Source: Chitinophagaceae bacterium
Lineage (GTDB): Bacteria > Bacteroidota > Bacteroidia > Chitinophagales > Chitinophagaceae
Direction: 5' to 3'
Assembly (NCBI GenBank): GCA_028288595.1
Contig: JAQBNK010000094.1
Coordinates: 1-49,960, forward strand
DNA length: 49,960 bases
Position numbers and translations under genes: made by a program
Notes under the pieces: model-generated
Seen by the model: only the letters and a program-made list of their open reading frames with translations
What the model was told of the DNA's origin: nothing
The model's database searches: none
Shown: positions 1 to 49,960 of the stretch, in pieces
How the letters are laid out: every line of letters begins with the position of its first letter
How positions within the stretch are numbered: the stretch's first letter is position 1

Positions 1-299
1 GAACGATCCTGTCGCATAATTATAAAGGTCCCGGGTATCGTGTACAGGTTATCAGTACCAATAACAGGCAAACAGCTTATGCAATAAAATCGAAGCTGCT
101 TCAAAATTTCCCCAACGAAAAAACTTACATCATTTTTCAGTCACCCTATTTCAAAGTGCGCATCGGCAATTTTAGTGAGCGGGATGCCGCTGAAGCATTC
201 CAGCTGGACGTACAACGGCTGCTATCTATAAATGCTTACATTGTAAGGGATAATGTTGAAATGAGTACTGCCGGGGAAGAAGTAAATTTGCAGGAATAG
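1..299 (+). CDS. SPOR-domain protein, C-terminal end (partial)
   Basis: The reading frame is open from the window edge and ends with TAG at 297-299, so only about the last 98 residues are visible. The segment has the alternating pattern of a SPOR domain: a strand reading GYRVQVIST near the edge, a helix with KSKLLQNFP, a strand YFKVRIGNF, then a helix SERDAAEAFQLDVQRL and a final strand. SPOR domains bind denuded peptidoglycan glycan strands at division sites, so the full protein is probably periplasmic or an outer-membrane lipoprotein. The N-terminal part and any signal peptide lie outside the window. The fold call is good; the identity of the full protein is unknown. Confidence 0.75.
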   Translation, partial: TILSHNYKGPGYRVQVISTNNRQTAYAIKSKLLQNFPNEKTYIIFQSPYFKVRIGNFSERDAAEAFQLDVQRLLSINAYIVRDNVEMSTAGEEVNLQE

Positions 300-352
300 T
301 ATTTTGAAACAGCCAGGCACCTGGCCTTTTTAAAAACATACCAGAGGATTTT

Positions 353-1525
353 ATGCTGAAAGAAAAGATCAGGGCCCTTGCGGCGGAATACCGCGATGAA
401 TTTATTAGCATCCGCCACCACCTGCACCAGCATCCCGAATTAAGTTATGAAGAATTTGAAACCTCCGCTTTCATACAAACGAAGCTGGAACAAATAGGTA
501 TTCCATTCGAAATAAAATCTAAAACCGGTGTCGTCGCATTGATAAAAGGCCGGCCGGGAGAACGGGTCATCGCCTTGCGTGCGGATATGGATGCTTTACC
601 GATAGAAGAAAAAAATGATATTGAATATAGATCGCTTCATGCCGGGAAAATGCATGCTTGCGGGCATGATGTACATACTACCTGCCTGTTAGGCGCAGCG
701 AAAATTTTAAATGAGTTGAAGGATAGTTTCACCGGTACGATTAAACTGATTCACCAGCCGGGGGAAGAAAGAAATCCGGGTGGAGCTAGCCTCATGATAA
801 AAGAAGGCGTATTGAAAGATCCCGCCCCTCAGAAGATACTGGCGTTGCATGTTAATCCATCGCTCGAAGTTGGAAAATTCAGTTTTAGAAAAGGAAGGGT
901 AATGGCAAGTGCTGATGAAATTTACATCACTATAAAAGGTAAGGGAGGGCATGCTGCTGCTCCGCATCTGACTGCTGATACCATACTCATCGCTTCTCAT
1001 TTAATTGTGAGCCTTCAGCAGATCATCAGCAGAAATAATAATCCTTTTTCACCTTCCGTATTATCAATTTGTGCGATCAACGGCGGACATACGACCAATG
1101 TAATTCCATCTGAAGTAAAACTGATGGGCACTTTCCGTGCAATGGATGAACAGTGGAGGTTTAAGGCACATGAGCTCATAAAAAAACAAACCTCGGAACT
1201 AGTACATGCAATGGGTGGCGAAGCAGAGGTACACATAGATGTTGGCTATCCCACAGTAGATAACGATGCTTCATTAACTGACGCCGTTGTAAAACTGGCT
1301 GAAGAATATATTTCACCGGGCAATGTGGAGGAGACTGAAGTAAGAATGGGTGCTGAAGATTTTGGTTTTTATACGCAACATATTCCGGGATGTTTTTTCA
1401 GGCTCGGGGTAAGAAATGAAAAGCAGGGTATCATTCATAATGTGCACACACCTTTATTCAATATTGATGAGCGTGCCATTGAACACGGAATGGGAATGAT
1501 GGCATGGCTCGGTGCAACAATATAA
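353..1525 (+). CDS. M20 family amidohydrolase (N-acyl amino acid / hippurate hydrolase type)
   Basis: A 390-residue protein of the usual length for the M20D/amidohydrolase group, which hydrolyses N-acyl amino acids or related amides with a di-metal centre in the cytoplasm. Visible metal-site motifs are the RADMDALP segment around residue 76, ACGHDVHT at 102-109 (Cys103 and His105 as ligands), HQPGEE at 134-139, and a late histidine in the NVHTPLF segment near the C-terminus. The dimerisation insert begins near residue 190 (KGKGGHAAAPH). There is no signal peptide. It starts 53 nt after the upstream SPOR gene and precedes the malic enzyme gene by 56 nt, so the three may be co-transcribed. Substrate cannot be told from sequence. 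Confidence 0.9.
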   Translation: MLKEKIRALAAEYRDEFISIRHHLHQHPELSYEEFETSAFIQTKLEQIGIPFEIKSKTGVVALIKGRPGERVIALRADMDALPIEEKNDIEYRSLHAGKMHACGHDVHTTCLLGAAKILNELKDSFTGTIKLIHQPGEERNPGGASLMIKEGVLKDPAPQKILALHVNPSLEVGKFSFRKGRVMASADEIYITIKGKGGHAAAPHLTADTILIASHLIVSLQQIISRNNNPFSPSVLSICAINGGHTTNVIPSEVKLMGTFRAMDEQWRFKAHELIKKQTSELVHAMGGEAEVHIDVGYPTVDNDASLTDAVVKLAEEYISPGNVEETEVRMGAEDFGFYTQHIPGCFFRLGVRNEKQGIIHNVHTPLFNIDERAIEHGMGMMAWLGATI

Positions 1526-1581
1526 GTGGTTACGGAATTTGAATTTGCGCTGGATTTTAGAAATGAAAATTGACAAGCATT

Positions 1582-3933
1582 ATGTCTAACGAATTAAGAC
1601 GGGAACAGGCTTTGGAATATCATGCAGGAGAAAGGCCGGGAAAAATAGAAGTAGTTCCTACAAAAGAAACAAAAACACAGCGGGACCTTTCTCTTGCTTA
1701 TTCTCCCGGTGTGGCAGAACCATGCAAGGAAATATTTCGTGAAATTGAAAATGTATATAAGTACACGGCAAAAGGAAATCTGGTTGCTGTTATCACCAAC
1801 GGAACTGCAGTTTTAGGATTAGGTGATATTGGCCCCGAAGCAAGTAAGCCTGTGATGGAAGGAAAGGGCGTTCTCTTTAAAATATTTGCTGACATCGATG
1901 TTTTTGATATTGAGATCAACGAAAAAGATCCGGAGAAATTTGTCCAGATCGTAAAAGCGCTGGAGCCAACTTTTGGCGCCATTAACCTGGAAGATATCAA
2001 GGCGCCTGAATGTTTTTATATAGAAAAAGCACTGCGTGAACAATTGAATATCCCTGTTATGCATGATGATCAGCACGGAACTGCTATCATCAGCGGCGCT
2101 GCGCTACTGAATGCCCTTGAATTGCAAAAAAAGAAAATCGATAAAGTAAAGATCGTTGTGAATGGCGCGGGAGCGGCAGCGATGGCGTGCTCGCAATTAT
2201 ATGTCTCGTTAGGGGCACGCTACGAAAATTTTGTTTTGTTTGATAAGGACGGTGTTTTGCATACGGGTCGCGAACTGGACGAGATTAAACAAAAGTTTGC
2301 TGTAAAAGACAGTGAGCTCACCTTAGATAAAGCCATCATTGGTGCGGATGTTTTTGTGGGCCTTAGTGTGGGTAATGTGATGTCTGCGGAAATGATAAAA
2401 AATATGGCAAAGAATCCTGTCGTATTTGCTATGGCTAATCCTGATCCGGAGATCACTTACGAAGATGCAATTGCTGTAAGAAAAGATATCATTATGGCAA
2501 CGGGAAGAAGTGATTATCCCAACCAGGTAAATAATGTACTTGGTTTCCCCTATATATTTCGTGGTGCATTGGATGTGCGTGCACGTCATATAAATGAGGC
2601 AATGAAACTGGCTGCAGTACGAGCGTTGGCAGAGCTTGCCAAAACACCCGTACCCGATATTGTGAATATGGCTTATAACCAAAAGCACATGTCTTTCGGC
2701 CCGGAATATATTATTCCAAAACCCCTTGATCCAAGATTATTATCCTGCGTTGCGCCTGCTGTTGCGAAGGCCGCGATCGAAAGCGGTGTTGCCCGTTTAT
2801 CTATTAGTAACTGGGATACTTATACAGTGGAATTAAATAAACGGCTTGGCCTCGATAACCAGTTGATAAGAATTTTAGGGAACAAGGCGAGGCGCTCACC
2901 TAAAAGAATTGTTTTCGCAGAAGCCGATAACCAGAAAATATTAAAAGCAGCCAGTATTGTTTATGATGAAGGTATTGGCTATCCCATCTTACTCGGTGAA
3001 GAAGCAAAAATAAAAAAGATCGCACTCGAGAACCAGATCGATCTTACCGATATTCCTATCATTGATCCGCGTAGTGATGAAATGGAGGAAAAGAGAAACA
3101 CCTTCGGTGAATTGTTCTTTCAAAAAAGACAGCGAAAGGGATATAATTATTATGAGAGTAAAAAATTAATGAGAGAACGCAATCACTTTGGTTGCATGAT
3201 GGTGGAAACGGGCGAAGCTGATGCGATGATCTCGGGCCTTACCAGGAATTATGCTGCGGCTATAAGGCCTGCATTAAGTATCATCGGGAAAGAAGAAGGC
3301 GTAAATAAAATTGCAGGAATGTATTTATTGCTGACAAAAAAAGGCCCACTTTTTTTAGCAGATACGACTGTCAATTTTAATCCTACTGCAGAAGAACTTG
3401 CGGAGATCACCTTGCTGGTGGCAAAAGAAGTACGCAATTTTAATATCATGCCGCGTATCGCTATGCTTAGCTACAGCAATTTCGGCAGCAGCGATTCTCC
3501 TGAGGCAAGGCTTGTTGCCGAAGCAACGAGACTGGTAAAAGAAAAAAATCCTGCACTGATAGTTGATGGCGAAATGCAGGCTTCTCTTGCCTTCAACAAG
3601 GAAATATTAAAAGATAATTATCCTTTCAGTATTCTCGCTAATGAAAATGTAAACACACTTATTTTTCCAAACCTGGCAGCCGGCAACGTGGCGTATAATT
3701 TGTTAAAAGAGGTCGGTGGTGCAGATGCGATCGGTCCTATTTTACTAGGTATAAAAAAACCGGTGCATGTGTTACAACTCGGAAGTACGGTTCGCAATAT
3801 TATCAATATGGCCAACATTGCCGTGGTAGATGCCCAGCTTAAATGCAGGACGGATACAGAAGGGGAAATTGAACGGTCGCCGTGGTGGAAGAGAAGAAAG
3901 GAAAGAAGGAAATTAAAGAATAAAGAACAATAG
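1582..3933 (+). CDS. maeB: NADP-dependent malic enzyme with phosphotransacetylase-like C-terminal domain
   Basis: A 783-residue MaeB-type malic enzyme, which decarboxylates malate to pyruvate with reduction of NADP and so links the TCA cycle to gluconeogenesis and NADPH supply. The N-terminal malic domain shows [11 protein letters not shown] near residue 38, and the MHDDQHGTA segment near residue 162 belongs to the metal/nicotinamide site; a Rossmann part follows ([10 protein letters not shown]). From about residue 430 the protein continues as a phosphotransacetylase-like domain ([17 protein letters not shown] onward), which in this family is regulatory rather than catalytic. The ATG at 1582 is preferred over an in-frame TTG at 1570 because homologues begin with a short MSNE-like leader. 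No Shine-Dalgarno is seen. Confidence 0.93.
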
Positions 3934-4013
3934 GAGTGAGTGCGCAGACCCTGTTTGGTACTACTGATTATTCATCATTCATATAGAATTTATAATTTAG
4001 AATTTTTTGACTC

Positions 4014-4751
4014 ATGGGATTACTCTCGCATTTAGGAAAATATGTTTTGATGCTGAAGCTGATGTTTTCAAAACCGGAGAATGGAAAAATGTACTGGAAA
4101 GAATTCATGCACCAGTGTTCCGAGATCGGGATAGGATCACTGCCAATCGTGATTATCATTTCCATATTCCTGGGTGCAGTAACTGCGGTGCAGACAGCTT
4201 ACCAGTTGGTAAGTCCGCTTATTCCAAAATCCACTATCGGTTTAATTGTAAGAGATACAATTGTACTTGAACTGGCGCCTACGGTAACCTGTATTGTGCT
4301 TGCCGGTGTTATTGGAAGCAAGATTGCCAGTGAACTGGGTAACATGCGTATCTCGGAGCAGATAGACGCACTGGAGATCATGGGCATTAATACCAGGACT
4401 TACCTGGTGCTCCCAAAAATCGGGGCTGCACTTATCGTCATTCCCTTCCTGATCATTCTTGCTGCTGTATTAGGTATATGGGGCGGGAGGTATGCAGGGA
4501 ATATGTCCGGGATTATATCTTACGACATTTTCGACCAGGGCCTTCGATCAGATTTTAAACCCTATAATATTTTCTTTTCTTTAAGCAAAGCTTATACGTT
4601 CGCTTTTATCATTAGCAGTATCTCCGCTTATTTCGGTTATTATGTAGAAGGAGGTTCGTTGGAAATTGGGCGAAGCAGTACACGATCTGTAATCGTAAGT
4701 TGTATTATGATATTGCTGGCCGATTATATGCTGGCGTCTTTGTTATTGTAG
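4014..4751 (+). CDS. MlaE/YrbE family ABC transporter permease
   Basis: A 245-residue inner-membrane permease of the MlaE family, which together with an MlaF-type ATPase and an MCE-domain protein moves phospholipids between inner and outer membrane. Five or so hydrophobic segments are visible (for example around residues 42-65, 85-105, 135-160 and 225-245). The segment GSKIASELGNMRISEQIDALE in the middle is the family's most conserved cytoplasmic loop. In many Bacteroidota the ATPase gene follows directly; here the next gene lies on the opposite strand and overlaps the end by 28 nt, so the partner genes must be elsewhere. Function by family is secure; the lipid substrate is inferred. Confidence 0.9.
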   Translation: MGLLSHLGKYVLMLKLMFSKPENGKMYWKEFMHQCSEIGIGSLPIVIIISIFLGAVTAVQTAYQLVSPLIPKSTIGLIVRDTIVLELAPTVTCIVLAGVIGSKIASELGNMRISEQIDALEIMGINTRTYLVLPKIGAALIVIPFLIILAAVLGIWGGRYAGNMSGIISYDIFDQGLRSDFKPYNIFFSLSKAYTFAFIISSISAYFGYYVEGGSLEIGRSSTRSVIVSCIMILLADYMLASLLL

Positions 4752-5140
4752 TTTGAGGGCTCTATCAGGTCCCATAAATTTCCATACAGGTCCGCAAAAA
4801 CGGCGACTGTTCCATATGTTTCTGTTATTGGTTGTCGTACGATCTTAACTTTTTTATCAAGTAAGTTTTGAAAATCTCTCTGAAAATTATCAGTATAAAG
4901 AAACAGGAATACGCTTCCACCTGTTTGATTTCCTATTCTTGATTTTTGTTCTTCAGTTGCAGCTTTAGCCAGTAATAAATGGCATCGGGGTGAACCGGGC
5001 GGAGCAATCATTACCCACCGTTTTGTGTCGCTTAATATAGTGTCCTCTATTAACCTGAAATGTAATTTTTCAATATAAAAATTAATGGCTTCATCATAAT
5101 CTGCAACAACTAATGCAATGTGAGCGATTCTTTGTTCCAT
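4724..5140 (-). CDS. VOC (glyoxalase/dioxygenase-like) superfamily protein
   Basis: A 138-residue single-copy VOC-fold protein. It begins with the typical IAHIALVVADYDEAINFY strand-helix unit, and ends with VAVFADLYGNLWDLIE, where the final Glu is the usual metal ligand; His8 is the candidate N-terminal ligand. This family covers glyoxalases, fosfomycin-type resistance proteins and ring-cleaving enzymes; nothing here fixes the substrate. The 3' end runs 28 nt into the 3' end of the convergent mlaE-like gene. It is a stand-alone gene, with a 32-nt gap to the DUF1080 gene that lies upstream on the same strand, so co-transcription from 5871 leftwards is possible. Confidence 0.85.
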   Translation of the reverse strand: MEQRIAHIALVVADYDEAINFYIEKLHFRLIEDTILSDTKRWVMIAPPGSPRCHLLLAKAATEEQKSRIGNQTGGSVFLFLYTDNFQRDFQNLLDKKVKIVRQPITETYGTVAVFADLYGNLWDLIEPSNYNNKDASI

Positions 5141-5172
5141 GTAATTACTTCTTCTTAAATTTTTGTTTGATG

Positions 5173-5871
5173 CTAGCGTGAAAGTTTAGTGATCGGTTTT
5201 AATACTAATTTTTTGAACTCGACTTCGGACCCCTCTGCTTGTAGTGCGATCTGTCCTTTATTAGCTGTGCTGTTATAACCGTAGTTTACAAGATCCCCGT
5301 TCACCCAGACTTTAATAGAATTATTCACACACTCGATCACCATCTTATTCCACTGCCCAACGGGCTTTTCAGAATGATCAGTAAGATTTTTAATACGGCG
5401 CAATTTTTTTCCATTAACACCCCAGTCGGCTTTTGGTCCTCTCCGGGCTTCCATATCAGGAACAGTAATATCTTCTTCTATGCACCAGAAGTCTCCCGCA
5501 TTTTCATGCTCCATTTGAACTTCGATGGATTTGGGGAACATTTCATATAATGCCCGCGGCGTTGAAGCATGAACAAGTACACCGCAATTGCCCGGCTTGC
5601 CTGCAAACCGGTATTCCGTAGTTAACCTGTAGTTCTGATAAGAAGCATCGGTAATAAGATGTCCTCCGGGTGTACCTAAACTTACAAGCATTCCATTGCG
5701 GACAATGAAGGGACTTTTTAATGAAGGATCATTATCCATTTTAGGAACATCGGCATGCCATCCTGTTAAATCTTTTCCGTTGAAAAGCTTTTTTGATTGT
5801 GCAGGAAGGGATGAAGCATGAATGAATATAGACGCTATTGCCAGGGCAGATAGGATAAGTTTTTTGTACAT
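5173..5871 (-). CDS. Secreted DUF1080 (3-keto-disaccharide hydrolase-like) protein
   Basis: A 232-residue exported protein. Residues 1-25 form a Sec signal peptide (KKLILSALAIASIFI followed by a SLPAQS cleavage region). The body is a DUF1080 concanavalin-like jelly roll: KKLFNGKDLTGWHAD at the start, RNGMLVSLGTPGGHL, then NYRLTTEYRFAGKPGNCGV, and at the end KGQIALQAEGSEVEFKKLVL. Members of this family have been linked to hydrolysis of 3-keto-glycosides and are abundant in Bacteroidota and Planctomycetes. The glycan substrate is unknown. There is no cysteine at the cleavage site, so the protein is probably periplasmic or secreted rather than a lipoprotein. Confidence 0.88.
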   Translation of the reverse strand: MYKKLILSALAIASIFIHASSLPAQSKKLFNGKDLTGWHADVPKMDNDPSLKSPFIVRNGMLVSLGTPGGHLITDASYQNYRLTTEYRFAGKPGNCGVLVHASTPRALYEMFPKSIEVQMEHENAGDFWCIEEDITVPDMEARRGPKADWGVNGKKLRRIKNLTDHSEKPVGQWNKMVIECVNNSIKVWVNGDLVNYGYNSTANKGQIALQAEGSEVEFKKLVLKPITKLSR

Positions 5872-6039
5872 AGTAATGTTTTACAATGGTTAAATATATC
5901 TTGTCGTAAGAACAATTGCAAGCAGAAGCACCTCAATAGGTAATAAATGTTGACCGGTATTTATTATACTTCGTTAATTTTTTTGAATGAATCCTCGATT
6001 CATCGATTTTTCATCACTTTGCAGTCAATAACCTTTCAT

Positions 6040-6528
6040 ATGAAATTATATATTCTTGTAATTGCCCTGGTGTTTGGTTTCTCAACCGTCCACGCAGAAG
6101 ACTCTCTTTATCATCCAAAATCGAACGCCGCAAAAGATATTGCTGCAGCAATTGCTAAAGCAAAAAAAGAAAATAAACATGTATTGATACAAGGTGGCGG
6201 TAACTGGTGCATCTGGTGCAAAAGATTTAATGCTTTTACTACCACGGATCCACAGCTTGATAGTATGATCAAAAAGAATTTCATTGTCTATCATCTTAAC
6301 TACAGCCCTGAAAATAAAAACGAGACTGTTTTCGCGAAGTATGGTTATGCACAGCGCTTCGGCTTTCCCGTATTTATTGTTTTAGATGAAAACGGGAACC
6401 GCCTTCATACACAAAACTCTGCTTATCTTGAAGAAGGAAAAGGATACAGTAAAGAAAAGATAATGGGCTTTTTGAAGGACTGGTCACCAGCGGCTTTAAA
6501 TCCCGCTAATTATAAAAAGAATGAATAA
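6040..6528 (+). CDS. Exported thioredoxin-fold protein
   Basis: A 162-residue protein starting at the ATG at 6040, because residues 1-19 then form a clean signal peptide (LYILVIALVFGFSTVHA). An in-frame start at 5947 would add 31 residues in front of the signal and is unlikely. After the signal there is a thioredoxin_7-like fold: HVLIQGGGNWCIWCKRF with a CxxC redox pair, then FIVYHLNYS and a cis-Pro strand GFPVFIVLDENGN. It probably acts as a periplasmic thiol-disulfide enzyme; oxidase or reductase direction cannot be told. It overlaps the next gene by 8 nt, which suggests translational coupling. Confidence 0.87.
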   Translation: MKLYILVIALVFGFSTVHAEDSLYHPKSNAAKDIAAAIAKAKKENKHVLIQGGGNWCIWCKRFNAFTTTDPQLDSMIKKNFIVYHLNYSPENKNETVFAKYGYAQRFGFPVFIVLDENGNRLHTQNSAYLEEGKGYSKEKIMGFLKDWSPAALNPANYKKNE

Positions 6529-7009
6529 TAATTTTATACCCTTCAAACGAAAGATCATGCATCCTGTTTATTACAGGATGTTTTTGTTTTGGAAACTTCC
6601 CGCCGCATTTTTTGCAGGTCTGAAAATAGAATCGCTGGATGAGCAAACGGCTGTGGTAAGTGTAAAATACAAGTGGTTTAATAAAAATCCTTTCAACTCC
6701 ATCTATTTTGCCGTTTTAAACATGGAAGGTGAATTAAGTACAGGTGTTTTATGTATGGGCATGATTTATGGCGTTAAAACAAAGATGAGTATGCTCGTTA
6801 TAAAAACAGAAGCGGAATATTATAAGAAAGCGGTGGGAAAAATAAGGTTTACCTGTAATGATGGGGAAGTGATAAGAAATGCAGTGAAGAAAGCGATTGA
6901 TCAAAACGAACCTCAGTCTGTTCGTTGTGCCAGCATTGGATCGAATGAAAAAGGAGAGAAGGTTGCAGAAGTATGGATAACCTGGAGTTTTAAATTAAAG
7001 ATGATATAA
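6521..7009 (+). CDS. DUF4442 hotdog-fold protein
   Basis: A 162-residue protein of the DUF4442 family, a hotdog-fold group related to acyl-CoA thioesterases (PaaI type). The recognisable pattern is HPVYYRMFLFWKLPAAFF at residues 14-31, followed by a strand region with VVSVKYKWFNKNPFNSIYFA and an MEGELSTG helix, which is the hotdog central helix. It lacks an obvious catalytic acid that would prove thioesterase activity. The gene overlaps the thioredoxin gene by 8 nt. A terminator-like hairpin lies inside its first 25 codons (separate entry), which could limit its expression relative to the gene upstream. Confidence 0.78.
   Translation: MNNNFIPFKRKIMHPVYYRMFLFWKLPAAFFAGLKIESLDEQTAVVSVKYKWFNKNPFNSIYFAVLNMEGELSTGVLCMGMIYGVKTKMSMLVIKTEAEYYKKAVGKIRFTCNDGEVIRNAVKKAIDQNEPQSVRCASIGSNEKGEKVAEVWITWSFKLKMI
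6560..6590 (+). terminator. Terminator-like hairpin inside the DUF4442 coding start
   Basis: CATCCTG at 6560-6566 pairs perfectly with CAGGATG at 6574-6580 across a 7-nt loop, followed by TTTTTGTTTT. This has the form of an intrinsic terminator but sits within codons 14-24 of the downstream gene, where the protein sequence is the conserved HPVYYRMF block. It may act as an attenuator between the two overlapping genes, or be a by-product of coding sequence. Confidence 0.4.
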
Positions 7010-7055
7010 TATCCCGGGTTTCAAATTCATGTAATAAAAATTAAAAAACAATCGA

Positions 7056-8456
7056 ATGAAAATAAGTTTCCATGGAGCCGCTCAAACAGTTACCGGTTCA
7101 AAACATTTATTGACACTGGATAATGGAAAAAATATTCTGCTCGATTGCGGCATGTTCCAGGGAATGGGTAAAGACACAGATACTTTAAATGCAACATTCG
7201 GGTTTGATGCTTCCACAGTCGATGTAATGGTATTATCGCATGCACATATCGATCATACCGGCCTCATCCCGAAGCTTGTTAAAGAAGGGTTTAAAGGAAA
7301 AATATTTTGTACGCCTGCTACCCGCGAGCTGGCCAATATTTTATTACTGGATTCTGCCGAGATACAAAGAGACGATACCAAATTTGGTAATAAGAGAAGA
7401 GCAAAGCAAGGGCTTCCGCCGCTTGAACCTCTATATAGTGTTGATGACGCTAAAGCCTGCGCTGATCATTTTGAGGAGGTGGGTTATGGAAACTGGGTAT
7501 CCATCATTGAAGGAGTAGAAGTAATGTTTACAGATGCGGGTCATATCATCGGGAGCGCTGCCGTTCATCTGCGCATACAGGAGAATAATAAACAAACCAC
7601 CCTCACCTTCAGCGGTGATGTGGGAAGATATAGAGATGTTATTTTAAAATCGCCGGAGGTGTTTCCGCAGGCCGACCATATTATTATTGAAAGTACTTAT
7701 GGAAATAGCCGGCACGAAGCGGTGTATGATACGGAAGACAGGTTATTATTCTGGGTTGAAAAGACCTGTGTGGAAAAAAGAGGGAAGCTGATAATACCTG
7801 CATTCAGCGTAGGACGTACGCAGGAAGTTTTATATTTTCTGAATCTTTTATACAATGAAAAAAAGCTGCCTAACGTAAAAGTGTATGTTGATAGTCCGCT
7901 CAGCCTGGAAGCAACCGAAATTGTAAAAAAACATACAGAGAATTTCAACAAAAGATTACAGCGATTATTACAAACAGATGATGATCCTTTTGGCTTTCCC
8001 ACGGTTACCTACATTCAAAGTGCGGATGAAAGCAAAGAGTTAAACCTTCATCCCGAACCCTGTATTATTATTTCTGCGAGTGGTATGGCAGATGCGGGCA
8101 GGGTGAAACATCATATCCGGAATAATATCAGTGATAATAAGAATACAATTCTACTTGTTGGGTATTGTGAGCCCCGATCCCTGGGTGGAAGGCTGATGGC
8201 AGGTGTAAAAGAAGTGAAAATATTCGGTGAAGAATTTAATGTCGTCGCTGAGATAGGAAGTATCCGCAGTATGAGTGCCCATGGCGATTATGATGATCTC
8301 TGCCAGTTTCTCGCATGCCAGCACGAAGAAGCGGTAAAAACTTTATTTATTGTTCATGGGGAGTATAATGTTCAGCAGGATTTTCAGAAGAGCCTCCAGA
8401 AGAAAGGGTATAAGCAGGTGGAAGTGCCTGCTATGCATGAGACGTTTAAATTATAG
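7056..8456 (+). CDS. MBL-fold beta-CASP metallo-hydrolase (RNA-processing type)
   Basis: A 466-residue cytoplasmic metallo-beta-lactamase-fold protein with a beta-CASP insert, the architecture of CPSF73/YsiJ-like ribonucleases. The metal motif SHAHIDHTG is at residues 61-69 (His62, His64, Asp66, His67). Further motifs are DAGHIIGSAAV near residue 160, TFSGDVG near 190, and IIESTYGNSRH which opens the beta-CASP region. SASGMADAGRVKHH near residue 345 and the late MSAHGD followed by FIVHGE are the C-terminal motifs. RNA endonuclease or 5'-exonuclease activity is inferred from the family. It starts 46 nt after the DUF4442 gene. Confidence 0.9.
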   Translation: MKISFHGAAQTVTGSKHLLTLDNGKNILLDCGMFQGMGKDTDTLNATFGFDASTVDVMVLSHAHIDHTGLIPKLVKEGFKGKIFCTPATRELANILLLDSAEIQRDDTKFGNKRRAKQGLPPLEPLYSVDDAKACADHFEEVGYGNWVSIIEGVEVMFTDAGHIIGSAAVHLRIQENNKQTTLTFSGDVGRYRDVILKSPEVFPQADHIIIESTYGNSRHEAVYDTEDRLLFWVEKTCVEKRGKLIIPAFSVGRTQEVLYFLNLLYNEKKLPNVKVYVDSPLSLEATEIVKKHTENFNKRLQRLLQTDDDPFGFPTVTYIQSADESKELNLHPEPCIIISASGMADAGRVKHHIRNNISDNKNTILLVGYCEPRSLGGRLMAGVKEVKIFGEEFNVVAEIGSIRSMSAHGDYDDLCQFLACQHEEAVKTLFIVHGEYNVQQDFQKSLQKKGYKQVEVPAMHETFKL

Positions 8457-8479
8457 CTGACAGATATAAAGGATGAATA

Positions 8480-8671
8480 TTAGTTATCGCTCATCTTATT
8501 CTTACACATCTCGATGGCTTTTATCATAGAAAAATTACATTCTACAAAAGCTTCTTCCAGCTCATGCGGTGTGAGGTTATGCTTTTTAGCCCAGTAGGTG
8601 ATCTCTGGTGATTGCTGAAATTGTACCGGTGGGATTTGATTGTTCCTGTTTCTAACGAATCTTACTGACAT
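8480..8671 (-). CDS. Small DUF3606-like protein
   Basis: A 63-residue protein with the pattern ITYWAKKHNLTPHELEEAF, which matches the DUF3606 type: a tryptophan-containing helix followed by a short helix-turn-helix-like segment and a closing amphipathic helix. Function of this family is unknown. The gene lies 3' to 3' with the metallo-hydrolase gene, 23 nt apart. It stands alone, with 85 nt to the response regulator gene upstream on the same strand. Confidence 0.7.
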   Translation of the reverse strand: MSVRFVRNRNNQIPPVQFQQSPEITYWAKKHNLTPHELEEAFVECNFSMIKAIEMCKNKMSDN

Positions 8672-8756
8672 AGCTAATCTGTTTTGTTTTGGAAATTCAA
8701 ACAGCGTGCCAGTACAGTAAGCAATATGTTAATGAGAAAATACCCGGGTAGTTTTT

Positions 8757-9176
8757 TTATGCGGCAGGCTTAGTGAACCACAGTTTCGCTATCGAATCCG
8801 TAAGGTGCAGGAGCTCTTTATAGGAATCTGGTTTGGTAACAAAACAATTTGCACCCAGTTCGTAAGAGATATCACGATCTTTTTCCGAGGACGATGTAGT
8901 AATTATCACCACCGGTATTTTTCGAAGTGTCGCATCCTCTTTTATTTCCTTCAAAATTTCTTTACCATTTTTACCGGGCATATTAAGATCAAGCAAAATA
9001 ATGGCAGGATAGGTTTGAGAAAATTGTGTTGAAAGAACATCAAATAACTTGTTGCCGTTTTCCATGAAAACAAATTCATGGTCGTGCTTATTCTCTCTAA
9101 AAGCATCCCTGATAGCTTCCCTGTCATCCGGGTCGTCATCTACGATAAAAACAAGATTCTTTGTACTTCTGCTCAT
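8757..9176 (-). CDS. Single-domain response regulator
   Basis: A 139-residue stand-alone receiver (REC). Acidic residues sit at DDD 13-15, the phospho-acceptor is Asp63 in ILLDLNMPGKNG, the conserved Thr is in VVIITTSS, and Lys115 lies in FVTKPDS. There is no output domain, so it probably relays phosphate or binds a partner protein. Its start codon overlaps the stop of the upstream PAS histidine kinase gene by 4 nt, so the kinase is its likely partner. This HK-then-REC order, with a Rcp1-like receiver, is common in Bacteroidota. Confidence 0.92.
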   Translation of the reverse strand: MSRSTKNLVFIVDDDPDDREAIRDAFRENKHDHEFVFMENGNKLFDVLSTQFSQTYPAIILLDLNMPGKNGKEILKEIKEDATLRKIPVVIITTSSSEKDRDISYELGANCFVTKPDSYKELLHLTDSIAKLWFTKPAA

Positions 9177-11236
9177 ACAGGAATTATTATGGTAAATGTT
9201 GCACCCTGGTTAACTACACCGTAAGCACTGATAGTGCCACCGTGATTTTCCGCGATCTTTTTACAAATGGCCAGGCCGATCCCTGTTCCTTCATAGTCTG
9301 ATTTAGAATGTAACCTTTGAAAAATAGCGAAAATTTTATTAGAAAACTGGTTGTCGAACCCAATTCCATTGTCTGCAATACTTATTTTAAGATATTTCTC
9401 GGCATGTAAGATATGGTAAGACGATACCTGTTTCGGGGAAAGATACTCAGCTTTGATTTTGATATAAGGGTTTTCTTTATTTGCCGTAAACTTGAGTGCG
9501 TTATTCAGCAGGTTTAAAAACAATTGCCTGAATTGCCCCGGTACCACTTTTACTGTTGGTAAAGTGTCAGCTTCAATCTTTACATTTTTCTCCTGGATCT
9601 TAAACTCTAATGTTTCAATCACATCATGCAGGATTTCATCCAGGTTAGTATTTGCGAAAGATTTGTTTCCGGAAATAATGGATATACCCAGTAATTCATT
9701 GGCCATATGCTGCATTCGCTTGGCAGAATTCATGATTTTTTCAAGGTATTGACGGCTCTCTTCACTAAGATTATCATACTCTGCCCGTAATAACCGGTCG
9801 CTGAAAGTCGCAATCTTACGCATAGGCTCTTTCAGATCATGACTGGCCACATAAGCATATTCTTCCAGGCTGGAATTAGACTGTTGTAACTGGAGATTTT
9901 TTTGTTGCAGGGCCTGCTCCGCTTCTTCCTGCTCGGTAATATCAATAGAAACATTCAATACATGTTCCACCTTTTTTTCCTGGTTCCTGTCGAAAATGGT
10001 TCCATAGGTATGAAACCAATGATAGTTGCCATTTTTATGACGCATCCTGTATTTAAATTCAACCACCATTTCATTTCCATCTGCAGGAGGATTAGCATTT
10101 GCCTCTTCTAATGCTTTTGTATTTTTTTCTATGATACCCGGCAGATCATCAGGATGCACAATACCGGAAAAAAAGGTTACTCCATTTTCAATCACTTCTG
10201 CAGGATCGTATCCCAGTATTTTTTCCAATGCCTTATTGATGAAAGTGTATTTCCCGGTATTTACATTATACGAGGCTATTAATGAAGGAGTGGTATCAGC
10301 GATCTTATTAATGAATTCATTTTTTTTCTGCAGTTCTTCCTGTACAAGCTGTTCGTATGTTACGTCCTGCAGCGTTCCATGGATCTGGGCAGGCTGCCCT
10401 CCTTCGGTTATGATCTCGCCCCGTGCATGCAATATTTTAATTGTCCCGTTTTTTAATATGATGCGATAATAAAAGTCGAAGGGCTTTAATGTTGCTATTG
10501 ATTTTTGCGTTTCGGTAGTAACGCGGTTTGCATCATCGGGGTGGTTAAATGCATAGATCAGTTCGTAGTTAATTTCGGTGCCGGGTTCAACGTGATAAAT
10601 TTTATACAATTCATCCGACCATTTCAATTTATTATCCGCTAAGGTCCAGGTCCAGTTGCCAATATGTGCCAAACCCTGGGCCTGCCTGTATAGTTCTTCG
10701 CTGCGTTTTAATTCGGCAGCATTTTTTTCGATCTTATCTTTAAGTAAGTTGATATACGTGTTAGTGGAGGCCAGGTTGGCTTCCATATCATACAAATCAA
10801 TTTCTTTTATTATTTCAATTATAGTAACAGGCTCATTGGTATACAGGGGAAGAAATTTGAGCATGCTTATTTTGCGGATATACCCGACCATCGTAATATC
10901 TTCTGCAACTATATCATTCTGACCAATGATTTCAAGCTGATCATTTATCCATTTATTGGTTGAAACTTCCAGCAACTCTGCCAGCTTATTATCTTCAGCG
11001 GCCTGGAAAAATTCCATGTTGCTTTCGAGCGAGAGTTTCACCAGTTGCTCTTCAGGCATGGATTCAAGCAGCTTTAATAAGGGAAGTTTGAGGCGCCTGC
11101 TTTGCCGGATAACTTCATCCACGTAAGCGCGCAAATGATTTTCTTTAATGAAAGCTGCAAAGCCGGGGAACTGACTGAATGAAAGTTTATTTGTTTTATC
11201 AGCAACTCCTTTCGTTGCTTCAATTGTTTCTCTCAC
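9173..11236 (-). CDS. PAS-domain sensor histidine kinase
   Basis: A 687-residue soluble sensor kinase with no membrane segment. Order of parts: an N-terminal helical region (about 1-150) containing LKLPLLKLLESMPEEQLVKL, a coiled coil near 155-180, a first PAS (about 190-300, with GNWTWTLADNKLKWSDELY and NHPDDANRV), a second PAS with PAC (about 315-435), HisKA with the phospho-acceptor His466 in YVASHDLKEPMRKI, and an HATPase_c domain (NLLNNALKF N-box, ADNGIGFD, and GTGIGLAI). It likely senses a cytoplasmic cue and phosphorylates the receiver encoded right after it (4-nt overlap). The cue is unknown. Confidence 0.92.
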   Translation of the reverse strand: MRETIEATKGVADKTNKLSFSQFPGFAAFIKENHLRAYVDEVIRQSRRLKLPLLKLLESMPEEQLVKLSLESNMEFFQAAEDNKLAELLEVSTNKWINDQLEIIGQNDIVAEDITMVGYIRKISMLKFLPLYTNEPVTIIEIIKEIDLYDMEANLASTNTYINLLKDKIEKNAAELKRSEELYRQAQGLAHIGNWTWTLADNKLKWSDELYKIYHVEPGTEINYELIYAFNHPDDANRVTTETQKSIATLKPFDFYYRIILKNGTIKILHARGEIITEGGQPAQIHGTLQDVTYEQLVQEELQKKNEFINKIADTTPSLIASYNVNTGKYTFINKALEKILGYDPAEVIENGVTFFSGIVHPDDLPGIIEKNTKALEEANANPPADGNEMVVEFKYRMRHKNGNYHWFHTYGTIFDRNQEKKVEHVLNVSIDITEQEEAEQALQQKNLQLQQSNSSLEEYAYVASHDLKEPMRKIATFSDRLLRAEYDNLSEESRQYLEKIMNSAKRMQHMANELLGISIISGNKSFANTNLDEILHDVIETLEFKIQEKNVKIEADTLPTVKVVPGQFRQLFLNLLNNALKFTANKENPYIKIKAEYLSPKQVSSYHILHAEKYLKISIADNGIGFDNQFSNKIFAIFQRLHSKSDYEGTGIGLAICKKIAENHGGTISAYGVVNQGATFTIIIPV

Positions 11237-11405
11237 CTGTTAGGTTTTAGGTATACGAAATCGTTTTGCGGAGTCAGGGGTTGAGAGAATTCTGAAAATT
11301 GAATTTAATACAAAAACTTAATACGGGCCATACCGCCCTCAATTTCAATATATTTTAATCTTTACAAATGGATTTCTGAGTTCAGTTTGTGGAAACTGGC
11401 CAAAT

Positions 11406-11702
11406 GCGACCCGTGAGATCAATTTTGGTGGAAAGCAGAAAACAGTCCCCTTTGAGATAGGTGCCGATGTACTTTACCGTAAAAGCAAATCGGTTCCGAG
11501 AACAACAATCAGCATTGGTGCATTAATCCGCAAAGCAAGACACGAAGCCCGCTTGACACAGCATGACCTTGCACTGAAAAGCGGAACTACGGCCGGGTAT
11601 ATCTCCCGCATTGAAAATGATAAATCAGGTATTGAAATCCATACTTTAGAAAAAATCGTAAGAAACGGCCTGAAAAAGACGCTCCAGATTAAGGTTTGCT
11701 AA
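11406..11702 (+). pseudogene. Remnant of a HigA-like XRE antitoxin gene
   Basis: An open frame with no usable start codon ends at TAA 11700-11702. Its last 60 codons read as a clear XRE helix-turn-helix: SIGALIRKARHEARLTQHDL, then SGTTAGYISRIENDKSGI, then IHTLEKIVRNGLKK. The order and spacing match the C-terminal half of HigA/MqsA-like antitoxins that usually follow a RelE-type toxin. No toxin gene is visible upstream; short open stretches in the other two frames between 11380 and 11460 suggest frameshift decay. I treat it as a dead toxin-antitoxin remnant at the left edge of the accessory region. Confidence 0.6.
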
Positions 11703-11847
11703 ATGGTCAATTAAGTCTCGTCCCTGCTTCCAATTTCGGTGGGGTTTTTCATTTCTTTTATAGGCCCTTGCGATCTTCATAATTGCAGCGTGATCTCAGT
11801 CTTTCATTTTGTTTTTATTAAGCCGGTAACTCCGTTTAATGTGGGAT

Positions 11848-12441
11848 TTAATTGCCTGAAAAGTCGTTGTCAATACGGTCAATTAGCCATTTGTTACCAT
11901 TTTGTGTCAGGTAATAGTTGGTCTTATAATTACCTGTAAAAAGCAGTTTGATAAATGCTTTATTTCCATCAATCTTTTTGGCTATCACTTTTACATGATC
12001 AAGGCTTTCCCAAACCTCTGAATAATCCTGGGCCTTCATGATCAGGTCTGCTTCAAAGCCTTCAGCAGGCCCATCATTTTGAGGATGTTCTTTAAAGCGT
12101 TCGTTAGATATTTTGAAAAACGTTCTCAGGTTATTCAGGAATTGGTTGGATAAATAACCGCTTTTTTTTAATTCAGATAAATACTTTTCTGATTCTTTGA
12201 AATCAATGGAATAAAATGTTGTGGTGTCCTGCAAGCCACCTGTTATTATTTTTATTTTATTCAGACTGTCTTCGTTTTGTTTATACCAATTCAGGAATGC
12301 AATCGCTGTATGCTCAGGTGAAATTTCAATAGTATGCTGAAGAAGTGTACTGTTCGTGTCGTCTTTTTTGGTATTCGTATGCGAGCAGGCAATAATGCTT
12401 GTAACTATAATTAATAAAAATATATTCCTGAAGATGGTCAT
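11848..12441 (-). CDS. Putative lipoprotein, DUF3828-like
   Basis: A 197-residue protein. The N-terminus is a lipoprotein signal with lipobox cysteine at residue 19 (LLIIVTSIIAC), so it is probably an envelope lipoprotein. The rest has the look of the DUF3828 group: AIAFLNWYKQNEDSLNKI early, YLSELKKSGYLSNQFLNNLR in the middle, and a beta-strand end with KAFIKLLFTGNYKTNYYLT and NGNKWLIDRI. These folds resemble NTF2-like cones but no enzymatic residues are recognisable. It stands alone on this strand. Function unknown. Confidence 0.7.
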   Translation of the reverse strand: MTIFRNIFLLIIVTSIIACSHTNTKKDDTNSTLLQHTIEISPEHTAIAFLNWYKQNEDSLNKIKIITGGLQDTTTFYSIDFKESEKYLSELKKSGYLSNQFLNNLRTFFKISNERFKEHPQNDGPAEGFEADLIMKAQDYSEVWESLDHVKVIAKKIDGNKAFIKLLFTGNYKTNYYLTQNGNKWLIDRIDNDFSGN

Positions 12442-12551
12442 GAGTTAAGCGCAATTATAAATGTAGAAATTTTTTTGAATGACAGTCCCTACATGAAGAT
12501 CTAGCCCCACGGAAATCAGTTACGAAAAAGGATGCTCCTCCAGCTTAGGTC

Positions 12552-12719
12552 TCATTTAACATTCGATTTTCTCAGGTTATCGGCCAATAAAAAAACAATA
12601 CCGATCGTTAGCCAGAAAATTGCCTTCAGCCAGTTTTGGGACTGTAAAGCTTCTAACATTGCAATGCCAAAAAAAAGAAGGAATATGGTAAAATTGGTTC
12701 CGAGCTTGATATGTTTCAT
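12552..12719 (-). CDS. Small membrane protein, unknown
   Basis: A 55-residue open frame starting at the ATG complementary to 12717-12719 (a start 57 nt further upstream exists but adds an unlikely leader). It encodes two hydrophobic helices, TIFLLFFGIAMLEAL and AIFWLTIGIVFLLA, separated by a short polar turn QSQNWLK, and a positive C-terminal tail. This is a plausible two-pass inner-membrane peptide. There is no family that I recognise and no operon partner. Moderate to low confidence that it is translated. Confidence 0.45.
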   Translation of the reverse strand: MKHIKLGTNFTIFLLFFGIAMLEALQSQNWLKAIFWLTIGIVFLLADNLRKSNVK

Positions 12720-12963
12720 AAAGAGGGTTTTATTAGGTGCAAATTTTAAAAGTCTGTCCGTGCAATGTACATGCAAAAGAATTTCCTATACATGAACGCT
12801 GTCAATATTTAGCTTGATAGTTATCATCGTTTCCCGGTGTGTCTGGAGTTAGTTATACCTAAAGAGTAAACAGCCCACAGATCTGTTCCACGTGGTGCAG
12901 GCATCTATAAATATTTTGACACTAAATGTTGTATACGGCTGACGCAGCTTTTGGTTTTTGATT

Positions 12964-13482
12964 CTATACAAACAATTTTACTTTTACATGTTTTTTCTCT
13001 TTTTGTCTAAGCGCTTTGTCCGTCTTGACAAAATGTATTTTTTCTTTCTCAGCTATCATATACCATACATCGGCCGGAATATGTTTATTAGAGGGCTCTT
13101 CTAAACGCACGGCGATGTTTTCCTGCGGCAAACGTTCATTATTAATATAAAGGCTGAAGACTGTGTGATGCACACCGATTTCTTTTGCTAATTGATTATT
13201 TCGTCTGCCGGCAATTCTAACGTAAGCCTTTAAAAAATGACCGAAGCGTTTATTCTTATCAAACTCATCAGATTTGATATAATCTTTCATCTGCAGATAC
13301 AACTGCATTAACAAAAGTTCGGTCTGTGTTTTTTGCGATCGCTTTGCCTTCGCTTTCAAACGAGCCTCAGCGAGCATTTGATCTGCTTGCTTTTTTTGAG
13401 CAGGAGATAATCGAACAGGCAATACCAATGACTCGGCAATATCTTCTGCTTTATATTCTCTTATGATCTTTTCGTTACTCAT
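12964..13482 (-). CDS. XRE-like DNA-binding protein
   Basis: A 172-residue protein when started at the ATG complementary to 13480-13482 (MSNEKIIREY). The N-terminal half is a charged helix region with AQKKQADQMLAEARLKAKAKR. The C-terminal half has a helix-turn-helix pattern, RRNNQLAKEIGVHHTVFSLYINNERLPQENIAVRLEE, like the XRE regulators attached to Bacteroidota toxin-antitoxin loci. It lies 165 nt downstream of higA on the same strand, so it may be a second regulator of that locus or an independent gene. No toxin partner is visible next to it. Confidence 0.65.
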   Translation of the reverse strand: MSNEKIIREYKAEDIAESLVLPVRLSPAQKKQADQMLAEARLKAKAKRSQKTQTELLLMQLYLQMKDYIKSDEFDKNKRFGHFLKAYVRIAGRRNNQLAKEIGVHHTVFSLYINNERLPQENIAVRLEEPSNKHIPADVWYMIAEKEKIHFVKTDKALRQKEKKHVKVKLFV

Positions 13483-13647
13483 AATGGATATTGATTTATA
13501 ACGTTTAAAAGTGAATCGCCCTCTAAACACACCTGGTATCCTGCATCGACCATGCCGTACTTGTTGATATAGTGATTCCGCAATGTGGTTCCGGAACTGT
13601 TATGTCAAGAGAGCACCAGTTATTAATATGTTCAATAACCGGTTTAT

Positions 13648-13941
13648 TTAAGCCGCTTTGAAATGACGGATGCCTTTGCGGCTGACACTTCGCTCAGCAT
13701 GCCATAGTTCCCAGTTCTTTTGAAGGTTGATCCAAAAAGCGGCGGTGTTGCCAAAGGCCTCGGAGAGTTTGACAGCGAGTTCAGGGGAAATGCCGGCGTG
13801 TTCATTCACGATGGCAGAAAGATTGCCCCGCGCAATTTTCAGACCCGCGGCCACTTCAGTAATGGTGAGGCCCCTTTGCTGGATAAACAGTTCGCGTAAG
13901 ATTTCACCGGGGTGAACGGGAGGTAAGCTGCGTTGTAACAT
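13648..13941 (-). CDS. higA: HigA-family antitoxin
   Basis: A 97-residue XRE antitoxin of the plasmid maintenance VapI/HigA type. The start is placed at the ATG complementary to 13939-13941, because homologues begin just before the conserved PPVHPGEILRE segment. The helix-turn-helix spans LTITEVAAGLKIARGNLSAIVN, followed by ELAVKLSEAFGN and a conserved WINLQ helix. It neutralises the HigB toxin and normally represses its own operon. The toxin gene lies upstream with a 19-nt gap, the usual toxin-first order of higBA. Confidence 0.93.
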   Translation of the reverse strand: MLQRSLPPVHPGEILRELFIQQRGLTITEVAAGLKIARGNLSAIVNEHAGISPELAVKLSEAFGNTAAFWINLQKNWELWHAERSVSRKGIRHFKAA

Positions 13942-13960
13942 AGCATAGACTTTATTAAAC

Positions 13961-14239
13961 TCAATGATAATCCAGGTAATCGACATCAAACACATCAGGC
14001 GGAATCCACCGGAAGATAAGCCGGTAATTCCCGGTTACCTGCAAAGACCAAAAGCCTTTGTAAGTGCCTTTCAATGGATGTGCATTCAATCCCAGTGCCA
14101 TAATATCCTTTTCGGAACTGATCGCATCGAGAGCAGACAGGATCCGGGCAATTTTGGAAAATTGTTCTTTCGGAAGTTTTGCCGTTTTGCCTTCTGCGTA
14201 GAATTGAAGCAGTCCCTTATGCCGGATACTTTGAATCAT
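13961..14239 (-). CDS. higB: HigB-family mRNA-cleaving toxin (RelE superfamily)
   Basis: A 92-residue protein typical of HigB/RelE-like toxins (usual length about 92). Visible motifs: IRHKGLLQFYAEG at the start, FSKIARILSALDAISS in the first helix pair, HPLKGTYKGFWSLQV, NYRLIFRW with a candidate catalytic Arg, and the conserved VDYLDYH at the C-terminus. Family members cut mRNA on the ribosome during stress. The gene is first in a two-gene operon with higA and sits 13 nt downstream of a 26-bp imperfect palindrome that may be the HigA operator. Confidence 0.94.
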   Translation of the reverse strand: MIQSIRHKGLLQFYAEGKTAKLPKEQFSKIARILSALDAISSEKDIMALGLNAHPLKGTYKGFWSLQVTGNYRLIFRWIPPDVFDVDYLDYH

Positions 14240-14251
14240 TTCTTTTACAAA

Positions 14252-14277
14252 TGTAACGTGTAATATGACATGTTACA
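14252..14277. promoter_or_regulatory. Imperfect palindrome, candidate HigA operator
   Basis: A 26-bp segment starting TGTAAC and ending GTTACA, with a second matching pair TGT/ACA inside, lies just upstream of higB. HigA proteins bind such palindromes to repress the operon. Confidence 0.55.
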
Positions 14278-14469
14278 GTTAAATTTTCAGCTCTCCAGCT
14301 GCAGGAATTGCGGAATCTAAGGGCCGTTATCTTAGGCGTACGGGAAATATTTACAATTCACAAATTGTAAACCCATTTTAGACCGCATTTGTGGATCTGG
14401 GAAAGTAGCAATTGAAGGATAACGCTTTTCTCACCGGGAGGGCCTCGTTGCATTTTCCCTCGATACCTT

Positions 14470-15339
14470 TTACCGCTCAGTCATTTTGTCCAGGAACCTG
14501 ATAATGCTGATCGCATCCTGCTCACCATAGCCCATTTGTAAGGCAGCCTGGAAACTGGCCAGCAGGGGAATGGAAAGCGGGAAAGACAAGCCTTCTTTTT
14601 GAGCAAGTTGAAGGTCCTTGGTCAAATGTTTCAATGCGAAGGCTGGTGAGTAATGATTGTTTAAGATGGTCCCGGCTTTCATTTTTGTAACGCCGCTTCC
14701 GCAGGCACTTCCATTGATCAGTGCCAGCATATCTGCCGTATCGATGCCCAGATGTTGCGCAAATAAGACGGTCTCGGAAAGTCCTTGCATGGTAAGGCCA
14801 AGAAAATAATTCAGGCACAGTTTCGCTGCGCTCGCCTGTCCAACTTCACCCAGGTAAAAAATCTGTTTTCCGAGTGCTTCAAATACCCGTTGTGCTTTTT
14901 GATGATCTGCTATGTCGCCACCTGATAGGATCATCAGCTTTCCCTCTTCGGCTGGTTTTACACTGCCCGATACTTTTGCTTCCAGGAAACGGACGGACTT
15001 TTTGTTACAGTCCCTGGCAAGGGCCTTTGACGTTTGCACACCCACGGTACTCATATCGATCAGTAACACACCCGGTGTGGGGTCGCTCAGTAAGCCATCG
15101 TTGGGATTGTAAACCTGTTGTGCTGCTGCGTCATCAGATACCATGGTGATCACAATGTCGCTGATCTGTGAAAGCTGTTGAAGGCTGGTTGCAGAAGTTG
15201 CACCGAGGCGGAGAAGGTCTTTTTCTTTTTCACGGGTCCGGTTGTACACACAGACAGGGAAGCCTTTGCTTAATAAATTTCTGACCATCGGGTTTCCCAT
15301 ATTGCCCAGGCCTACCCATCCGATTTTAATGGTGTTCAT
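14470..15339 (-). CDS. NAD(P)-dependent beta-hydroxyacid dehydrogenase (3-hydroxyisobutyrate dehydrogenase type)
   Basis: A 289-residue protein of the 6-phosphogluconate/3-hydroxyisobutyrate dehydrogenase superfamily. The Rossmann motif is WVGLGNMGNPM (residues 8-18), and the substrate loop ends in AKVSGSVKPAEEGKL. The catalytic Lys173 is in AAKLCLNYFLG with its Asn177 partner. Members reduce or oxidise short beta-hydroxy acids such as tartronate semialdehyde, 3-hydroxyisobutyrate or succinic semialdehyde; the exact substrate is not visible. Its start overlaps the end of the upstream aldo/keto reductase gene by 14 nt, so the two are translated together and probably act on related small carbonyl compounds. 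Confidence 0.9.
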   Translation of the reverse strand: MNTIKIGWVGLGNMGNPMVRNLLSKGFPVCVYNRTREKEKDLLRLGATSATSLQQLSQISDIVITMVSDDAAAQQVYNPNDGLLSDPTPGVLLIDMSTVGVQTSKALARDCNKKSVRFLEAKVSGSVKPAEEGKLMILSGGDIADHQKAQRVFEALGKQIFYLGEVGQASAAKLCLNYFLGLTMQGLSETVLFAQHLGIDTADMLALINGSACGSGVTKMKAGTILNNHYSPAFALKHLTKDLQLAQKEGLSFPLSIPLLASFQAALQMGYGEQDAISIIRFLDKMTER

Positions 15340-16360
15340 TGGTTTGCATTTTGTTCCGTCTCGATTGCTTATTTAACTGCAGTGAAGCAAGCTCCCGGTT
15401 GATGAATGCCAGTTCTTCCAGGGATAAATGGAAGGAAGCTGCCTGTGCATTTTCTACTGACTGCTTTGCATTTCTTGCACCTGCCAGGGCGATCGTAATG
15501 CCGGGTTGCTCAATTGTCCAGCGAAGGACAAGTTGCGAAAGGGTAACACCTTTCATTTCAGCGAGTGGCCGGATCTTTTCAAGGAATGTATTGGTTCTTT
15601 CAATGTTTTCATCGGTAAAAAAATACAGCCCTGCACGATGATCACCATTCTCAAAAACATAGCCGGGTTTCATCTTTCCTGTCAATAGTCCGCGTTCGAG
15701 AGGGCTGTATGCTAAAATTGAAATGTTTTGCTCCAGGCAGTAAGGAACCACATCTGCTTCAATATCCCTCAGCACCATACTGTAAGGAACCTGGTTAGAA
15801 ACAATGTTTACATATTTGCTGGCCTCTTTGACCTGCTCTGCGTTGTAATTGCATACACCGGCATACCTGATCTTTCCTTGTCTGATCAGTATCGCAATGG
15901 CTTCCATCGTTTCTTCAATGGGTGTGGTTGAGTCCGGCCAATGGATCTGGTAGAGATCGATATAATCTGTGTTTAACCTGCGCAGGCTGTCTTCACATTC
16001 GCTGATAATGCTTTCTTTGCCGGCGTACTTATAGATATCGATATGCTTTCCTTTTGTATCCATACTTTTAAAAGCAAAATCTCCTTTGGCGAGATTCCAG
16101 CGCATGCCATATTTGGTCAGTATCTGGACCTTTTCCCTCGGGAGATCTTTAATAGCCTCACCGACTATTTCTTCGCTGTTGCCCTGCCCGTAAATGGGAG
16201 CGGTGTCAATTGATGTCACACCAAGGTCATAGGCTTTTTTGATAGCCTCAATGGCATCCTTTCTTTCCGTACCTCCCCACATCCAGCCCCCCGCAGCCCA
16301 GGCGCCAAAGCAGATAGATGAAACGAGAAGATCTGAATTTCCAAGCTGTCTGAATTCCAT
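15326..16360 (-). CDS. Aldo/keto reductase
   Basis: A 344-residue AKR with the full catalytic tetrad: Asp52 and Tyr57 in SIDTAPIYGQGNSE, Lys83 in LTKYGMRW, and His140 in DLYQIHWPD. The cofactor-binding end is seen in SILAYSPLERGLLTGK and the late IALAGARNAKQSVENAQ, which points to NADPH use. The length and GGWMWGGTE segment near the N-terminus place it with general bacterial AKRs (YdjG/YhdN type). It is the first gene of a two-gene operon with the dehydrogenase. Both are metabolic genes within an otherwise defence-rich region. Confidence 0.92.
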   Translation of the reverse strand: MEFRQLGNSDLLVSSICFGAWAAGGWMWGGTERKDAIEAIKKAYDLGVTSIDTAPIYGQGNSEEIVGEAIKDLPREKVQILTKYGMRWNLAKGDFAFKSMDTKGKHIDIYKYAGKESIISECEDSLRRLNTDYIDLYQIHWPDSTTPIEETMEAIAILIRQGKIRYAGVCNYNAEQVKEASKYVNIVSNQVPYSMVLRDIEADVVPYCLEQNISILAYSPLERGLLTGKMKPGYVFENGDHRAGLYFFTDENIERTNTFLEKIRPLAEMKGVTLSQLVLRWTIEQPGITIALAGARNAKQSVENAQAASFHLSLEELAFINRELASLQLNKQSRRNKMQTNEHH

Positions 16361-16423
16361 GTTAACCGGTTTTAAAATTGTTTGTACTGCAAATTTTAAT
16401 CAGCAGTCTGGAGGGATTCTGGA

Positions 16424-16633
16424 TTGAACGACAGGCTGCAAAATAGATCGGGTTTGGTTCCAGTCCGCCCATTGAGAGAAGCTGAAGATGAACTTTTGGA
16501 AGTAGAAAATATGCTAAAAAGTTACAAAGCTAATTGTGTGGCGAGTCAATTTAATATTGAGCAAAATGCGTTGTTAGCAAGTGAGAAAGAAAAGACGCAG
16601 TTGATGAAGGACATTTTAGAGAAGATCAAGTAA
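16424..16633 (+). CDS. Small helical protein or C-terminal fragment, unknown
   Basis: A 69-codon open frame with a TTG start and no ATG before codon 30. The product would be almost entirely helical (LREAEDELLEVENMLKSYK, later EKEKTQLMKDILEKIK). It ends 15 nt before the next gene. Absence of a good start and of any family likeness suggests it is the tail of a decayed gene. Low confidence. Confidence 0.25.
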   Translation: MNDRLQNRSGLVPVRPLREAEDELLEVENMLKSYKANCVASQFNIEQNALLASEKEKTQLMKDILEKIK

Positions 16634-16647
16634 ACAGGTAACAGCTT

Positions 16648-17079
16648 ATGAGATACCTTTTAATCATCAGCTTGTTCATAATAGCAACCTCAGCATATGC
16701 ACAGGATGGATGGGTGAAAATAGCTGAAGCAAAGGGTGGAATGTATTGCTTCTATCAACCAACAAAAACAACAGTTGAAAATTCTATCGTACATACATGG
16801 ATAAAAACATACCTCACTCAAGAGACAAGAAAGAAGTACAACATATTGCCACTACACACGGACGCTGCCCACGCACATGATTATTCATATTTGATTGAGG
16901 AAATAAATTTTGATTGCAGGAATGTGACACATAAAGTGGAAGAAGCAATTCTTTATAATGCGAATGGCACAGTTGCAAAAAGTCGTAGCATTGGTGATTT
17001 TGCGGCGAGATACAATACTATCGTACCCGACTCAATTCTAGTACTCATCTCTAATAAACTTTGCAAAGACGTGAAATAA
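16648..17079 (+). CDS. Exported protein, surface-adhesin E (CNP1-like) type
   Basis: A 143-residue secreted protein. Residues 1-18 are a signal peptide ending SAYAQ. The mature part follows the layout of the small surface-adhesin protein E family: a tryptophan strand DGWVKIAEA, a VHTWIKTY strand, a region LIEEINFDCRN with a Cys, an ILYNANGTVAKS hairpin, and a final VLISNKLCKDVK with a second Cys that could pair with the first. Function is unknown; the protein is probably periplasmic or surface located. It follows the short frame at 16424 by 15 nt. Confidence 0.6.
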   Translation: MRYLLIISLFIIATSAYAQDGWVKIAEAKGGMYCFYQPTKTTVENSIVHTWIKTYLTQETRKKYNILPLHTDAAHAHDYSYLIEEINFDCRNVTHKVEEAILYNANGTVAKSRSIGDFAARYNTIVPDSILVLISNKLCKDVK

Positions 17080-17273
17080 AACTGGTGGCACCAGATCAGT
17101 ACCACCTTCAGTAGAAAGGAAACAGTAAAAACATCCTACTCAACACCTTCAGTCTATCAGTAATCTTTTTCATTGTATGGCCAAAGTGGGACTCAAATTA
17201 AATGTTAGCATGCCTTCCTAACAACCAGATAGCAGATTTTTTGATTCAATAAGATTTATCATTTTTCGATCCT

Positions 17274-17705
17274 CTACTTCCCAACTATGAGTTCCATATC
17301 CCCATTCTTTGTTTTTACAAATGCATTTTTAATTGAAACGCTGCCTGAGTAGTTTAGGGTATCATTTGAAGAGAAAATAATTAATTGTCGAAATCTTGAA
17401 AAGTTAGGATCGCTATTGTTAGATTTAATTAATGTATTGGTTTGGCCTGCTTTTATTTCATAGACTTGTTTTATGACATTACTATCAACATCAATCAAAG
17501 TCCCATTCACATCTTTTGTTATTCCTTTCAAATAATCAAAATAAGCTGAGCCCTTAAACTCATTTCGCAATTCATTTTTATTATAATATACGCAGACTGT
17601 AATTTTTCCATTCGTCTTATTTATGATATCGGCATAGCTAACCGAGTCCATATAACAACTCATATAGAAGCAAGACAATACAGGGAATATAATTTTCAGT
17701 TTCAT
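17274..17705 (-). CDS. Hypothetical exported protein
   Basis: A 143-residue protein with an N-terminal hydrophobic stretch MKLKIIFPVLSCFYMSC that could be a lipoprotein signal (Cys12 or Cys17), followed by DSVSYADIINKTNGKITVCVYY. The remainder is predicted to be beta-rich. No family is recognised. It is 33 nt downstream of the trypsin-like gene on the same strand, so it may be co-transcribed with it. AT content is visibly higher than in the core genes. Confidence 0.5.
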   Translation of the reverse strand: MKLKIIFPVLSCFYMSCYMDSVSYADIINKTNGKITVCVYYNKNELRNEFKGSAYFDYLKGITKDVNGTLIDVDSNVIKQVYEIKAGQTNTLIKSNNSDPNFSRFRQLIIFSSNDTLNYSGSVSIKNAFVKTKNGDMELIVGK

Positions 17706-17738
17706 AATAAATTTTAGCGTGGAAAGTTTACGGAGTCT

Positions 17739-18569
17739 CTACCTATTGAGTGAATGAAGTTCTTTTAACAAGAGCTGAATGTTTTGCCCGCAGCGGTAAT
17801 GTGAACGCAATGCATTTTCAATCAGGTCAATTTTGTTGCCCACCACAAAACCTCTTTCGATCCTTTCTTCAATCATGATTCCAACCAAAAAATAATTGTA
17901 TGTATTCTTTTTTTTGCCCTCTACTGAGCACCAGATACCACCACCACTCCAGCCTTTTAGTTCCTTGAATCCGAAAGAAGACCTATCATTCTCAAAATAT
18001 CCCTGTTTGCGTCGATTGTATTCGAGGGTGATATTGTTGTCATAACAGAAACCAATCTTTTCAATTTTTTTATACTTCCTGGTATTGGTTAAATACCCAA
18101 AAGACTCGACTTGAAATTCTTTACTCTTTCGGGTTGTTTTTTTATTGATGAATCCGTAAAGCATGTACCACAGTTCTTCATCAAATTTGTGATTGAACCC
18201 TAAGCATTTGCCCGGTAAAAAAGAATAGCGGCTTTTCAGTTCCATGACTCGTGCACCCGATAAACGTATTAAGGTGAGGTCAATGCTATTGGAATTCTTA
18301 TCGATAAAGTGAACGTCCCTGGGTAACCTGACTGCGAATCCTTCTTCTGTTAATATAATAATGTCTTGCGGACTGATATTATCAAAGACGTGCTTGCAGG
18401 TAAGCAGAAAATGATTTTGGCCGTTTTTGATCAAAACGCCTGATGCCATTTGAACAGGATGGGGGATTTCAATTCGGATTTGGCCATCTTTTTTTAGTGG
18501 GTGGTAATACAATTGTACTGTGTATTTGGCAACCGGCATTTCTTCTTGATCCATTGAATGGCTTAGCAA
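17739..18569 (-). CDS. Trypsin-like serine peptidase, cytoplasmic
   Basis: A 276-residue protein with a recognisable chymotrypsin-fold triad: His60 in FLLTCKHVFD after the strand SGVLIKNG, Asp97 in SIDLTLIRL, and Ser208 in LKGWSGGGIW. There is no signal peptide or membrane anchor, so it should act in the cytoplasm. Alternative starts are residues 6 and 11. Stand-alone trypsin-like domains without a signal occur in phage-defence and conflict systems, where they cut a partner protein; no partner domain is fused here. The next gene on the strand is a small exported protein 33 nt downstream. Triad is seen; substrate unknown. Confidence 0.68.
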   Translation of the reverse strand: MLSHSMDQEEMPVAKYTVQLYYHPLKKDGQIRIEIPHPVQMASGVLIKNGQNHFLLTCKHVFDNISPQDIIILTEEGFAVRLPRDVHFIDKNSNSIDLTLIRLSGARVMELKSRYSFLPGKCLGFNHKFDEELWYMLYGFINKKTTRKSKEFQVESFGYLTNTRKYKKIEKIGFCYDNNITLEYNRRKQGYFENDRSSFGFKELKGWSGGGIWCSVEGKKKNTYNYFLVGIMIEERIERGFVVGNKIDLIENALRSHYRCGQNIQLLLKELHSLNR

Positions 18570-18734
18570 TGAATGAAGGTAAGTTTAACTCACAATATGT
18601 AAATAGGGAATGGCTACTTCATCCTTGCTCGTGGATCGGTCACACTAGATGTGGGGGGAGACTCCATTGTGTTAAGAGGGAAATGGATATTTCAAAAAAA
18701 AGACGTTGAACGGCGGCTGTTTATTATAGTTTAA

Positions 18735-18802
18735 TTATACTATAAAAGTAAATTATTGTATATTTATACTATAATCGCTAAAAATTGTATATTTGTACTA
18801 TA
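18735..18802 (+). promoter_or_regulatory. Three phased repeats in the satD promoter
   Basis: TTRTACTATA occurs at 18735-18744, 18764-18773 and 18793-18802, exactly 29 bp apart. Copies 2 and 3 are part of longer 18-bp repeats (TTGTATATTTRTACTATA at 18756-18773 and 18785-18802). The third copy contains TATATTTG (18788-18795), a good fit to the Bacteroidota -7 box, ending 9 nt before the start codon. The repeats are probably binding sites for a regulator that would cover the promoter. Confidence 0.55.
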
Positions 18803-18804
18803 TT

Positions 18805-19419
18805 ATGAACGCCGTTATAACAGCTGATATTATCGGTTCAACCAAATTGTCTGTAAGCACTGATCGAAATCTCAAACGAAATTTGGAGAAGGTTCTTACA
18901 GGTACGCAGTATGAGTTTTACAGGGGCGACAGTATGCAAATTTATATCGAAGATGCTGCCTTTGCTTTTCCTTTACTGCTGAAATTAAGAACAGCTTGTA
19001 TGCGTACGGAATATCCGGACGCGGACAGCCCGATCGATCTGCGGGCAGGTATAGGGATTGGTGAGGCTGCAGTTAAAAAGAACGGCCGGGTTACTAACGG
19101 GACAGGAAGAGCTTTTGTGTTATCCGGGAGAGGATTTGATACTTTGCAGGGCCCGATCCGGACATTTATTGAGTGTGATGATGCAAAGACAAAACTCTCC
19201 ATGGGCTTGCTGTCGACATTCACTGATCACTTGTTTTCATCACTGACACAGAAACAGGCGGAGGTACTGTTTGAACTTTTGGAAGGAAAAACGCAAACAG
19301 CGGTCGCGCGTAAACTTAAAAAATCCCAGCCTACAATTCATCAGTTTGCAACTGCGGCCAATTGGAACATGATACGTTTGTTGCCTGAATATTTTGATCA
19401 AATGATAAACCGAGGCTAA
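18805..19419 (+). CDS. SatD family protein
   Basis: A 204-residue protein started at the ATG at 18805, which gives the conserved MNAVITADIIGSTKLS. The N-terminal two thirds resemble the SatD family, with similarity in layout to nucleotidyl-cyclase-like folds (YRGDSMQIYIED, DLRAGIGIGEA). The C-terminal part, QKQAEVLFELLEGKTQTAVARKLKKSQPTIHQF, is a helix-turn-helix of the kind that ends such proteins, so DNA or RNA binding is likely. SatD genes are often next to a DUF3307 gene; none is present here. The promoter holds three phased repeats, suggesting tight control, perhaps by its own product. Confidence 0.75.
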   Translation: MNAVITADIIGSTKLSVSTDRNLKRNLEKVLTGTQYEFYRGDSMQIYIEDAAFAFPLLLKLRTACMRTEYPDADSPIDLRAGIGIGEAAVKKNGRVTNGTGRAFVLSGRGFDTLQGPIRTFIECDDAKTKLSMGLLSTFTDHLFSSLTQKQAEVLFELLEGKTQTAVARKLKKSQPTIHQFATAANWNMIRLLPEYFDQMINRG

Positions 19420-19804
19420 AACAGAATATCTGCTGCTGGGAAGTTTGTTGAGGTCTGGCTGAAATAATTAAAACACCGAAGTCAAACGTTACTATTTGCG
19501 CTAAATACAACGGATTCCCCTTACAACTCCTTTCCTTACTTCCCTTTCTCCATCTTTCTTCATTGTACTATGCTTAAACGCTTTCCGGCTCCGGGCGTGA
19601 GGAGGAGGCGTGCGGTGAATGTGTCGCAGGTCATTTGCGCGGGCAGGTGTGCTGCAGGAAAAGGTGGGTTGTCACGTGCGGTGCGCGTAAAAACACGTGC
19701 ACTGCCAGAGCCCACGGGCCCCTTATTTTACTGACACGTGCGCCTAAGTAATTTACCGGCCGCTGCCGAATTTTATTTATCTTGAAAAACATCACTACCT
19801 GCTT
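19420..19804. other. Gene-free stretch with GC-rich segment
   Basis: No coding frame is supported. The part 19580-19760 is notably GC-rich compared with its surroundings and contains the GTTGTCACGTGCG copy listed separately. Nothing else is recognised. Confidence 0.5.
19668..19695 (+). repeat. Copy A of a GTTGTCACGTGCG repeat
   Basis: GTTGTCACGTGCG at 19668-19680 followed by an imperfect CGTAAAAACAC. A second copy in the same orientation lies at 21575-21604, the pair bracketing the nuclease/ImmA gene pair. Confidence 0.45.
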
Positions 19805-20184
19805 ATGGAAAAGACAATTCACCAGCGCCGAAACATCAAAAGACTCCGCGAAATGCTCGGCATCAAACAGAAGCGCTGGCCCTTGAGTTAGGCGGATCAC
19901 TTTCCAATATATGCTCAACTAACGTCTGTTTCTCCATAAATTATCTTCTTTTAGATATCATAGATTCGAATGCAATTGTTATACTCCATAGAAATAATGC
20001 CATTGTAGATCACGCCATAGTTGATACCGTTTCCTTTTCGGTACAAACCCATCAACTGCGCCGAACCACCGACAATACTTATCGCGGATATTACTTAACC
20101 AATCGGTACGAAGTATTGATACATTCTGAAAATTATTGCACAGTGAGCCGTCTTATTCCGCCTGGTGAGCTAATAACCATTTAA
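19805..20184 (+). pseudogene. Frameshifted XRE-type gene with unknown C-terminal region
   Basis: An ATG at 19805 opens a typical small XRE start (EKTIHQRRNIKRLREMLGIKQ) that stops at 19889. In the -1 frame, the sequence continues the helix-turn-helix as EALALELGGS from 19870 and stays open without a stop to TAA at 20182-20184. One missing base near 19869 would join them into about 126 residues. The continuation (LTNRYEVLIHSENYCTVSRL near its end) is not recognised. The tail overlaps the 3' end of the nuclease gene on the other strand by 32 nt. It may be a decayed regulator, a sequencing error, or a frameshifted gene. Confidence 0.5.
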
Positions 20185-20755
20185 AATAATCCGGCAAACT
20201 CGTATATGCGTCTGAACCATTTAATACAAATGTATTTTTCTGCGTGCTCACAAAATTCTCAGTGACCATCGCATTTAATACATCAGAAGATTCGCCTGTC
20301 TGCACAGACGCATGTAGATAAGGGCTTGTCCGCTCCACGAACCATTGCAGTGAATCATCCGGCAAAATTCGGACTACTGCAATGTTGGAATTCATGGCAA
20401 AAATCAGTGCACCCTGTTCCAAGCTTGATGTTGAAAAGAACATGCATTTTACATTGAGCCCGGTCACCTGTTCGGCTTTTTTGGCAAATTCCTCCAGGTC
20501 GTTGACAGGTATCTTACCAGAATAGTCTTTGCATTCGATCAATACATACAGGGAAGTCGAAACAGCATCGGTACGCCTGCACTCAATGGCTATATCAAAA
20601 ACAATTTCGCCGTCCCTTTTAGAAGAGTAATAACCACGCTTCAGAAAGATTTCCGATGCTTTAAATGCGAAATAAGTAGGATCGTTATCGATAATCCCTT
20701 TTAGTAGTTCAAACACCCTGATCTCAAAAGCAGTTCCCCTGGCGGTCGTGTTCAT
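20153..20755 (-). CDS. Restriction-endonuclease-like protein (Mrr-type PD-(D/E)xK)
   Basis: A 200-residue protein with the core of a PD-(D/E)xK nuclease: Glu11 in GTAFEIRVFELL, Asp54 in FDIAIEC and Glu74-Cys-Lys76 in LIECKDYSGKI, followed by the helix LEEFAKKAEQVTG typical of the Mrr catalytic domain. The last 70 residues (after about 130) show no known domain. It is divergent from an ImmA/IrrE protease gene with only 40 nt between them, which suggests joint control. Likely role is cleavage of foreign or modified DNA; a toxin role in a three-part system is also possible. Confidence 0.75.
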   Translation of the reverse strand: MNTTARGTAFEIRVFELLKGIIDNDPTYFAFKASEIFLKRGYYSSKRDGEIVFDIAIECRRTDAVSTSLYVLIECKDYSGKIPVNDLEEFAKKAEQVTGLNVKCMFFSTSSLEQGALIFAMNSNIAVVRILPDDSLQWFVERTSPYLHASVQTGESSDVLNAMVTENFVSTQKNTFVLNGSDAYTSLPDYFKWLLAHQAE

Positions 20756-20771
20756 GTAGCTAAATATTGTA

Positions 20772-20781
20772 GTAAATTTAC
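20772..20781. promoter_or_regulatory. Short palindrome in the shared promoter region
   Basis: GTAAATTTAC is a perfect 10-bp palindrome within the 40-nt gap between the divergent nuclease and ImmA/IrrE genes, placed so that one bound regulator could affect both. Confidence 0.35.
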
Positions 20782-20795
20782 ATAAATGAGCTTAC

Positions 20796-21527
20796 ATGAT
20801 TGCCAAGGGATTGGAACGACTGTCGGGCGAGACCATTGATGAGCGTGCAACCAAATTATTGATGCATTTCAAGGAAAACTATTTTCAGTTCATTCGGCCG
20901 ACATATGTAAGGGATATTGCCACCTTTTTGCACGAAAAGCACAAGATCGAGTTTGATTTTACCGCCACACTTGGGTTTGGAGCCGACGGAGGAAAGATCA
21001 TTGGTGCTTTCAACCCAGTCAAAAAGATCATACTCATTGATGCTTCGCTTTCATCAGACGAATCGAAATTCAATTTTACTTTGGCGCATGAATTTGGACA
21101 TCTATCCTTACATCGAAATATTAAACTGATCTATGAACCTGAGGATGATAAGAACGGTTCAGATACACTGGCTTTAAAAGAAAAATGCAGAACAGACGGT
21201 GACTGGATGGAATGGCAGGCCAATAGGTATGCTGCAGCCTTGTTACTTCCCAAGACGATGTTAGAACAGAAGCTGGCAAGAATACAAGTAGACATGGGTA
21301 TTTCCAGACTGGGACATATCATCATCAACCAGCATCCCTCCAGCTACTCGGATTATTCCCAGATTGTCGCCAGCTTAAGCGATTATTTCAAAGTTTCAAT
21401 AACCGCCGTTCAGATTCGATTAAAGAACCTTGGCTTTGTAACCGATCATCGTGTTCGAAAAATGGCCGCAACAGATTGGCTGGAAGCATTGAAACCACAG
21501 CAACCGGAAGAGGATATTCCTTTCTGA
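20796..21527 (+). CDS. ImmA/IrrE family metallo-endopeptidase
   Basis: A 243-residue zinc protease with HEFGH at residues 98-102 inside LAHEFGHLSLH, and EWQANRYAAALLLPK about 45 residues later, whose Glu is the usual third ligand. ImmA/IrrE enzymes cut XRE-type repressors to release mobile-element or stress genes. The C-terminal 50 residues are helical (SDYFKVSITAVQIRLKNLG), as in other members. It is divergent from the PD-(D/E)xK gene. The frameshifted XRE gene nearby could be the remains of its target repressor. No fused helix-turn-helix is seen. Confidence 0.9.
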   Translation: MIAKGLERLSGETIDERATKLLMHFKENYFQFIRPTYVRDIATFLHEKHKIEFDFTATLGFGADGGKIIGAFNPVKKIILIDASLSSDESKFNFTLAHEFGHLSLHRNIKLIYEPEDDKNGSDTLALKEKCRTDGDWMEWQANRYAAALLLPKTMLEQKLARIQVDMGISRLGHIIINQHPSSYSDYSQIVASLSDYFKVSITAVQIRLKNLGFVTDHRVRKMAATDWLEALKPQQPEEDIPF

Positions 21528-21574
21528 AAATAAAAGTTGTACAATGGTAAAATAACAGCTTGTTAGGAAGGGTT

Positions 21575-21604
21575 GTTGTCACGTGCGGGTTCGTAAAAAA
21601 CACA
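21575..21604 (+). repeat. Copy B of a GTTGTCACGTGCG repeat
   Basis: GTTGTCACGTGCG at 21575-21587, followed by CGTAAAAAACAC. It shares 13 identical bases plus the A-run segment with copy A at 19668. Confidence 0.45.
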
Positions 21605-21632
21605 TAGGGATGCTAGACCACAGGCATTAATA

Positions 21633-22088
21633 TTACTCACCCACCTTTTCAATTATTTCACTAAATGTATTTTTCAACAGTGACTGCAAGGCTTTGATCC
21701 GTCCAGATAATTCAATCATTTCCTGAGTATTTGTAATGGTCGATTTAACCATCCTTTCATCGATCCTTCTGGGCATGAGCAAACTGAAAAGTCTTGTTTC
21801 GTCAACTGTATCATTAGGGAAAATTATTTTTATTTCAGGAATAATAAGAGACGCACAACCAAATAATTTATAGGTATGATGTGTTTTGGAAATTTCATTC
21901 ATAAGCGATGATGTAACCGCTTTCAAAGTAAATTCCGTTGAAAGACGCAAGTGCAAAAGCACATGAGCAGGATCGTTACTTTCAAGCGAAGCATTTGTTA
22001 CATATTCTTCAGCCTGCCCAATCCACCAGTTAAATTTTTGAATAGCTTTTTCTTTGGACGGTATATTGATGTGCTCACGGGATGCCAT
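21633..22088 (-). CDS. HEPN-domain protein
   Basis: A 151-residue all-helical protein. The stretch KFNWWIGQAEEYVTNASL, then PAHVLLHLRLSTEFTLKAV, then SKTHHTYKLFGCASLIIPE follows the HEPN helical bundle (the RLSTEFTLKA helix corresponds to the qaaEkalKA helix of PF05168, and THHTYKL to its tHdL motif). The Rx4-6H motif of toxic HEPN RNases is not obvious, so ligand or partner binding is as likely as RNA cleavage. It is the last gene of a four-gene operon; its ATG shares one base with the stop of the upstream gene (TAATG). Confidence 0.65.
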   Translation of the reverse strand: MASREHINIPSKEKAIQKFNWWIGQAEEYVTNASLESNDPAHVLLHLRLSTEFTLKAVTSSLMNEISKTHHTYKLFGCASLIIPEIKIIFPNDTVDETRLFSLLMPRRIDERMVKSTITNTQEMIELSGRIKALQSLLKNTFSEIIEKVGE

Positions 22089-22711
22089 TAAACTTTGTTT
22101 GGTGATTTTCGCCTGATGTAAATCAGGTGAGACGCCTCAATCAATTTTTGCAAATGTTGGTGCAGGTATAGTAGGTTGATGTGTTTGTCTTCAGCATAGC
22201 AGGTCTCTTTACGTAGCCCGTGATCCTTAACGTCCCTTAAACAATCTCGCCAATCACCAAGATTTTCCTGTTTAAAAAAAGTCTTAAACACTTTATAAGG
22301 GTTTAGAAATTCCTTTCGGGACAGGTACCGCGGAAAAAAATCCCACAAAGAAGAATGCTGGTTCCATCCGTTATAAGAGGAGGTGTCAGGCAAAGTTTCT
22401 GCATAGAGATCTGTTTTTATTATGACGCTTGAATCCCTGGAGATTACTTCTTTGTATCGAGCCAGTATGATATTCGCAGCTTCGATCAATCTTACCAGAC
22501 CATCATAGGAAAATAGCATGTCTGTAGCAGGGCCGTCTTTATAAATAAAAGGACTGCCTGCTGCCATTAACAGGTTTGTAATGTACCTGCGGTGCGATTT
22601 AAGCGAGTTGATATTGAAGTATTCATCAATTACCAGGTGTGGATTTTCAATCTCCTGTTCATATAAATTGTAGGGTGAAAGATCAGTTTTAGAATGTTCA
22701 CCGTATGGCAT
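22088..22711 (-). CDS. Protein with two copies of an unrecognised ~75-residue module
   Basis: A 207-residue protein made of two similar halves. Each begins with a YEQEIENPHLVIDEYF-like or SRKEFLNPYKVFKTFF-like start, continues with an R-rich helix (LGDWRDCLRDV in the second), and closes with a helix such as LVRLIEAANIILAR or LQKLIEASHLIYIR. The same module occurs in the two genes upstream. No known family is recognised. The gene is 11 nt after the upstream gene and one base overlaps the next, so it is translated as part of the operon. No catalytic residues or signal peptide are seen. Confidence 0.6.
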   Translation of the reverse strand: MPYGEHSKTDLSPYNLYEQEIENPHLVIDEYFNINSLKSHRRYITNLLMAAGSPFIYKDGPATDMLFSYDGLVRLIEAANIILARYKEVISRDSSVIIKTDLYAETLPDTSSYNGWNQHSSLWDFFPRYLSRKEFLNPYKVFKTFFKQENLGDWRDCLRDVKDHGLRKETCYAEDKHINLLYLHQHLQKLIEASHLIYIRRKSPNKV

Positions 22712-22722
22712 AAAAAAGAATT

Positions 22723-23274
22723 TTAAGATTTTTTACTTTGTTCAATTGCAAGGATAACGTTCATGGTATCGATCAGCTTAAACAGATGCTCAGTAACGGG
22801 AAAGATTTCCTCGGGGTTCTCATCCTGCGCAATGGAATCATTTGAAAGCGCCATTCCCAACCAGCGGTGCAATTCCTCATACCATGCTGTTATTGTTTTG
22901 TATTTAAAAAAACTCCTGAGCACCCTGTAAGGAAAACACATTTCTTCAAGCGTCAGGTTCATTGGAAAATCTTCCAGGTCTTTTGTTCTTTTTTCCAATA
23001 TGCGTATTAGATCAAAAGCGTCTTCAAATTCGTCGTCCTCGTCTTTGACATTGTTTTTTTTACGCTCCTGTATTATTTCCCTGGCGATTGCAATAAGTTC
23101 TTTCAGGTGGTCATAGAAAAATAAAAGATTGCCTGGTGAGCCCTGGTTCCATTTATACTCTTCTGACATGGCCGAGTCGATCCATCTTTGCAGGTCCTGT
23201 CTTGCTCCATGCAGGTGCCAGATTTCAAAAAACTGCTTAATGACAGTAAAAGGATATTTCAAAGTCTTACCCAT
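22723..23274 (-). CDS. Protein with two divergent copies of the same ~75-residue module
   Basis: A 183-residue protein. Residues 6-70 (YPFTVIKQFFEIWHLHGARQ to LKELIAIAREIIQER) and about 104-180 (LTLEEMCFPYRVLRSFFKYK to LFKLIDTMNVILA) are two copies of the repeated module. They are joined by an acidic linker (KDEDDEFEDAFD), which is rich enough in Asp/Glu to be flexible. The copies are the most divergent of the five. The start overlaps the end of the upstream gene by 8 nt. Function unknown; an adaptor or scaffold role for the HEPN proteins is an inference. Confidence 0.58.
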   Translation of the reverse strand: MGKTLKYPFTVIKQFFEIWHLHGARQDLQRWIDSAMSEEYKWNQGSPGNLLFFYDHLKELIAIAREIIQERKKNNVKDEDDEFEDAFDLIRILEKRTKDLEDFPMNLTLEEMCFPYRVLRSFFKYKTITAWYEELHRWLGMALSNDSIAQDENPEEIFPVTEHLFKLIDTMNVILAIEQSKKS

Positions 23275-24406
23275 CCTTTAAAGCTTTAAATTCTTCCATC
23301 TTGGCATCGAATTCTTTTACCGCTTTTTGCAATAACAGTTTTATTCGTTCCAATAATGTTTGAAGAGTATTATCAGAAGGTGTGAACCCTTCGAAATAAC
23401 GTGCTTTGATATAAGATTTTTGAAGCGCATCAAAAATCTCGGATTCCTCTTTTGTATTATTTGGGAACAGATCACCTAAAGCGGGAACGTAGCGGCGTAT
23501 ATTAACCATATAAATCTCAAGGTCATGAACCGAGGGATCTACGCCCATAAATGCTAATAACAAAGAGCGAAGCGTGAGTTCAACGGACTGGTGCAGCATA
23601 AAACAGGCAAATGCATTTTCTTTTTTTTCATAGTAAAAAGATGCGCCTTCATAAAACGATTCTGCTTTTTGCAAGCCTTTCAAAAAAACCTGTCTTGCGT
23701 TATTAATTAAGTGTTTTACCGGCACAAAATCGAAGGAGGGCAAAGGTGTTGTTCCATCATCAAAGAGTAGTTTTTCCTTTTTACACGCAAGACTATAAAA
23801 AAGATGACCCTTCGAAAGCAGTTCGTATACTCTTCCGGCCTTAACAAGTTGAAGCGAAAGTTCGGCTTGACCCTTGAGAATATCTTTAATAAACCTTTCA
23901 TGCTCTTCAAACTTGTTGCGGTTGGTTGATGGCAGAAGGATAAGTAAATCATAAAAAGGCAGTTGTTCGCTGCCATCTGCAATTGTTTTATCACGAAGCA
24001 GGAATATTTTTTCAGCCGAAGTGATCGCGAGAATTTTCTTTGTGATCTTTTTCAGTTGCGGCTTTTCAAAAAGTAAAGCATTGGTTGTTACACTTTCGTG
24101 AAGCGTTTTTTTGTTTACTATTCTTGTGAGCGCAGAACCATTCTTCCGGTCATGGATGATGTGCGCGGCCTCAATCAATCTTTCTACTTGTTCATAAAAA
24201 GAAAATATCCTGTGGCGACTTCTATCACTGGGGTTTTCATTAAAGTCACCGGTAACTGTTGCTCTCAAAGAGTCTCGGAGTATATCACGGAACTGTGGTA
24301 AATGGGCATAATCAAAAAAAGAATCCAGGGCCTGATAGGGATTTTCGATCTCTTCTTTGGTTAGGTGGCGGGGTGCTAAATCTGCTTTGCTGAATTCAAT
24401 AGACAT
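23267..24406 (-). CDS. Module + degenerate nucleotidyltransferase + HEPN fusion protein
   Basis: A 379-residue protein (start at the ATG complementary to 24404-24406; one three codons earlier is possible). Residues about 12-85 are one copy of the repeated module (LTKEEIENPYQALDSFFDY to VERLIEAAHIIHDRK). The middle, about 115-230, looks like a Pol-beta-type nucleotidyltransferase with strand FYDLLILLPS, but the GSxxRG-type signature is missing, so it is probably inactive. Residues about 245-375 are a HEPN bundle (SVELTLRSLLLAF, then VHDLEIY). It is the first gene of the operon, starting just after a palindrome-rich region shared with a divergent XRE gene. Confidence 0.68.
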   Translation of the reverse strand: MSIEFSKADLAPRHLTKEEIENPYQALDSFFDYAHLPQFRDILRDSLRATVTGDFNENPSDRSRHRIFSFYEQVERLIEAAHIIHDRKNGSALTRIVNKKTLHESVTTNALLFEKPQLKKITKKILAITSAEKIFLLRDKTIADGSEQLPFYDLLILLPSTNRNKFEEHERFIKDILKGQAELSLQLVKAGRVYELLSKGHLFYSLACKKEKLLFDDGTTPLPSFDFVPVKHLINNARQVFLKGLQKAESFYEGASFYYEKKENAFACFMLHQSVELTLRSLLLAFMGVDPSVHDLEIYMVNIRRYVPALGDLFPNNTKEESEIFDALQKSYIKARYFEGFTPSDNTLQTLLERIKLLLQKAVKEFDAKMEEFKALKDG

Positions 24407-24426
24407 GCAACACATTTGTATAAAAA

Positions 24427-24464
24427 TACAAGTTGTAATTGTATTAATACAAATATAAATTGTA
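24427..24464. promoter_or_regulatory. Cluster of TACAA/TTGTA palindromes between divergent genes
   Basis: TACAAGTTGTA (24427-24437), TTGTATTAATACAA (24439-24452, perfect) and TACAA-N7-TTGTA (24448-24464) lie back to back, 20 nt from the HEPN operon start and 65 nt from the XRE gene. This is a likely binding array for the XRE protein, controlling both directions. Confidence 0.6.
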
Positions 24465-24529
24465 AATAGATGTAACTATCTGACTTTCAAAAGTTAAATA
24501 AGGTGCTTGTATTATTTTTGATTTTATAC

Positions 24530-24736
24530 ATGGATAAAATCAATCGCATAAAAGAAGTATTAGTTACAAAGGATGTTGCCCAAAAAGAACTGGCAAAAAA
24601 GATGGGACGTAGCGCAAATACGATTGCTTCGATTTGCAATAATAAGACGCAACCTCATCTGCGAGATTTAAAAAAGATTGCGAAAATTCTCGATGTGGAT
24701 ATTAGAGAATTGCTGGTGCCTACAAAAAGCACTTGA
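24530..24736 (+). CDS. Small XRE regulator (controller-protein type)
   Basis: A 68-residue protein started at the ATG at 24530 (an upstream in-frame start would add a hydrophobic leader with no role). The helix-turn-helix covers AQKELAKKMGRSANTIASICNN, followed by LRDLKKIAKILDVDIRELL, the usual XRE layout, and ends in PTKST. Its size is that of control proteins of restriction systems. It faces away from the HEPN operon across a palindrome cluster, and the HNH nuclease gene lies 157 nt downstream on the same strand, so it could regulate either or both. Confidence 0.82.
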   Translation: MDKINRIKEVLVTKDVAQKELAKKMGRSANTIASICNNKTQPHLRDLKKIAKILDVDIRELLVPTKST

Positions 24737-24893
24737 ATTTTTGAATCGGATTATTCGAAAGTTGTTATCAGGTAACAATCTTGACAGGGGTGCTTTAAAA
24801 TTAAGAGCAATTACAATTAAATGATGCAGGACAAAGGAAAGCGTTTTGCCAGCAGGTGATACCGCATTCGATACACCAAAATATAAATTTAAC

Positions 24894-25895
24894 ATGCTGC
24901 AACAGTTTAATAGTATTTGCGAATTCCGGCAGCAAAACCCCGGCACTAGGGGCAGTGGACTAACCATGAATGACCCAGTTTTGATCCCTGTAAAAAAAGA
25001 TCTTGAGGAACTAAAGAATTCCTTAAGGCAAAAGTTTGAAAATTACAGGGGTTTTCATTTTTCATTCGAAGTATCCCACGGCCAATCCTATTACCCCAGT
25101 ATTCTCCATGTTTCAATTTTACCTCCCGGCCAATCAGTTTCTAAAGGCATATATTTAGTAATCTGTTTTGATATTCTTGGGCGGGGAGCATTAGTTGGTT
25201 GCGCGGAGTCTGTAACACAGCCCCAAGGTTTGAATACCACTAAACGAAAGAAAAGGAATGTCGAATTAAGAATTAATGTAGATGGATTAAGGAGCACAAC
25301 TAAGTACAACGACGCATTTGAAAACCCTAAAGAGTTCTACTATGGCACCCGAGAGGAAGCTGAATTTCTTTCACATATAGAGCTTTCATTAGACCTGGCT
25401 TTATACCATTTAGGACTTGGAGATTCGCCTCATTTGCGAATCGAGGACAAAGTGGTCGCGGGAATCAATGAACCAGAATTCGATCCATCCAATTTGCTGG
25501 ACGCAAGAACAAAAATTGCAAAGCAAATAACGGCAAGAAGGGGACAGAAGAAGTTTCGTAAAACGGTGCTCAAGGCTTATAATGGAAAGTGTGCAGTCAC
25601 CGGTAGTGATGTCGAGCCTGTACTTGAAGCTGCCCATATAGTACCTTACAAAGGCCTCCAAACAAACCACATAAAAAACGGGATATTATTGCGATCGGAT
25701 ATCCATTTGCTTTTTGATTTGGGACTATTAACTGTTGAATGGGAAACAATGAAAATTAAGGTACATTCTTCCCTAAGCGGAACATATTACTTCCAGTTTA
25801 ACGATGTAAAGATTTACCTGCCGACAAATACTTCCGACTATCCACATCCTGAAGCCCTGAAACACCACAGCGAGGTTGAATTTAAAAGAGTTTGA
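24894..25895 (+). CDS. HNH endonuclease with MrcB-like N-terminal domain
   Basis: A 333-residue protein when started at the ATG at 24894; a TTG 48 nt upstream is a longer option. The C-terminal part is an HNH_2 nuclease: KAYNGKCAVTGSDVEPVLEAAH, with AHIVPY supplying the first His, then KNGILLRSDIHLLFDLGLL with Asn and His completing the site. The first 200 residues (FHFSFEVSHGQSYYPSILHV, GIYLVICFDILGRGALVGC) resemble the MrcB/DUF3578-type DNA-recognition region of modification-dependent enzymes. This suggests a type IV (methylation-dependent) restriction enzyme. N-terminal assignment is tentative; the HNH call is firm. Confidence 0.82.
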   Translation: MLQQFNSICEFRQQNPGTRGSGLTMNDPVLIPVKKDLEELKNSLRQKFENYRGFHFSFEVSHGQSYYPSILHVSILPPGQSVSKGIYLVICFDILGRGALVGCAESVTQPQGLNTTKRKKRNVELRINVDGLRSTTKYNDAFENPKEFYYGTREEAEFLSHIELSLDLALYHLGLGDSPHLRIEDKVVAGINEPEFDPSNLLDARTKIAKQITARRGQKKFRKTVLKAYNGKCAVTGSDVEPVLEAAHIVPYKGLQTNHIKNGILLRSDIHLLFDLGLLTVEWETMKIKVHSSLSGTYYFQFNDVKIYLPTNTSDYPHPEALKHHSEVEFKRV

Positions 25896-25933
25896 ATTTA
25901 AAAAAGGTAGAGAGTTTGTACCTGCTTGGGTAA

Positions 25934-26068
25934 AACGAAGAAGAAACAATTCCTTTTGATGATGCGCCGACGTTCACGGAGTACTTTAGAATTTCTGCGA
26001 AAGAGTTTTTACACTGGATAAAAATTGCCCGAAGTCATTTGAATTTTATTTCGAATAAACGCGATTAA
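25934..26068 (+). pseudogene. Open C-terminal fragment of an unknown gene
   Basis: A 44-codon open frame after a stop, with no start, reads EETIPFDDAPTFTEYF and SAKEFLHWIKIARSHL, which looks like genuine protein composition. It is cut off on the left by the HNH gene end. It overlaps a second fragment on the other strand. Confidence 0.3.
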
Positions 26069-26179
26069 GTCCGGCCCCTCAAACCTGGTAAACATAAATG
26101 TTTTCTTTCCCGCATCTTTGATTGATGCCCCGATGTGATAAAATTTGCAGTCATCTATAATTAAAAATCTGGGTTGACT
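26009..26179 (-). pseudogene. C-terminal fragment of an ORF6N-type protein
   Basis: A 56-codon fragment on the minus strand reads PRFLIIDDCKFYHIGASIKD and GKKTFMFTRF. This matches the tail of Bacteroidota ORF6N-domain proteins (the HIGASLKDLGKK block). The N-terminal ORF6N domain and a start codon are missing, so this is a remnant. Confidence 0.55.
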
Positions 26180-26372
26180 TTATAACTTCCTTGTTTTGTT
26201 TTTTATAAATCCAAAAAGCCAACCAAATAGCCCCAAGGCTACCCAACGCACAACCTATTGCGTTTTGTATTAACGAAGACCAGTAGGCTGGGAAATGAGT
26301 GACAAATTTGTATAACTGTATAAAAAAGTCTTGCACGTTGAATAGAGTTGAGTTGGATACTAATTTAACCAA
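26151..26372 (-). CDS. Truncated small membrane protein
   Basis: A 73-codon frame with one membrane helix (NAIGCALGSLGAIWLAFWIYKK) preceded by an amphipathic segment. This layout is that of the N-terminus of longer single-pass Bacteroidota proteins in which a long coiled region follows the KQNKE segment. Here the frame runs into the ORF6N fragment and stops, so it is probably a truncated gene. Function unknown. Confidence 0.35.
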   Translation of the reverse strand: MVKLVSNSTLFNVQDFFIQLYKFVTHFPAYWSSLIQNAIGCALGSLGAIWLAFWIYKKQNKEVIKSTQIFNYR

Positions 26373-26470
26373 AAGAATCTATCTAGGTTCATTGATAGAA
26401 ACTATGCAATTGGCAAATAGATTATTGCAATGTAATAACTCTACTATAAAAACCTTCCAAAATATAATAA

Positions 26471-26575
26471 ATGAGAAACCTGTCTTTATATGACCAACCC
26501 ATTACTGTTGAGGTTCTTCGTGAACTACACAGCTTAAAAAAAGACATTAAAGAGAGAAGACAGAAAGGAAATTGA
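26471..26575 (+). CDS. Very small open frame, doubtful
   Basis: 34 codons starting at an ATG, reading LYDQPITVEVLRELHSLKKD and ending in a basic tail. The composition is protein-like, but length and lack of relatives known to me make it uncertain. Confidence 0.2.
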   Translation: MRNLSLYDQPITVEVLRELHSLKKDIKERRQKGN

Positions 26576-26934
26576 ACACTGTTTTGTTTCCAATAACTCT
26601 TGGCAGCCACATCCGATTAGCTTCCATACTACCACATATTTTCCGCTATTCTGAAAAAGGAAAAAAAAGAACATAGGGAATGCTACAATGTGAGGTTGCG
26701 CTTGTGCGCTAAGGGAATTTGATATTGAAACTGAACGGTTTTAAGCTAGTGCCTCACTAGTTCAATTGATGGTTTGTTTTTCTGATACTGGCTCAATTTT
26801 ATGGCAAGTCATTAATAGCAAATGCGTAAACATAATAAACTCATAATCTAACAACCCAATCATCTAACGGTCTTCAAGATAGATTTTTAATCTATAGAGA
26901 AAAAAGCTAATTTGGCATAAAGTATGATAGGTGC
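26576..26934. other. Gene-free AT-rich stretch before the methyltransferase operon
   Basis: No coding frame is supported on either strand. It must contain the promoter of the operon that starts at 26935, but no convincing TTG/TAnnTTTG pair was identified. Confidence 0.4.
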
Positions 26935-28029
26935 ATGGCTATAAATACTAAAAAATTTTCATATAAAGATTTCTCTGTTGTAGATATTTTTTGCGGAGTC
27001 GGGGGTCTAACGCACGGTTTTGTAAAGGAAAAATTCCGGGTGAAAGCGGGGGTGGACTTTGACGAAAGTTGCAAGTTTGCTTTTGAAAAAAATAATAAGG
27101 CAAAATTTTTTCATAAGGATGTGACCATCCTCAAAGCGAATGAGCTCGAGTCGTTATTTGAAAAAAATAAAAAGAAAATACTGGTTGGTTGTGCTCCGTG
27201 TCAGCCGTTCTCACTCTACAACAGCAAAAATTCTCAAAGCAGTAAGAAAATGACGGAGGATAACAAATGGAAACTTTTATATTCTTTTGCTGATCTTATA
27301 GAGAAAACAAAGCCTGAGATCATTTCAATGGAAAATGTTCCACAGCTAGTAAAATTCAATAATGGTAAGGTTTTTAATGAGTTCGTTCAAAAATTGAAAA
27401 GCAAAGGTTACTTTGTAAGCTGGAGCATTGTTAATGCACAAGATTACGGAGTGCCTCAACGAAGAAAAAGATTGATTTTGTTCGGCTCATTGCAAGGTGA
27501 GATTAAGCTAATTGAAAAGACCATAAAAAAGGGAGACTATGTAACTGTACGAGATGCCATCGGCGAATTACCGCCTGTCGAAGATGGAATAGCTCATCCG
27601 GACGATCCTATTCACCGTGCACGAAAACTTACAGATCTTAATAAGAGAAGAATTCAGGCCACAACTGAGGGCGGGTTCTGGAGAGATTGGGATGAAAGCC
27701 TTTTGCTTGCATGTCATAAAACGGAAAGCGGTAAAAATTTCAGAAGCGTTTACGGCAGGATGAGCTGGGATGATGTCGCTCCCACCATGACTACGTACTG
27801 TACAGGGCTCGGCAATGGAAGATTCGGCCATCCTGACCAGGATAGAGCTATCACCTTACGCGAAGCCGCTATATTTCAAAGTTTCCCCCCAAAATATGTT
27901 TTTACGAATCCTGAACAACCGATACCTGCTCAGACGATCGCCCGCCATATAGGCAACGCCGTGCCAGTCGGGTTGGGAGTAGCTATAGCGAAAAGCATTA
28001 AACAACACATTGAGAGCTTAAATGCCTAA
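26935..28029 (+). CDS. dcm: DNA cytosine-5 methyltransferase
   Basis: A 364-residue C5-cytosine methyltransferase with all main motifs in order: motif I DIFCGVGGLTHGF (17-29), motif IV GCAPCQPFS with catalytic Cys89, motif VI MENVPQ (132-137), motif VIII QRRKRLILFG near 175, and motif X HIGNAVPVGLG near the C-terminus. The target-recognition region between VIII and IX is about 90 residues long, so a single specificity is expected. It is the first gene of a six-gene operon and overlaps the next by 8 nt. It should protect host DNA from the nuclease genes that follow and supply the 5mC that the last gene (vsr) helps repair. Confidence 0.95.
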   Translation: MAINTKKFSYKDFSVVDIFCGVGGLTHGFVKEKFRVKAGVDFDESCKFAFEKNNKAKFFHKDVTILKANELESLFEKNKKKILVGCAPCQPFSLYNSKNSQSSKKMTEDNKWKLLYSFADLIEKTKPEIISMENVPQLVKFNNGKVFNEFVQKLKSKGYFVSWSIVNAQDYGVPQRRKRLILFGSLQGEIKLIEKTIKKGDYVTVRDAIGELPPVEDGIAHPDDPIHRARKLTDLNKRRIQATTEGGFWRDWDESLLLACHKTESGKNFRSVYGRMSWDDVAPTMTTYCTGLGNGRFGHPDQDRAITLREAAIFQSFPPKYVFTNPEQPIPAQTIARHIGNAVPVGLGVAIAKSIKQHIESLNA

Positions 28030-30040
28030 TTCAACACCAGAGGAACATCACAAGTATGAAATGAAAATGAGTCTTGAGGTGCTTAAACATCTCGGGCTTA
28101 ATCTGTATAGTAATATCCCTGCCGTGCTTGCAGAAGCGGTATCTAACTCGTATGATGCAGACGCGGACAAAATCACTATTCAAATCGAAGAGGGAAAAAT
28201 TACGATCAGTGACGATGGCAACGGCATGACATTGAACGAGATCAATAATAAATTTCTCCTTGTCGGCTATAAAAAAAGAGAAGATATAGGTGGAGGTTTG
28301 TCTTTTAAATATCACCGACCCGTTATGGGAAGGAAAGGCATTGGCAAACTTTCTTTGTTTTCGATCGCTAATAACATAGAGATACACACGATAAAAGACG
28401 GAGAAAAAAACGGTCTTACATTAAACCGGTTCGAAATAGAGAAGCAGATAGCTGATGATAAAAAGTATTACCCGATGGACGTTCCAGCGGATGCCTTCAA
28501 CATTGAGAAAGGAACTACAATCATCCTGACGAATTTCAAAAGGTCCACAGCATATTCGGAAATGTACTTGCGAAGAAGACTGGCCAAGCGGTTCAGCGTT
28601 ATCGGTGATTCTTTTCAAGTAATCGTGAACGTAACTCCCATCGGCGTCGCCGACAGAGACTTTTTTAAAAAAGTGCAATTCCTATGGCTGATCGGCTTAG
28701 CGGACATAACTAGCGTCGCTAAACATTCTTATACCTCTGTAGCTAAACTACCAGGAGATTTTCTAGTAATCGAAAAGGAAAATGGAAAACAAATCAGTAC
28801 GCCAGTGTCTATTTCAGGCTGGATCGGCGCAGTTCAAGTTCCGGCGGATCTCGAAGAGGAAAGCGCAAACAACAATAAAATAAGTATTTTATCCCGCGGC
28901 AAATTGTGGCTGGAAGATATCTTAAGAACATACAACGAAAGCGGCATTTATGCGACTTACCTAATAGGTGAAATTCATGCGGATTTTCTGGATCTCGACG
29001 AAAAGGACGATATAGCTACGAGCAGCAGACAAAGCATTAAGGAAGACGATCCGAGATTCCTGGCTTTGTCGGCTCATGTATTCACATTATTGAAACAAAT
29101 CAAGAGCGTTTGGGTGGCCATGCGAAACGAAGCGGCGAAAACAACTGCGCTCGCCAAGGCGGAGTCGTTTAATCCGGCTCTTCGCGAATGGTTCGATTCT
29201 TTAAAAACAGATAAAAGTCGGGAATATGCTATTAGTTTGTTCGCCACCATCGACTCATTTCACTTCGATAAAGCGGACGAGAATAAACACAAGGCGGTTC
29301 TATACGCTCAGGGAATTTTAGCCTTCGAGAAGTTAAGGTTAAAAGAGAATCTGAATGAATTAGCTCTTATAAAAACACCGGACGACTTGCGTCTCTCTTC
29401 TATTTTTAACAGCATGGACGATATTGAAGCTAGCATGTATTATGACATTGCAGCAGAAAGAGTGGCTATTATTCGGCAGTTTAGAGATTTACTTGATATT
29501 AATGAAAAGGAAAGGGTTATTCAAAAGTATCTATTCAATCATTTATGGCTTTTAAACCCTTCCTGGGAGCGAGCGACTGAAGGCACGGAATCCATGGAGC
29601 AGAGAGTGGAAACCGAGTTTAAAAAAGTAGTCGACTCTTTATCCAAGGAGGAACGCGAGGCGCGGTTTGACATAAAATACAGATCCGCAGCTGGCAAACA
29701 TATTATAATTGAATTGAAAAGATTCCATCCAACTTATAAGATAACCGTTTTTAAATTAGCAGAGCAAGTTTCCAAGTATAAAACCGCTCTTGAGAAATGT
29801 TTATTAGCTATTGGTACAAAAAATCCACATATTGAAACTGTTATAGTACTTGGCGATATTCTAACCGATGACCCCAAAACCGTGACCGGTGTATTACGTG
29901 AAGTCGATAGTCGTGTTATCTATTATGATGAACTCATCGACCAATCGCTACAAGCTTACAGCCAATATCTGGAAAAACAAAAAGACGCCGGACGTATAAA
30001 AGCGATAACAGAAAAGATTCTTAATAACTCAAAAAATTGA
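28022..30040 (+). CDS. MORC-like GHKL ATPase fused to a PD-(D/E)xK-like nuclease
   Basis: A 672-residue protein. The N-terminus is a GHKL (Hsp90/MutL) ATP-binding domain: LAEAVSNSYDADAD with Glu38, Asn42 and Asp45, DDGNG at 64-68, and GRKGIGKLS at 103-111. A long middle region with an S5-like part follows. Near the C-terminus Asp550 (RFDIKY) and Glu564-Leu-Lys566 (IIIELKRFH) form a PD-(D/E)xK-type site, preceded by HLWLLNPSWE as in Shedu-like nucleases. This is the layout of prokaryotic MORC relatives in restriction-modification systems, including the BbrUII/HgiDII type. It is probably the restriction subunit of the operon, with ATP-driven clamping on DNA. Confidence 0.85.
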   Translation: MPNSTPEEHHKYEMKMSLEVLKHLGLNLYSNIPAVLAEAVSNSYDADADKITIQIEEGKITISDDGNGMTLNEINNKFLLVGYKKREDIGGGLSFKYHRPVMGRKGIGKLSLFSIANNIEIHTIKDGEKNGLTLNRFEIEKQIADDKKYYPMDVPADAFNIEKGTTIILTNFKRSTAYSEMYLRRRLAKRFSVIGDSFQVIVNVTPIGVADRDFFKKVQFLWLIGLADITSVAKHSYTSVAKLPGDFLVIEKENGKQISTPVSISGWIGAVQVPADLEEESANNNKISILSRGKLWLEDILRTYNESGIYATYLIGEIHADFLDLDEKDDIATSSRQSIKEDDPRFLALSAHVFTLLKQIKSVWVAMRNEAAKTTALAKAESFNPALREWFDSLKTDKSREYAISLFATIDSFHFDKADENKHKAVLYAQGILAFEKLRLKENLNELALIKTPDDLRLSSIFNSMDDIEASMYYDIAAERVAIIRQFRDLLDINEKERVIQKYLFNHLWLLNPSWERATEGTESMEQRVETEFKKVVDSLSKEEREARFDIKYRSAAGKHIIIELKRFHPTYKITVFKLAEQVSKYKTALEKCLLAIGTKNPHIETVIVLGDILTDDPKTVTGVLREVDSRVIYYDELIDQSLQAYSQYLEKQKDAGRIKAITEKILNNSKN

Positions 30041-30044
30041 AATA

Positions 30045-32192
30045 TTGCCGCGAACTGAAAATATAGAACAAGAAAATGTGCTGCGATGGAGATTTGACGT
30101 CAACACTTTTCGCTTGCTTGGTCGTGAATTAATAACCGATCGGGTTACGGCTGTATTCGAGCTTGTGAAAAATTCCTATGATGCGAACGCTACTGATGTA
30201 ACGGTATCGTTTTTAAATATTAATTCGAAAGAGAATGATAAAAAGATCGTTATCGGTGACAACGGTATAGGAATGTCCTTCGCTGATATTAAAAATAAAT
30301 GGATGGTTGTCGGTACGAATAGTAAACGGACGTCGCTTTATTCCGATCCGCCGTTCAACAGAAAATTCGTCGGAGAAAAAGGAATAGGCCGTTTCGCTGT
30401 TGATAAATTAGGAGAACGCGTTTTAATCAGAACGAAACAAAGGGGAGAAGCTAAATGGTTAAATGTTCAGATCAACTGGGACGAATATGAAAAACAAGCG
30501 AACGCTTCAATCCAGTCAAGTCAGTTATCCTTATTCACCGAAGTGGACAATTATTTTTTTTATGAAGACGGGGATAAAAACGAGCAAGGAACACAATTAA
30601 TTATTTCTAGAATAAGTGAAAAATGGACTGAGAACGACATTGAGAGATTGGATAAAGAGCTTTCAAAGCTTGTCTCACCTTATTATCCAGTCACACCGCC
30701 GTTCGATATACATATAGAATCGAATGATTTTATCAGATTTATTCGGAAGGACGTTAAACCTGATGCAATTAAGTTTTTTTCTCATAAAGGTGAGGGGAAC
30801 TTCGATCTTGAAAAGGAAAAACAGGAGGTCTTGAGGTTTGACACGAAAGCCGGTAAGCTGTACACTGACTGGGAAGATATCAAATCATTCGGCCCCGTCA
30901 AATTCAAGGTATTCTTTTTTAACGAAGCGGCTAAACGCAAGTATAATGCTGCTTACAAAAACGACGAATCGCGAATAGACGGGATCAAAATATATCGCGA
31001 CGGTTTAATCACCACACCCTTTGCCGAATACCAGGAACACAGGGATTATAAAAGAGATATACTCGGCATAGATAAAAGGCTTTGGCGAGATATATTTTTC
31101 CGAATAAGCACCCGGGAAGTAATAGGCGTGCTGGACATCACCAAGGAATTGAATCCCAGGATAATTGAAGCCACAAATAGACAGGATTTTGTTGATAATA
31201 AAGAATACCGCGACCTCAAGGAGTTTATCCTGAATCAACTGGAAGTTTTCTCTGACGTCAAGAGATTCCAATCTCAAAATATTCGTTCGGAAACGGAGCG
31301 GGAGTTGCAAAAAGCCGGGTTGGAAGTGAAAAATTTTGAGCAGGTTATTGAAAAAATAGAGAAGGAGATGGTGATTGATCGTCCTGACCTAAAGAATATT
31401 TTCGATCCGCTGAAAGAACGAGCTATCGAATTGAAAACGGCTATCACGCAAAGCATCAGCGAACAAAAGAAGTTTCAGAAAGAAGTTATTCGCAAAGAGA
31501 ATATCTATCACAGCCTGATGTCACTACAAGATTATGCAACAAACATTTCTCATGCAATCAGGACATCCCTCGGTAAGATCAAAAGACAAGCTGAATTTTT
31601 CAAGATAAATTTTCCTAATCCTAAGTATGACGAACTATTCAAACAGTATGCTGTCATTATAAATGACGAAATGGATGTTCTGATACAGGTTACCGATTTT
31701 ATGTTGAGCTATGCAAGATCTGATATCAATTTCGAAGATTTCAACGTGAAAGATGTGATGGAGAAGCTTCTCCTGCACACGTACAGCGACACGTTCGCTG
31801 CAGAAAAAATAAGTGCTATCGTAGAAATCAGCGATGATTTTATTGTAAATGCAAATAAGCGGTTTTTTGAAGATATTTTCTTGAACTTAATATCTAACTC
31901 AATCAAAGCTTTAAAGCAGACGCAGGATAAGATCATTAAGTGTTCTGGCTATCTGGCGGACGACAATTTTACCCTCTATTTTTCCGACAACGGATACGGC
32001 ATCAACCAGGGAGACGAAAAATGGATATTCGGAATTTACAACACGCGAACAGCCGAGCAAGGTGGTGCGGGTTTAGGTCTTTATATCGTTCAAAAGCGGG
32101 TTGAGGCTCTTAAGGGTACGGTCGAAGTAACGGAGTCGGAATTTTCGCCTGGGGCTACCTTCAGAATTCAATTACCATTTAATCGCAACTAA
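30045..32192 (+). CDS. Double-GHKL protein: Hsp90/MORC-like domain plus histidine kinase
   Basis: A 715-residue protein. Its start is a TTG at 30045, four nt after the previous stop; no ATG is available before residue 77. Domain 1 is GHKL of the Hsp90/MORC type: FELVKNSYDANATD (Glu39, Asn43, Asp46), GDNGIG at 71-76, and GEKGIGRFA at 110. A middle region and coiled coil (about 410-490) lead to a HisKA-like helix with His503 in NISHAIRTSLGKI. The C-terminus is a histidine-kinase HATPase: NLISNSIKAL near 614, SDNGYGIN near 646, then GGAGLGLYIVQKR. Two ATPase modules in one chain, soluble, beside a receiver gene, suggest it senses DNA state and signals. Confidence 0.85.
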   Translation: MPRTENIEQENVLRWRFDVNTFRLLGRELITDRVTAVFELVKNSYDANATDVTVSFLNINSKENDKKIVIGDNGIGMSFADIKNKWMVVGTNSKRTSLYSDPPFNRKFVGEKGIGRFAVDKLGERVLIRTKQRGEAKWLNVQINWDEYEKQANASIQSSQLSLFTEVDNYFFYEDGDKNEQGTQLIISRISEKWTENDIERLDKELSKLVSPYYPVTPPFDIHIESNDFIRFIRKDVKPDAIKFFSHKGEGNFDLEKEKQEVLRFDTKAGKLYTDWEDIKSFGPVKFKVFFFNEAAKRKYNAAYKNDESRIDGIKIYRDGLITTPFAEYQEHRDYKRDILGIDKRLWRDIFFRISTREVIGVLDITKELNPRIIEATNRQDFVDNKEYRDLKEFILNQLEVFSDVKRFQSQNIRSETERELQKAGLEVKNFEQVIEKIEKEMVIDRPDLKNIFDPLKERAIELKTAITQSISEQKKFQKEVIRKENIYHSLMSLQDYATNISHAIRTSLGKIKRQAEFFKINFPNPKYDELFKQYAVIINDEMDVLIQVTDFMLSYARSDINFEDFNVKDVMEKLLLHTYSDTFAAEKISAIVEISDDFIVNANKRFFEDIFLNLISNSIKALKQTQDKIIKCSGYLADDNFTLYFSDNGYGINQGDEKWIFGIYNTRTAEQGGAGLGLYIVQKRVEALKGTVEVTESEFSPGATFRIQLPFNRN

Positions 32193-32818
32193 TGGAAGAG
32201 AGACAATTAAAAGTTGTCGTGATTCACGACGGGCTCGAGAAACGGGCCAAGGATCCTTTACTCATCGAACTCGAAGAAAATTTCGGAGACGATAACGTTT
32301 CTTATTTTGAAAACTCAAACGAAGGATGCGACTATGTTATCGCTAACATCGACCAGAAGATGGTGGTGATATTAGACGTCAACTTCAGCAACGGTGAATT
32401 ATCAGGAACACAAGTATTTGATCGGATAAGCCGAAAATCGAAACTTATTTATGTTATCATGATAACGGCGAATTCCCTTGAGGAAATAGCCGGCAAGGAT
32501 ATCGAGTTCATGATCAACAATGACGCCTTCGCAATAGCTACGTTATTTGACTACGAAAAAATAATCGGATTGGTTTATGAAGCACTTCATAAAATGTCCG
32601 TAAGGGTGGACTCGGTAATAGAGGAATGGATCGTCAAACATCCTGCTGAACGCAGGCAAACCCCCCTGCTTAAATATAAAGACGGCCGAACTTACACGAT
32701 GAACGATTTATTAGAGAGCATCCGACAACAGAGCGACGTCGGTAAAAATTTTGAAAAAGATGTTCTCAAACTGGCCGTAGACCTGCTCGCACGACAAAAA
32801 TTAAAACTAAATGATTAA
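32192..32818 (+). CDS. Divergent response-regulator receiver protein
   Basis: A 208-residue protein whose first 130 residues follow a receiver fold: strand LKVVVIHDG with Asp13, phospho-acceptor Asp62 in VVILDVNFSNGE, and Thr92 in YVIMITANS. The conserved Lys of the last strand is not evident (the region reads FAIATLFDYEK), so signalling may be altered. The C-terminal 75 residues (VIEEWIVKHPAERR, then VGKNFEKDVLKLAVDLLA) are helical with no known DNA-binding domain. It shares one base with the kinase gene stop and overlaps the next gene by 8 nt; it is the obvious phosphorelay partner of the double-GHKL kinase. Confidence 0.75.
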   Translation: MEERQLKVVVIHDGLEKRAKDPLLIELEENFGDDNVSYFENSNEGCDYVIANIDQKMVVILDVNFSNGELSGTQVFDRISRKSKLIYVIMITANSLEEIAGKDIEFMINNDAFAIATLFDYEKIIGLVYEALHKMSVRVDSVIEEWIVKHPAERRQTPLLKYKDGRTYTMNDLLESIRQQSDVGKNFEKDVLKLAVDLLARQKLKLND

Positions 32819-33443
32819 TCTCGTCATCGCTTACGATGATAACGACGGGTTGCTGGGAGATTATTTTGAAAGCAGTCATTTAAGCGTATCAGGAAACGTT
32901 CAGCCCCCCGGACGGTTCAGGATTATTAGCATTAGGGGCTTGGACTGCACTAGGCCCGACTTAGACGCAGCCATTAAAACCTTGAACGGTGAGCCGCTTA
33001 TTTTCGCAGCGTTCTGTCATGGAGATCCGGACGGAACCGTGCTACACACTGATAACGGTGTTTTTGTCAGCGTTCATAATTCTCATTTATTTAATGGCTC
33101 TTTTTTTTATACAACTGCATGTAATTCCGCAGTCGAACTGGGTAGAAGTCTGATCGATTCCGGATGCAGTTGCTTCATAGGTTGCGGAAAGGATTCCCTC
33201 GCAAGTGACGTTAATTTCCATGACGTGTATATTCGATGCGAAAACTACGCCTTGGAGCGTTTTCTAATAGGGAATGTTAACGTAGGCGTGGCTTTCAACG
33301 ATATGATGGACTATTTTACAGGTGAAATCGACAGGCTAAATAACCTCAATGAAGTTTTCGCTGCGGTGGAATTGCTTCATAACAGAGAAGCGATGGAAAT
33401 TACCGGAAATACTAATCTTATTTTAACTGATCTAGAAGTCTGA
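32811..33443 (+). CDS. Caspase/CHAT-like cysteine peptidase candidate
   Basis: A 210-residue protein with a candidate clan CD dyad: His70 in FAAFCHGDPDG, preceded by the strand PLIFAAF, and Cys104 in SFFYTTACNSAVELG, followed by LIDSGCSCFIGC, which matches the SxGC/GA-type strand after the catalytic Cys in CHAT/caspase folds. There is no signal peptide. Overlaps of 8 nt with the receiver gene and 1 nt with vsr make it an integral part of the operon. A protease here would be a plausible effector triggered by the kinase-receiver pair. The dyad is seen; activity and target are inferred. Confidence 0.6.
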   Translation: MINLVIAYDDNDGLLGDYFESSHLSVSGNVQPPGRFRIISIRGLDCTRPDLDAAIKTLNGEPLIFAAFCHGDPDGTVLHTDNGVFVSVHNSHLFNGSFFYTTACNSAVELGRSLIDSGCSCFIGCGKDSLASDVNFHDVYIRCENYALERFLIGNVNVGVAFNDMMDYFTGEIDRLNNLNEVFAAVELLHNREAMEITGNTNLILTDLEV

Positions 33444-33883
33444 TGACGGATACATTCTCGAAAGAAGAACGTAGCAGGATCATGGCGAAAGTTAAAGGTT
33501 CGGAAACAAAACCGGAAGTCGCTGTGAGGAAATACCTATTTAACCGCGGTTATCGTTACCGAAAAAATGTTAAGAAGCTTCCAGGTTCTCCGGACATTGT
33601 TTTAAAGAAATACAATACGATAATATTTATTCACGGGTGCTTTTGGCACGGACACAGCGGATGTAAGTCTTCGGATTTACCTAAATCGCAAATCGAGTTT
33701 TGGTACAAGAAAATTACAAATAACGCCGCTCGAGATTTGCGTAACATCAGCTTCCTTAAAGAGAAAGGATGGAAAGTGATCGTGATATGGGACTGTGAAA
33801 TTAAAAAGCTCTTGCAGTCGGGCATATTACTGAAGATGATAAACGATCTCGATTATCATGAGATTTCATCCGATGTAGTTTGA
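33443..33883 (+). CDS. vsr: Very short patch repair endonuclease
   Basis: A 146-residue Vsr nuclease, about the usual length. The N-terminal signature MAKVKGSETKPE is present; the catalytic Asp51 (PGSPDIVLKKY) and the His64 and His69 of FIHGCFWHGHSGC fall at the same numbers as in the E. coli enzyme, while position 63 is Ile rather than Thr. Cysteines for the structural zinc are visible at C66 and C73 with later partners. Vsr nicks at T:G mismatches made by deamination of 5-methylcytosine, so it should preserve the sites of the dcm gene at the operon start. One-base overlap with the upstream gene. Confidence 0.93.
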   Translation: MTDTFSKEERSRIMAKVKGSETKPEVAVRKYLFNRGYRYRKNVKKLPGSPDIVLKKYNTIIFIHGCFWHGHSGCKSSDLPKSQIEFWYKKITNNAARDLRNISFLKEKGWKVIVIWDCEIKKLLQSGILLKMINDLDYHEISSDVV

Positions 33884-34025
33884 ATTGCCTTCCCTTACAG
33901 GACTTCTGTTGTTAGCTATAACCGATCTAGTGACTGGGTCGCACCAATGTTAGAGCAAGGGCCGAAGGATCGCTTGACGTGAATGCCGCTGGTGCAGCTT
34001 GCGAAATGATATTTCAAATGGAATG

Positions 34026-34928
34026 TCACTTGTTAAACTTCTTTTCGAAACTCAACTTCACTTTTTGCAAACTTCCCTCAACTTCATCTTCGGCAGGGTA
34101 TATAATTTCTTTTGGCATCGGTAGAAAATATTTGTCCCAGAAGTTTCCGCTTGTGTTATCTATTAAAAATTTAGCAACCATTCGATTTGATAGATCGTCT
34201 GCATTTGTTTTTGTTGCTCTTATTGGATACTTCCCCACTAAGTAGCCCTCTTGGTATCTTGGGCGTAAGGCCTTAACTGGAACAACATTTTGCAGCTTGA
34301 TCAATACCATTCCTAAATCTGAATAGTATGAAATGCTCTGATTTGGATAGGGTAGCCCGAATACATAAACGTAACCTTTAGTAGACTTTTCGAGAGCAAA
34401 ACTTGCAGCCACTCTTAATGATTGTGTTATGTCAATTAAAGGGGTTGGTAAAATTTCATAGTGTTGGAAAAGCGAGTAATAGTATTCATTAAAATAGCTC
34501 CTTTTCCCACGAAACAAATCAATCATTTGTGCAAGCTCTTCATATCGTTTAGTTATTTGACTTTTCTTAATTGAATGTTTAGGATTTCCGTCATTATTTG
34601 TCTCAGGTCTGCAGATTGTTGGGTAGATAATAGTCTTGGGTATACGATCCTTATAAAAAACTGCTTGATTATTTTTATAATCTTTACTCTGCCCCCTATA
34701 GTACATTTCATAATTCTTGTTACTTAGTGTCACATTTGCAACTTCATTCATTAACTCTCTAAAGGTCGAAATCGGAAAGCCATCACTAGCTCTTATTCTG
34801 TTTACAGTGGCGTCGAGTCGTTCCCAAATAATCTCGTTTTCATAATCGTAAGCATAATTCCCTCTCTGTACAATTTTGGATACTTTCTTTTGAAACGGTG
34901 AATATAATTTCCCTTCTATTGGTTGCAT
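34026..34928 (-). CDS. FRG-domain protein
   Basis: A 300-residue protein with the FRG domain: the name-giving motif in EMYYRGQSKDY, IYPTICR about 40 residues later, then LFQHYEILPTPLIDITQSLRVAASFALE, the long conserved block where homologues read QHYGLPTRLLDWT. FRG proteins are often found in defence islands and sometimes fused to other effectors; the biochemical activity is not settled. It is transcribed towards the vsr gene, convergent with the methyltransferase operon, 142 nt apart. The N-terminal 60 residues before the domain contain no other motif. Confidence 0.8.
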   Translation of the reverse strand: MQPIEGKLYSPFQKKVSKIVQRGNYAYDYENEIIWERLDATVNRIRASDGFPISTFRELMNEVANVTLSNKNYEMYYRGQSKDYKNNQAVFYKDRIPKTIIYPTICRPETNNDGNPKHSIKKSQITKRYEELAQMIDLFRGKRSYFNEYYYSLFQHYEILPTPLIDITQSLRVAASFALEKSTKGYVYVFGLPYPNQSISYYSDLGMVLIKLQNVVPVKALRPRYQEGYLVGKYPIRATKTNADDLSNRMVAKFLIDNTSGNFWDKYFLPMPKEIIYPAEDEVEGSLQKVKLSFEKKFNK

Positions 34929-35271
34929 TTTTAAGCGGCTTCCTTAAATAATAAAGCCGTTAGTAAACCTACATGAAAAGAGGCGATTACACAATAGGAT
35001 AAACAAGATTGGGGGGATTTTCTCCGAACTAGGAGTTTTCATTAATGATATACTTAGCTATGCTGTACTCGAGTTATAATTTTAAAACCGGTGCGGAATT
35101 TAATCCCTTAAAAAGGTTAACCATTAATAAAGAAAATTAGAAATTTAAAAATTGAGAAATCTGTGCAATTATTATTGGGAGTCATTGCATTTCCAGCGAC
35201 ATTTTCAAGAAGGGTCGTATTGATTTTAATGATTCTGTAATTATAATTGATTTGGGCTTTGAAGACTTTTT
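34929..35271. other. AT-rich gene-free stretch
   Basis: No supported coding frame. It contains only small hairpins such as CTCC-N6-GGAG, and probably holds the FRG gene promoter. Confidence 0.4.
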
Positions 35272-35454
35272 TTAAGCCTCTATAGTTTGAATTTCACTTA
35301 ATAATTCTTGTTGAATATCCACGGATAAATCTATGTTTTCGATGAGCACCCTAAGCTGTGCTGAAATATGATCTAACTCTTCAAGATGTTTATGGGGGAT
35401 ATTGAAATTTACCGGTGAATTATGAGTGGCTTGTTGGAAAGTAGAATTGCTCAT
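35272..35454 (-). CDS. Small protein downstream of the Shedu gene
   Basis: A 60-residue protein. The first third is polar (STFQQATHNSPVNFNIPHKH), the rest a helix LEELDHISAQLRVLIENIDL followed by DIQQELLSEIQTIE, which suggests a dimerising helical hairpin. It follows the Shedu-like gene by 52 nt on the same strand, so it may be an accessory or immunity factor, but nothing shows this directly. No family is recognised. Confidence 0.5.
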   Translation of the reverse strand: MSNSTFQQATHNSPVNFNIPHKHLEELDHISAQLRVLIENIDLSVDIQQELLSEIQTIEA

Positions 35455-35506
35455 TGTGAAAGCGATTTTTCTTTTTTTGATTTAAGTCCATAACGATTTC
35501 TGCAGG

Positions 35507-36337
35507 TTAATAATTGCCCGATTTCAATACTAAATCAATGCCATCAATTAGGTTGTCAAAGTGTAGTATAAGGATATTATTTGCATTTTTATTTTTCCGG
35601 CGTAATTGATATGTCTTTGCGGTGAAGTTTTTTCTACGCCCTGCGACCACTACATAGTGTATTCTACTTTTATCTAATTCTGTAAACTCTTTCGGTAGTT
35701 GGCCTGACTCGCCTAAATACTTGCTAAACACTAACCGTAAAGAATGAAAGTTTGTATCTAGCCAGCTATCCCAATCGGTGACTTGATTAACCCCTTTTCT
35801 AATAACTGTTCCAAAGCTTCCATTGCTCATTGTGATTGCACCATTGGGGCTTTCAAGTTCAATAAAAACAAATTCATGACCACCAGAATTCTTGCCAACA
35901 AGTAAATAATCGGCTTTGAAGGTTGATGACAATTCAAACTCTCGAAAAGCAAAAGCATTATGGTGTCCAAAATTATAATAGGACTTTAAAATTGAACCAA
36001 TAATGAAATAAGCTTCTTTATTTTTTATAAAATTGAGAACATCCAGTTCTGAGGGATTCGCATCTAATAAACTTATAAATTCTTCTTTTATTTGACTGAT
36101 TCGATGACTATTATGAAACTCCCGTGTACTTAAAAAGTTGTTCGGAAATAAAGTCTTGTAATAATACACAGCATCGGGCAGTAAGTTGTGATAGTTAATT
36201 AGCTTTCCTGGTTCAATTATCCCGATAGAATTCTGAGAACTTTTGTAATACTCTTCAGCTATTGAATGCTGACTTTTTTCTTCGTCTGTTAATTTTCTAA
36301 AATCACGATTATATAACATGAAGCTATCTTTTCGCAA
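35507..36337 (-). CDS. Shedu-type anti-phage nuclease (DUF4263)
   Basis: A 276-residue protein (an ATG six codons further in is an alternative start). The C-terminal half carries the Shedu/DUF4263 nuclease core: FELSSTFKADYLLVGKNSGG with the Asp, HEFVFIELESPN with the Glu pair, then a VNQVTDWDSWLDTNF helix and VVVAGRR, and NILILHFDNLIDG at the end. Shedu proteins are single-gene anti-phage systems that cleave DNA. The N-terminal 130 residues vary in this family and are thought to hold the trigger; here no domain is recognised. It is the nearest accessory gene to tRNA-Glu. Confidence 0.85.
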   Translation of the reverse strand: MRKDSFMLYNRDFRKLTDEEKSQHSIAEEYYKSSQNSIGIIEPGKLINYHNLLPDAVYYYKTLFPNNFLSTREFHNSHRISQIKEEFISLLDANPSELDVLNFIKNKEAYFIIGSILKSYYNFGHHNAFAFREFELSSTFKADYLLVGKNSGGHEFVFIELESPNGAITMSNGSFGTVIRKGVNQVTDWDSWLDTNFHSLRLVFSKYLGESGQLPKEFTELDKSRIHYVVVAGRRKNFTAKTYQLRRKNKNANNILILHFDNLIDGIDLVLKSGNY

Positions 36338-36622
36338 ATCTAAAAAATTGGATATATTATTATTTAAAATCAGTGAAGATTATCGAATATCTGTTTAGAT
36401 CGCTTAAAGGAGGTGAGAAATAATGATATATTCTGTTAATTGAGCGATTTTTTATTTTGCGCTAAAAAAGGTCAAAAAGGCATCCCTTTAACCAAGTACT
36501 TTCCCAAACACAAATAGCGCAGGTACTTTACTTTCTTTGCATTATCGTTTCTAGGCAACAGTAGCTTATGTTTAGAAAAAAAATAACGGAAGCACAGGAT
36601 TTTATTCCAATACTTCCGCTAG

Positions 36623-36694
36623 TAGCCCGTACGGGAGTCGAACCCGTCTTTCCTCCGTGAAAGGGAGATGTCCTAGCCGATAGACGAACGGGCC
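36623..36694 (-). tRNA. tRNA-Glu (anticodon TTC)
   Basis: 72 nt on the minus strand. The acceptor stem GGCCCGT pairs with ACGGGCT, the anticodon loop CTTTCAC gives TTC, the T-loop GGTTCGACTCC is canonical, and the discriminator is A. CCA is not encoded. Its 3' end faces the accessory region, the usual side for integration of mobile DNA. Confidence 0.97.
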
Positions 36695-36882
36695 AGTTCG
36701 TCGCCAATTCACTGGCTGAATTGGGAGCGCAAAAATAGGCGGCTAATTGCTTTCTGCCAAAAAATTCACGAATTGAATTCGACCTCAGGCTCAAATCGCA
36801 ACGGCAATGCTGGCAAATTGTCCCATTATCAAATTAGACCCGTAATTTCGCCTCGCATTTTTAAAAATTTAAACGGTTTACA

Positions 36883-37896
36883 ATGAGTACAGTTAAAGTT
36901 GCCATCAACGGTTTTGGCAGGATCGGCAAACTGGCTTTTCGCCAGATCTATAATATGGAAGGAATTGAAGTTGTTGCAATTAATGATCTGACCAGCCCCA
37001 AAGTGCTGGCGCATCTTTTAAAATACGATTCAGCCCAGGGCGGGTTCGGCCAGCAGGTGTCTGCAGGCGAAAATTCAATCACGGTCAACGGTCACGAAAT
37101 AAGGATATATGCGCAGAAAAATCCGGCAGATATTCCCTGGGGCGATCACGGTGTGGATGTGGTGTTGGAATGCACCGGTTTTTTCACCGACAAAGAAAAA
37201 GCGGAAGCGCATTTAAAAGCCGGCGCTAAAAGAGTGGTGATTTCAGCTCCCGCCACCGGCGATTTAAAAACGATTGTTTTTAATGTCAATCATAACATCC
37301 TCGACGGCAGTGAAACAGTGATCAGTTGTGCTTCCTGTACCACCAATTGTTTGGCGCCAATGGCAAAAGTGCTGGATGAAAAATATGGTATCAAAGCAGG
37401 TTTAATGACAACCGTTCACGCATACACCAACGACCAGAACACGCTCGATGCGCCGCATGCAAAAGGAGACCTCCGCCGTGCAAGAGCTGCTGCTGAAAAT
37501 ATTGTTCCTAATACTACCGGCGCTGCAAAAGCGATCGGCCTGGTGCTTCCGAACCTGAAAGGAAAACTGGATGGTACCGCGCAGCGTGTTCCGACGGTTA
37601 CCGGTTCATTGACAGAATTAAATACAGTACTGGCAAAAACAGTTACCGCAGAAGAAGTGAATGCTGCTATGAAAGCCGCTGCCAATGAAAGCTTCGGGTA
37701 TAACGAAGATGAAATTGTAAGCAGTGATATTATCGGCACAAGTTTCGGATCATTATTCGATTCAACACAGACAAAAGTGATCACCGTTGGCGATACACAG
37801 ATTGTTAGAACCGTTAGCTGGTACGATAACGAAATGAGTTATGTGAGCCAGCTGGTAAGAACAGTGAAATATTTCGCCGGATTGATTGGTAAATAA
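36883..37896 (+). CDS. gap: Glyceraldehyde-3-phosphate dehydrogenase, type I
   Basis: A 337-residue GAPDH, which oxidises glyceraldehyde-3-phosphate to 1,3-bisphosphoglycerate in glycolysis. [13 protein letters not shown] at 8-20 is the NAD-binding motif, SCASCTTNC holds the catalytic Cys152 at its standard number, and [14 protein letters not shown] supplies the catalytic His region. NDLTSP at 34-39 suggests NAD rather than NADP preference. The gene is followed by a strong intrinsic terminator, then by a lone DUF433 gene, and pgk comes 442 nt downstream, so gap and pgk are close but probably transcribed separately. Confidence 0.97.
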
Positions 37897-37955
37897 TACT
37901 TCTGAAACAACTTGTCATTGCACAAAATCGAAGTGCGCAAATAAGATTAATTATC

Positions 37956-37999
37956 AACCACAAACCTTGGCATATTGCTGCAGGGTTTGTGGTTTTTTA
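37956..37999 (+). terminator. Intrinsic terminator of gap
   Basis: AACCACAAACC at 37956-37966 pairs with GGTTTGTGGTT at 37984-37994, followed by a T-run on the plus strand. It lies 60 nt after the gap stop codon. Confidence 0.8.
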
Positions 38000-38044
38000 T
38001 GAGTTGCATCAGGTAGAGAAGAATCATTTTTACTAAATTTGAAT

Positions 38045-38263
38045 ATGCAAAACGAGCTATTAAACAGGATAATCAGTAACCCAGAAGTTTTCGGGGGCAA
38101 GCCTACTGTACGTGGCCTTAGATTCGGCGTAGGCGACATGCTGGAATTATTGGCGAATGGTATGACTAATGAAAAAATCCTCGAAGATTTTCCCTACCTG
38201 GAACCGGATGATATAAAAGCTTGTCTTTTATATGCAGCTTCTGAGCTTAATCACCCAAATTAA
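38045..38263 (+). CDS. DUF433 antitoxin-like protein, orphan
   Basis: A 72-residue protein started at the ATG at 38045. It has the DUF433 pattern: RIISNPEVFGGKPTVRGLR, VGDMLELLANGMTNEKIL, then FPYLEPDDIKACLLYA. DUF433 proteins are helix-turn-helix antitoxins normally followed by a DUF5615 PIN-like toxin. Here the next gene is pgk, starting 75 nt after the stop; only a few codons resembling a toxin start remain in that gap, so the toxin seems lost. It is placed between two glycolytic genes, with the gap terminator directly in front. Confidence 0.85.
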   Translation: MQNELLNRIISNPEVFGGKPTVRGLRFGVGDMLELLANGMTNEKILEDFPYLEPDDIKACLLYAASELNHPN

Positions 38264-38337
38264 CCGCTGATGAATTCAAGTTCGGCTCGATGATAATCTT
38301 ACTTCTTCCACAATTTTGTTGAAATAACCTGACACGC

Positions 38338-39537
38338 ATGAGTAAATTTTCCTCGCACAATTTCTCGAACGAGAAAGCTTTGATCCGGGTGGATTTTAAT
38401 GTCCCGCTGGATAAGCAAACGCAAGCCATAACGGATGATACAAGAATGACTGCCGTTATTCCAACCATCAATAAAATATTAAATGATGGCGGAAGTGTGA
38501 TACTCATGAGCCACCTCGGTCGTCCCAAAGATGGCGCGGAAGAAAAATATTCACTCAAACATATTGTGCAGCACTTAAGCCAATTGCTCGATGGCAAAAC
38601 AATAAAGTTTGCTGACGATTGCATCGGTGAGCAGGCAAAAACTTTAGCCTCATCCTTACAACCCGGTGAAGTTTTACTGCTGGAAAATCTTCGCTTTCAT
38701 AAAGAAGAAGAAAAAGGCGATGCACAATTTGCGCAGCAATTGTGCAAACTAGGCGATGTCTATGTAAATGATGCATTTGGTACTGCTCACCGCGCACATG
38801 CATCCACCGCTATTATCGCTAAATATTTCTCACCCGAAAACAAAATGTTCGGTTTATTGATGAATGCGGAAGTGGAGAGCGCTGAAAAAGTTTTACATAA
38901 AGCCGATAAGCCATTCACTGCAATTATTGGCGGCGCTAAAGTTTCAGATAAAATATTGATCATCGAAAATTTACTGGAAAGAGCGACAGATATCATTATT
39001 GGTGGCGGCATGGCGTATACTTTTATGAAAGCCCAGGGCGGAACAATCGGAACTTCACTTTGTGAGGATGAAAGAATAACCACTGCGCAGGAATTGCTGA
39101 AAAAAGCAGAAGCGAAAGGTGTTTGCATTCACCTTCCTTCCGATTCTGTGATAGCAGAAAAGTTCGATATGAACTCGGATATTTCAACATCGCCAAGTAA
39201 TAATATTCCCGATAGCTGGATGGGATTGGATATTGGTCCCATGGCCTGCGATCATTTTTCGCATGTAATAAAAAATTCTAAAACCATTTTGTGGAACGGT
39301 CCCATGGGTGTTTTTGAAATGGAAAAGTTTCAGCATGGTACCAAAACAATTGCCAAAGCAGTGGCAGAAGCCACGCAAAATGGCGCTTTCTCTTTAGTGG
39401 GTGGTGGTGACAGTGTTGCAGCGGTTAATCAATTCGGTTATGCAGATAAGGTAAGTTATGTTTCAACTGGGGGTGGTGCGCTACTGGAATATTTTGAAGG
39501 AAAGAGCCTGCCCGGGATTTCCGCGATAAGCGAATAA
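38338..39537 (+). CDS. pgk: Phosphoglycerate kinase
   Basis: A 399-residue PGK, which makes ATP from 1,3-bisphosphoglycerate. Visible motifs: [12 protein letters not shown] near residue 15 (reads [13 protein letters not shown] here), MSHLGRPK near 61, [13 protein letters not shown] near 115, [13 protein letters not shown] near 144, and in the C-terminal ATP domain [21 protein letters not shown], and [11 protein letters not shown] followed by [11 protein letters not shown]. Full length and intact. It lies 74 nt after the DUF433 gene. Confidence 0.97.
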
Positions 39538-39636
39538 AAAAATTTCACCCAAGAGGCGAAAAAGAAATCTTTCATTCCACTGTAACATTTTTTTTTCGGG
39601 GTCGTCATACATGCCTAAACCCAAACCTGGCGCTGT

Positions 39637-42015
39637 ATGAAATCAATATTTCTACTCTCAACTCTTTTATTACCGGTCCTGGTATTTTCCCAGTACCGCA
39701 TTTCAGGAAAGATTTCTGAAAATGGAAAAAAGCCTGCGAGACAAGCATCTGTTTCTTTAGTGCGACCGGATACAACCTTGGTGAAAGCTGGCTTGACTGC
39801 CGAAGACGGCAGCTTTAAACTGGAAGGAATAAAGCCGGGTAACTATGCAGTGATGGCAACTATGGTGGGTTATAGTCCTGCGATAATTCGGGTTTCGATA
39901 AAAGATAAAAATATGGAGCTGCCCGAAATAAAGCTCCAGGAAAATACGAAGACCTTACAAAACGTAACGGTTACGGCGCTAAAACCTTTTCTTGAACAAC
40001 GGGCAGATAAGTTAATCGTAAACGTGGAGAACAGCCCTGTTGCAGCGGGCGGAACGGCACTGGAAATTTTACAAAAAGTTCCCGGTGTAATGCTGGTGGG
40101 TGAAAAGATATCTATAGTAGGGAAGCCGAATGTGATGATCATGATAGATGGCCGTCCATCGCAGTATACAGATATAACACAGCTGTTAAGAGACATGCCT
40201 TCATCTAATATTGAAAAGTTTGAAGTGATCGCTAACCCCTCTGCTAAATATGATGCGAGTGGCGGCGCTATTATTAACGTGGTGCTGAAGAAAAATGCAA
40301 ACCTGGGTACGAATGGAAGTGTGTCATTAACGATAGGATCAGGATTGATAAAAAAACAAGGCCCGGTAGACCGTAATTTTTCACGGGTGGCGCCATCCGT
40401 TAGTTTGAACCATAGAAAAGGGCAATGGAATATTTATGGCGGCTATAGCTTTTTGCATCGCAATACTTTCCAATATAATGAATTCGACAGGCAGATAGCG
40501 CCTTACCAGTTCTCGCAAAAAACATATATGCCCAGTGATGTGAACAGTCATAATTACAGGGCAGGCGTGGATTTTTTCGCTGACAAGAAAAATACTTTCG
40601 GTGTATTTGCTCGTGGGTTTTACAGGGAAGGATCAAACAACAGCCGCAATCATACAGACCAGGTCAGATTATCAGATGGTGTAACGATCAGTTCTTTTGA
40701 AACGCTCAACTATTCAAATTTCAAGAGAACCAATATCGCTGCGGACTTTAACTGGAAACATAGTTTCGATACATCGGGACGGGAATTAAATTTTGATGTG
40801 GATGTATCAAAATTCAATCTTGATAATTTCGGAACCATTACCAATATACTTTCAACCAAAACTTATAAGAACACACAGGATGTTACCAACCCGGTAAAAC
40901 TGCTGGTGGCAAAACTGGATTACACACATCCCTTTAGTAAAACGACAAAAGCAGAACTGGGTGTTAAGACCAGCATGGCAACGATTGATAATGCATTAAT
41001 TTTTAAACAGGAAGGCATTTTACTTCCGTCAAAAAGCAGTGATTTTAAATACCAGGAAAACATTAATGCAGGCTATGTAACTTTTTCTCACAAAACCGGT
41101 AAATGGGATTTTATGGCGGGTGTAAGAGCGGAACAGACCATTGCATCGGGCAGGTCTGCCGGTGTAAAAACGCTTGACCGTAATTACCTCCAATGGTTTC
41201 CCTCGGCTTTTGTTTCCAGGGCCATCACTGATAAAATTTCAACGATTGCGCAGTACAGCAGGAGAGTGAACAGGCCCAGTTTTCAGCAACAAAATCCTTT
41301 TGTGTTTTACATGGATTCTATTACTTACACAGCCGGAAATCCTTTGCTTCGCCCCGAAATATCAGATGGTTTCCAACTGAATTTCACTTACCAGAATCAG
41401 CCGTTTTTTGGGGTAAGCTATAACACAACGAAAGATGTGATCTTTCAGAATGCACCAAAGCAGGTAGGTAATTTGACTTATGCCATTCCAGAGAACCTCG
41501 CAAAGTTTGAAAACATTACGGTCATGGTGAACCTTCCTTTAAAATTCGGAAAGAAGATAGATGGGTTTGCGAGCAATCAATTGGTGAACAATCATTATAA
41601 AGCAAAATACCTGGATCTTGTTTATGACCAGCATAAATGGAACTATACTTTGTTTGCGCAAATGAGTTATAAGCCGGTACCGTCATGGAGCTTTGAAGCG
41701 TCTGCTTTTTACATCACTAAATTCCTCAATGAATTTGTAACGCTGGAACCGATCAGTAATATCAGTTTTGGTGTACAGCATTTTATGTGGGAAAGAAAAG
41801 GACGCATCAGTTTGAACATCAGTGATGCTTTTTATGGTAATACGGAAACAGGAAGGATTGATTATTCCAATATTCATGTACAGTTTCGCCAGCGCAGTGA
41901 AAGCCGGAACGCAAGACTTTCTTTTGTTTATAGTTTTGGTAACCAGAAATTAAAAGCGGTACGCAACAGGTCAACCGGTTCTGATACGGAGAATAACAGG
42001 GTGAAATCGAATTAG
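39637..42015 (+). CDS. TonB-receptor-like outer-membrane beta-barrel protein
   Basis: A 792-residue outer-membrane protein. A signal peptide (IFLLSTLLLPVLVFSQ) is followed by a carboxypeptidase-regulatory-like domain (YRISGKISENGKKPARQASV to VGYSPAIIRV, about 20-100), a plug-like domain (NVTVTALKPFLEQRADK, about 110-220), and a long beta-barrel (OMP_b-brl_3 type) that carries frequent aromatic strand ends. It does not end in the usual terminal Phe; its tail is charged. Members transport or bind unknown ligands. It stands alone, with a terminator at 42101, and is not next to a SusD gene. Confidence 0.88.
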   Translation: MKSIFLLSTLLLPVLVFSQYRISGKISENGKKPARQASVSLVRPDTTLVKAGLTAEDGSFKLEGIKPGNYAVMATMVGYSPAIIRVSIKDKNMELPEIKLQENTKTLQNVTVTALKPFLEQRADKLIVNVENSPVAAGGTALEILQKVPGVMLVGEKISIVGKPNVMIMIDGRPSQYTDITQLLRDMPSSNIEKFEVIANPSAKYDASGGAIINVVLKKNANLGTNGSVSLTIGSGLIKKQGPVDRNFSRVAPSVSLNHRKGQWNIYGGYSFLHRNTFQYNEFDRQIAPYQFSQKTYMPSDVNSHNYRAGVDFFADKKNTFGVFARGFYREGSNNSRNHTDQVRLSDGVTISSFETLNYSNFKRTNIAADFNWKHSFDTSGRELNFDVDVSKFNLDNFGTITNILSTKTYKNTQDVTNPVKLLVAKLDYTHPFSKTTKAELGVKTSMATIDNALIFKQEGILLPSKSSDFKYQENINAGYVTFSHKTGKWDFMAGVRAEQTIASGRSAGVKTLDRNYLQWFPSAFVSRAITDKISTIAQYSRRVNRPSFQQQNPFVFYMDSITYTAGNPLLRPEISDGFQLNFTYQNQPFFGVSYNTTKDVIFQNAPKQVGNLTYAIPENLAKFENITVMVNLPLKFGKKIDGFASNQLVNNHYKAKYLDLVYDQHKWNYTLFAQMSYKPVPSWSFEASAFYITKFLNEFVTLEPISNISFGVQHFMWERKGRISLNISDAFYGNTETGRIDYSNIHVQFRQRSESRNARLSFVYSFGNQKLKAVRNRSTGSDTENNRVKSN

Positions 42016-42100
42016 CAATAAGAAGTAAAACCGGGTGACACAACGGCAGCTACATATCAGCAATGCAGCCGGTCATATACCATTCATGGCGTTTATAATA

Positions 42101-42130
42101 TAAACCCCTGCAATATCAGGGGTTTTTTTA
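42101..42130 (+). terminator. Intrinsic terminator
   Basis: AACCCCTG at 42103-42110 pairs with CAGGGGTT at 42117-42124 across CAATAT, followed by a T-run. It ends the transcript of the outer-membrane barrel gene and separates it from lemA. Confidence 0.85.
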
Positions 42131-42250
42131 TTTTCGGTATCAATTATGATTAGTCTTAGACTTCATACATTTAAACAACAAAACTAAAAATATTACGAGT
42201 TATGAAACCACAAGGTTCCATAACACCATTTAAAAAACAAAAGAAAAGTT

Positions 42251-42841
42251 ATGAAGACAGGTACACTTGCATTAATAGTTATCGTCGCATTAGTGCTGAT
42301 CCTCGGCGGATGCGGATGTGGCGGATATAATTCAATGGTGAAACTGGATGAGGACACAAAAACCAAATGGGGTAATGTGGAAAGCCAGTACCAGCGCCGT
42401 GCGGACCTGATCCCTAACCTGGTGAACACAGTGAAAGGCGAAGCGAATTTTGAACAGACTACTTTAACGAATGTTATTGAGGCAAGGGCAAAAGCTACTT
42501 CGATGCGTGTTGATCCAAAGGACCTGACCCCGGAAAAAGTACAGCAGTACCAGCAGGCGCAGGGACAATTATCGCAGGCCCTCGGAAGATTGCTGGTGGT
42601 AACAGAGAACTATCCTAACCTGCGTGCCAACGATGCTTTCCGCGGATTACAGGCGCAACTGGAAGGAACGGAGAACAGGATCAATGTTGCACGGAACGAT
42701 TATAATGGCTCGGTTCAGCAATACAACAGTACGATCAGGACTTTCCCGAATGCAATGTTTGCGGGAATGATGGGCTTTCATGTGAAAGGATATTTTGCAG
42801 CAGAAGCCGGTTCTGAAAAAGCACCTAAAGTTCAGTTTTAA
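42251..42841 (+). CDS. lemA: LemA family protein
   Basis: A 196-residue LemA protein. The N-terminus is a hydrophobic segment (ALIVIVALVLILGG, with Cys residues after it), followed by the family's signature YNSMVKLDEDTKTKWGNVES and RADLIPNLVNTVKG. The central region is a helical bundle, closing with FHVKGYFAAE. LemA proteins are membrane anchored with the helical part outside; their role is not defined. Its stop codon shares a base with the start of the next gene (TAATG), and it forms the standard LemA-TPM-TPM cluster of Bacteroidota. Confidence 0.92.
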   Translation: MKTGTLALIVIVALVLILGGCGCGGYNSMVKLDEDTKTKWGNVESQYQRRADLIPNLVNTVKGEANFEQTTLTNVIEARAKATSMRVDPKDLTPEKVQQYQQAQGQLSQALGRLLVVTENYPNLRANDAFRGLQAQLEGTENRINVARNDYNGSVQQYNSTIRTFPNAMFAGMMGFHVKGYFAAEAGSEKAPKVQF

Positions 42842-43308
42842 TGGGACTGTTATCATTGTTTAAAACAAAGCATGTTCCTTTTTTCTCTGCTGAAGATCAG
42901 CAGCTGATCAGTGATGCTGTTGCATTAGCGGAAAAACATACCAGTGGGGAAGTACGTGTTTACGTGGAGAGCCGCTGCCGTTTTATGGATGCACTCGACA
43001 GGGCAGTAGAAATTTTTCATGGATTGAAAATGGACCAGACCGGGTTGCACAATGCGGTGTTGGTGTATGTTGCTTTGAAAGATAAACAACTGGCGGTTTA
43101 TGCCGATGCGGGAATTCATGAAAAACTGGGCGATGCATTCTGGAAAAAAGAAGTGGACATTATGCTTGCTCATTTTAATAAAGAAAATTATGCGGCAGGA
43201 ATTGCAACGGTGGTAAGACAGATTGGTGATGCATTATGCCAGCACTTTCCTTATGATGGCACGACAGATAAAAATGAATTACCGGATGAAATTGTTTTTG
43301 GCAGGTAA
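42841..43308 (+). CDS. TPM-domain protein (TPM_phosphatase family)
   Basis: A 155-residue protein with a single TPM domain: LISDAVALAEKHTSGEVRVYVESRC at the start, AVLVYVALKDKQLAVYADAGIHEKLGD in the middle and a helix reading AAGIATVVRQIGDAL. There is no signal peptide or glycine-rich tail, in contrast to the following paralogue, so it may act in the cytoplasm or be membrane-associated with LemA. Start overlaps the lemA stop by one base. Confidence 0.88.
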   Translation: MGLLSLFKTKHVPFFSAEDQQLISDAVALAEKHTSGEVRVYVESRCRFMDALDRAVEIFHGLKMDQTGLHNAVLVYVALKDKQLAVYADAGIHEKLGDAFWKKEVDIMLAHFNKENYAAGIATVVRQIGDALCQHFPYDGTTDKNELPDEIVFGR

Positions 43309-43317
43309 ATATTAGTT

Positions 43318-43372
43318 GACGGTTGAGCGTTGGCGGTTGGCCAACCTTCAACTGCCAGCTGCCAACAAAATT
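43318..43372. repeat. GTTGGC/GCCAAC intergenic repeat, left block
   Basis: A gap between the two TPM genes holds GGTTGAGCGTTGGCGGTTGG followed by CCAACCTTCAACTGCC and more CTGCCAAC units, which can pair with each other. The same words are found 0.8 kb downstream at 44178. Confidence 0.6.
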
Positions 43373-43375
43373 TGA

Positions 43376-44170
43376 ATGAAAAAACTTCTCTCAATTTTTA
43401 TAATCTTTCTCTCTGCGTTTCAGTTGACTGCGCAGAATTTACCAGCGAGGCCCAACCCGCCGAAGCTCGTGAATGATTATGCGCATGTACTTTCTCCGGA
43501 GCAGCTGCAGATCCTGGAGCAGAAATTAACGGCGCTGGATGACAGCACGTCCAATCAGATTGCGATTGTACTGCTTAAAAGCCTGGATGGCTATCCGATA
43601 GAAGATTACGCGGTAGACCTGTTTCGTAAGTGGGGGATTGGAAATAAAAAAACCAATAACGGGGTACTGATCATTGCAGCGATCGACGACAGGAAAATAA
43701 AAATTGAAATTGGATATGGGCTGGAAGGCGCTATTCCGGATATTACGACAAACAGCATTATTCAAAATGATATTGCACCGAATTTCCGGGAAGGAAATTA
43801 TTATCATGGTCTTGATGTAGCAACTGATAATATTTCTAAGGCTGCAACCGGTGAATATAAAGTGCAGCGGCAAAAAACAGCTTCCCGTGGTAGAAGCGGC
43901 AGCGGTTTATTCGGATTTATTGTAGTGCTGATTATTTTTTTAGTCATGTCGGGTCGCGGTCGCGGCGGTGGGGGCGGTCGTGGCGGGATGTTTTCACGCC
44001 GTGGATATGGGGGTGGAATTATCGGCCCGATGATCCTGGGCAGCATGCTGGGTGGTGGAAGAAGCGGCGGCGGCTGGGGTGGTGGCGATAGCGGCGGTTT
44101 TGGCGGCGGCGGCTTTGGTGGTTTTGGTGGAGGCAGCAGCGGCGGTGGCGGTGCCAGTGGTGGGTGGTAA
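43376..44170 (+). CDS. Exported TPM-domain protein with glycine-rich tail
   Basis: A 264-residue protein. A signal peptide ends near LTAQ; then comes a TPM domain (LVNDYAHVLSPEQLQILEQK, then IAIVLLKSLDGYPIEDYAVD, then IKIEIGYGLEGAIPD), a membrane helix (GLFGFIVVLIIFLVMSG) and a C-terminal region of more than 60 residues made mostly of Gly and Ser, ending in GGASGGW. This is the usual architecture of the YgcG-like proteins beside LemA. The domain faces the periplasm. The gene is 67 nt after the first TPM gene, with a repeat in between. Confidence 0.9.
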   Translation: MKKLLSIFIIFLSAFQLTAQNLPARPNPPKLVNDYAHVLSPEQLQILEQKLTALDDSTSNQIAIVLLKSLDGYPIEDYAVDLFRKWGIGNKKTNNGVLIIAAIDDRKIKIEIGYGLEGAIPDITTNSIIQNDIAPNFREGNYYHGLDVATDNISKAATGEYKVQRQKTASRGRSGSGLFGFIVVLIIFLVMSGRGRGGGGGRGGMFSRRGYGGGIIGPMILGSMLGGGRSGGGWGGGDSGGFGGGGFGGFGGGSSGGGGASGGW

Positions 44171-44177
44171 AAAAAAC

Positions 44178-44312
44178 TTGGCGCTTGGCAGTTGGTAGTT
44201 GGCATTTTATGCTACAACTGACAACTTATTTCCGGCCAACTTTCAACTTTCAACTGCCAACTTTATTTTTCGTCAACCGCCAACTGCCAACTATCAACCG
44301 CCAACTGCCAAC
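44178..44312. repeat. GTTGGC/GCCAAC intergenic repeat, right block
   Basis: The gap between two convergent genes is filled by GGCAGTTGG and TAGTTGGC units, then by at least five CAACTGCCAAC or CAACCGCCAAC units in the opposite sense. The arms are complementary, so the RNA can form long imperfect hairpins; a bidirectional terminator role is likely. Confidence 0.65.
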
Positions 44313-44316
44313 CAAT

Positions 44317-46821
44317 TTATTTCTTCGGGATTTTCGATTTAATATAATCAATCTGTTCTTTTAATACCGCTGCATTGGTGGCGCCATTCATTTCTGCTTC
44401 TTTTTTGCTGATGATATTACCGAACATGATCTCGTTAATAAATGTGGCGAGTTCTTCTTTGTACTGGTCTGGTGCGGTATCCCGAAATTTTACAAGCGCA
44501 TCAACCCCTCTTTTAACCTGCTCGGTATTTTGCGTGTTACTGATAAAAGCACCAACGAGCTGCGCTTCATCATATTTTTCCTGGCCAAATGCGAGACCTT
44601 CAAATTCAGTAAGGATATTGGTACCGGCAGTTGGATCACCGGACAAAATCAGAATGGTATTTAAAGCAGTGCTTAATTTTCCTTTTGCGGGTTCTTTGCT
44701 TAATATCCTGGCTTGTTGAACGGCCATTTGCGGATCTATCCAGTTAAGCGCCTGCAGGGCAGAACCCGCAACCGAGTAAGATGAGTCGTGAAGGTTGCTC
44801 ACAAAAAATTCTTTGTATTTAATGTCTCTTTTAGTGCCTAACAGGTCTATTGCTTCTGCACGAACGGTTTTTTTGGGATCTGTTTTAGCGATCTGGAAAA
44901 TTTTTTGTTCCGTGGTTTCATCGAATGCAGTGTCTGCAAATGCATTAATTGCCTTACTGCGAAGTTGAAAATATTTGTCACTTAATGCTTCATTCAAAAA
45001 GGGTAAGGAACCATTTTCACTGATATGGGTTGTTGCATAATTGATTGCTTCAAGCCGGTCAATATAACTTCCGGCGTAACGGTATTGATGAATATACTGG
45101 GCGAGTGTTTTATTATCACGTTTAACGGCGAGCGTAATTTTTTCTGCATCAACATTTACAAGATCGGGTTGCGTGTTCGCGGGGAAATTGAAACTATCTG
45201 ATGGATGTTCGATCCAGACATTGTATCGTGTTTTAGAAGAACCGGTATAAACATCAATGGCCATGGGTAACCGGAAAAGTTTCCCCGAGCGCTGCGACTG
45301 TTTAATAATTACAGTTTGTTGCCTTGCTGCATTGTTATAATGATAACTGATATCCAGGACGGGATGACCACTTCCAAAATACCACTGGTTAAAATACCAG
45401 TTGAGGTCTTTACCTGTTACCTGTTCGAAAGCCAGCCGCAGTTTATGCGCATTACCGTTTCCGAATTTATTTTGATCCAGGTAAAGATGGAGCGATTTAA
45501 AAAAAGCACTGTCACCAACATAATTGCGGAGCATATGCAGGATGCGTCCTCCTTTCTGGTAGCTAACCAAATCGAAGACATCTTCTTTATCCTTGTAATA
45601 AAATCTTACTAAATCTTTTGCCGACTCGCCGGGGCTGCCGAGATAATTTTGCATGGCTGTATAACCGTGTTCGTCGGCAGCATCTTTTCCATATTTATAT
45701 TCCCGCCAGAGGTATTCACTGTAATCGGCAAAACTTTCGTTTACGGTAATATTGCTCCAGCTCTCAGCAGTAACCAGGTCTCCAAACCAGTGATGAAATA
45801 ATTCGTGGGAAATAACATCCTCCCATGCATTGCCATCCGTAAGTTGCCTGGCATCCTGTTGTGCACTTTCCTGGTGCAGTGTTGCTGTAGTATTTTCCAT
45901 GGCACCGCTTACATACTCCCTTCCAACAATCTGGGAATATTTGGGCCATACATAATCAACTCCTAAAACCTGTGAATAGAATTTGATCATCTCAGGTGTT
46001 AAGCCAAAAATTTTTCTCGCAACAGCTTCATAAGGTTTTTCAACATAATAACTGACTTCCTTTCCCTTGTAAGAATCTTTTACAATGGCATATTCCCCGG
46101 CACCCATAAAAAAAAGATAGGGTGAGTGAGGAAGATTCATTTTCCATGTATCTGTCCGGGTGCCATCAGCATTTTTTTTCTGGCTAGCCAGTACGCCATT
46201 TGATAACGTCACAAATTTTGAAGGAACCGTCATACTGATTTCTTCGGTACATTTTTGATTTGGTTTATCTATTGTGGGTAGCCATACTGAATTGGATTCG
46301 GTTTCCCCTTGTGTCCAGATCTGGATAGGTTTTGTTTTATCCTCACCGCTTGGGTTGATAAAATATAAGCCTTTCGCTTCTGTAATAGCTGCACTTCCCT
46401 GTGACTGGAATTCATTTGGTTTGGAAGTATAATCAATATAGATGGTGTACTGTTCGGTATTACGGTAGGTTTTATTCAGGTGAATTTTTAAATAAAGATT
46501 ATTATCATAGCTATAATGGAGAGGGATATTTTTTCCGCTGCTTACTAATGCAACCTGGTGAATGGTCATACCCTTTGCATCGAGCGTAAGTGAATCTGTC
46601 GGATAAAAATGAGGTTTAATAGTGATCCAGGCTTTTCCATACAGGTAAGCTTTCTGAAAATCAAATCGTGCATCCAGTTTCGTATGAACGAGATCATTGA
46701 TTTTCGGAGCCGCAGCTCTGTATTCTGTTTTCGATATTGCTGCACCGGCATCGCTTTGTTCCTGGGAGAATGCATAAAAACTAATAATGAGGGTAGTAAA
46801 TGAAAAGAAAAATTTCTTCAT
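44317..46821 (-). CDS. M1 family aminopeptidase, exported
   Basis: An 834-residue protein started at the ATG complementary to 46819-46821, giving a clean signal peptide (KKFFFSFTTLIISFYAFSQ); an upstream start would add 12 residues in front. The N-terminal beta domain leads to GAMENTTATLH, the substrate-amine motif, then HELFHHWFGDL and NESFADYSEYLW, which complete the HExxH-18-E zinc site. After about residue 600 comes a HEAT-like helical domain (AKTDPKKTVRAEAIDLLG and similar). It removes N-terminal residues from peptides, here in the periplasm. It is convergent with the TPM gene across a repeat block. Confidence 0.93.
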   Translation of the reverse strand: MKKFFFSFTTLIISFYAFSQEQSDAGAAISKTEYRAAAPKINDLVHTKLDARFDFQKAYLYGKAWITIKPHFYPTDSLTLDAKGMTIHQVALVSSGKNIPLHYSYDNNLYLKIHLNKTYRNTEQYTIYIDYTSKPNEFQSQGSAAITEAKGLYFINPSGEDKTKPIQIWTQGETESNSVWLPTIDKPNQKCTEEISMTVPSKFVTLSNGVLASQKKNADGTRTDTWKMNLPHSPYLFFMGAGEYAIVKDSYKGKEVSYYVEKPYEAVARKIFGLTPEMIKFYSQVLGVDYVWPKYSQIVGREYVSGAMENTTATLHQESAQQDARQLTDGNAWEDVISHELFHHWFGDLVTAESWSNITVNESFADYSEYLWREYKYGKDAADEHGYTAMQNYLGSPGESAKDLVRFYYKDKEDVFDLVSYQKGGRILHMLRNYVGDSAFFKSLHLYLDQNKFGNGNAHKLRLAFEQVTGKDLNWYFNQWYFGSGHPVLDISYHYNNAARQQTVIIKQSQRSGKLFRLPMAIDVYTGSSKTRYNVWIEHPSDSFNFPANTQPDLVNVDAEKITLAVKRDNKTLAQYIHQYRYAGSYIDRLEAINYATTHISENGSLPFLNEALSDKYFQLRSKAINAFADTAFDETTEQKIFQIAKTDPKKTVRAEAIDLLGTKRDIKYKEFFVSNLHDSSYSVAGSALQALNWIDPQMAVQQARILSKEPAKGKLSTALNTILILSGDPTAGTNILTEFEGLAFGQEKYDEAQLVGAFISNTQNTEQVKRGVDALVKFRDTAPDQYKEELATFINEIMFGNIISKKEAEMNGATNAAVLKEQIDYIKSKIPKK

Positions 46822-46964
46822 TGCATTGAGTTTATGGTAAAGATAGCTACCCCTCAACGTACAGGAAGCGAGTGTATTAAAACAATTATGGCATAATTAT
46901 CGGAATGCTAATTGTTGTACCGGTTTCTTTTTTTCATATAGTTTTGTTTAAACTCAGCCCAATA

Positions 46965-48074
46965 ATGAATTTACAGTTGAAGGTGATGATGGTATGGATC
47001 ATGATGTTGTTTGTTTCTTTATCTGCATGGTCGCAAAACCATTTCTTATATATACAGGCAGACGACCAGCAGAAATTTGCATTGAACCTTAATCAGAAAA
47101 ATTATACCTCAGGTAAAACAGGGTACGTAATAATTCCTCAATTAACGGATGGGCAATACACCCTGGTTATCAAAAAGCAGCAGGAAGAGCTGAAATTCCC
47201 GGTACTGGTAAAGGGGAAAGATCTAGGCTTTACTTTAAAAAATAATAATGGTAAATGGCATTTATTAAATATTGAATCGAAGTCAGTTATTGGTAGCGGA
47301 ACAGAAAATACGGACGCCCCGGTTGATACCGGGCAACCTTCCGAATTTGCTAAAATGCTGGCAGAAGCAACCAGCGATCCGTCTTTACTCCAGATCAGGT
47401 TTGATGAAACTGCCCGGCCTAAAAAAGAAGTGGTAAAAAGCGATAAGAAAAAGAAAACGGGGAAGCCGGTTAAGCAAACTGGAAAAGACAGTATGGACAA
47501 TTCTTTGATCACCAAGGTGATGGAACAGGCTAACCAGGAAGGTACAAGTATCGTATTCTATGATCAGGGAAAAACTAAAGTCGACACCATTAAAGTCCTC
47601 ATACCAGCTGATAAGAAAGCCGGTAAGGGAACTGCAGATCGGAAAAAGACAGACAAGCCAGACGCAGCGGGTGTGGATACTTTCCAGGGAAAACTGCCTG
47701 AGCGTCCTTTAAAAGACAGTGTCAGTAATCCATTTAAGCAGCCGTTTGCCGAAATAAAAACGCTTCCCGCTAAAAATTCGAACTGTACTGAAGTGGCCGC
47801 TGATGATGATTTTATAAAGTTGAGAAAGCGGATGGCTGCCCAAAATTCTGACGCACTGATGATACAATCTGCTCGTAAAGCCTTTAGCACTAAATGTTAT
47901 ACCAGTCAGAATATTAAAAACCTGAGTACGTTATTTCTGAACGATCAGACGAGGTTCCAGTTTTTCCAGATGGCGTTCGCTTTTGTTTACGATCCGGCTA
48001 ATTATAATATCCTTGAAGATCAGTTACTCGACGAAAAATATAAAGACAGGTTCCGTACCATGCTCCGTTTATAA
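46965..48074 (+). CDS. DUF4476 domain protein, exported
   Basis: A 369-residue protein started at the ATG at 46965, giving the signal peptide VMMVWIMMLFVSLSAWSQ. The first 100 residues of the mature part form a beta domain (FLYIQADDQQKFALNLNQ). A long low-complexity linker follows, rich in Lys, Asp and Pro (about 140-270). The last 95 residues are the DUF4476 helical domain (DDDFIKLRKRMAAQNSD to FAFVYDPANYNILEDQ). The function of DUF4476 is not known; proteins of this form are frequent in Bacteroidota envelopes. It is followed 8 nt later by truA, which suggests one transcript. Confidence 0.85.
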   Translation: MNLQLKVMMVWIMMLFVSLSAWSQNHFLYIQADDQQKFALNLNQKNYTSGKTGYVIIPQLTDGQYTLVIKKQQEELKFPVLVKGKDLGFTLKNNNGKWHLLNIESKSVIGSGTENTDAPVDTGQPSEFAKMLAEATSDPSLLQIRFDETARPKKEVVKSDKKKKTGKPVKQTGKDSMDNSLITKVMEQANQEGTSIVFYDQGKTKVDTIKVLIPADKKAGKGTADRKKTDKPDAAGVDTFQGKLPERPLKDSVSNPFKQPFAEIKTLPAKNSNCTEVAADDDFIKLRKRMAAQNSDALMIQSARKAFSTKCYTSQNIKNLSTLFLNDQTRFQFFQMAFAFVYDPANYNILEDQLLDEKYKDRFRTMLRL

Positions 48075-48082
48075 ATTTACTC

Positions 48083-48823
48083 ATGCGTTATTTTTTAGAA
48101 GTCGCTTACAAGGGCACCGGTTTTAGTGGCTTTCAGATCCAGGAGAATAGCAGGACGATCCAGGGAGCGGTTGAATCAGCCCTTCTGACCATATTCCGGG
48201 AGAAAATGAATTTAACCGGGAGTTCGCGTACGGACAGCGGGGTTCATGCGCTGCAGAATTATTTTCATTTTGATACAGAATTAGTCATTGACGCACAGCA
48301 GTTATATAATTTAAATGCGGTGCTGCCACCAGAGATTGCAGTGAGGTCGATCAGGCAGGTTAAAAATGATGCTCATTGCCGTTTTAGCGCTGGTAGCCGC
48401 GAGTACGTGTATTACATATATAAAGACAAAAACCCTTTTAAAAAAGGATTTGCGTGGTATTATCCCTATAAGCTGGATATCAACTTGTTGCAGGAGGCCG
48501 CGCAGGTGGTAATGAACTATGAAAATTTTAGTTCCTTTTCCAAGCGCAATACCCAGGTTAAAACCTTCATTTGCACGATAGAAGTATCGGTATGGAAGGA
48601 AGACGGCGAATCGCTGGCTTATTATATAAAGGCGAATCGCTTTTTGCGTGGAATGGTCCGGGCCCTGGTTGCCACGATGCTTAAAGTAGGCAGGGGAACC
48701 ATAAGCCTGGACGAGTTTAAAACCATTATCCAGTCAGGTAATAACAGTTTGGCAGATTTTTCGGCTCCGCCGGACGGTCTTTTTTTAAAAGCAGTGAATT
48801 TTCCGCAGGATTTTTTTGGGTGA
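48083..48823 (+). CDS. truA: tRNA pseudouridine synthase A
   Basis: A 246-residue TruA, which makes pseudouridine at positions 38-40 of tRNA anticodon stems. The N-terminal strand FLEVAYKGTGFSGFQIQ and the catalytic Asp51 in SRTDSGVHALQN are present (many homologues read GRTDAGVHA; here the first Gly is replaced by Ser and Ala by Ser). Later motifs are HCRFSAGSREYVYYIY and FLRGMVRALVATML. Full length for the shorter TruA forms. It starts 8 nt after the DUF4476 gene, with no promoter visible in between. Confidence 0.93.
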   Translation: MRYFLEVAYKGTGFSGFQIQENSRTIQGAVESALLTIFREKMNLTGSSRTDSGVHALQNYFHFDTELVIDAQQLYNLNAVLPPEIAVRSIRQVKNDAHCRFSAGSREYVYYIYKDKNPFKKGFAWYYPYKLDINLLQEAAQVVMNYENFSSFSKRNTQVKTFICTIEVSVWKEDGESLAYYIKANRFLRGMVRALVATMLKVGRGTISLDEFKTIIQSGNNSLADFSAPPDGLFLKAVNFPQDFFG

Positions 48824-48916
48824 TCTTAAATGTAGCGCAGGCTTGATTGTAAGCAATAAAGCACTTGGGCAATTTGCGGTTTTATATTTTCGCTAACGGC
48901 TATTTCTTAAAAAAAC

Positions 48917-48947
48917 TTGGCAGACATTGTTTCGCCTTCTATATTTG
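48917..48947 (+). promoter_or_regulatory. rRNA operon promoter 1
   Basis: TTG at 48917-48919, a 20-nt spacer and TATATTTG at 48940-48947 fit the Bacteroidota -33/-7 pattern. Downstream GCACCCCG resembles the start region of promoters 3 and 4. Confidence 0.75.
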
Positions 48948-49023
48948 CACCCCGCTTGAGAAAAGCACAGTTCCTTGAAGAGATATTAATAGATAAAGAA
49001 AGCATAAAAGGAGTCTATATTTT

Positions 49024-49053
49024 TTGATAAACGTCGCAGAGAGATTATCTTTG
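49024..49053 (+). promoter_or_regulatory. rRNA operon promoter 2
   Basis: TTG at 49024-49026, a 19-nt spacer and TATCTTTG at 49046-49053. The sequence after it lacks the GCAACCCG word of the others. Confidence 0.65.
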
Positions 49054-49113
49054 TCCTCCGAATTTTTCTAAGCTATTAACCGAAAAAATAATTGAATATT
49101 TTTTGATTATTTC

Positions 49114-49144
49114 TTGTTCACAAAGTTATTACCGCGTACCTTTG
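49114..49144 (+). promoter_or_regulatory. rRNA operon promoter 3
   Basis: TTG at 49114-49116, a 20-nt spacer and TACCTTTG at 49137-49144, followed by GCAACCCGGTA and a downstream AGTTCTT...AGATGTTT segment shared with promoter 4. Confidence 0.8.
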
Positions 49145-49240
49145 CAACCCGGTAGAAAAACGGTAGTTCTTATTAGATGTTTTAGGGAGTTGAAAAGAGT
49201 AGCAGGATGATAAAATCTTTTCAGAAAATCTCAAAAAGAT

Positions 49241-49271
49241 TTGTTCACTAACTGCAGGACAATTACCTTTG
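49241..49271 (+). promoter_or_regulatory. rRNA operon promoter 4
   Basis: TTG at 49241-49243, a 20-nt spacer and TACCTTTG at 49264-49271, followed by GCAACCCGATA. Together with promoter 3 it forms a tandem duplication of about 127 bp. Confidence 0.8.
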
Positions 49272-49553
49272 CAACCCGATACGAAAAACGGGTCAGTTCT
49301 TTAAGAGATGTTTCAGGCCAGTCAGGTGGCTAAAGTAAAAGGATCGTATCCTTTGGCATCAACGATAACCTTAAGTTGAAGTAGCTGTAAAAAGCTGCGG
49401 AGATAAGAGGTGATTAAGATCTTTGAAAGTTGGAAACAGCAGTACATAATTATGTAAATAGTTATGGTAAGGCAAAACGAAGCGTAAAACAACAATAATT
49501 AAATCCGACGTTGATTTCGAGAGAGATTAATAGTCAGAGTTCAAACAACATTT
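49272..49553 (+). other. rRNA leader region
   Basis: The transcribed leader of the rRNA operon, between promoter 4 and the 16S gene. It contains GATCTTTGAAAGTTGG near 49420, typical of antitermination-type leader sequence in this phylum. No protein-coding frame is seen. Confidence 0.6.

Positions 49554-49960
<407 letters not shown>

Follow-up and report, generated by a model that had tools for sequence, protein, structure and literature searches.

The nearest published operator geometry that we found for the locus studied here is that of C.Csp231I, for which PMC4321490 gives, in its account of the operators, two 15-bp sites of the form CTAAG-N5-CTTAG lying 18 bp apart; the corresponding distance in EcoO109I is 25 bp. 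For the other half of the locus, the closest described systems are those that carry HEPN domains. In the outline given by PMC3710099, HEPN domains fused to nucleotidyltransferases are typically without RNase residues, and HEPN-T genes cluster with restriction-modification (R-M) operons in several instances. Little is known about how the defence islands of Bacteroidota are silenced.

We analysed a stretch of 49,960 nucleotides from a Chitinophagaceae bacterium, called the window below, in which an array of short palindromes separates an XRE regulator gene from a HEPN operon.

The array and its two gene neighbours

The initial annotation of this DNA described three palindromes, one of them a perfect 14-mer, within 38 bp just before the HEPN operon, with the XRE gene diverging on the other side. 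When we checked the sequence, the palindromes, including the 14-mer, lay exactly where they had been placed, and the gaps that flank the array are 11 bp to the HEPN ATG (24415) and 65 bp to the XRE ATG (24530). Read directly from the window, positions 24427-24464 are TACAAGTTGTAATTGTATTAATACAAATATAAATTGTA, and the whole 38 bp form a single inverted repeat with 19-nt arms that are 84% complementary at zero gap. The short palindrome TACAAgTTGTA occupies 24427-24437. The count of three, however, is better replaced by two: the sites exist, but the array is better read as two 17-bp operators of the form TACAA-N7-TTGTA whose centres are two helical turns (21 bp) apart and which meet in the 14-mer. 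This reading follows from the Lewinella relative described below, which preserves the TACAA-N7-TTGTA units but not the 11-mer TACAAGTTGTA. The elements of the intergenic region are as follows.

24448-24464, no strand: candidate operator O1, TACAA-ATATAAA-TTGTA; centre 24456, at -40 of the predicted HEPN start site and 21 bp from O2
24427-24443, no strand: candidate operator O2, TACAA-GTTGTAA-TTGTA; centre 24435, at -19 of the predicted HEPN start site; half-sites and spacing recur in Lewinella (L179)
24439-24452, no strand: perfect 14-mer TTGTATTAATACAA, the junction formed by the two inner half-sites and a 4-bp gap
24406-24422, no strand: site that may be a third, weak operator, spaced in the 21-bp register of the other two and covering the HEPN start codon; perhaps chance
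24453-24450, minus strand: -33-like TTTG toward the HEPN operon, from a promoter scan with the Bacteroidota consensus
24421-24428, minus strand: -7-like TATTTTTA toward the HEPN operon, 5/6 consensus positions with the final G missing; predicted start site 24416
24513-24520, plus strand: -7-like TATTTTTG before the XRE gene, 6/6, without a -33 element; found by eye, predicted start about 24525

The genes on either side are listed next.

24530-24736, plus strand: XRE/Cro-CI helix-turn-helix regulator, 68 aa (HTH_3 E 1.2e-11, residues 7-61)
24846-25895, plus strand: HNH endonuclease gene downstream of the XRE gene (HNH_2 E 8e-13)
26935-28029, plus strand: cytosine-C5 DNA methyltransferase (profile match)
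28022-30040, plus strand: BbrUII/HgiDII-family restriction enzyme, HATPase-type (NF050001 E 4e-219)
30045-32192, plus strand: HATPase/histidine-kinase-like protein; a homologue follows the XRE and methyltransferase genes in L171
23267-24415, minus strand: first gene of the HEPN operon, 382 aa, with helper domain, degenerate nucleotidyltransferase-like domain and C-terminal HEPN; start perhaps ATG 24406 (379 aa)
22723-23274, minus strand: 183-aa helper protein with two helper-domain copies, without Pfam/NCBIfam match
22088-22711, minus strand: 207-aa helper protein with two helper-domain copies
21633-22088, minus strand: closing gene of the operon, a HEPN protein of 151 aa (HEPN E 7.8e-5)

The XRE protein fits the XRE/Cro-CI class, in that the HTH_3 domain covers most of its 68 residues; its best PADLOC Control_protein match (E 6.5e-4) ranks under other helix-turn-helix models. 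The restriction enzyme scores 729.5 bits with NF050001 against a curated cut-off of 550. The HNH gene and about 1 kb separate the XRE gene from the methyltransferase, and these two pieces may be an insertion. We saw no convincing gene in that 1 kb (25896-26934), and in L171 the XRE gene abuts the methyltransferase homologue.

The four genes of the HEPN operon run on the minus strand from 24415 to 21633 and overlap or nearly touch. The helper domain, of about 70 residues, occurs twice in each of the two helper proteins (22088-23274) and once in the first HEPN protein (24130-24415); a solo copy of 104 aa lies elsewhere in the genome (L204:4587-4901). Neither helper protein has a match in Pfam or NCBIfam, and the AlphaFold model of the 207-aa one (pLDDT 72) found no PDB match below E 0.89. 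The model of the first HEPN protein (pLDDT 71) places a strand-containing domain before a HEPN bundle, and its best PDB match is the HEPN protein 4nqf, to the HEPN part, with nucleotidyltransferases at E about 0.001-0.003. The nucleotidyltransferase motif of MNT antitoxins is GS...DxD. Set against this motif, the window protein deviates, reading LLRD...YDLLI, and by eye the homologue in L200 keeps GS...DYD. The Rx4-6H motif is absent from the HEPN domain of the first protein (residues 248-367), in which the H is conserved and the R is not, and its motif text occurs in that protein only at residues 79 and 166; the 151-aa HEPN protein has none. An RNase-toxin reading of the first HEPN gene is unsupported, given the missing motif and what PMC3710099 describes for HEPN-nucleotidyltransferase fusions. 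A protein-pattern scan for the HEPN protein in the genome-contig collection found nothing.

Next to the operon, at 20153-21527, a gene for an Mrr-like nuclease diverges from one for an IrrE/ImmA-like metalloprotease, the latter with a Peptidase_M78 domain and a PADLOC capP match at E 9e-18. IrrE/ImmA-like proteases cleave XRE repressors in other systems; by analogy, this one could be the release factor. Farther off, the window holds a tRNA-Glu gene (36622-36694, minus strand) and, at its end, the start of a 16S rRNA gene (49554-49960).

How much of the array could arise by chance depends on what is counted. Taken singly, the short palindromes mean little, since their numbers in the window are near chance level: TACAANTTGTA with at most one mismatch occurs 6 times where 2.8 would be expected, a count reached in 8 of 100 shuffles, and TTGTAN4TACAA occurs 3 times where 2.73 would be expected, a count reached in 57 shuffles. 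As a pair, two like operators at 21 bp score 22/24 in the 114-bp gap between the XRE and HEPN genes, on a four-half-site score that was devised after single-dyad scoring had separated nothing. Among 4000 dinucleotide shuffles of the gap, 2 reached that score at the 21-bp spacing and 44 at any spacing of 14-43, a modest result for the window alone. With up to 3 mismatches, the 38-bp pattern occurs nowhere else in the genome (4,139,020 bases) except as its own 21-bp-shifted copy at 24406-24443; a reversed control pattern also had one genome match at that threshold.

Relatives of the XRE gene and of the HEPN operon

The closest XRE homologue that we found, at 79% identity, is from Lewinella, a member of another family of the same order (L072/L179, record NZ_QNQZ01000018.1, Lewinella sp. 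IMCC34191; L125 is taken as the same place). Upstream of it stands TACAA-N7-TTGTA-N4-TACAA-N7-TTGTA, ending 20 bp before the XRE ATG. All 20 half-site bases agree with the window (20/20) and all three spacers differ; the best of 5000 shuffles of the Lewinella upstream region reached 16/20. The recognition region is nearly identical in the two proteins, SANTIASICNNK in the window and SANSIASICNNK in Lewinella, in that order. Because the same array precedes this close homologue, we take it as very probable that the 68-aa XRE protein encoded beside it in the window uses the array as its operator.

An 18-base core pattern of the array matched 65 stretches in the genome-contig collection, of which only the Lewinella one adjoins a close XRE gene, with the reservation that a few of the stretches end close to the array, so that neighbours there fall outside view. 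Judged by eye, many of the 65 fall into three sorts: tandem repeats, near-perfect repeats that resemble terminators, and sequence within mechanical reading frames. Four core matches in Gastranaerophilales (L109, L118, L124, L138) are near weakly XRE-like frames (E 0.0001-0.011). In viral contigs, a protein-pattern scan for the XRE protein found nothing and the array scan returned 2 stretches; in one of these two (L169:6622-6657), an array built likewise from ACAA/TTGT precedes a CI-like gene by 80 bp.

If the two-operator reading is right, it predicts that other XRE homologues carry dyads of their own at the same pitch. We examined 16 homologues (55-74% identity), drawn from 66 de-duplicated rows as those with at least 55% identity and at least 150 clean upstream bases, with the window and L072 left out; these loci are partly related, and one of them (L178) had been viewed by eye beforehand. 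A spacing of 21 came out on top (mean z 2.40), followed by 42 (mean z 1.49); the null, taken from 200 shuffle sets at 30 spacings, never exceeded 0.89. The 48 control upstream regions of other genes, each with at least 62% A+T (mean A+T 0.67, against 0.73 in the test set), had a mean z of 0.13 at spacing 21. A z of at least 2.5 was found in 8/16 homologues and in 2/48 controls, the other 8/16 homologues falling below it. These two spacings also ranked highest when 24 loci were scored in an exploratory run.

The letters change from locus to locus. For example, the half-sites are AATAC...GTATT in L183, L185 and L190 and CATTGG...CCAATG in L181, and by eye GTAAG-N5-CTTAC precedes both L191 and L173, although the pair score of L173 is not significant. 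Three operators at the 21-bp pitch fit several loci. Besides Lewinella, we saw no TACAA array by eye in the XRE homologues, and the 18 other scored upstream regions hold 11-16 of the 20 array bases (L178 16, L172 15). Since the full TACAA array is common to one relative only, the claim for the family rests on the spacing statistics, from which its members appear to pair half-site letters of their own with a common 21-bp pitch. We abandoned scores based on single dyads or on mirror symmetry only, because with them the real XRE upstream regions could not be told from shuffled ones.

The XRE gene leads R-M genes in five of the six relatives whose downstream gene was examined (L171, L173, L178, L179, L183). 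In L171 it abuts homologues of the window methyltransferase (58%) and HATPase (56%); in L178 it is followed by a C5 methyltransferase and a HATPase, in L173 by a restriction helicase, in L179 by a D12 methyltransferase and in L183 by a type I HsdR, and L180 has only a sub-threshold nuclease match. On pSD15 (L191), no R-M gene is listed downstream of the XRE gene. As part of the explanation that we favour below, the XRE protein is probably one of a family of small regulators in Bacteroidota that resemble C proteins and are often encoded ahead of R-M genes. Similar-looking proteins of about 105-117 aa diverge from the XRE gene in five loci (L171:683-1009, L172:3243-3560, L173:481-834, L180:5326-5643, L181:6081-6407), in none of which we saw a HEPN operon. 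The one in L181 has no Pfam or NCBIfam match; these proteins may be partners of the XRE switch.

Several loci have HEPN-type genes that diverge from an XRE gene of this kind. Among 38 HEPN loci with 1.5-kb flanks, 7, one of which is the window, have an XRE gene of this family at E<=1e-5, two of them weak. The G618 locus (L178) has a helper gene and a HEPN gene divergent from an XRE gene of 74% identity, and the dyads touch the helper start codon, so that the layout matches the window, with helper/HEPN genes on one side of the dyads and the XRE gene, C5 methyltransferase and HATPase on the other. In G440 (L184), helper genes diverge from an XRE gene. Looser pairings of XRE and HEPN-type genes, separated by roughly 360-700 bp or by an intervening gene, occur in L187, L192, L200, L201 and L202. 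We then considered the 200 bp upstream of 17 HEPN-type operons, some of whose HEPN gene starts were judged by eye and two of which (L184, L204) have helper genes without an identified HEPN gene. Paired 21-bp dyads at P<=0.02 were present only in the window, L178 and L184, which are the three loci with an XRE start within about 200 bp. The other 14 loci have no paired dyads in these 200 bp (P 0.10-1.0; at most 12/20 array bases), and no HEPN genes were seen beside the Lewinella array. Because HEPN-type loci show paired dyads only where an XRE gene starts so close, we assign the array to the XRE gene. On the sequence evidence, it is conserved in one close relative, its spacing is enriched in the family and it follows the XRE gene, not the HEPN operon, which appears to have come under the array in this arrangement.

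Promoter placement and the proposed switch

The Bacteroidota promoter consensus, taken from PMC6847099, is TTTG/TAnnTTTG, and transcription begins 4 or 5 nt farther on; in Flavobacterium johnsoniae, as reported in the same paper, the -33 element is faint and 87% of predicted leaders exceed 10 nt. In the stretch of the window that was scanned, the only pair scoring 9/10 is on the minus strand, directed toward the HEPN operon, with a spacer of 21. An E. coli-type promoter scan was set aside as unsuited to this phylum. If transcription starts at 24416 and translation at ATG 24406 rather than 24415, the HEPN leader is 9-10 nt, which is unusual beside those Flavobacterium leaders. Relative to the likely XRE start site in the window, the operators are distant, at about -69 and -90. 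In Lewinella, by distances taken by hand, the analogous pair points into the XRE gene, the operators are again at -40 and -19 and the leader is 9-10 nt; this agreement is partly built in, because TTGTA itself supplies the TTG and TA. With the pair that faces the helper/HEPN genes of L178, the dyads fall at about -17 and +5.

Because the promoter pair points to the HEPN operon and the XRE -7 element is far away, the window array seems placed chiefly to lock the HEPN promoter. We consider it probable that it is a two-dimer XRE operator on that promoter and that bound XRE keeps the HEPN operon low. Two XRE dimers would lie on the same face of the DNA, given the 21-bp centre spacing, and could cooperate; they would cover the -33 and -7 parts of the promoter firing into the operon, which would be released when XRE falls. 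The same array would probably also tune the XRE gene and, with it, the downstream genes. Binding of the XRE protein, cooperativity, repression and the inducing condition are all steps that we infer. The initial annotation called the array an autoregulated switch that holds the HEPN operon off. Of this, the XRE operator is very probable, and autoregulation is plausible by homology, occlusion of the XRE promoter being no more than possible for an array this distant from the likely XRE start. That the XRE protein represses the HEPN operon is likely, since the array overlaps a promoter-like pair into the operon with operators at -40 and -19, placed as before the Lewinella XRE gene.

That the array tracks the XRE gene could also be taken to mean that it serves only this gene and those downstream, the HEPN operon being a chance neighbour with its own promoter elsewhere. 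The Lewinella array without HEPN genes, the 14 of 17 HEPN-type loci without paired dyads and the XRE genes that head R-M genes in several relatives all favour such an arrangement. We nevertheless regard it as unlikely, if worth keeping in mind, because the array is much closer to the HEPN ATG (11 bp) than to that of the XRE gene (65 bp), the promoter-like pair is directed at the HEPN operon and not at the XRE gene, and the dyad pair of G618 again abuts a helper start codon. The sign of the regulation might also be reversed, with XRE activating the HEPN promoter, or its own. Activating regulators are often centred at -40, as one of the operators is here. For C proteins, PMC4321490 describes activation from the operator farther from the gene and repression from the nearer one. 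A filled operator at -19, however, would be expected to block polymerase, and activation seems to us distinctly unlikely.

Other readings dispense with the XRE protein. TACAA/TTGTA dyads are simple and AT-rich, as sites of a different, global regulator might be, but the 38-bp array is unique in the genome and only one of the 65 core matches lies beside a close XRE gene, which makes such a regulator very improbable. The inverted repeat might instead act as an RNA hairpin, either attenuator or terminator: minus-strand folding has a z of -2.59 (5 of 200 shuffles as good) and plus-strand folding a z of -1.49 (13 of 200). Yet only the half-sites are conserved against Lewinella, the pairing of the inner spacers is not kept, and the predicted start sites put the array outside both transcripts, so that we give a hairpin hardly any weight. 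Chance in AT-rich DNA would account for single palindromes at chance level and for the 44 of 4000 shuffles that match the pair at some spacing; already disfavoured by the Lewinella array, whose 20/20 half-site bases are kept while the spacers have changed, it is scarcely credible.

A broader idea is rather doubtful. Small XRE switches of this kind might be interchangeable, a fixed 21-bp geometry of two or three sites with diverging letters giving regulators in neighbouring defence systems that are blind to one another. The window switch would then tie the R-M system to the divergent HEPN operon, and the HEPN operon, freed by loss of the R-M operon together with the XRE gene, would serve as a second line of defence.

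Comparison with known systems

The array offers a testable candidate operator and, across the XRE family, a possible code that links recognition helix to half-site. It would also be a concrete case in which an R-M-type regulator and a HEPN operon share one control site. Our literature search, which had most subscription journals outside it, recognised no paper on this Bacteroidota XRE family, on the 21-bp pitch or on the link to a HEPN operon.

In the descriptions given by PMC4321490, C.Csp231I and C.EcoO109I resemble the window system in being small DNA-binding dimers with two operators before the regulator gene and with R-M partner genes. The C.Csp231I half-sites of 5 bp with a 5-bp spacer are also like the GTAAG-N5-CTTAC found before L191 and L173. 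The window differs from both in having centres 21 bp apart (4 bp between the 17-mers), other letters, and a HEPN operon across the operator. C.AhdI and C.Esp1396I share the plan of two tandem operators about 4 bp apart, as the same source describes them; in contrast, the canonical GACT/AGTC C-box is absent from the window, whose operators are TACAA/TTGTA, and C.AhdI reaches only E 0.48 in the PDB search with the XRE protein. The closest solved relatives of that protein are 3bs3 and 3omt (E 5e-12 and 1e-8), uncharacterised DNA-binding proteins for which the PDB listing gives no operator or function.

Outside the R-M controllers, RptR is similar in being, as PMC12255303 presents it, a tiny repressor that comes first in a defence island (type I R-M/DarTG2) and has several palindromes over its own promoter. 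It belongs, however, to no known regulator class, uses 6-bp TAGCTA sites and comes from Gammaproteobacteria. The operon on the other side of the array recalls the MNT-HEPN toxin-antitoxin and HEPN-T families outlined in PMC3710099, with which it shares a HEPN domain, a nucleotidyltransferase-like domain and clustering with R-M genes; in the window, by comparison, the two domains are fused, the catalytic motifs are degenerate, and helper-domain proteins that belong to no family are added.
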